Shown here: positions 1 to 28,948 of the stretch, one piece after another
Numbering within the stretch: position 1 is the first letter of the stretch
Layout of the letters: every line of letters starts with the position of its first letter
From: a virus
IMG/VR virus record: IMGVR_UViG_3300000228_000029
Span: 1-28,948 of that record
DNA: 28,948 nt
Direction: 5' to 3' (one strand)
The notes under the pieces: generated by a model
Database searches by the model: none
Told to the model about the DNA's origin: nothing
The model's input: the letters and a program-made list of their open reading frames with translations, nothing else
Position numbers and translations under genes: made by a program

Positions 1-43
1 CCGCCCCCCCATTTTTTTTCTCCCCCGATGTGAGTCCCAACTA

Positions 44-58
44 CTACGCGAAGCGTAG
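44..58. repeat. Small perfect hairpin, 6-bp stem, GAA loop
   Basis: CTACGC and GCGTAG flank a GAA triloop, giving a tight 6-bp stem. It is bracketed by two copies of GTCCCAA (34-40 and 64-70). No T run follows on the + strand, so it does not look like a simple terminator. Confidence 0.6.
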
Positions 59-74
59 AGTCGGTCCCAAACCT

Positions 75-112
75 AAACACGGCGCAGATGACATACGCCA
101 CGCGCCGTGTTT
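75..112 (+). terminator. Strong GC-rich stem-loop, possible terminator
   Basis: AAACACGGCGC (75-85) pairs perfectly with GCGCCGTGTTT (102-112) around a 16-nt loop, an 11-bp stem with a GC-rich core. A T-rich stretch (121-126) follows after eight intervening bases. It could end + strand transcription entering from the left. The stem is symmetric, so a bidirectional role is possible. The T run is not immediately adjacent, so this is not a textbook intrinsic terminator. Confidence 0.45.
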
Positions 113-114
113 CT

Positions 115-164
115 ATTCACTTTTTTGCTCATTTCCAAACGAAATGATCAAAAAAAAAGTGAAT
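115..164. repeat. Long near-perfect inverted repeat (about 21-23 bp arms)
   Basis: The left arm 115-135 and right arm 141-164 are complementary, apart from one mismatch and a slightly longer A run in the right arm, around the loop CAAAC. The outer arms are ATTCAC-T6 and A9-GTGAAT, so a T run follows the inner stem in either direction. This is the geometry of a bidirectional transcription terminator. A related AAAGTGAATTTT string occurs at 26282-26293 in another gene-free gap. Confidence 0.55.
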
Positions 165-199
165 TTTCACATCCAGAATAAATATTCATATAAGTAACC

Positions 200-230
200 A
201 AGGTTCTTCATATGGTAAACCTTTTTTATT
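200..230 (+). terminator. Weak terminator-like hairpin with T run
   Basis: AAGGTT (200-205) and AACCTT (218-223) form a 6-bp stem followed directly by TTTTATT. The stem is short and AT-leaning, so it would be weak. It may belong with the stronger hairpins just upstream as a multi-part transcription stop. Confidence 0.25.
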
Positions 231-250
231 TTTAAAACAGAAAAGAGGGT

Positions 251-276
251 TTAACTTATTAGAACAAATAAGTTAA
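251..276. repeat. Perfect 10-bp inverted repeat, operator or leader hairpin
   Basis: TTAACTTATT (251-260) and AATAAGTTAA (267-276) are exact reverse complements around AGAACA. It lies about 30 bases upstream of the promoter-like element at 307-337, where a regulator could bind. It has no T run on the + strand. Confidence 0.5.
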
Positions 277-306
277 TGTACCACATTATCTAAGTAACAG
301 ATTTTG

Positions 307-337
307 CTTGAGTTAGTCCTACTTGATCAATAATATG
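307..337 (+). promoter_or_regulatory. Promoter-like element P1 (upstream of the first gene)
   Basis: CTTGAG (307-312), nine bases, then CTTGATCAATAATATG. The -35-like block and its spacing to a CTT match P2 (2656-2683) and P3 (11366-11400). AATAAT (329-334) falls where those sites have TATAAA or TATATA. P1 lacks the exact CTAATATA block, so it is a weaker member of the set. It is placed correctly to drive the gene at 359. Confidence 0.4.
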
Positions 338-358
338 TGAAAGAAATAAGGAAATCCC

Positions 359-2632
359 GTGCTGGTAAAAAAGAGTTTGATCAAAAAATATGATACAACG
401 TTATTATGTACCTTTAAACAGGGATCTTTTTTCCTAATGTCAAAAAAAGATCAAAACGAAATGCTGTATTATTATCCGGTTGATAAAGAGAAGAAGGTTT
501 ACAAAATTCTGTTAAAACCAGGTAAACAAAGTGATAAAGAAGATCGGGACGTATCTTCTTTTAATTCTGATAAAAACATGGAAACCATTAAAAAACATCT
601 GCAGTTTATAAATGACATATTATCAGACGATACGCATCTTGAGTTCTTTCGTCCTCAGTTAAAGATAAAAACTTCCAGAGATACTGAGGGAAAAACAATA
701 GAAATAAGGGTAAATCGGTTTAAAAGGCTACTTTATCTTAAAGAACTGCAGGATTCTTTACATACCGGACTTTTTCTTTCAAGAGCAACCAAAAAGGGAT
801 CAAGCTGGTGGGGTAATCGGCTTCGAGATAATCTTGAACTTGATGGAACCGTGGTAAGATCTCAGAGAAACTCAATGATAAAATTCGGCTGGATAGAGAT
901 CCGTGATAAAAGGTATTCAAAAGAAATGGGCTTTTCACAGCGTCTTGGTATAAACTATGGTACTCATCAAGGGGTAGAGTTCAGTTATAGATTACAAAAG
1001 CTATGGGGGCACATCCCATCTGGTAAGACATCGAATACTTTTATTCAAGACAAGAGCCTTGCAGAGTACGCGCTCAGTTTTAAAGCGGAACGGCATATCG
1101 TGGCAAAAAATACTGTGTCAAAACCGGCTCTTCTTCAGATGAAAGACAATATCAAGAGGCTTCTTGTTCTTGATTTTGTAAATATAAAAAACATCGCCAG
1201 CCAGTATTTTGGTAAGCCCGTCATGTATCTGGAACACGTAATTCGTGAGATACCCGAGGATATTCTTCTCTCCCCTAGGGATAATAACATTTATGAACCA
1301 ATTATTTATGACTTCATTAACGCCTACAATCAGGTATCAAGGAACGAGTATCTTAAGAACACTAAGTATCGGGGTTTATTTAAAATACGTTTAAATATTA
1401 CAGAAAGCCCCGCATTTAATAAACTAAAGCGCAAGATGGGTAAGAACCTAAGATACCGATACCAGTTTCCTTTCTCAATGCGGGAAAAACAAAAAACGGA
1501 AGAAAAACCACTGCAATCTGCATGGTTTAGTACTAAACCGCCTCATCATTTACTTGCACCAAACATGGTTGAGCCAATCAAATACATCTCTGCCTATTAT
1601 TTAACTGCGGAAGGAAATGCGGAGTACCGCCTAGGATTTCCTATTTACAACCGCGCAAGTAGACAAACGGAAGCAATACTGTCTTATGGAAAAAGAATAA
1701 CTGATTACATGCTATCTAAGGACTTTAAAAAAGTTCCAGAAGAAATAAAACAAGCACTGGCAAGGCGTCTTGTAAATCTGGACTCGGCTTACCGCTATAG
1801 TAGCCCAGACGTAAGTCATGTTTTCCGTAGACGCACAGAATTCTGGAAAATTATGCAGAAAAAAGAGAAACCCAAAAACTATAAACTGATGACGTTTGAG
1901 CAGAAGAAAAAAGATAGCTACAGTCACTGGGGACTTGTATGGCTTAGAACAAATACGGATTACTTGAACGACATTAGTATTTTATTGCTCGACCGACTTT
2001 ATGAGATGCACGTTAATCACGACGTACGTGGTGCTCTAAACCCCTACTTACCACTATGGACAGCCTGTACCCCGAAAAGTTATGAGAAAATCATCGGTGG
2101 TGAGGCCTCCGAGCGAGTCTTTTCAGGAAACCCAGAAGACTATGACAGAATCATTGACGACGTTGAAATACCCATTTTCCACAAGTCTGAGACGCTAATA
2201 CATGCGACGATACGGGAATCGAGATACATGAGAAGAAATGATTTTTACGGAGATATTTACAATAATTTGATTTATGCCGTGTCAAAAACATCCTGTGAAA
2301 AGGACATTCGTGAGTATATACAGAAAAGGTTAAATGTTAATCGAGTCAGAACAGGATCCTATGGTTATGATAAGCTTCTCATAAAAGATGTTACAACACG
2401 GCTAACAATGAGGGAGTGGATGCCAGACATCGCAACCCATGCTTTTAATACGGGGTTACTACATCAGCTCTGGGGGTCTGGGGACCGGTATAAATATAGA
2501 AGAAAAACGGCGTATTACAGGGAGATAAACGATATCAAAGCAGATATCAGAAGAAATGATACGCATATTCGCTGGAATAGGGCACAAATAGCGCGAGAAA
2601 AAGATATATATAGATATCAACAGGAGCAGTAA
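359..2632 (+). CDS. Hypothetical protein, 757 aa, first gene of the replication module
   Basis: I do not recognise this protein. It is long, basic and unusually rich in tyrosine, arginine and lysine, with no signal peptide or membrane segment. The region around residues 120-180, with GLFLSRATKKGSSWWGNRL followed by FGWIEIRDK, could be a winged-helix-like DNA-binding fold, but that is only an impression. The C-terminus is strongly charged and probably helical. The GTG start is preceded by AAGGAAA; an in-frame ATG at 437 has no comparable site. The gene is separated from the SF2 helicase by 75 bases containing promoter element P2, so it may be its own transcription unit. Its position at the head of the replication genes suggests a DNA-related or early role, but no function can be assigned. 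Confidence 0.85.
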   Translation: MLVKKSLIKKYDTTLLCTFKQGSFFLMSKKDQNEMLYYYPVDKEKKVYKILLKPGKQSDKEDRDVSSFNSDKNMETIKKHLQFINDILSDDTHLEFFRPQLKIKTSRDTEGKTIEIRVNRFKRLLYLKELQDSLHTGLFLSRATKKGSSWWGNRLRDNLELDGTVVRSQRNSMIKFGWIEIRDKRYSKEMGFSQRLGINYGTHQGVEFSYRLQKLWGHIPSGKTSNTFIQDKSLAEYALSFKAERHIVAKNTVSKPALLQMKDNIKRLLVLDFVNIKNIASQYFGKPVMYLEHVIREIPEDILLSPRDNNIYEPIIYDFINAYNQVSRNEYLKNTKYRGLFKIRLNITESPAFNKLKRKMGKNLRYRYQFPFSMREKQKTEEKPLQSAWFSTKPPHHLLAPNMVEPIKYISAYYLTAEGNAEYRLGFPIYNRASRQTEAILSYGKRITDYMLSKDFKKVPEEIKQALARRLVNLDSAYRYSSPDVSHVFRRRTEFWKIMQKKEKPKNYKLMTFEQKKKDSYSHWGLVWLRTNTDYLNDISILLLDRLYEMHVNHDVRGALNPYLPLWTACTPKSYEKIIGGEASERVFSGNPEDYDRIIDDVEIPIFHKSETLIHATIRESRYMRRNDFYGDIYNNLIYAVSKTSCEKDIREYIQKRLNVNRVRTGSYGYDKLLIKDVTTRLTMREWMPDIATHAFNTGLLHQLWGSGDRYKYRRKTAYYREINDIKADIRRNDTHIRWNRAQIAREKDIYRYQQEQ

Positions 2633-2655
2633 AGGTGGGGTGGGGCAACTTTTAA

Positions 2656-2683
2656 CTTGAGAAGCAACTACTTCTAATATAAA
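2656..2683 (+). promoter_or_regulatory. Promoter-like element P2 (upstream of the SF2 helicase gene)
   Basis: CTTGAG (2656-2661), nine bases, CTTCTAATATAAA (2671-2683). Read as a sigma-70-like promoter, TTGAGA and TATAAA are separated by 15 bases. The block and spacing match P3 (11366-11400) almost exactly, with TTNACTTGAGA upstream and TTCTAATATA downstream. It lies 25 bases before the start at 2708. Confidence 0.55.
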
Positions 2684-2707
2684 TTATGGAAAAATAAGGT
2701 ACAGGAT

Positions 2708-4279
2708 ATGGTAAGCGTTTTAAATCTAGTAATAAGTAACTCTGTAGCGATAGATCTGAAGGGGCTGCACGATATTCAGAACGGCCCCGCCATTGAAAAG
2801 GGCATTCAGAAACTCTTCACATATAAGAATCCCGAGTACGTTCAGGCCTTAAAGTGGGGACGATGGGCAGGGAATATTAGTAAAAATCTCTATAGTTGGG
2901 GATACAGTGAGGACAACAAAAGTCTGTACGTTAGCCGAGGCGGTATCCAAAAACTAACTGATTACCTTGGAAAACTAGACATCCTAATTAACATAATTGA
3001 CAACACTCTCACAGTTTTTTTAGCTAGTTTTGATCACAGTAAAACTGAGTTAAGAGACGATCAGAAATCCGCATTAAATGACTTACTGAGACATAAAGAC
3101 GGGTGTCTAGTGGCTTTTACAAGCTTTGGAAAAAGTTTAACTCTGCTCGAGCTAATTAGAAAACTGCGGCAGCCGGCAGTAGTTATTGTCCACACGACTT
3201 TCTTGCAGGAACAATGGATAAAAGAAGCCACGGACCCGAAGACCTTTAATATGTTAGCAGAAGACATAGGAGGGGTCGGAGGAGTGTTTAAGAAAAGAAA
3301 GTATGGGAAACTGAATATCTGCCTTTACCATAGCTTGATGAACGAATCTCATCTCGATTTTTTCAGGGATAGAATTGGAACCGTGATATTTGATGAGGGC
3401 CAGAAGTCTCCAATCGAGGGCGTGCAGAGAGTGGTTAACAATTTTCCAGCCAGATACAGATTTGCTGCCTCAGCGAACATTCGGAGGAAAGACGGTAAGG
3501 AATTTCTAACCCTTGACGCCTTTGGTCCCATACGTCACATAGCCGTAGAAAAAGACGGCGCAAGTAAAGTATTATCAGACGTATCAGTCGTTCCCACAGG
3601 GTATGAGGATAGTCTATATGTAGAGGATAAGAATTACGCTGCCATGCTAACCCGTATGGCATCGGACAAGGAAAGAAATATACTTATTTGTAAAATAGTT
3701 ATCGCTAGAATAAGAAAAGGCAAGCTGGTTCTTATTTTTGTAGAGCGTAAGGAGCAGGCTGGTTATCTTATGAAAATGCTATCGACTTTCAAAGGAGATA
3801 TGCTTCTTGGACCAACGTCTAGGGAACAGATAGAGGAACTCGCATGCCCGGGATCCGTTAAGGACGTCTTATTGAACTACGATGACGAAACGGCGTATAA
3901 AAGAATCACAGCCCTTGCTAATAAAAAGGAGCTGCAGTTCATAATCGGCACACAGAAAGCAGAAGTTGGTTTATCAGTTAGGACGATAGACGTTGGTATC
4001 ATTACGACGCCCACAGGTAATAATACGGAAAGATTTAATCAGCAGAAAGGCAGGATTGAAAGAACGTATAGTGAGGAGCAGGAGAAGTTTTTTGGTCATA
4101 AAAAGGCGGTACCCGAATTAATTGTTCTAAAAGATCGTACGAAACCAAGCCGTGAGGCCTGTTCTAAGGTAAAAGACCTGTACGGTGACAGGGTTCATGA
4201 AATTAAGAGAATATTAAAACAAAACAGCAATAACGTAGTTATAAGGAGAAGGCAGAATGAAGAAACAGTTTTTGAATAG
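2708..4279 (+). CDS. SF2 DNA helicase (UvsW/XPB-like)
   Basis: A 523-aa superfamily 2 helicase with all main motifs in order. These are a Q-like LRDDQKSAL (115-123), Walker A FTSFGKS (137-143), motif Ia VHTTFLQEQW (161-170), motif II DEGQ (229-232), motif III SAN (255-257), motif V IIGTQKAEVGLSV (412-424) and motif VI QQKGRIER (445-452). DEGQ in place of DEAH/DEVH and SFGKS in place of the usual glycine-rich loop are deviations, but the catalytic Lys, Asp and Glu are kept. Phage proteins of this type (UvsW of T4, D10 of T5) unwind branched DNA and help switch from origin-driven to recombination-driven replication; that role is inferred. The N-terminal 100 residues are a variable domain. The ATG follows AAGG. 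The gene overlaps the next by 23 bases. Confidence 0.88.
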   Translation: MVSVLNLVISNSVAIDLKGLHDIQNGPAIEKGIQKLFTYKNPEYVQALKWGRWAGNISKNLYSWGYSEDNKSLYVSRGGIQKLTDYLGKLDILINIIDNTLTVFLASFDHSKTELRDDQKSALNDLLRHKDGCLVAFTSFGKSLTLLELIRKLRQPAVVIVHTTFLQEQWIKEATDPKTFNMLAEDIGGVGGVFKKRKYGKLNICLYHSLMNESHLDFFRDRIGTVIFDEGQKSPIEGVQRVVNNFPARYRFAASANIRRKDGKEFLTLDAFGPIRHIAVEKDGASKVLSDVSVVPTGYEDSLYVEDKNYAAMLTRMASDKERNILICKIVIARIRKGKLVLIFVERKEQAGYLMKMLSTFKGDMLLGPTSREQIEELACPGSVKDVLLNYDDETAYKRITALANKKELQFIIGTQKAEVGLSVRTIDVGIITTPTGNNTERFNQQKGRIERTYSEEQEKFFGHKKAVPELIVLKDRTKPSREACSKVKDLYGDRVHEIKRILKQNSNNVVIRRRQNEETVFE

Positions 4280-5060
4280 CTTACTTGCTTACGCGGATAG
4301 AAATTATCCCGACGCAGAGCCACCGGCATTAGACCAGTATCTAACGCTTTTAGCCAGCGATATCACTAAAAAGTTATATGACCAGAACGAAATCCTAGCG
4401 GTATTCGATAAAGTTGGTATATCAAGTCTCCGCTGCGCAGGGTGTAATTCTCAGGTCGTAATTGAATACCTAAAATGTCAATTCTGTGGTGAGCCGTTTC
4501 TAGGTGAAACAAAGCCAGTATCTACTCCGGTTACGATTACCGCGGAGATAAAAACTAATTCGCAGGGTAAAGAGCCGGTTGAATCAAATAAAAAAGAAAA
4601 TGCCAGCACTTATACTGATAGTGATAGTGAAAGCATCTTGGCTATGACAAGAGCACAGCTTCTAGCACTTGTAAAAAAATTGGGTCTACCTGTTGATAAA
4701 AAACTAAAGTCAGAACAATTAAAGCAGGAAATAATCAAAGCCGTATACGCTTCTTTAAAGCCCGAAGTTCCTGAAATTCCTGAGGTTCCAGTAAAAAGGT
4801 CTAAAAAAGACGCAAAGAAGGCTGAAAAAACTTTAGAGATTCCAGATGAGCCTGATAATGAATTTGAAAAATTAATTGCCTCGAAAGACAACGATGACAT
4901 AGACGATGACTTCTACTCTTCGGAAGTCGACGGCGATATTGCTGAGGAGTTAGAGTCGCTAGACGGAAATCTTGAAATATCTTTAGGTGATATTTCAGAC
5001 GCCGAAATAGAAGCCGGTTCAGAAGAAGATGAAGATAACGAAGACTGGGACTCGGTTTAA
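4257..5060 (+). CDS. Acidic zinc-ribbon protein with SAP-like segment
   Basis: A 267-aa protein of unknown function with three visible parts. The N-terminal 55 residues are helical. A zinc ribbon follows with CxxC pairs at 60/63 and 74/77. A linker then leads to a short helix-turn-helix-like segment (about 128-165, MTRAQLLALVKKLGL onward) resembling SAP or Rho N-terminal DNA/RNA-binding motifs. A Pro/Glu/Val run (169-178) and a Lys-rich patch precede a long acidic tail (from about 195), a common feature of proteins that contact replication partners electrostatically. The start overlaps the helicase gene and has a strong AAGGAG site, so the two are probably translated together. It could be a helicase accessory or middle-transcription factor; neither is proven. 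Confidence 0.85.
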   Translation: MKKQFLNSLLAYADRNYPDAEPPALDQYLTLLASDITKKLYDQNEILAVFDKVGISSLRCAGCNSQVVIEYLKCQFCGEPFLGETKPVSTPVTITAEIKTNSQGKEPVESNKKENASTYTDSDSESILAMTRAQLLALVKKLGLPVDKKLKSEQLKQEIIKAVYASLKPEVPEIPEVPVKRSKKDAKKAEKTLEIPDEPDNEFEKLIASKDNDDIDDDFYSSEVDGDIAEELESLDGNLEISLGDISDAEIEAGSEEDEDNEDWDSV

Positions 5061-5079
5061 TTAACAACGGAGAGACGTA

Positions 5080-6000
5080 GTGGATCTGTCAAAACTGAGC
5101 AGGAAGGACTTTCTAGATAGTGTTAAAGGAAGTATGGGAATTGCCTCTAATGCCTCTTCAATGGATTTATTTCTATGCTGGAAAAGTAAACCCGTTATCA
5201 CGATTCACTTAGCTGATTTGCTTCCACTAGCCGAGGAACTCGTTTCTTTTTATAGAAAAAAGATACCGGTAATAAAAGATGAAAACGGGACCGTTGTTAG
5301 AGAAGACGTTGTTAACGGAAATCTGAAGCAGATGATGAACCTCTTTGCCGAATTAAAAAGTAAGCACGTTCCAGGGTACAAGCTAGTTTACAAGCAAGGT
5401 TTTAGTAGTAAAGACACACAGTCATTCATGGATCTAATGGTTATTGTAAAACAATTATCAGAGGCGTATCCGGATCGCGGAGTAACAGCAACTAGATACG
5501 TGAATACGCAGTTCGTATTTTATAGAGAAAACTTTGGCACGGTTCCAAAAATTCAGCACTTCATCACAGAGAACGCAATTTTAAGATTTAAAAAAGTGCT
5601 GGACCACACAGATACATGGCCTAGCGATAAAGAGATTGAGGCATTAACCAAATACGGAGCTTTTAATAAAGAGAAGATGTCTTTAAGGGAGTCGCACAGA
5701 ATTGATGCAGAGAAGAAAGAAAAAGAATCACGAGAAAAATCATTATTTTATGACAAGTTTAGTGGAAACAGAATTTTCTTAACACAAGATGATAAGGATA
5801 CGTATTTGTCTGACAATAGTAAGTTTGTGGAATGTAAAAACAGGGTTATAGAAAGAGACGCCTCAATTTATGAAGTACAGTATGTAATAGATTGTTACAC
5901 TGCCAGAGATTCTGTTGGTCAGATTCCGAGCAGTGTTTTAGACTATAAGCGCGATCTTCTAAACTGGGCAAGGCAGAACGGAATAAAGGTTAGGTTGTAG
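5080..6000 (+). CDS. Hypothetical protein, 306 aa, between zinc-ribbon and primase-helicase genes
   Basis: No family is recognised. The protein is soluble-looking, mixed alpha/beta in the first half, and has a highly charged Lys/Glu helix around residues 205-225. The GTG start has GGAGAG upstream, 19 bases after the preceding gene. It ends two bases before the primase-helicase start, so it is almost certainly co-translated with it. Possible roles by position are a helicase loader or primosome accessory protein, but no Walker motif or zinc motif is present to support either. Confidence 0.85.
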   Translation: MDLSKLSRKDFLDSVKGSMGIASNASSMDLFLCWKSKPVITIHLADLLPLAEELVSFYRKKIPVIKDENGTVVREDVVNGNLKQMMNLFAELKSKHVPGYKLVYKQGFSSKDTQSFMDLMVIVKQLSEAYPDRGVTATRYVNTQFVFYRENFGTVPKIQHFITENAILRFKKVLDHTDTWPSDKEIEALTKYGAFNKEKMSLRESHRIDAEKKEKESREKSLFYDKFSGNRIFLTQDDKDTYLSDNSKFVECKNRVIERDASIYEVQYVIDCYTARDSVGQIPSSVLDYKRDLLNWARQNGIKVRL

Positions 6001-6002
6001 CC

Positions 6003-7880
6003 GTGGATAAAAATAAATTACTAAAATCTCTTAAGAACAAGGACTCGAGTGCAAGGGAACTCAAATATGAAAATGCAAAAGCTTTTCTAGATGATAAGAA
6101 GGTCGTTTACAGAGTAAGTGAAACTCATTATCAAGCGAACTGTTTTCTATGCAACGATACCAGATACCGACTCGGCATAGATATTAAAACAGAACAATGG
6201 CACTGCTTTAACTGTAACTCTAAAGGCGGGTCGCTTAGAACTCTTAGCTATGCTTATGAAAACAAGGGTATCGTTAGTCAAAAAAATATAAAAGAAGAAT
6301 ATAGGAGAAAAAATCCGGGTAAAGTTAAGAATACAAATTTCTCTGATTTTGAAAAGTATCATAAGCTCTTATTCAGGACGACGAAGTACGCGGCGCTGAA
6401 GTATTTGACAGATGAGCGCATGATTTCTCAGGAAGCCACCACGTATTTCAAACTAGGTGTTAGATCCGTGTTTAAAGACAATGACGGTGGAACGTATGAA
6501 GCCGGAGAGCATCTGGCAATACCTCACCTAGTCGACGGGAAGTGCGTTAATCTTAAATACAGGGCCATAGATCCCGGTGTTGAAAAGTCTTTCAAGTGGA
6601 GACGAGAAAAGGGTGGAGAAACAGTACTGTATAACCACGATGTCCTTTATGACTTAGAATATGATGAAGTCATAATTACAGAAGCAGAGCTAGATTGTAT
6701 ATCCGTTTGGTGCATGGGCTACCAAAACGTGCTTGGTATGACAGCAGGCGCAGACGCATTTCAAGACCTGTGGTATGAGCAACTAAACAGGTTTAAAAAA
6801 GTATACCTTTTGTTAGACGGTGACGAAGCAGGACAAGAGGGCGCTTTAAAAATAGCAAAACGTTTGGGCTTAGATAGGTGTTTTAACGTCACCCTACCCG
6901 AAGACGTAAAAGATGCTAATGACTTTTTAAAGAAATACGGAAGAGAAAGCTTCCCTACACTATTACAGGGAGCAAGGCAGTTCGAAGTTCCGGATGTCGT
7001 GTCTTTAAGCGACGGTGTTAACTCATTGATTGATAAAATTTTAAACGGAGACAAAGACAAGGTAGTAGGTCTGGATACGCCTTGGAAGAAGATGAATGAA
7101 AAACTTGGCCCAGTTAGGTCCGGGCATCTAGTAGTTATAAATGCTAGACCAAAGGCCGGAAAAACATCAATGGTTATGAACTGGGTTCTTTATCTGGCAA
7201 ACCGTGGCGTATCAGTCGGTGTATACACTTGCGAGATGGCGGTAGAAGATCTTGTCTGGAAGTTTATGACAGCGACGCACCCGATGACAGATTATGATAT
7301 GACAAAAATAGATATAACCGAAGTTAAGGCCGCAGCCTGTGTTTTACCTTTAAAGAAAGTTCATTTCTATTATCCACAACTCGGTGATCTGGAGCTAGAG
7401 AAGGTCGTTGATAAGATGATAGAAATGACGCAGCGATATGGAATAAAGTTTTTTGTTTTCGATAATCTGCATTTTTTGTGTCGTGGCCCCGATGAGAAGG
7501 CATTGATAGATCAGGCGACTCAGGCGTTCAAAGTTCTCGCGGTGAACCTCGGCATAACAGTTTGTCTCATCACGCATCCAAGAAAAGGGGGTACAAAAAG
7601 TTTAACAAACGATGACTTAAAGGGGTCGTCGTCTATTTTTCAAGATGCTGACTCCGTCATTCTTTTAAACCGTAAGGTAACTTCAGAGGAGGAGGAAGGG
7701 GACTCAGAACTAGAACTGTCTACGGTCAGATTAAACATCACGGCGAGGTTTAGATCAGGCGGTAGATGCGTATTAGCATTTGACGGAAGTCGCGGCTTAT
7801 TTACAGAAAGTGGTTTTCTGTATTCACAGGTAATTAAAAACGCGAAAAGAAACAAAGGGAGAAAAGGTAAAGATGAGTAA
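6003..7880 (+). CDS. Primase-helicase fusion (T7 gp4/Twinkle-like)
   Basis: A 625-aa bifunctional protein that should unwind the fork and synthesise RNA primers. The zinc-binding primase domain is intact: C47 and C50, then C68 and C71 (spacing of 17). The TOPRIM domain follows, with the catalytic Glu in ITEAELD (225-231) and DGDEAG (272-277). The RecA-like DnaB-type helicase has Walker A ARPKAGKTS (381-389), Walker B FFVFDNLH (483-490), LITHPRKGG (522-530) and the arginine-finger region RFRSGG (582-587). With the zinc domain complete it is a T7-type protein rather than a zinc-less Twinkle. The start is GTG at 6003, preceded by AAAGGTTAGG. It overlaps the next gene by 8 bases. Confidence 0.93.
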   Translation: MDKNKLLKSLKNKDSSARELKYENAKAFLDDKKVVYRVSETHYQANCFLCNDTRYRLGIDIKTEQWHCFNCNSKGGSLRTLSYAYENKGIVSQKNIKEEYRRKNPGKVKNTNFSDFEKYHKLLFRTTKYAALKYLTDERMISQEATTYFKLGVRSVFKDNDGGTYEAGEHLAIPHLVDGKCVNLKYRAIDPGVEKSFKWRREKGGETVLYNHDVLYDLEYDEVIITEAELDCISVWCMGYQNVLGMTAGADAFQDLWYEQLNRFKKVYLLLDGDEAGQEGALKIAKRLGLDRCFNVTLPEDVKDANDFLKKYGRESFPTLLQGARQFEVPDVVSLSDGVNSLIDKILNGDKDKVVGLDTPWKKMNEKLGPVRSGHLVVINARPKAGKTSMVMNWVLYLANRGVSVGVYTCEMAVEDLVWKFMTATHPMTDYDMTKIDITEVKAAACVLPLKKVHFYYPQLGDLELEKVVDKMIEMTQRYGIKFFVFDNLHFLCRGPDEKALIDQATQAFKVLAVNLGITVCLITHPRKGGTKSLTNDDLKGSSSIFQDADSVILLNRKVTSEEEEGDSELELSTVRLNITARFRSGGRCVLAFDGSRGLFTESGFLYSQVIKNAKRNKGRKGKDE

Positions 7881-8454
7881 CGAAAATACGACACAGCCGA
7901 ATACGGTAACATATTGGGAGTCTAGGCAGATAAATATTGGTGATTATGAGAACATAAGTTTTGGCGCAACTTATGGTCTGAAGATCATAGAGATAAACAG
8001 AAGGGATAAAAAAGTAGAGATAAGTAGCGCACAGTCAGCCGCAGTTTATCAGTCAATAACTATAGAGGACGCCTTCAGTGTAGCGGTGGAGAAGGTGCAC
8101 GGGATTCTTAATGCAAGAGAAAAAGAAATTCGTTTGATGTCTCAGATAAATGGTGGCACGGCTTTTAATACTGCGCAGAAAGGGATTGATTTTAATATTA
8201 TCAAACCTGAGGATCTGGTTAAGAAGGAAAAAATCAATACGGGCTTCATTGAAGAAAAGCCCGCACGAAAATTTAAAGATGAGGATTTTGATGATTTATT
8301 TGACGATGAGCCGGTAACGAAAAAACAAAAAAAGAGTACGTTTTTTCTAGTGAATAAAACCGCGTGTACTTCAAAAAGAGGAAAAAACTTAGATACGGAC
8401 ATTGGTGAAGACAGTGCTTTTGATTTTGACGAAGATGAGCAGGTACCGTTTTAA
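7873..8454 (+). CDS. Probable ssDNA-binding or replication accessory protein with SSB-like C-terminal tip
   Basis: A 193-aa protein with a beta-rich N-terminal half (residues 1-75), a short helix, then a charged linker and an extreme C-terminus DFDEDEQVPF (184-193). An acidic run ending in Pro-Phe is the hallmark of bacterial SSB proteins (…DDDIPF), which use that tip to recruit repair and replication enzymes. A second acidic patch, DEDFDDLFDDEP, lies at about 136-147. It overlaps the primase-helicase gene by 8 bases and lies two genes before the polymerase. The N-terminal sequence is not a clear bacterial SSB OB-fold, so it may be a diverged SSB or an unrelated protein that mimics the tip. 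A separate gp32-like SSB is encoded at 11835. Confidence 0.6.
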   Translation: MSNENTTQPNTVTYWESRQINIGDYENISFGATYGLKIIEINRRDKKVEISSAQSAAVYQSITIEDAFSVAVEKVHGILNAREKEIRLMSQINGGTAFNTAQKGIDFNIIKPEDLVKKEKINTGFIEEKPARKFKDEDFDDLFDDEPVTKKQKKSTFFLVNKTACTSKRGKNLDTDIGEDSAFDFDEDEQVPF

Positions 8455-8482
8455 CTATTACAAATAAGGATTAGGTATTGTT

Positions 8483-8728
8483 GTGAGTAAATTAAGTGAT
8501 GTTGAATTGAATTTTGAAATAGACATGTCCACTGATAAAATCATGGAGATAATGAATAGGGTGGAGCACGCTAAACAGACAGCCATGAGCGGTCAGATAC
8601 TCCGAATAAAGATAAACCATAATACGTGCTTGGTATTCAAAGAAGTCGGCCACATGACTAAAGCGCACAGCCTTTTAGCTACAGAAGCGGCAGATAGGAA
8701 GGATAAAGAAGATGTCTCGGTGCAGTGA
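8483..8728 (+). CDS. Small hypothetical protein, 81 aa, upstream of the polymerase gene
   Basis: Not recognised. The short protein has helix, strand and helix segments, and an acidic N-terminal third with a basic middle. The GTG start is preceded by AAGGATTAGG. Its 3' end overlaps the polymerase start by 17 bases, and the polymerase ribosome binding site lies inside it, so it may serve partly to couple translation of the polymerase. No motif suggests a catalytic role. Confidence 0.7.
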   Translation: MSKLSDVELNFEIDMSTDKIMEIMNRVEHAKQTAMSGQILRIKINHNTCLVFKEVGHMTKAHSLLATEAADRKDKEDVSVQ

Positions 8729-11375
8729 CTGTAGTTTGCACAGAGCGTGTCGTAATCCGTTAATATCTGGGGATACGCTAGGTGGCGGCGTACGACCGGA
8801 TCTGATGATAGTTCAGGACTACCCAACATTTTTTGATGACCGTTGCGATTCCGTTCCAAGCGGCGATACAGAAAGGAAGTTGCAGTACCTCCTTGATGCA
8901 GCAAAGATAAACAAAAGTAGGGTGTATTTTACTAGTGCCATAAAATGCTCGGTAAAAACGGTAGGTGATATAAAAAATAAGAACCTAGATGCCTGTCGGC
9001 CAAACCTATTGCAAGAGATTAAAAAAGTAAGGCCGAAGCTAATTATTGTAATGGGTAAAATATCTCACCTGATTCTGACAGAAATTTCTTCTGTCTCTGA
9101 ATTTGCTGGTCATTTTTCTGACTTTTCATTTGAGTATGAAGTAGATAGGGGGGCGGCTGGGATTTCAAGACCGACGTTAAGCACGAAGATTCTTCCGACC
9201 TATAGTTTAGCCGTATCAATCAAGAAGTGGGAGTTAAATAAGGAAATCATACGGCACTTCATGAAAGCAAAGGAGTACTTAACATCTGGATTAATCAATC
9301 AGACGACGTGTCCTGCACCGAATGTAATACTGTCTCTTGAGCAACTTGATTCTTTTAAAAAAAGAGCAATGGGATATGAGTCTGCTGCTACAGACTGTGA
9401 AACCACGGGATTTGAATTCTTTAGGGATAAAATAATAAATGTTGGCTACGCAAACGATCTCGGTGTTGATATTCTATATCTAACGCCTTATGAAGAGGAA
9501 CACATAAAAGGCTTTGATTTGGCTAACCAGCATCGTGCTAGAAGAATAAATTTATTCATAAACACGAATGGTGAGAAAATAAAATCTGTTCTTGAGCAGG
9601 TAAATAGTCATGTAAAATTAATTTTACATAACGGAAAATTTGACAGTAAGTTTACAAGGTTTAACGGTTTCCCGTATAAGAGACTCTACGCTGATACTCT
9701 TATAGCAGACTCACTGATTGATGAGAACGTCCCGCATTCTTTAAACTTCTGTCTTGAAAGGCGTGGGATAGATTTTGGTCCCTATGATACAAAACTATGG
9801 CAGTATGTTAATAAAGATGAAAATAAAAGAAAAACTTATCAGTTCGTACCGCCTCTAATCTTAGAAAAATATCTTGCATACGATGTTCATGGTGATTGGC
9901 TACTTTGGCAGAAGCAGAAGAAGGAGCTAGAAATTGAGGGTTTACTCGAGCATTTTTTTAAAGATAAGATGCCCGCGTTAAAGATGGTCACACATTCCGA
10001 GTATACGGGATTTAAAGCCGATAAGAGTTTAATACACGCTGTTTCAATATCTATTCAGAAAAAACAAGCTGATTTGCAAAATAAATTAGTCAGAATAACT
10101 AAGAACAAAGATTTCAATCCAAATAGCGGGAAACAGATATCAGAATTCCTAGTAAATAGCCACTACCCACTAGCTAGACTGAAGATTGCTGAAACAGCGA
10201 CGGGGTATAGTTCGTCAAAGGCAGAACTGGAGAAGTTCTTACCGTATAAGAAATACGCCGAGTTTCCGCAGGCCTTACTTGATTACAAAAAATTGATGAA
10301 GATAAAAGGTACATATGTAGATGGTAAGATGGGATCCGGGGGAATGTTGCAGTATTTAGATAGGTCTCACAGAATACACACGAATTACAATATGTGGACG
10401 CCGAGGACATCTAGGTGGAGCGCGAACAAACCGTCAGTACAAGTTTGGCCTAGACCAATTAAGGGGTTACCCAATGCTAGAAATTTTGTCATACCAACTC
10501 GTGGCTGGAATCTGTTTGAAGCCGACTATAAACAACTAGAGCAATGCGTGGTTGCGGCATTGTCAAAGGACAGGGCACTTATTGATAAGATTAATGATAA
10601 CACGGATCTTCACTGTTTTAATAGCGTGTACATTGGGAAGCAGTTAAAGAGCATTGATAACTGGGTATCTTATGAGCACATGCTGGTTGCAAACGATAAG
10701 CACCATGGAATTCTTGATGAGACTACAGTAAAGGAGCTTTTAAAAGATATTGAAAAACATGGAGTGTCCTTTGACTGGAAAGAAAAAAGAACGCAGGCAA
10801 AAAATATAGGTTTTGGGCTGAATTATGGTAAAGGCGCGAAGTCATTTAGTGAGGAATTCGGTATATCAGAGGACGAGGCGCAGAATATGATAGACGCTTA
10901 CTTTGATCTGTATCATGGGATGAAATCGTGGAGAGATAAAATAATAAAACAGGCACTAACAACGGGTGTAATAATGCTTAGATCAGGAAGAAAACGCAGG
11001 TTTACTGCAGCAACGGATTGGCTAAACTCAGATTTATCTGATAAGGTCTGGTCTGCTAAAATGCTTAGAGAAGAGATAGCGCGTCAGGCAATGAACTTCC
11101 CAGTACAGGGTGGAGCGCATGAGGTATTTGAGCCGGCCTGTGTAAGGCTAGCCAATCGTTTTAAAAAAGAAGGGCTGAGAGCAAGATTGATGCTGTATAT
11201 TCATGATGGTTTAGTCGGCGAGTGCCCGACCGAGGAAAATGAAGCAGTATCACGTATTATGTCTGAGGAGCTAACTCACGTATTTAATAAAGATACCGCT
11301 TATGAGCTGACACTAGGTATAGATAAGGATTTTTATACCGGATGCTGGTACGGAGAAAAATTTCACTTGAGATAG
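8712..11375 (+). CDS. Family A DNA polymerase with N-terminal UDG-like domain and 3'-5' exonuclease
   Basis: An 887-aa replicative polymerase with three modules. Residues 1-200 resemble family 4 uracil-DNA glycosylases. Cysteines 4/7 and 79/95 (C-x15-C) match the 4Fe-4S ligands, but the GxPG-type motif reads VQDYPTFFDD and the HPxxL motif reads PTYSLAV, so glycosylase activity is doubtful. The proofreading domain has D228/E230 (ExoI), N307 and D311 (ExoII) and Y387/D391 (ExoIII). The polymerase domain has motif A DYKQLE (605-610), motif B R693-x3-K697-x3-F701-x3-YG and motif C HDG (831-833). Canonical motif C is HDE, so the second acidic residue is replaced, although D605 and D832 remain. UDG-like domains fused to phage polymerases have been noted in SPO1-type phages. 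The start at 8712 has AGGAAGGA upstream. Confidence 0.93.
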   Translation: MSRCSDCSLHRACRNPLISGDTLGGGVRPDLMIVQDYPTFFDDRCDSVPSGDTERKLQYLLDAAKINKSRVYFTSAIKCSVKTVGDIKNKNLDACRPNLLQEIKKVRPKLIIVMGKISHLILTEISSVSEFAGHFSDFSFEYEVDRGAAGISRPTLSTKILPTYSLAVSIKKWELNKEIIRHFMKAKEYLTSGLINQTTCPAPNVILSLEQLDSFKKRAMGYESAATDCETTGFEFFRDKIINVGYANDLGVDILYLTPYEEEHIKGFDLANQHRARRINLFINTNGEKIKSVLEQVNSHVKLILHNGKFDSKFTRFNGFPYKRLYADTLIADSLIDENVPHSLNFCLERRGIDFGPYDTKLWQYVNKDENKRKTYQFVPPLILEKYLAYDVHGDWLLWQKQKKELEIEGLLEHFFKDKMPALKMVTHSEYTGFKADKSLIHAVSISIQKKQADLQNKLVRITKNKDFNPNSGKQISEFLVNSHYPLARLKIAETATGYSSSKAELEKFLPYKKYAEFPQALLDYKKLMKIKGTYVDGKMGSGGMLQYLDRSHRIHTNYNMWTPRTSRWSANKPSVQVWPRPIKGLPNARNFVIPTRGWNLFEADYKQLEQCVVAALSKDRALIDKINDNTDLHCFNSVYIGKQLKSIDNWVSYEHMLVANDKHHGILDETTVKELLKDIEKHGVSFDWKEKRTQAKNIGFGLNYGKGAKSFSEEFGISEDEAQNMIDAYFDLYHGMKSWRDKIIKQALTTGVIMLRSGRKRRFTAATDWLNSDLSDKVWSAKMLREEIARQAMNFPVQGGAHEVFEPACVRLANRFKKEGLRARLMLYIHDGLVGECPTEENEAVSRIMSEELTHVFNKDTAYELTLGIDKDFYTGCWYGEKFHLR

Positions 11376-11400
11376 GCGCCTTTCTAATATATATATATAT
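11366..11400 (+). promoter_or_regulatory. Promoter-like element P3 with AT repeat
   Basis: CTTGAG (11366-11371), nine bases, TTTCTAATATA (11381-11391), then an alternating AT run to 11400. The first block overlaps the last codons of the polymerase gene. Block sequence and spacing copy P2 (2656-2683). It probably starts a transcript covering the genes at 11417 and 11835, including the ssDNA-binding protein, which is needed in large amounts. Confidence 0.55.
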
Positions 11401-11416
11401 GAAATAGGATTTGGTT

Positions 11417-11818
11417 ATGGAATTTGAGGAAGATTTAAAAATAAATAGAATAAAAATAAATGATGAGCTTGCAAAACAGGCGTCTCTGTTTTTCTTTTAT
11501 TCAGAAGAGCACGCGGCTCTAGAGAGTAGTCATGCCCGTATCGAATATGTTTATGATATGTTATACGCTGAAGAAGCAGATAAAATAAGAACAAAATACC
11601 GTAATGTTAAGGCAGGACCATCAGAAACGGCCATTAAGCACATGGTTTTGATTACCCCAAAAATAAAGGAGTTAAAGAAGAAGCTTATTAAGATAGAGTC
11701 CTCCATGAAATTTTCAAGAGTTAGAGTAGAAGCCCTAAGAATTAAATCTGAAATGTTAGTGTCATTATCTAATAATGTTCGGAGCGAATTAAAATCAACA
11801 AGTTTTGCCAAAACTTAA
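11417..11818 (+). CDS. Small helical hypothetical protein, 133 aa
   Basis: Not recognised. It is almost entirely helical and charged, with a likely coiled coil over the second half (KIKELKKKLIKIESSMKF onward). The ATG at 11417 is preferred over the in-frame TTG at 11411 because AGGAT sits at a proper distance from the ATG and directly against the TTG. It is the first gene after promoter element P3 and immediately precedes the gp32-like ssDNA-binding protein. It could be a loader or mediator (UvsY-like in position and size), but there is no sequence proof. Confidence 0.75.
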   Translation: MEFEEDLKINRIKINDELAKQASLFFFYSEEHAALESSHARIEYVYDMLYAEEADKIRTKYRNVKAGPSETAIKHMVLITPKIKELKKKLIKIESSMKFSRVRVEALRIKSEMLVSLSNNVRSELKSTSFAKT

Positions 11819-11834
11819 CAATAAGGAGTTAAAA

Positions 11835-12710
11835 ATGTCTGGTAAAAGCAAGTTCATATTAACTGGGTCAGCCAGTAGCAAAGCAGTCGGCGATGCGACA
11901 AAAAAAGGTTCGCGTGTTTCGACTTTCAAAATGAAGTCCGATAAAGCAAGAGTCCTGATTCTTGGACCGACAAGCAGAGAAGAAGCTGTGTTTGGGATAA
12001 GCCTTGGTTATGCCTGCTTTAACGGTAAATCGGAGTTCGTAGCGGGCTGTGCGTCAAAGACCGCGTTTGGCGGCAAAGACAGGATAGCTGAGATTGGTTG
12101 GAGGCTTAGAAAAAGGTTTGAGAATGATCCATCAGATAAGAAGAAAAACCTTTTTAAACAATACCTACCTAAAAAGGCGTATTGCTTAAATGTATTGGAT
12201 CTAGATAATTTAAGTGCAGGGCCTCAAAGATGGGAGAACGTACCCATTTCTATTATGGAAATCATTTTCGAGGAAATTAAAGAACTAGGGGATGATTTAA
12301 CTAGCCTCTGTGATTTGGATAAGGGAAGACCGCTTCTTATTAAAACAAACGGTAAGCAGGGCTTAGAAAAGCGATACAGGGCACAGTTTAAAGACATCGG
12401 TGTTAACCTTAATTTATCTGATGAAGAAGTTGATAAAATTTTTGAGAATACAAAACCCTCGTCTACATATCAAACTCCTTACGACGAAAAAGCAGAGAGT
12501 GAGGTATATGAGTATCTTATGACGAGGTTGGAGAAACTAGGAATATCCTTGGATTCAGACGAGGAACTCGATACCGACTACGAACCTAAACGCACAGTAA
12601 ATAAAAGAAATACATCTGGCAATGAACAACCTGTAAAGAAAAAGCTATCTGACTTTGATGAAGATGACCTTGAAGAAGAAATAATAGATACAGATGACGA
12701 TATGGAGTAA
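11835..12710 (+). CDS. Single-stranded DNA-binding protein, gp32-like
   Basis: A 291-aa protein with the layout of phage gp32-type SSBs: a basic N-terminal tail, a central OB-like domain, and a strongly acidic C-terminus (DFDEDDLEEEIIDTDDDME). The central segment YLPKKAYCLNVLDLDN, followed by a helix and then DKGRPLLIKTNG…KRYRAQF, follows the pattern of the gp32 core (a conserved NVLV-like strand, then a GxxF-like strand pair). gp32 proteins coat ssDNA at the fork and recruit the recombinase and helicase through the acidic tail. The ATG at 11835 has a perfect AAGGAG; an upstream in-frame TTG (11805) overlaps the previous gene and is unlikely. Family assignment is by pattern, not by alignment. 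Confidence 0.68.
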   Translation: MSGKSKFILTGSASSKAVGDATKKGSRVSTFKMKSDKARVLILGPTSREEAVFGISLGYACFNGKSEFVAGCASKTAFGGKDRIAEIGWRLRKRFENDPSDKKKNLFKQYLPKKAYCLNVLDLDNLSAGPQRWENVPISIMEIIFEEIKELGDDLTSLCDLDKGRPLLIKTNGKQGLEKRYRAQFKDIGVNLNLSDEEVDKIFENTKPSSTYQTPYDEKAESEVYEYLMTRLEKLGISLDSDEELDTDYEPKRTVNKRNTSGNEQPVKKKLSDFDEDDLEEEIIDTDDDME

Positions 12711-12769
12711 GCATCTGAGCGTGATCAATCAGGTGTTCGAACTGACATAAACTGTGGAGAGAGAATATA

Positions 12770-14821
12770 GTGTATCAAGAAATGTTTAGGAATCTAAATC
12801 AGGATCAAAAGGACGTCGTTCTGCACAGAAATGGGCCTGCTATAACACTTAGTTCGGCTGGTTCTGGGAAGACGTCTACAATTATCACAAGAATTTGTCA
12901 TCTGATAAATGAAGACGGTATGTCACCGTATTCAATACTCGCCATCACGTTTACAAAAAAAGCCGCTGATGAAATGGCCTCAAGGCTATCTGGTGTTCTA
13001 GGAGATATTGAGGCTAAACGTGTTAAAATTGGAACAATACATTCTTTTTCAAGACTCATATATGTTAAAGCAATGGAGGCGTCCGACCCACTTTTTGAAA
13101 CGCCTATATTGGCGTCGGTTAAGATCGGAGACTTCTGGCCCAGATTTATGCAGGCCGCTGTAAAATCTGAAATACGTCTAATATCCGCGAACATGGAACC
13201 CTATCTTGCTTTTGTATCATCTTTGAAAAGAGACTTGATAAAGATTGATGAGTACTGCGAGAAAAATGATTTACTAGTTAGTGGCGTTTTCACGCCTAAA
13301 GTAATTAGTAGGTCATCAAAACGGGTTTATAGCTTAGAATCTTCATTCGTTATTTTTTACAATATGTATGAGCGATGGAAGAACGAAAACAATTACATGG
13401 ACTTTGATGATATGCTTCTATACGCACTAAATACTTTAACTAGTGATAGAACCAGGAAGTATATAGAGCCGTATCTTAGCAAGTTTGAAGAACTGCTAGT
13501 CGATGAGAGTCAGGATACATCTTTTGTCAGTTTTAAAATCATTGATGAGTTATGCAAGATAACGAATAACGTAACTTTGGTCGGAGACACTAGACAATTA
13601 ATTTACGGCTTCTCAGGTGCAAGACTATCTAACCTACATTCCTTTATCGATAAGTATTCCCCGAAAGTATATGATTTAAAAACAAACTATAGATCAACTA
13701 AAACAATTGTTGATAATTCAAATAAACTAATACGTAACGCTCCTGGTGTGCTTGGCGCCCCTGCGATTGCGAACAATAAGCGTACTGATATTCCGATTGA
13801 CTTTTTTCTTTCTGATAATGAATCCGATGAAGCGGAGAGAATCACGCTCAATGTGGAAAGATTAATCTCTGGCGGTGTGCAGCCACATGATATTTCAATT
13901 ATCTATCGAGTACACAGCCAGGCCGTAGCCTTAGAGGACTCGTTGTACTCACATAAAATTCCTTACTACTCTTATTCTAAGAAAGCATTTTACCTTAGAA
14001 AAGAGATAAAGGACATCTTAGCTTACCTAAGAATTGTTTACATGAACAGCAGCGTAACAAAAACAGATGTAGAACGAATCATAAATAAACCGAGCCGCCT
14101 TTTACCCAAGACTGCGGTGTCAGAGGTTTTTAATGTAAAGCGTGAGAATAGGGCGTCTCTACTTAGTGCAATCGAATTGTGCGACAGCCTTGATAACTGG
14201 GTTCTTAGAAACTTAAATAAGTTTAGATCTGATATTATGAAAATCATGGACCACGCGCATAGAGCGAATAACGTGGGCGAGGTAATAGAATACATTTTAA
14301 ATGAAGGTGGTTATCTAACCTACTTAAAAGAACAGATTGAAGTAAGGGAAGTAGAATTTGACCCTGTATCAAACTTTGATGCGTTAATTACTTCGGCTAA
14401 AAGGTTTACATCAGGCGAAGACTTTTTAGACCATATAGCAAAATTAGCTGACACGGACGACAAAAATGAGAATGGAAACTATGTTAAACTAATGACTATT
14501 CATATGAGTAAAGGAAGAGAATGGGATCACGTTTTTGTCGCAGGAATGTGCGATAGATTCTTTCCAATTTATCGAGCAGTAGAAGAATGCGAAATACATG
14601 AGGAAAAGCGAGTCGCCTATGTAGCGATAACACGACCTCGGGAGCAGCTTCATATATCTTCCATAGTACGTTCGTATGGAAGATTTCGCGTAAAGCCTAG
14701 CGTATTTCTAGAAGATATGGACGTAAATATTGATTTAGCGTTAAGAGAAATGCAGTTAACAAAAGAAGAATTGGGGAAGTATTACAATGGCAAAGAAGAA
14801 GCAAGAAATTACTGGGAATAA
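12770..14821 (+). CDS. UvrD/PcrA/Rep-like SF1A DNA helicase
   Basis: A 683-aa 3'-5' helicase with the full UvrD set. Motifs are Q motif LNQDQKDVV (9-17), Walker A SSAGSGKTST (28-37), Ia ITFTKKAADEM (59-69), GTIHSFS (88-94), II LLVDESQDT (242-250), III LVGDTRQLIYGFSGA (270-284), IV LKTNYRST (303-310), V TIHMSKGREWDHVF and VI VAYVAITRPREQL. It is close to full UvrD length, so it is probably active. In a phage it may remove recombination intermediates or assist the fork. The start is GTG at 12770 with GGAGAG upstream; an ATG at 12782 is an alternative. It overlaps the recombinase gene by 35 bases, suggesting coupled expression. Confidence 0.93.
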   Translation: MYQEMFRNLNQDQKDVVLHRNGPAITLSSAGSGKTSTIITRICHLINEDGMSPYSILAITFTKKAADEMASRLSGVLGDIEAKRVKIGTIHSFSRLIYVKAMEASDPLFETPILASVKIGDFWPRFMQAAVKSEIRLISANMEPYLAFVSSLKRDLIKIDEYCEKNDLLVSGVFTPKVISRSSKRVYSLESSFVIFYNMYERWKNENNYMDFDDMLLYALNTLTSDRTRKYIEPYLSKFEELLVDESQDTSFVSFKIIDELCKITNNVTLVGDTRQLIYGFSGARLSNLHSFIDKYSPKVYDLKTNYRSTKTIVDNSNKLIRNAPGVLGAPAIANNKRTDIPIDFFLSDNESDEAERITLNVERLISGGVQPHDISIIYRVHSQAVALEDSLYSHKIPYYSYSKKAFYLRKEIKDILAYLRIVYMNSSVTKTDVERIINKPSRLLPKTAVSEVFNVKRENRASLLSAIELCDSLDNWVLRNLNKFRSDIMKIMDHAHRANNVGEVIEYILNEGGYLTYLKEQIEVREVEFDPVSNFDALITSAKRFTSGEDFLDHIAKLADTDDKNENGNYVKLMTIHMSKGREWDHVFVAGMCDRFFPIYRAVEECEIHEEKRVAYVAITRPREQLHISSIVRSYGRFRVKPSVFLEDMDVNIDLALREMQLTKEELGKYYNGKEEARNYWE

Positions 14822-15929
14822 GAAAAAATCATTGTCTGATATATTATCCGGAATTAAGGGGATGCGGGCAATGGTTCTTGAAGGAAATACAGAGAAGGTG
14901 TTTGAAGTGCCTTATAGGATACCCTTTAGTCATAGAGGGCTTCAGGCAATTACAGGTGGAATCATGGGCGGGAAATTCCATGAGATAAGCGGGGATAGCC
15001 AGTCCGGTAAATCCTTTTTACTGTACGAGCTTATCAAAAATACTCAGGAGATGGGAGGATATGTTTTACTATTTGATGGAGAAAGGGCTTTAGAAGAAGC
15101 TTACTTAAAGGTAGTTGGAATTGATTCCGAATCTGGAACGCTGGCTATTGAGTACAATATGGACGTAGAGAACTTCTTCGGTGTTTCCTCACAATTCATT
15201 AAGGCAGTAAGGGATGTAGATAAGAAATGCCCGGTACTTATAGGAGTAGACAGTTACCCGGCATTTACAATACCAGATGCCATCGAAGAAATGGAAAAAG
15301 GTAAGGACCCTAAAGGGTATGCGGCCATGCAGAAGAACGGTAAGTTTAGTCAGGGCATAGAAAAGTTTATTCAGATTCTAGATGCGCACGATGCGACCAT
15401 GGTCTTACTAAACCAGACTCGAGTGGATTCAAAAATCATGTATGGAGACAACACAATAACACTCGCAGAGAATGTGATCAAGTTTTGGTGTACGCAGAGA
15501 ATCAGAGGGAAATTGCAGAAGAAGCTAGTAAAGTTATCAGATAGCATAGAAATAAAAAAGGGCGTAAAAACAGTTGTTGGTTCAACGACTAAGTGGACAA
15601 CGATTAAGAATAGAAGCGTCAAACCGTTTCAATTCGTCACTACAAAAGTCAGGTACTCGACTGGACTAGATGTTTGGTCAGGCGTTGATGAGCTTCTCGT
15701 AAACATGGGAAGGATTACTCAAGCAGGAACGACAATAGGCAAAGAAGGCGAGAAGCTAGGTAAACCAGTGAAGGGGTTTAAGTTAAAGCGCGGAGATAAA
15801 TTTTACTATGACATAGAGGCTATCTGTGGGGAGAATCCCGACCTACTTGAATCTCTATGGACAGGGTCTAATGACGAAGACGGATTAGAATTAGAAGAGA
15901 CAGAAGGTGGAAATAATGGAGAAGAGTAG
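14787..15929 (+). CDS. RecA/UvsX-like recombinase
   Basis: A 380-aa strand-exchange ATPase. Residues 52-76 lead into Walker A GDSQSGKS (69-76). FDGERAL carries the catalytic Glu (E99, equivalent to E96 of RecA). Walker B is VLIGVDS (150-156), and NQTR (209-212) matches the RecA sensor. The acidic C-terminus mirrors the regulatory tail of RecA. The N-terminus is short and basic, as in filament-forming recombinases. It would pair DNA for recombination-dependent replication together with the gp32-like SSB, the UvrD-like helicase and the SbcCD nuclease around it. The ATG is preceded by GGGGAAG inside the UvrD-like gene; the 3' end overlaps the SbcD gene by 14 bases. Confidence 0.9.
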   Translation: MAKKKQEITGNKKKSLSDILSGIKGMRAMVLEGNTEKVFEVPYRIPFSHRGLQAITGGIMGGKFHEISGDSQSGKSFLLYELIKNTQEMGGYVLLFDGERALEEAYLKVVGIDSESGTLAIEYNMDVENFFGVSSQFIKAVRDVDKKCPVLIGVDSYPAFTIPDAIEEMEKGKDPKGYAAMQKNGKFSQGIEKFIQILDAHDATMVLLNQTRVDSKIMYGDNTITLAENVIKFWCTQRIRGKLQKKLVKLSDSIEIKKGVKTVVGSTTKWTTIKNRSVKPFQFVTTKVRYSTGLDVWSGVDELLVNMGRITQAGTTIGKEGEKLGKPVKGFKLKRGDKFYYDIEAICGENPDLLESLWTGSNDEDGLELEETEGGNNGEE

Positions 15930-17148
15930 AAAAAAGATATTCGTGTTCTCAAGCGACTGGCATCTTGGACTGGTTACTGCAGGAATTGATAGAAGACACG
16001 AGATTATCGGAATTGCAGAACAGATAGTATCTCATTGCAAAAAGATTCAGGACAGAGGTGACAACGTAACTTTAGTTCTTGGTGGAGACCTGTTTGAAAC
16101 CCACGACCCAGGAGAGGATTTAATCGCGTTATTCATACAAGTCATGAATATGCTGAAGAACGAAAAAATAGAAACGTACATCATAGTTGGTAATCACGAA
16201 GCGGTTGCAGATCCTGACAGACTGTCATGTCTATCCTTTCTTCACAAAACAAGGGTCGGATATGAGAATATTGAGTTAATCGACACTATATCCGCTAGGG
16301 AGATCGGTGAGACGCTAATGACCTTCTTACCGCACGTTACCAAGGCCACACTTGCTCACCTGGAGAAGGGCGACGGGGACAAGTTTGATAGTACGCAGGA
16401 CTACATTAATAAAACCTGTAATAAGATAATGGCTGTTTTCGGAAAGAAGAAAAATATAAAGACGCACATAGTTTTTTCTCATCTGAACGTAAAGGGCTGC
16501 CATCCGGGTAGTGAGGAAAACCTTCTTAGAAAATCAGAGGTGTTCTTACCAAATTGTTTTACCAATACTCAGCCGGGTATGTTAACTCCTACTATCATAA
16601 ACGGTCACATTCATGAAAACCAATCCTTCGGAGACAATGGGTACATAGTCGGTAGCCCGATATTTTGTTCATTCGGAGAGAAATACAATAAGGTGTTCGC
16701 TGAAATAACAGTAGGGAATACTGTTGAAGTTAATCTAATAGAAACGAACTTTACACCATTCCGAAGCTTAGACCTTCAGATTACGGATGGTAATCCTGAT
16801 ATTTTTAAAATAAAGGAGCTACAGGATTTTGTAACTGACATCAGAGCAGGGGTAAAAAAGCACAAAGTTAAACCAATAGTAAAACTTTCAGTAGTAATCG
16901 CCGCCGATAAGAATACTTACGACTGGAAGAAAATAACGGCCAGCTTAGCCGAGTTAACTTACGCAGAGGCTGTGCTACCTATAGAAGTTAAAGTTATTCA
17001 GAACCGAGCGATTAGAAACGAAAATCAGAGACCGGATTTATCGCCGGATAAGGCAGTTAAGGTTTTTTTGAAAAATCATTTAGGTAATGACATGGAAAAA
17101 GCAAAACTGATCTATAAACGATCAAAACCATATCTGGGGTTTATATGA
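15916..17148 (+). CDS. sbcD: SbcD/Mre11/gp47-like nuclease subunit
   Basis: A 410-aa calcineurin-type metallophosphoesterase with the metal ligands in order: SDWH (13-16), GGDLFE (56-61), GNHE (92-95), SHLNVKG, and GHIHEN. Mre11-family enzymes pair with SbcC/Rad50 to trim double-strand ends and hairpins; the partner gene lies at 17719. The ATG at 15916 has AGAAGG upstream at good spacing, better than the in-frame GTG at 15907, which would sit within the ribosome binding site. Its stop overlaps the next start as ATGA. Confidence 0.9.
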   Translation: MEKSRKKIFVFSSDWHLGLVTAGIDRRHEIIGIAEQIVSHCKKIQDRGDNVTLVLGGDLFETHDPGEDLIALFIQVMNMLKNEKIETYIIVGNHEAVADPDRLSCLSFLHKTRVGYENIELIDTISAREIGETLMTFLPHVTKATLAHLEKGDGDKFDSTQDYINKTCNKIMAVFGKKKNIKTHIVFSHLNVKGCHPGSEENLLRKSEVFLPNCFTNTQPGMLTPTIINGHIHENQSFGDNGYIVGSPIFCSFGEKYNKVFAEITVGNTVEVNLIETNFTPFRSLDLQITDGNPDIFKIKELQDFVTDIRAGVKKHKVKPIVKLSVVIAADKNTYDWKKITASLAELTYAEAVLPIEVKVIQNRAIRNENQRPDLSPDKAVKVFLKNHLGNDMEKAKLIYKRSKPYLGFI

Positions 17149-17711
17149 AAATGAATACAAAAGAGTTCTGCGTTGAACCCGCTAGAACGCTTAGCTGCGA
17201 ATTCTATATGGATACCCGCAGTAAATTGAATCTATTACACGGCGCAATCGGAATAATGACAGAAGTAGTAGAGCTGGTCGAAGCTATAAATATCAAAGGA
17301 GAGATCAAAGACAGAACAAACTTTCTTGAGGAGCTAGCAGATATAGATTGGTATGCCGCGATATTCTATAGAGAATTGTTCTTGCCAACAGATAGGCAGC
17401 AGGTAACTCACGGCTCAAGCAGTATATTGGAAATCGTTATTGAATTGAATAGCCTGTCTGCCAAGCTACTAGACTTGTTTAAAAAGTATAGCTATTACGG
17501 AAAAGAAATAAACTCGACAGTAGTAACGGAATTAGTTTTTGAAATAGAGGATCGGCTTATCGAGTTAGCCCTTAGAGCAAATTCGACACTTGATGAAGCA
17601 AGATACGCAGTAATAAATAAGCTAAGAGTTAGATATCCTGAGAAGTTTACGAGCGAATTAGCAGACAATAGAAACTTAGAAGCAGAGAGAAAAGAACTTA
17701 ACAAGGTATAG
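17145..17711 (+). CDS. MazG-like nucleotide pyrophosphohydrolase
   Basis: A 188-aa all-helical protein with the MazG metal-binding pattern: E40-x2-E43, then E63-x2-D66. A C-terminal segment around 145-180 (RVRYPEKFTSELADNR) is seen in phage MazG-like proteins. Such enzymes hydrolyse NTPs or dNTPs to monophosphates, and in phages they have been proposed to shift nucleotide pools or lower alarmone levels. The gene is embedded between the SbcD and SbcC genes with an ATGA overlap at its start, so it is expressed with the recombination genes. The start could instead be the ATG at 17151. Confidence 0.72.
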   Translation: MKMNTKEFCVEPARTLSCEFYMDTRSKLNLLHGAIGIMTEVVELVEAINIKGEIKDRTNFLEELADIDWYAAIFYRELFLPTDRQQVTHGSSSILEIVIELNSLSAKLLDLFKKYSYYGKEINSTVVTELVFEIEDRLIELALRANSTLDEARYAVINKLRVRYPEKFTSELADNRNLEAERKELNKV

Positions 17712-17718
17712 GTGCAGT

Positions 17719-19782
17719 ATGTATGTCATTTCAAAATTGATAACAAATAACTTCGGTATTCTCAAGGGAACGCAGGAGCTAGATTTTCTCGTAGGAGATG
17801 AGTGGAGAGACGTCATTGGAATCAGGGCCGAGTATAGTGAAGATAAGACCAGATCGAATAGGGGCGGGAAAACGACTATTACGGAAGCAATTAAGTACGC
17901 GATAGATGGATCTTCTAGGGCAAAAAAAGAAGTACAATTGATACATCACGGAGAGAAGGCAATGTATGTAGCGCTGCACTTATTAAACACAGAAGATAGA
18001 ACTGTTAAAAAAATAAAACGTGGCAGAGATTTAAAGAATAACGGAATTCTATCGGTCGACTGGATTGAGAAATCAAGAGACGCACAGGAAGAGATAAACG
18101 AATTACTTAAGATAACAAAGGAAGATTTTACTCTGACTAACTTCTTTAAGCAGTCAGATATACACGGATTCATGGATAAGTCCTCGACTGAAAAAGGTGA
18201 GCTATTGATGAAATGGATCACTAAAGATCACTGGAAAGAAAAAGAAGACAGAGTAAAAAATGATAGGGATTTTGTTAAGGGTAAGTTAAATGAGAATGAG
18301 GCAACTAGAGCCGCATTATCGTCAAGTCTGGAAATTACAGAAAACCTTGAATTAGAATTAGAAGAAGTACGTGGTCAACGGGATGAGACAAGACAGGTAA
18401 CAGATAAATACGCGTCGAACAGAAACAAGTTATTCAAAGAGTACAGCCTTCTAAAAGAGAAGAAAGAGGAAGCGGATAGAGAAATCAACGAAGTACGAAA
18501 TAACTTAGATTCGGCAATTGACGACGCGGCTCTACTTGAAAAGAATGAGAACGCTTTAAGACTACTGGAAGAAAAACTTAATAAGTTATCAGTTGAAGCG
18601 AAGCCAGTAAAAGAACAGTTATATGCAGATGCTATCAAAAATAAAGCAAGTACCAGTCATGCGTATGAAACACATAAAGCCGTATTAAATGATCTATCAA
18701 AAATAAACGGCGGTATCTGTCCTGTTCTAAAGAAAAGCTGTACTTTGATTGATTTATCTCCGGCTGAAATTGAGAAAGAAAAAGGAAGGCTAGCAGAGTA
18801 TGCGGGATTACTAACTCAGGCAAACAACCGCGTATCTGAGCTTGACGAACAGAAGAGATCTTTTGATGAATTTCAGAAAACCGAAGAAAGTAGAAATTCT
18901 CTTAGAAAGACGATTGCGTTAGACAAGAGTAACGCCAATGTTCTTAAATTCAAAGAAGAGCTAGATAAGTTAGAGCAGCGGCAGCGGGTTGATCTTTCAG
19001 AGCTAATAAGAAAAATAAAACAATTGGACGACCTTATAAAAGAAAAACGGGAGCTTCTAAGGGCAGCGGACTCAAAAATAGGTCAGCTAGAGCATAGAAT
19101 AAAAGTATCGTTAGATTCTCTATCTAAGATAGACGAAGTTTCTAAGAGAAGCGCGACACTAAGAGCTGAATTGGAAGAATTAAATTACCTCGCTTTCATG
19201 TTTGGTAAAAACGGTATACCGTCCGGTGAGATTGAATACGCGTTTAAGGACGTGGAGGATAACATAAATTACATACTAGACAACATGGGTTGCGGGTTTA
19301 ACATTTCATTCTCACCTGATAAGGAACTCGATAAGTGGGAGCCAGCCTGCCATTGTGGTTTTGTTTATCCGAAGGGGTATAGAAAGTCAGAATGCGAGTC
19401 ATGTGGTTCAGTTAGAATGAAGCAGCGAAAGAACGAGATAAGCTTCGACATACTTGAAAACGGTAATGAGTCTAAGTTTGAGTTAGACAGTGGTGGGGGA
19501 AGAACAATACTGAGTTATGCCGTTAGAATTGCAATTTCTATGCTGAAACGGGATCAGGGTAAAAATAAGTTAGATGTTCTGTTTTTAGACGAAATTGACT
19601 CTGCTCTTGATCCGTTTTTCGTGAAGCAGATAATAAGCTCTATCACAAATGTTTTGACAAAGAAGCTGGGCTTCAAGCAGATTGTCATGGTATCACACAA
19701 AGAAAAGGTGAGAGCCACCGTGCCTCATCAAATTTTGGTAACGCGTAAACCAAGTGGAGACAGCGAAATGAGGTTTGTGTAA
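17719..19782 (+). CDS. sbcC: SbcC/Rad50/gp46-like ATPase subunit
   Basis: A 687-aa SMC-type ATPase, partner of the SbcD at 15916. Walker A is SNRGGKTT (46-53). Two coiled-coil arms (about 185-330 and 345-500) flank a hook segment with C334 and C341, spaced by six residues instead of the usual two. The C-terminal lobe has the signature-like DSGGGRTILSYAV and Walker B VLFLDEIDSALDP. Between the coil and the signature there is an extra zinc ribbon with C544-x-C546 and C559-x2-C562. At this length it is a phage-size Rad50, much shorter than bacterial SbcC. The ATG follows AGGTGCAG; the stop codon shares one base with the next start. Confidence 0.9.
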   Translation: MYVISKLITNNFGILKGTQELDFLVGDEWRDVIGIRAEYSEDKTRSNRGGKTTITEAIKYAIDGSSRAKKEVQLIHHGEKAMYVALHLLNTEDRTVKKIKRGRDLKNNGILSVDWIEKSRDAQEEINELLKITKEDFTLTNFFKQSDIHGFMDKSSTEKGELLMKWITKDHWKEKEDRVKNDRDFVKGKLNENEATRAALSSSLEITENLELELEEVRGQRDETRQVTDKYASNRNKLFKEYSLLKEKKEEADREINEVRNNLDSAIDDAALLEKNENALRLLEEKLNKLSVEAKPVKEQLYADAIKNKASTSHAYETHKAVLNDLSKINGGICPVLKKSCTLIDLSPAEIEKEKGRLAEYAGLLTQANNRVSELDEQKRSFDEFQKTEESRNSLRKTIALDKSNANVLKFKEELDKLEQRQRVDLSELIRKIKQLDDLIKEKRELLRAADSKIGQLEHRIKVSLDSLSKIDEVSKRSATLRAELEELNYLAFMFGKNGIPSGEIEYAFKDVEDNINYILDNMGCGFNISFSPDKELDKWEPACHCGFVYPKGYRKSECESCGSVRMKQRKNEISFDILENGNESKFELDSGGGRTILSYAVRIAISMLKRDQGKNKLDVLFLDEIDSALDPFFVKQIISSITNVLTKKLGFKQIVMVSHKEKVRATVPHQILVTRKPSGDSEMRFV

Positions 19783-20351
19783 TGGCTAAGTGTAAAGTAG
19801 AGAAAACTGAAGAAAGGTTCACGTTCCAAAGAAACACTATTTATATCGGAATAGACTTAGGGCTTAAAGGTGGTATAGTTGCCACGTATAAAGGGGAAAT
19901 AATCTTTAAAGAAGTAATGCCATTGATTGCAAGTACGGATGTTGATATTGAACGGCTGTATAACATACTTTTTGAACTAAAGTCACAGGCAAAACTTACG
20001 GAGGCAGAAATTCATGTTGTTTTTGAGAAATTCGCGGGTTTCTTTGGCTATATGAAATCAGCTGCCGTATCTCTTGCTAGACAGAGCGGCATGGTGGAGG
20101 CTGTTGTCTCGTTATTTGGGGCACCGTATACGAAGGTCATTCCGCAATCTTGGCAGAAAGTAATGTGGAAGGATTCAAAAATTATAAACAAGGGTGACGG
20201 ACGAAAAGATACTAAAAAAATTAGTTTGCTAACAGCTAAGAGGCTATTTCCAAAAGAAAGTTTTTTAGCAACAGAAAGGTCGTCTAAGCCGCATGACGGA
20301 CTAATAGATGCGGCGATGCTTTCATTATACGGTTACAGAGAGAGACTATAG
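19782..20351 (+). CDS. RuvC-like Holliday junction resolvase
   Basis: A 189-aa RNase H-fold nuclease. Acidic residues match RuvC: D25 in GIDLGLKGG, E82 in VFEKFAGF, and the pair D172/D176 in HDGLIDAAML. The Lys-rich stretch around 130-147 could contact DNA. It is likely to cut four-way junctions made by the upstream recombinase so that replicated DNA can be packaged. The start overlaps the SbcC stop by one base (TAATG), typical of translational coupling. Confidence 0.87.
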   Translation: MAKCKVEKTEERFTFQRNTIYIGIDLGLKGGIVATYKGEIIFKEVMPLIASTDVDIERLYNILFELKSQAKLTEAEIHVVFEKFAGFFGYMKSAAVSLARQSGMVEAVVSLFGAPYTKVIPQSWQKVMWKDSKIINKGDGRKDTKKISLLTAKRLFPKESFLATERSSKPHDGLIDAAMLSLYGYRERL

Positions 20352-20362
20352 GAGCAGCAGAG

Positions 20363-20647
20363 ATGAATGATAATATATATGACATGGAATACGTAGGCGA
20401 GTTTAACTGCGTCGTTATAAAATATAACGTAGAAAAGGGTTTTGGATTTGTTAGGCCTACTGATGGTAAATTAAGGGATGACGCCTTTGTCCACTATAGC
20501 CAGATAGACACCGATAAACCCGGATTCAAGAAGCTGTTCACAAATCAGAATGTTTTATGTAAAATTTATCTTGGTCAAAGGGGATACACGGCAAAAGATA
20601 TACAGACACTAGAAGCAGCAGTGCCGGTTGAAGATGGAAACCATTAA
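20363..20647 (+). CDS. Cold-shock-domain protein
   Basis: A 94-aa protein with a complete cold-shock domain: RNP1 KGFGFV (25-30) and RNP2 DAFVHYS (40-46), followed by the usual beta strands. Such small OB-fold proteins bind ssDNA or RNA and act as RNA chaperones or anti-terminators. The loop between RNP1 and RNP2 (RPTDGKLRDD) is slightly longer than in bacterial CspA. The ATG has GGAG upstream, 11 bases after the resolvase stop. Its end overlaps the next gene by 14 bases. Confidence 0.85.
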   Translation: MNDNIYDMEYVGEFNCVVIKYNVEKGFGFVRPTDGKLRDDAFVHYSQIDTDKPGFKKLFTNQNVLCKIYLGQRGYTAKDIQTLEAAVPVEDGNH

Positions 20648-21503
20648 GTTAAAAATTCTGATATCAGGAATAAGATATAAAACGTTTGGAAACGGAAAAG
20701 TTGGTGCGGTAATTACTGTTTCACCGATGTGTCCTAAAAGTGAAAAAATAATAGAAAAGTATGGCTTCACGCAGATACTCGTAGATTCGGTTAACGAATT
20801 ACTGGAAAATCACATCGGTTTAGGTAGCGTTCACGTTATCGGATTAAATCCGGAAACTTCTGCGGTAGAGTTTAAGATGCGGGAATACCCTATAATTGAA
20901 GCGGATCTGAGTGATTTAACAAAATGTCAGACATGCGGCGCTATACTGGAACAAAGAAATGATGATATGTTCTGCGGCAATCTTTTATGCGCTGCCAATA
21001 GTTTGTCATCAGTCATAAAAATAATGTCAAACTGCAGTAACGTGTTCTCATTGAGTGAGATCAAATACTATTTAGACAATTACATATCCGATGGTGATGT
21101 TGTGGGTATTAGAAATCTGTTCGAGTTTTATCAGAATTTCTTTTCAGTAAAGGAAAAAAACACGGCCTCACGAGAGACACTGTGGAAGACACTTGTAGGA
21201 GGGGATAATGGAGAAAAGTGCTTTTATATAGATGTAGCGTATCAGAACGAACTTGTAAGAGATTCTTACAAGTATTCTGAGTTCTGGTCAGCTTGTAACT
21301 TCCCAGAAGTCCCCTACGGATCTCACCCTGATTGGGATAAGTTGTCTCCTAGTTACGTACTTGGTTTAGAAAGCATCTGTACGGATATCGAGAAAAAAAT
21401 ATCGCCGGATGTAGTAAAAACTATTTCAGATAATATAGACTTCATAGCACTTATGTATGATTGCTTCACGAATGGGAGGGACGTACGATGGATTCCGACG
21501 TAA
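20634..21503 (+). CDS. Protein with zinc finger resembling NAD-dependent DNA ligase
   Basis: A 289-aa protein. The clearest feature is a zinc finger with C98/C101 and C114/C119, embedded in CQTCGAIL and MFCGNLLCAANS. The residue pattern is similar to the LigA zinc finger (CPxCG…C…CxAQ), which sits after the OB domain and before helix-hairpin-helix repeats. The first 95 residues are beta-rich and could be the OB fold. No adenylation domain (KxDG) is present, so it cannot be a complete ligase. T5-like phages are annotated with a two-gene NAD ligase, and this might be the second half or a non-catalytic derivative. The ATG at 20634 is chosen over the TTG at 20628, though neither has a strong ribosome binding site. 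Confidence 0.5.
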   Translation: METIKLKILISGIRYKTFGNGKVGAVITVSPMCPKSEKIIEKYGFTQILVDSVNELLENHIGLGSVHVIGLNPETSAVEFKMREYPIIEADLSDLTKCQTCGAILEQRNDDMFCGNLLCAANSLSSVIKIMSNCSNVFSLSEIKYYLDNYISDGDVVGIRNLFEFYQNFFSVKEKNTASRETLWKTLVGGDNGEKCFYIDVAYQNELVRDSYKYSEFWSACNFPEVPYGSHPDWDKLSPSYVLGLESICTDIEKKISPDVVKTISDNIDFIALMYDCFTNGRDVRWIPT

Positions 21504-21802
21504 ATAAGCTATACAAGGACATATCGGAGCTTCTATACAATGAGCTAAAAGGTGCGAAGTCTCTCAATGGCGAGCAGATAAAGCGGTTTAAAGACTATTT
21601 TTTACTAGATGAGGAAGAACTGGGCCTGTTTTATACCGAATACAACTTAATTATAACCGAGCCTAACACACTTGATGGAATGAGATCCTTTATAGACCTA
21701 TCTAAAACCCCTCTATCGCTTGATATACGGGAGTTCTCTGCCTGCCTAGTCATTTACCCTTATTTCAACGACGGGCTCATTGCGTCGGCGATAGGGTACT
21801 AG
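21488..21802 (+). CDS. Small hypothetical protein, 104 aa, last gene of the + strand module
   Basis: Not recognised. The short acidic protein has a helical N-terminal half and no cysteines or motifs of note. The ATG at 21488 follows GGGAGGG at good spacing; an earlier in-frame TTG at 21461 would overlap further into the preceding gene without such a site. The stop comes 14 bases before the convergent - strand gene ends. The short junction contains GGTAC-TAGCC-GTAC, a weak hairpin with no T run, so there is no obvious terminator between the two arrays. Confidence 0.75.
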   Translation: MDSDVNKLYKDISELLYNELKGAKSLNGEQIKRFKDYFLLDEEELGLFYTEYNLIITEPNTLDGMRSFIDLSKTPLSLDIREFSACLVIYPYFNDGLIASAIGY

Positions 21803-21816
21803 CCGTACTCAACTAT

Positions 21817-21978
21817 TCAAAGAACCTTGGGTAATTGACTAGGCTTTAGATCAAATTTTTCCCTGATGTACTCGGCATCTAGTAAACCGTTGTCATCAAG
21901 AAACTCACTGTAATTCTTTAAAATGTAATCAGCTATACCTTCAATGGTAAGACGTTTTTCTTTATCCATTCTTGACAT
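21817..21978 (-). CDS. Small hypothetical protein, 53 aa, last gene of the - strand array
   Basis: The frame reads MSRMDKEKRLTIEG… to …LKPSQLPKVL and stops at 21817. It is acidic and probably helical. The ATG at 21978 has AGGAG upstream at 11 bases; the second ATG at 21969 is an alternative start giving 50 aa. It overlaps the end of the upstream gene by 46 bases in another frame, a larger overlap than usual, so translation should be verified. Residue composition is protein-like and in keeping with its neighbours. Confidence 0.6.
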   Translation of the reverse strand: MSRMDKEKRLTIEGIADYILKNYSEFLDDNGLLDAEYIREKFDLKPSQLPKVL

Positions 21979-22310
21979 AATTTTATGATCTCCTCTGTGT
22001 AGCCTGAGCAGTAATTATGCTTAACCCGCGGAACTTCAAAATAAGCAGACGCAGTTAATTTGACTTCATGCGAAGGTTCTCCGTCCCTACTGCACCTCAT
22101 TAGTCTGATACCGCCAAATTTCTTACCGTTGTCTTGCAGGCAGTAAACAAGAAGCTCTCCGTATGCATTCCATGAGTGGTAAGTAATTTGACAATGCCCG
22201 ACATTGTTCAAGGATCTATCGAATAACTTAAAAATTGGAACATGATTAGCCTTAGCAACCTTTAGCATTTCGGTTCTATGATTTTTAAGATAAATAAGAT
22301 CTTCTTCCAT
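21933..22310 (-). CDS. Hypothetical protein, 125 aa
   Basis: Not recognised. It is a mixed alpha/beta soluble protein; the middle (YGELLVYCLQ…KKFGGIRLMR) has clear beta strands. It overlaps the upstream gene by 49 bases if it starts at the ATG at 22310. An in-frame ATG at 22268 would reduce the overlap to 7 bases. Neither start has a convincing ribosome binding site, as the nearest AAGGAAAA lies about 20 bases before 22310. Start uncertain, gene likely. Confidence 0.65.
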   Translation of the reverse strand: MEEDLIYLKNHRTEMLKVAKANHVPIFKLFDRSLNNVGHCQITYHSWNAYGELLVYCLQDNGKKFGGIRLMRCSRDGEPSHEVKLTASAYFEVPRVKHNYCSGYTEEIIKLCQEWIKKNVLPLKV

Positions 22311-22447
22311 TTTGGTATTGCGCTTAACTTTTCCTTATTGAATATGTGGTAAGGAGTAGTTTTTAGTTTATGCAAGTTGATCTCATGTTGAGCAATAAAC
22401 TTATCAATCGCTGAAACGGTTCCAAATTTTATTAACTTAATTTCCAT
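22262..22447 (-). CDS. Small basic hypothetical protein, 61 aa
   Basis: Not recognised. It is lysine- and isoleucine-rich, with a hydrophobic stretch near the C-terminus (ILFILKIIEP) that is too short to be sure of a membrane anchor. The ATG follows GAGGAAGG and lies three bases after the preceding gene ends, supporting co-translation. Confidence 0.6.
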   Translation of the reverse strand: MEIKLIKFGTVSAIDKFIAQHEINLHKLKTTPYHIFNKEKLSAIPKWKKILFILKIIEPKC

Positions 22448-22450
22448 TCA

Positions 22451-22651
22451 TCAACCTTCCTCTGTTAAATTAAGACCGTAATAAGTGTCGTCGTGTAACT
22501 GTAATGAAGGGTCTTTAAAAATACTGAGATCCTCAAGCATGTACTGCTTAACATCTGCGTTTTCATATCCTTTTCTAACCTTAACTTTTAATCCTGTAGG
22601 AAGTATCGACGTGTAGTTAAATCGCCCTACGCCTTCAATTCTTTTGTTCAA
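22451..22651 (-). CDS. Small hypothetical protein, 66 aa (TTG start)
   Basis: Not recognised. The TTG start overlaps the stop of the upstream gene (TTGA), a coupling arrangement. AAAGG lies directly beside the start, too close for a normal ribosome binding site, so initiation is probably by reinitiation. Residue use is protein-like, with a beta-rich first half and acidic second half. Confidence 0.6.
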   Translation of the reverse strand: MNKRIEGVGRFNYTSILPTGLKVKVRKGYENADVKQYMLEDLSIFKDPSLQLHDDTYYGLNLTEEG

Positions 22652-22833
22652 CCTTTAGTTACTTTATTAACTGCCTCAGTAGTTTCTCCAAAAAACGCTT
22701 TTGGTAAAACAACTACACCTATGCCCTCTAGATCAACTTCGTAAATATCGTTTCTTTCCTCAATCAGTTCACCCGTAGCTCCGTGGCTTTCAGGTCTTAT
22801 TGAACTAACTGGTAATAATCTAACCTTCTTCAT
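22648..22833 (-). CDS. Small hypothetical protein, 61 aa
   Basis: Not recognised. The short beta-rich protein (NDIYEVDLEGIGVVVLP) may form a small barrel such as an SH3-like fold, but this is only a guess. A perfect AAGGAG precedes the ATG at 22833, inside the end of the upstream gene, which it overlaps by 14 bases. Confidence 0.7.
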   Translation of the reverse strand: MKKVRLLPVSSIRPESHGATGELIEERNDIYEVDLEGIGVVVLPKAFFGETTEAVNKVTKG

Positions 22834-23785
22834 TTTCTTCTCCTTTTACTCTTAATTTCATTGTTCTCTGATGCTCTTTAACCCATATCAGCTTAACCTG
22901 AGAGAAGTCTACCCCACAAGGCTGCCACCTTGGATGCGTCCTTACGCGAACACTTCCATCAAAATAGTTTTTTGCATTTTTTACATAATTCCAATTAATT
23001 GCGATAACTGGGATCGAGCACTGATTTCCATGGTTCTGCACTTCTAGCCGCTTTTTCTGTGAGTTGGTTCTACCGCAGGAGGGTGTGAGAAGAAGTAATT
23101 CAGGATCCGAGCTATTTATGTATAACAATATATTGAAGAAAGTCTTTATCATGTCGGCCTGTCCGTGTACTTCTTCCTGCTGTTCTACGGTGCCACGTCT
23201 AACCAGCATCCTTTTACCGTATAGCATGTCCGACACGCTTTCATCCCCGGTTAGCTTGTGTACGAAATGCCCCAGTCTGTTTATATCAAACGACCCGTCT
23301 TTACCTATTTGGTAAGAGAAAGAGACTAAACGCTCCCCGATAAACTCAGGTAAAAAGCCCTGTAACTTATCAACTATCCCAATCTTAACGTAAAACCCTG
23401 TGACGGAGTCACCGTCCTTGTCGAAAACAACTTCGTCTGGAAGCGAGACATAAGCAGTAAATGAGTCCGGTAAGTAGGCTAGTTTAATATCCCTGTCCGG
23501 TATTTTATGTAGCGCAAGAAGGAAGTCCCTACATACGTGATACGTTGCCGCTCTTTCAATTTTATGCGAACGCCCGAGTCTAAAGAATAGACCAGCGGAC
23601 TGATCTTTGACAATCTGATTGAACAGCGCCTGATCTTCAGGAGGATGGCGCTTTGGTAGAATAACCGCCAAACCTTCTTCGGTTTCACGAAATAGACTAA
23701 TGGCGGTCCTAATTAGTTTTAAATTTTCTTTCTCTCCTCGGTTACCCTTAAATAACTCGGGAACAAGGACTTTTTTTAATCTCAT
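22820..23785 (-). CDS. Hypothetical protein, 321 aa, with C-terminal HPRWQPCG/IWVKEH motif
   Basis: The largest gene of the small-gene cluster. The protein is alpha/beta with a helical N-terminal region. The C-terminus contains RVRTHPRWQPCG followed by KLIWVKEHQR. From memory, many phage proteins of unknown function carry a similar C-terminal pattern (GHWRxQPYG, then a few residues later IWIxPxxRG), sometimes in radical or nucleotide-binding contexts; I cannot name a function. The ATG at 23785 has AGGTAAG upstream. It lies one base after the gene at 23787 and overlaps the next by 14. Confidence 0.75.
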   Translation of the reverse strand: MRLKKVLVPELFKGNRGEKENLKLIRTAISLFRETEEGLAVILPKRHPPEDQALFNQIVKDQSAGLFFRLGRSHKIERAATYHVCRDFLLALHKIPDRDIKLAYLPDSFTAYVSLPDEVVFDKDGDSVTGFYVKIGIVDKLQGFLPEFIGERLVSFSYQIGKDGSFDINRLGHFVHKLTGDESVSDMLYGKRMLVRRGTVEQQEEVHGQADMIKTFFNILLYINSSDPELLLLTPSCGRTNSQKKRLEVQNHGNQCSIPVIAINWNYVKNAKNYFDGSVRVRTHPRWQPCGVDFSQVKLIWVKEHQRTMKLRVKGEENEEG

Positions 23786-23786
23786 A

Positions 23787-23969
23787 CTACTTACCTACTC
23801 TCCATAATCCTGTGATTTTGTTATAACTAATCAAACCAACCTGATAAAAGTGCATTGCTTTATTTTTTAATTCTGGGTTTCCATAGGGGTACATATCATA
23901 ATTTGGCCCCATAGAGTTTAGGGCAACCACAAGAGCACTTGCCTCTCTCTTTAACTTATTTATTGGCAT
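23787..23969 (-). CDS. Small hypothetical protein, 60 aa
   Basis: Not recognised. The basic N-terminus is followed by a Tyr/Pro/Asn-rich middle and ends in LWRVGK. The ATG at 23969 is preferred because AGGAGG lies at ideal spacing. The upstream in-frame GTG at 23978 falls within that ribosome binding site and would be a poor start. Confidence 0.7.
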   Translation of the reverse strand: MPINKLKREASALVVALNSMGPNYDMYPYGNPELKNKAMHFYQVGLISYNKITGLWRVGK

Positions 23970-23974
23970 ATCTC

Positions 23975-24592
23975 TCACCTCCTCTCTAGTAGACTAAGTG
24001 TCAGACCCCTCGACTTCGCCTCTAGTGCGTAAATACCAAACTCTGTTTTTAACGACTTATCCACAGCGTCTGAAAAGCCATACAGTGATGTCCACATATT
24101 TTTTAGATTGTTAATTGACTTTACGACGGTGGCGTCTGCTGAATGTTTTACAACACCACGCCTACCCCTAAGATTTGACCGGTATTGATTCGCCAGTATC
24201 TTGTAATAGCTTTGATAAGATACTGCTTTTATGCTGTTTCCAATATCGCGAAGATTATAGTTTCTACCCTCTGCCGGATTAAAGTACGAACATGCGGAGA
24301 ATACTGCTTCAAAAAATAATTTCCTGAACTTCTTATTTTTTGTTTTCTTGTATGAGTTAAAGTGATCCTCGGCTATTAGTAGGTTAAGTTTAAGCTCCTT
24401 TTCCTGACGATTAGTGGTTCCGAGATTAATTTTTAGGCTTACTTTTCCTGCTTCGTAGTGCTTAAACTTGGTTATCTTCGTTAACTGACTGCCTAGTTTC
24501 TCGCCGTTGATCTTAAGCCCATAGACTGGCGTAATAGCAAGAAATTTTCCATTATTAGTTTGATAGATTTCAAACGGCTTCATCTTTTTCAT
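23975..24592 (-). CDS. Hypothetical protein, 205 aa
   Basis: Not recognised. It is strongly basic, rich in Lys, Asn and Tyr, with helices in the middle (KKFRKLFFEAVFSACSYF) and an Arg-rich stretch near residue 143 (RSNLRGRRGVVK). That charge suits nucleic acid binding, but no fold is apparent. The start overlaps the upstream stop as ATGA, with AGGAG nine bases before it. Confidence 0.75.
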   Translation of the reverse strand: MKKMKPFEIYQTNNGKFLAITPVYGLKINGEKLGSQLTKITKFKHYEAGKVSLKINLGTTNRQEKELKLNLLIAEDHFNSYKKTKNKKFRKLFFEAVFSACSYFNPAEGRNYNLRDIGNSIKAVSYQSYYKILANQYRSNLRGRRGVVKHSADATVVKSINNLKNMWTSLYGFSDAVDKSLKTEFGIYALEAKSRGLTLSLLERR

Positions 24593-24861
24593 CTTCCGGT
24601 TCTCCTATCTGGTAGAACCACGCAGTTAGTCAGTATAGCCCAAACATCTTTACCGTTTATGCCCTTATTTTTACCGTCTATAAATAGCCTATTCACGGTG
24701 AACGCGTATTCATTACTTTCTAGATGTGCGGTCTCTTCTAGAAACTTCTCGCAGAATTTAAAGTCATCTATTTTTAGTTTCTTATAGAGTTTACCTAGTA
24801 TTACATGACTTTGATTTTCAATAAACTTATCAAGTCTTGGGTTACTTCTACTAATTTCCAT
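24589..24861 (-). CDS. Small hypothetical protein, 90 aa
   Basis: Not recognised. It is helical in the first two thirds, followed by a short strand segment. AAGGAG precedes the ATG, which lies inside the end of the upstream gene (11-base overlap). No catalytic motif is present. Confidence 0.7.
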   Translation of the reverse strand: MEISRSNPRLDKFIENQSHVILGKLYKKLKIDDFKFCEKFLEETAHLESNEYAFTVNRLFIDGKNKGINGKDVWAILTNCVVLPDRRTGR

Positions 24862-25384
24862 TATTCAACTCCTTCAGCATTAAATTAAAGTCCTTAATTA
24901 CAATCGGGTAATTAGCCGGTATCAGTCTGAGGACCGAAATAAGATTTATCGTAGGTATATTCTCTTCGTTTAAGAGATAATGCGCCCGTCCATCAATTTC
25001 CTTTTTAGGTATGGGCCATGAGCCACCGTTAAAAAAAGATATGGTGTTGTCTAGTATTCTATGAAGGAATATCTCGGCATTCATAAACTCTGCTCTGGTC
25101 GGGTTACCGAACACTAGAGAAGCTGATTTAGTAACGATGTTCTCATTCGTGTTCAATCTTGGCAGACTCGAGGCATAACTTATGTTCGAGCTAAAGACTG
25201 ATGTTACTATTCTGGCGTCAATTAATTCTGTCGTCTTTTTACTTAAATCAATAGCCACCAGATAGTCACCTGTGCTAACAAGTTTGAAGTCGTGAAAGCA
25301 CTTCGAGTTATCACCGACACTATAAATTCCTGTTTTAAGAAATAAAGCCCTATTTGATGCGACATTGACGATAAAAATCTGCAT
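24851..25384 (-). CDS. Hypothetical protein, 177 aa
   Basis: Not recognised. The mixed alpha/beta protein begins with beta strands (MQIFIVNVASNRALFLKTGI). The ATG at 25384 has AGGTG upstream at about 8 bases; the GTG at 25393 is within that site and less likely. The start lies one base after the stop of the frame-broken gene upstream (TGATATG), consistent with coupled translation. Confidence 0.75.
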   Translation of the reverse strand: MQIFIVNVASNRALFLKTGIYSVGDNSKCFHDFKLVSTGDYLVAIDLSKKTTELIDARIVTSVFSSNISYASSLPRLNTNENIVTKSASLVFGNPTRAEFMNAEIFLHRILDNTISFFNGGSWPIPKKEIDGRAHYLLNEENIPTINLISVLRLIPANYPIVIKDFNLMLKELNNGN

Positions 25385-25385
25385 A

Positions 25386-25567
25386 TCAGTCACCTATACT
25401 TTCTTTAATTTTAAAGCGTTTAAAGAACGCATCTTTAAAGGCGGCGGTTAGCTCATCCAACTTCACATAAACGCCCTTGATCTTATTGATTCGGTTAATG
25501 CGTTTCTGTATTTCTTTTACCAAGTGGCAACCGCGTCTATGCCGTTACAACAATTCGGCTCTCTCAT
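25386..25567 (-). CDS. Small gene in two frames: apparent frame break
   Basis: From the ATG at 25567, which overlaps the upstream stop as ATGA and has AGAGGA before it, the frame reads MREPNCCNGIDAVATW and stops at 25517. The -1 frame continues from there as VKEIQKRINRINKIKG… to …KIKESIGD, ending at 25386. Joined at the break, it makes a coherent protein of about 60 aa: a Cys-Cys N-terminus then basic helices. Possible causes are a single missing base (a third G in TGGTAAAAG), a ribosomal frameshift, or reinitiation at a TTG (25523) that overlaps the stop. No classical slippery heptamer is visible. It lies between two coupled genes, so it is probably functional or recently broken. Confidence 0.55.
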
Positions 25568-26193
25568 TTTTTCATTCCTCTTATCTCTTCAACAGCTACT
25601 TCAAAATTACCGTTAAAAATTGCTTCGTTTATCAGATCCTGTATCTCGTTTTGATAAGGTATCGGCGTGATTACTGATATTGAATTCACAACTATAAAAT
25701 CTTTTTCGTGATCAAAACCCTGTTCTCCGTGGAAGTCATAATGATCGATTCCATCCTTCTCAACATCGAAGTCTTTTACTTTTAATTCAACCTCGCCAAC
25801 ATAAGGAATGACTAACTTGAACGTATCGTTGAACGAGCTAAAGTCCGTAGTCTGAAAAACTATTTTTCTTCTGTAGCTGAAGAACCCCAACGCCATAAAC
25901 ATCTCATTTTTAAATCTTTTCATTTTATTATTGTGGTCGCCTACTGACAGCTTAGGTGAGGTTTCTGATTCACCAGATCCTAAAACCAATGCCTTTAGCT
26001 CAAGTAAGTCTCTCCTCTTAGACGCAACTGCTGTTTTGGAAGACAAACCATTCGAGGTTAGATTTTCAGGCGATAGCTCATATTCTATGTGATCAAGAAG
26101 CTCTTGCTTATTCTCTAATGTGAGTGGTGGTTGATTGAAAATTGCTCTGAAGTCGTTTTGTATTTTTAAATACTGTAATGACCTTTTACTCAT
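25564..26193 (-). CDS. Hypothetical protein, 209 aa, first gene after the 26.2 kb gap
   Basis: Not recognised. The N-terminal 90 residues are helical and charged; the C-terminal half is beta-rich and acidic with a His/Asp cluster (KDGIDHYDFHGEQGFDHEKD) that might bind a metal. The start at 26193 has GGAG 11 bases upstream. It is the first gene after a 137-base AT-rich gap, so it probably leads the small-gene operon running to 21817. Confidence 0.75.
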   Translation of the reverse strand: MSKRSLQYLKIQNDFRAIFNQPPLTLENKQELLDHIEYELSPENLTSNGLSSKTAVASKRRDLLELKALVLGSGESETSPKLSVGDHNNKMKRFKNEMFMALGFFSYRRKIVFQTTDFSSFNDTFKLVIPYVGEVELKVKDFDVEKDGIDHYDFHGEQGFDHEKDFIVVNSISVITPIPYQNEIQDLINEAIFNGNFEVAVEEIRGMKK

Positions 26194-26330
26194 ATCTGCT
26201 AACTCCGCTCTCCCTCATGGGGTAAAATTAAAGTCTTTAAATAGCCTATATATGTAGTATATGATAATATGCGTTAAAAATAAAGTGAATTTTTTCTTTT
26301 AAAACTAATATATTAGAGATAAGAGAATTT
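26194..26330 (-). promoter_or_regulatory. AT-rich gene-free gap, probable promoter region
   Basis: This 137-base, very AT-rich gap separates two co-oriented genes. It contains the perfect 12-bp palindrome CTAATATATTAG (26305-26316), which shares CTAATATA with promoter elements P2 and P3, but no CTTGAG block precedes it. On the - strand several TATTAT- and TATACT-like hexamers follow, so the start of transcription cannot be fixed. AAAGTGAATTTT (26282-26293) also occurs near position 157. It most likely holds the promoter of the small-gene operon. Confidence 0.4.
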
Positions 26331-26741
26331 TTAGTATTTATTTAGTATTTTTACTTTTCTCTTGACTTTTGTATTGACTTTTTTAGAGAGTTCTGACTCT
26401 ACGTCTTTCTTAACGGCCATTACATTTTCTGAAACTTCTATAACTTCTGATTTTGGTTCATTTTTTAAGTCAGAGATTTCAACTGAATATCTGCTGAATC
26501 CCGCACTTTTATACAGTGTCTCACCGCTGACAATTTTATCAAGATTGTCGATTACTCTAATACGCTTGAATGGTTTATCGTCGGTATCAATTTTGAAAGT
26601 GCCTTCAGATGATCTCTTATTTCTTTCAAAAATTTCCTTAACCAAAGAGTCTCGCTTTTCGTACATAGAATTTATTTCTTTATTTAGCTCAAATAACTGC
26701 TTTGATAAGTCTTCCGATAACTTTACATAAACTTGATCCAT
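26331..26741 (-). CDS. Hypothetical coiled-coil protein, 136 aa
   Basis: Not recognised. Residues 1-45 form a likely coiled coil (LSEDLSKQLFELNKEINSMY and onward), then a basic-hydrophobic middle and a Lys-rich C-terminus (KKVNTKVKRKVKILNKY). A small DNA-binding or structural protein is possible. The ATG at 26741 has AAGGAG at good spacing; the longer in-frame reading to 26825 runs through a promoter-like region and is rejected. It stands alone between two gaps with its own promoter-like element (P4) upstream, unlike the operon members around it, which suggests separate regulation. Confidence 0.75.
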   Translation of the reverse strand: MDQVYVKLSEDLSKQLFELNKEINSMYEKRDSLVKEIFERNKRSSEGTFKIDTDDKPFKRIRVIDNLDKIVSGETLYKSAGFSRYSVEISDLKNEPKSEVIEVSENVMAVKKDVESELSKKVNTKVKRKVKILNKY

Positions 26742-26761
26742 ACCATTCTCCTTTTCTAAAA

Positions 26762-26789
26762 CATAATATAGAATACGCACAAGCACAAG
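26762..26789 (-). promoter_or_regulatory. Promoter-like element P4 (- strand)
   Basis: Read on the - strand: CTTGTG (26789-26784), nine bases, then ATTCTATATTATG (26774-26762). The blocks and the nine-base gap echo P2 and P3 (CTTGAG-N9-YTTCTAATATA), with one mismatch in the first block and a shuffled AT block. It lies 20 bases before the start at 26741. The 12-bp palindrome at 26790-26801 touches its upstream edge. Confidence 0.4.
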
Positions 26790-26801
26790 GAAAACGTTTT
26801 C
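26790..26801. promoter_or_regulatory. Perfect 12-bp palindrome, candidate operator
   Basis: GAAAACGTTTTC is a perfect palindrome located directly upstream of promoter-like element P4. Dyads of this size next to a promoter are typical of dimeric repressor or activator sites. No regulator gene was recognised in the window. Confidence 0.4.
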
Positions 26802-26871
26802 TTTACTGCTGTAACAGGGTTTCATAGCGGCTATCGGGGCACGGCTTCCCTGCTAAAACCCCGACGCCAAA

Positions 26872-27462
26872 TTAGATATCTTTTACATCAAGTTTATTTT
26901 CATAGATACCGACGTGTCTTGTCCCACCAGGGTGCGCACCGTAGTCAATTATGACTTTAAAACCCTGATTTTCTCCCGTCTTTAACTGTTCAGTATCTTT
27001 ATCTAGAAGAATCACGAGTATCTTTCCAAGTCTTGCATCTCCGTAGATACTAACTGGTTGATACGCGTCGTATCCTCCGGTTAATTTTACAATACATGCC
27101 GGCATGACTTCTGTCCCAGTGGTAGCGTTGTGCTGTGCGGGATTCGATGGATTTACGGAATTCCATGCGTCCACGACAGCTGTAATATTATCTACACCGT
27201 TGAACTCAAGAATAATTGTATTTCCGGAAGATCCTAGTGCCTGAGCACTAAAGATTATGTTATTTTTACTTGCTATGGCTCTAGTCGCTGGTACAACAGA
27301 ATTAGTTAATGTTAGTTTTCCTCTTTCCCGTGTATTGAATACGATCTGAATAGCTGTTACGCCAGTTAGGTCTAGCGGGTCCTTTGTCTTGTTTGACCTT
27401 AGTCTAAGAATTGGAGCCCTGTCTGCACCTCGTGTAATTTTTAATCTTTCAAGTAGTGCCAT
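26872..27462 (-). CDS. Probable virion structural (tail/baseplate) protein, 196 aa
   Basis: It opens with a motif common at the N-terminus of phage fibre or baseplate proteins: ITRGADRAPILRLRS, then a DPLDLTGVTAIQIVF strand. Residues 64-130 contain AQALGSSGNTIILEFNGV, a hydrophobic strand, AAVVDAWN-like helix residues and ending IVKLTGGYDA, a beta-domain pattern repeated in many phage tail and sheath-like proteins. The remainder is beta-rich. The exact role (adhesin, baseplate or decoration) is not determined. AGGAG precedes the ATG at 27462. It follows the gene at 27476 by 13 bases, so the three structural genes form one unit. Confidence 0.62.
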   Translation of the reverse strand: MALLERLKITRGADRAPILRLRSNKTKDPLDLTGVTAIQIVFNTRERGKLTLTNSVVPATRAIASKNNIIFSAQALGSSGNTIILEFNGVDNITAVVDAWNSVNPSNPAQHNATTGTEVMPACIVKLTGGYDAYQPVSIYGDARLGKILVILLDKDTEQLKTGENQGFKVIIDYGAHPGGTRHVGIYENKLDVKDI

Positions 27463-27475
27463 GAATAACTCCTAT

Positions 27476-27883
27476 TTATGCTGGTCCTTCACCTACGATG
27501 ATTTCTATTTCATCTTCATTGGATTCCAATTCAATATCTGACTCGACCTGATTCATAAGCTTTAGGGCTTCAACGACTTGACTAGTTATTTCATTTAGCT
27601 CCGCTATGCTTATCTGCTCATAGTTAATCTTGAACGGCGCTCTATGGTTTTCCATTGAAGACTCGATGATGCCAACGTATATTCCATACGAGTCCACGGC
27701 CTGATTCGTTTCAAAATTGAAGCTATAGACTCCGGAAAAATGCGGGTGCGTGCTTTCAGCAAGACTGAACGGTCCTATGATAGAACCGTCAGGCTTGCGA
27801 ACGTATGCTTTAATATTGCCTAGCCCAGATTTTAGTTCTTTCGAGACATAGACAACGGTTTCCGGTCTTCCTAACTGCGCCAT
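27476..27883 (-). CDS. Probable small structural protein, 135 aa
   Basis: The protein is beta-rich in its first 90 residues (GNIKAYVRKPDGSIIGPF… SGVYSFNFET…), an arrangement similar to Ig-like or fibronectin-like domains in tail proteins, followed by a helix and an acidic C-terminal tail. GGAGG precedes the ATG. By position, between two structural-looking genes, it probably belongs to the tail or baseplate. No catalytic motif is present. Confidence 0.6.
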   Translation of the reverse strand: MAQLGRPETVVYVSKELKSGLGNIKAYVRKPDGSIIGPFSLAESTHPHFSGVYSFNFETNQAVDSYGIYVGIIESSMENHRAPFKINYEQISIAELNEITSQVVEALKLMNQVESDIELESNEDEIEIIVGEGPA

Positions 27884-27905
27884 TCAGTTCCTCCAAGAGA
27901 GTTTC

Positions 27906-28948
27906 TTAAACTGCGCTTCCACCAAAGAATGATCTGTCTGAAATCTGTTTTAAACTGTCTTTTGCGTTATCAAATCCGGCGCCTTTTACATCATTTAGTA
28001 GTGCAGAAGCAATCGCATCGACGCTGACTTGAGAAGACTTAGTGTCTAGGATGTTTTTAAGTCCTGCTAATCCGTAGGTGCCTGAAGTAAGTATAGCGTT
28101 GTTTGCATCTACTACGCCATCAATTACATCTATCAACGCCTTCAATGCGGCTAACCCGTGCGTGGGATCCTGAACAAGAGTTAGGATTGACTGTACTCGT
28201 GGCTGCATATCAGAAGTATCGGCTAATACGTCTAATAAAGTAGCCTGTAGCGCAAAACCCGTAGCCTGCACGTCTGCAACTGTTTCAGCTGTACGTACGT
28301 GGTTAAGCGATGACCCACCCTCGCTGTAAGCGAATTCAATTAATAACTGTTCAAGTCCTGAAGTAGAAGTAACATCCAGTCCGATTTGGTAAACACCTTG
28401 AGAAATTCTAGTCGCGTTTACGGGACCCGCCGTATAACCCGTTAGTAGGTTTGTTCTATCAAGACCAAATTCGTTTTTGATAGAAACAGCAATAGTATTA
28501 GTATCAGGGTCTTCTAACTGATTATTTGAGTCGAAAATACGGATCGCGATTTCATAATGCTTTGATCCTGCAGCAGGTACAACTAACTGCGGAGAAACAA
28601 CAGCTACGAAAGACGTGTTATTTTGTACTGTCTGAATCGCTGAAATCGCTGATTCGACTAATGCCTTAATGTTTGCGTTACCAACCATGGGGTCAGTGAT
28701 TACGTTATTAGTTGACGTCCCTGTTGCTTTTACCGAGGCCAATTCTGTTGTAATACTGCTCAGAGATGTATTCGCTGTATCAAGCTTGGTTTCAATTGAA
28801 ACCAAGTGCAGCTCTAAATCGTCTTCATTATTAACTAATACGTCAAACTTAGCAACAGCCGGCGCGCTAGACGCAGGCGAGGCACTATTGATTCTAGCTA
28901 CATAAGTTCCTGCTCCGCCGTAGCCACTAATACCTGCTGCTAATAACT
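27906..28948 (-). CDS. Structural protein with helical repeats, N-terminus beyond the window
   Basis: The frame is open to the window edge, so at least 346 residues are visible and the true start lies to the right. The TTG at 28805 is internal. The first visible part has GISGYGGAGTYVARINS and a coiled-coil-like stretch (VSIETKLDTANTSLSSITTE). A beta-rich middle (HYEIAIRIFDSNNQ… GVYQIGLDVTSTSG) suggests an Ig-like fold. The last part has two related helical repeats, HGLAALKALIDVI and YGLAGLKNILDTK, common in phage tail fibres and baseplate proteins. It has few charged clusters and no Cys, as expected for a virion component. The stop is 22 bases before the next gene. Confidence 0.7.
   Translation of the reverse strand, partial: LLAAGISGYGGAGTYVARINSASPASSAPAVAKFDVLVNNEDDLELHLVSIETKLDTANTSLSSITTELASVKATGTSTNNVITDPMVGNANIKALVESAISAIQTVQNNTSFVAVVSPQLVVPAAGSKHYEIAIRIFDSNNQLEDPDTNTIAVSIKNEFGLDRTNLLTGYTAGPVNATRISQGVYQIGLDVTSTSGLEQLLIEFAYSEGGSSLNHVRTAETVADVQATGFALQATLLDVLADTSDMQPRVQSILTLVQDPTHGLAALKALIDVIDGVVDANNAILTSGTYGLAGLKNILDTKSSQVSVDAIASALLNDVKGAGFDNAKDSLKQISDRSFFGGSAV
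28785..28806. repeat. Perfect 22-bp palindrome inside the structural gene
   Basis: CTTGGTTTCAATTGAAACCAAG equals its own reverse complement over all 22 bases. It lies in coding sequence (codons for LVSIETK), so it may be coincidental to the encoded helix or act as a DNA site such as a protein-binding site. Confidence 0.6.

Follow-up and report, generated by a model that had tools for sequence, protein, structure and literature searches.

A UDG-like domain with conserved predicted cluster ligands and changed catalytic motifs at the N-terminus of a viral family A DNA polymerase

UDG folds attached to viral DNA polymerases

Fusions of a uracil-DNA glycosylase (UDG) domain to a family A DNA polymerase (UDG-PolA) are already known from the SPO1 type and from phage PaBG. 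The available excerpts of the PaBG paper (PMC7412058) report UDG-exonuclease-polymerase proteins in all 11 'Lupandier' jumbo phages and assume a fidelity role for UDG-PolA; they contain no discussion of the active site of the UDG domain. The cluster of family 4 and family 5 UDGs has been described as giving the enzyme stability, above all in the loop that two of the cysteines anchor (PMC5295032). Vaccinia virus needs its UDG, D4, to replicate DNA but does not need the catalytic site of D4 for this (PMC2630940), and D4 can bind DNA that carries no damage (PMC4450493). Thermus phage G20c Pol I (7r0k) was considered as a further precedent and set aside, since the accessible part of its text mentions neither glycosylase nor uracil. 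In the openly accessible full-text literature, no account of a recurrent loss of catalysis with the ligands retained came to light.

Organization of the fusion protein

The window analysed here, meaning the whole stretch of 28,948 bases, is a fragment of an uncultivated virus (IMG/VR). It carries a replication module that encodes a DEAD-type helicase, a primase-helicase, the polymerase, an SSB-like protein, a UvrD helicase and RecA, together with SbcD/SbcC-like proteins and a Holliday resolvase. A 757-aa ORF on the plus strand (359-2632) is without Pfam or PHROG match at E 0.01. A scan of genome contigs for the host returned distant polymerases only. The polymerase ORF encodes, in order, a UDG-superfamily domain, a 3'-5' exonuclease domain and a family A polymerase domain (Table 1). 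A broken gene is ruled out by the open frame and the intact polymerase residues. The polymerase part matches DNA_pol_A (PF00476) at E 6e-67, and its five catalytic residues (D605, E610, K697, H831, and D832) are invariant in 48 sequences; among 48 relatives the exonuclease residues D228, E230, and D391 are invariant and D311 is conserved in at least 90%. The protein thus has the polymerase and exonuclease catalytic residues of a family A enzyme. The full-length AlphaFold2 model (pLDDT 93.9, pTM 0.90) has a short linker of about 10 residues between the UDG-like and exonuclease domains, and in Foldseek the full protein matches Bst and Klenow Pol I.

Table 1. Features of the polymerase fusion in window coordinates.
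Feature	Position	Strand	Basis or conservation
UDG-like / 3'-5' exonuclease / family A DNA polymerase fusion, 887 aa	8712..11375	+	Pfam, NCBIfam, AlphaFold2
UDG-like domain, aa 1-192	8712..9287	+	PF03167, AlphaFold2, Foldseek
C4-x2-C7, predicted first cluster ligand pair	8721..8732	+	kept in 7/7 clade members
C13, fifth Cys, non-canonical as ligand	8748..8750	+	invariant in four nearest relatives
Degenerate motif A, Q35-DYPTFFD-D43 (canonical GE[AG]PGxxED)	8814..8840	+	alignment
S75 replacing the uracil-recognition Asn of TNxVKC	8934..8936	+	alignment
C79-x15-C95, predicted second ligand pair and anchored loop SVKTVGDIKNKNLDA (clade form SD[IV]KxK)	8946..8996	+	
Degenerate motif B PTYSLAVSIKKW (His to S165, Pro to L166); K172-W173	9195..9230	+	K172-W173 clade-invariant
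3'-5' exonuclease domain, approximate boundaries; D228, E230, D311, D391	9318..9941	+	residues conserved
Family A polymerase domain, approximate boundaries; D605, E610, K697, H831, D832	9942..11372	+	residues invariant

The N-terminal domain is recognised as a member of the UDG superfamily by Pfam PF03167 (aa 28-174, E 4e-10, above the curated cutoff). The NCBIfam family 4 match spans aa 2-191 and lies far under the curated cutoffs: TIGR00758 (UDG_fam4) aligns to aa 4-191 at E 1.7e-13 with 50.6 bits against a cutoff of 125.3, and NF040953 scores 54.8 bits against 250. The UdgX profile TIGR03914 reaches 27.5 bits against 189.95, and the GEQPG motif and KRRIH R-loop that define UdgX (PMC10359453) are absent from aa 1-195. 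An AlphaFold2 model of the domain built with 50 relatives (pLDDT 94.2, pTM 0.90) is a family-4-UDG-like fold: in a Foldseek search of the PDB its first matches are family 4 UDGs and UdgX (E about 1e-13 to 1e-11, TMq 0.67-0.73), and it shows the alpha/beta UDG fold (4zby, TMq 0.72; 1ui1, 0.73/0.79). The original prediction of a UDG-like domain fused to an SPO1-type polymerase is borne out by these matches.

The same prediction had pointed to cysteines that copy the spacing of the family 4 cluster, and this holds: C4, C7, C79, and C95 follow the family 4 pattern C-x2-C and C-x15-C, and the x15 spacing is identical to that of the stand-alone phage family 4 UDGs of KLEB27-3 and MTATph1. The family profile, the fold and the conservation all agree, which rules out a chance CxxC. 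The bound species at the four cysteines could possibly be zinc, or the site could be in an apo form, instead of the predicted cluster. All three signature positions, catalytic or for uracil recognition, are changed in the window protein. Motif A reads QDYPTFFDD in place of GE[AG]PGxxED, the uracil-recognition Asn of TNxVKC is S75, and motif B reads YSLAVSIK against HPSxLLR. In the multiple alignment KILPTYSLAVSIKK pairs gap-free with KLLPTFHPAMSLRD, so the lost His corresponds to S165 and the lost Pro to L166. The changes in motifs A and B had been noticed earlier, although the register then given for motif B was slightly off and the third change, Asn to S75, had been overlooked.

Ligands and catalytic positions across the polymerase fusions

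Searches of IMG/VR with a single protein, either the domain or the whole protein, returned no matches, so that alignments were required; among 51 divergent domains, once aligned, conservation was nowhere high enough to provide a scanning pattern. Six close relatives were obtained by alignment-based IMG/VR scans, with overall identities to the window protein of 50-53% (L022, L023, and L024), 45-48% (L105 and L106) and 34% (L107). All six keep C4, C7, C79, and C95. At the catalytic positions the seven proteins vary freely: position 36 (Glu in family 4) is D, E, Q, or A, position 75 (Asn) is S, Y, or H, and position 165 (His) is S, D, or G. The question raised with the original prediction, whether the cysteines are conserved in close homologues, is thus answered positively. 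With the four ligands kept in every close homologue while E36, N75, and H165 vary, retention of the predicted cluster ligands apart from the canonical chemistry is well backed at the level of sequence, and we infer that the window domain has lost uracil excision. C13 (Table 1) also occurs in some other fusions.

Could the domain still be a glycosylase, with altered catalytic residues or another base specificity? UDGs of other families do without the family 4 His or acidic residue, as in family 2 UDGs, which use GINPG and MPSSSAR without a His (PMC10359453), and D36, D42, and D43 remain in the window protein, position 42 being acidic (D or E) in 7/7 clade members. A new active site, however, would be expected to be fixed, whereas here three key positions have all changed and their replacements differ across the clade; the free variation at 36, 75, and 165 argues against a re-wired active site. 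We regard continued glycosylase activity as improbable.

The domain is under constraint. Pairwise identities within the clade are 40-56% for the UDG-like domain and 52-63% for the polymerase part, a rate of change for the domain that is just a little above that of the polymerase. Only 18 of its 195 columns are invariant among the seven proteins, and these include all four cysteines (naive hypergeometric p about 5e-5 for the four), K88, which lies in the C79-C95 loop, and K172-W173; the Lys and Lys-Trp residues are a lineage-specific conserved feature. It might be argued that the domain is an evolutionary residue without any DNA role, retained only because its deletion would unfold the protein. 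Divergence faster than in the polymerase core and the decay of both cysteines and motifs in some lineages would fit such a residue, but the invariance of the four ligands, K88, and K172-W173 over strongly diverged relatives does not, and we consider it improbable.

UDG-PolA fusions are found in Serratia phage Serbin, Pseudomonas phages PMBT14 and Lebethron, Yersinia phage P744, Lysinibacillus phage LysYB1, SPO1-like phages and ctfzr933; the fusion occurs in many phages, in the majority with intact catalytic motifs. We surveyed 170 full-domain fusions, mainly from IMG/VR. Asn and His are both present in 94 of them (four Cys in 84/94), Asn alone is lost in 22 (four Cys in 17/22), His alone is scored as lost in six (four Cys in 6/6), one of which, L087, is an alignment gap, and both are lost in 48, of which 31, in at least seven lineages, keep the four Cys. 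The search patterns, among them one over motif A, influenced what was sampled, and these proportions are therefore not population estimates; no pattern was centred on the N-terminal C-x2-C, and one had the fourth ligand Cys as its last position.

On a FastTree tree of the polymerase part, at least 17 changes between dead and active states are required among the four-Cys rows, a count that by itself carries no direction. Direction is read as loss because intact motifs are common to stand-alone UDGs. Losses that are nested among intact relatives on well-supported branches include those in L036, L027/L033/L056/L252, L304, L211, L306, and L037/L293/L064, and the same groups were recovered in a mixture-model tree (74 rows) and in a UDG-domain tree made without the signature columns. 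The window protein and its six relatives adjoin the intact L026 in the trees. A single ancient inactive UDG domain shuffled between polymerases is ruled out, since the grouping in the polymerase tree recurs when the domain tree is built without signature columns. Few supported pairs were available to independent-pair sign tests of whether His is lost together with Asn or Cys.

The replacements themselves recur. A P-[ST]-x-x-D motif A together with Asn loss was found in 13 four-Cys rows (at least six changes on the tree), and His to Ser in motif B in 18 rows (at least 14 changes); the Asn replacement in dead fusions is often a bulky Tyr or His. Such shared replacements may reflect a shared new role or a shared relaxed constraint. 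One reading of the first kind is a non-catalytic base sensor, in which the pocket would bind a template base, uracil or some other, in front of the polymerase and stall it. The kept fold, the short linker to the exonuclease and the convergence of dead lineages on P-[ST]-x-x-D with Asn loss, which could be a shared new pocket, speak for a sensor; the uracil-reading Asn is gone, however, often to a bulky residue, and the pocket residues vary within the window's own clade, which leaves a sensor as improbable as a surviving glycosylase. A broader proposal is repeated conversion, in phage family A polymerases, of the fused UDG to one kind of non-catalytic, cluster-bearing module with a positively selected role, for instance that of a DNA clamp within the polymerase itself or of a reader for some base other than uracil, which would go beyond simple decay. 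Under such selection the P-[ST]-x-x-D motif A, the frequent T-Y-A for T-N-x and Ser for His would be convergent replacements. We think this unlikely.

Conservation of the four cysteines outlasts catalysis, and redox-active clusters have been reported for the family 4 UDG of Archaeoglobus and for further repair proteins (PMC9266487), so one might imagine that the cluster, by its redox state or by charge transport, switches the polymerase between levels of activity or of DNA affinity. A purely structural cluster accounts for the same conservation, however, and several lineages drop the ligands yet keep the fusion; a redox switch appears improbable. Some lineages without the cysteines retain the domain, namely SPO1 and the L265/L269/L242 group, and the fusion can therefore do without the cluster.

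Several other proteins came up in the survey. In the clade of L265, L269, L242, L215, L280, L241, L267, and L247 the cysteines and the catalytic residues are gone and a UDG-like region is kept before the polymerase. Serbin, PMBT14, and P744 (L003, L004, and L017) keep four Cys and the motif B His and have Pro for the uracil Asn; thymidylate synthase and dCMP or cytidine deaminase genes adjoin their polymerases, and Serbin additionally has dUTPase and thymidylate kinase genes. L157:8311 and L158 have a 1294-aa ORF, far longer than the others, with an intact-motif UDG domain before the polymerase. In Pseudomonas phage hairong (L013:4432-4965, UKL14961.1) a DNA polymerase III alpha protein carries a C-terminal Pfam UDG domain (E 5e-15) that appears degenerate as well, with Ala for the third Cys, Ser for the Asn and Asn for the His; matches in nickie, ZY21, phiK7B1, and Nican01 are to the same annotated gene. 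In the T5-like Aeromonas phage Akh-2 (L009:1450-1899) the polymerase N-terminus aligns with the UDG core, to which Pfam is blind, and the polymerase of the T5-like phage Gostya9 gives a weak fold match. In T5-type polymerases a UDG domain may persist in completely eroded form.

Possible role of the domain and comparison with known systems

The reading we lean towards, with a confidence a little above even, is that the N-terminal domain is a pseudo-glycosylase which, stabilised by its cluster, serves the polymerase as an architectural module or for contact with DNA. The evidence suggests that the fold now helps the polymerase to hold DNA and not to repair it. A family 4 UDG would have been catalytically intact when it was fused to a phage family A polymerase, and the window lineage would then have lost the water-activating, uracil-reading and His motifs while the fold and the four cysteines stayed. 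A [4Fe-4S] cluster bound by the cysteines would fix the conformation of the N-terminus and of the C79-C95 loop, and the resulting surface, with the basic and aromatic residues K88 and K172-W173, may touch DNA near the polymerase and exonuclease sites. Such a contact could tether the enzyme or place the template and so serve processivity. The clade-invariant Lys-Trp sits just after the position of UdgX R184 in motif B, a residue implicated in substrate binding (PMC10359453), a correspondence that is suggestive only. Of the three roles first put forward for the domain, a structural or DNA-binding one fits these data, while uracil sensing is less likely in the window domain because the Asn that recognises uracil has been replaced (by S, Y, or H within the clade).

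The domain is not simply a clamp substitute, since PaBG-type phages, as described in the excerpts of PMC7412058, have a DnaN-like clamp in addition to UDG-PolA. No DnaN match and no second UDG-superfamily protein were found in the seven contigs, which are fragments, so that the DnaN result is weak; the T4-type clamp profile PF02916 matched none of the controls.

These polymerases would separate two functions of a repair-enzyme fold, with the cysteine ligands outlasting the chemistry in many independent phage polymerase lineages, and with them the reason for which phages join a UDG fold to the replicase becomes accessible to experiment. Annotation of such enzymes as containing a uracil-DNA glycosylase domain may mislead.

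Among described systems, the PaBG-type Pol I is likened to the window protein by its domain order as given in the excerpts of PMC7412058, and the SPO1-type Pol I likewise has UDG, 3'-5' exonuclease and family A polymerase in this order. The SPO1 relative SPO1L1 has lost the cysteines and kept the motif B His, the reverse of the window lineage, which has kept the cysteines and lost the His. Family 4 UDGs of Thermus, Sulfolobus, Thermotoga, and Archaeoglobus share the alpha/beta fold and the four-Cys spacing; the window domain differs from them in motif A, the uracil Asn and the motif B His, in being fused to a polymerase and in scoring below the family cutoffs. UdgX has its fold and cluster family in common with the window domain, and 8iil and 6ail are among the closest PDB matches, whereas the window protein has neither the GEQPG motif nor the KRRIH loop. 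Vaccinia D4 offers a comparison in principle, since here too a viral polymerase has recruited a UDG fold, and the part that D4 plays in replication does not depend on glycosylase activity. Unlike the window domain it belongs to family 1, is still active and is a separate subunit held through A20 on a family B polymerase; it is not known to have an Fe-S cluster. A D4-like processivity role for the window domain is proposed by analogy only. The poxvirus idea of a UDG fold as a polymerase part would then extend to family A and, in Pseudomonas phage hairong, to family C.
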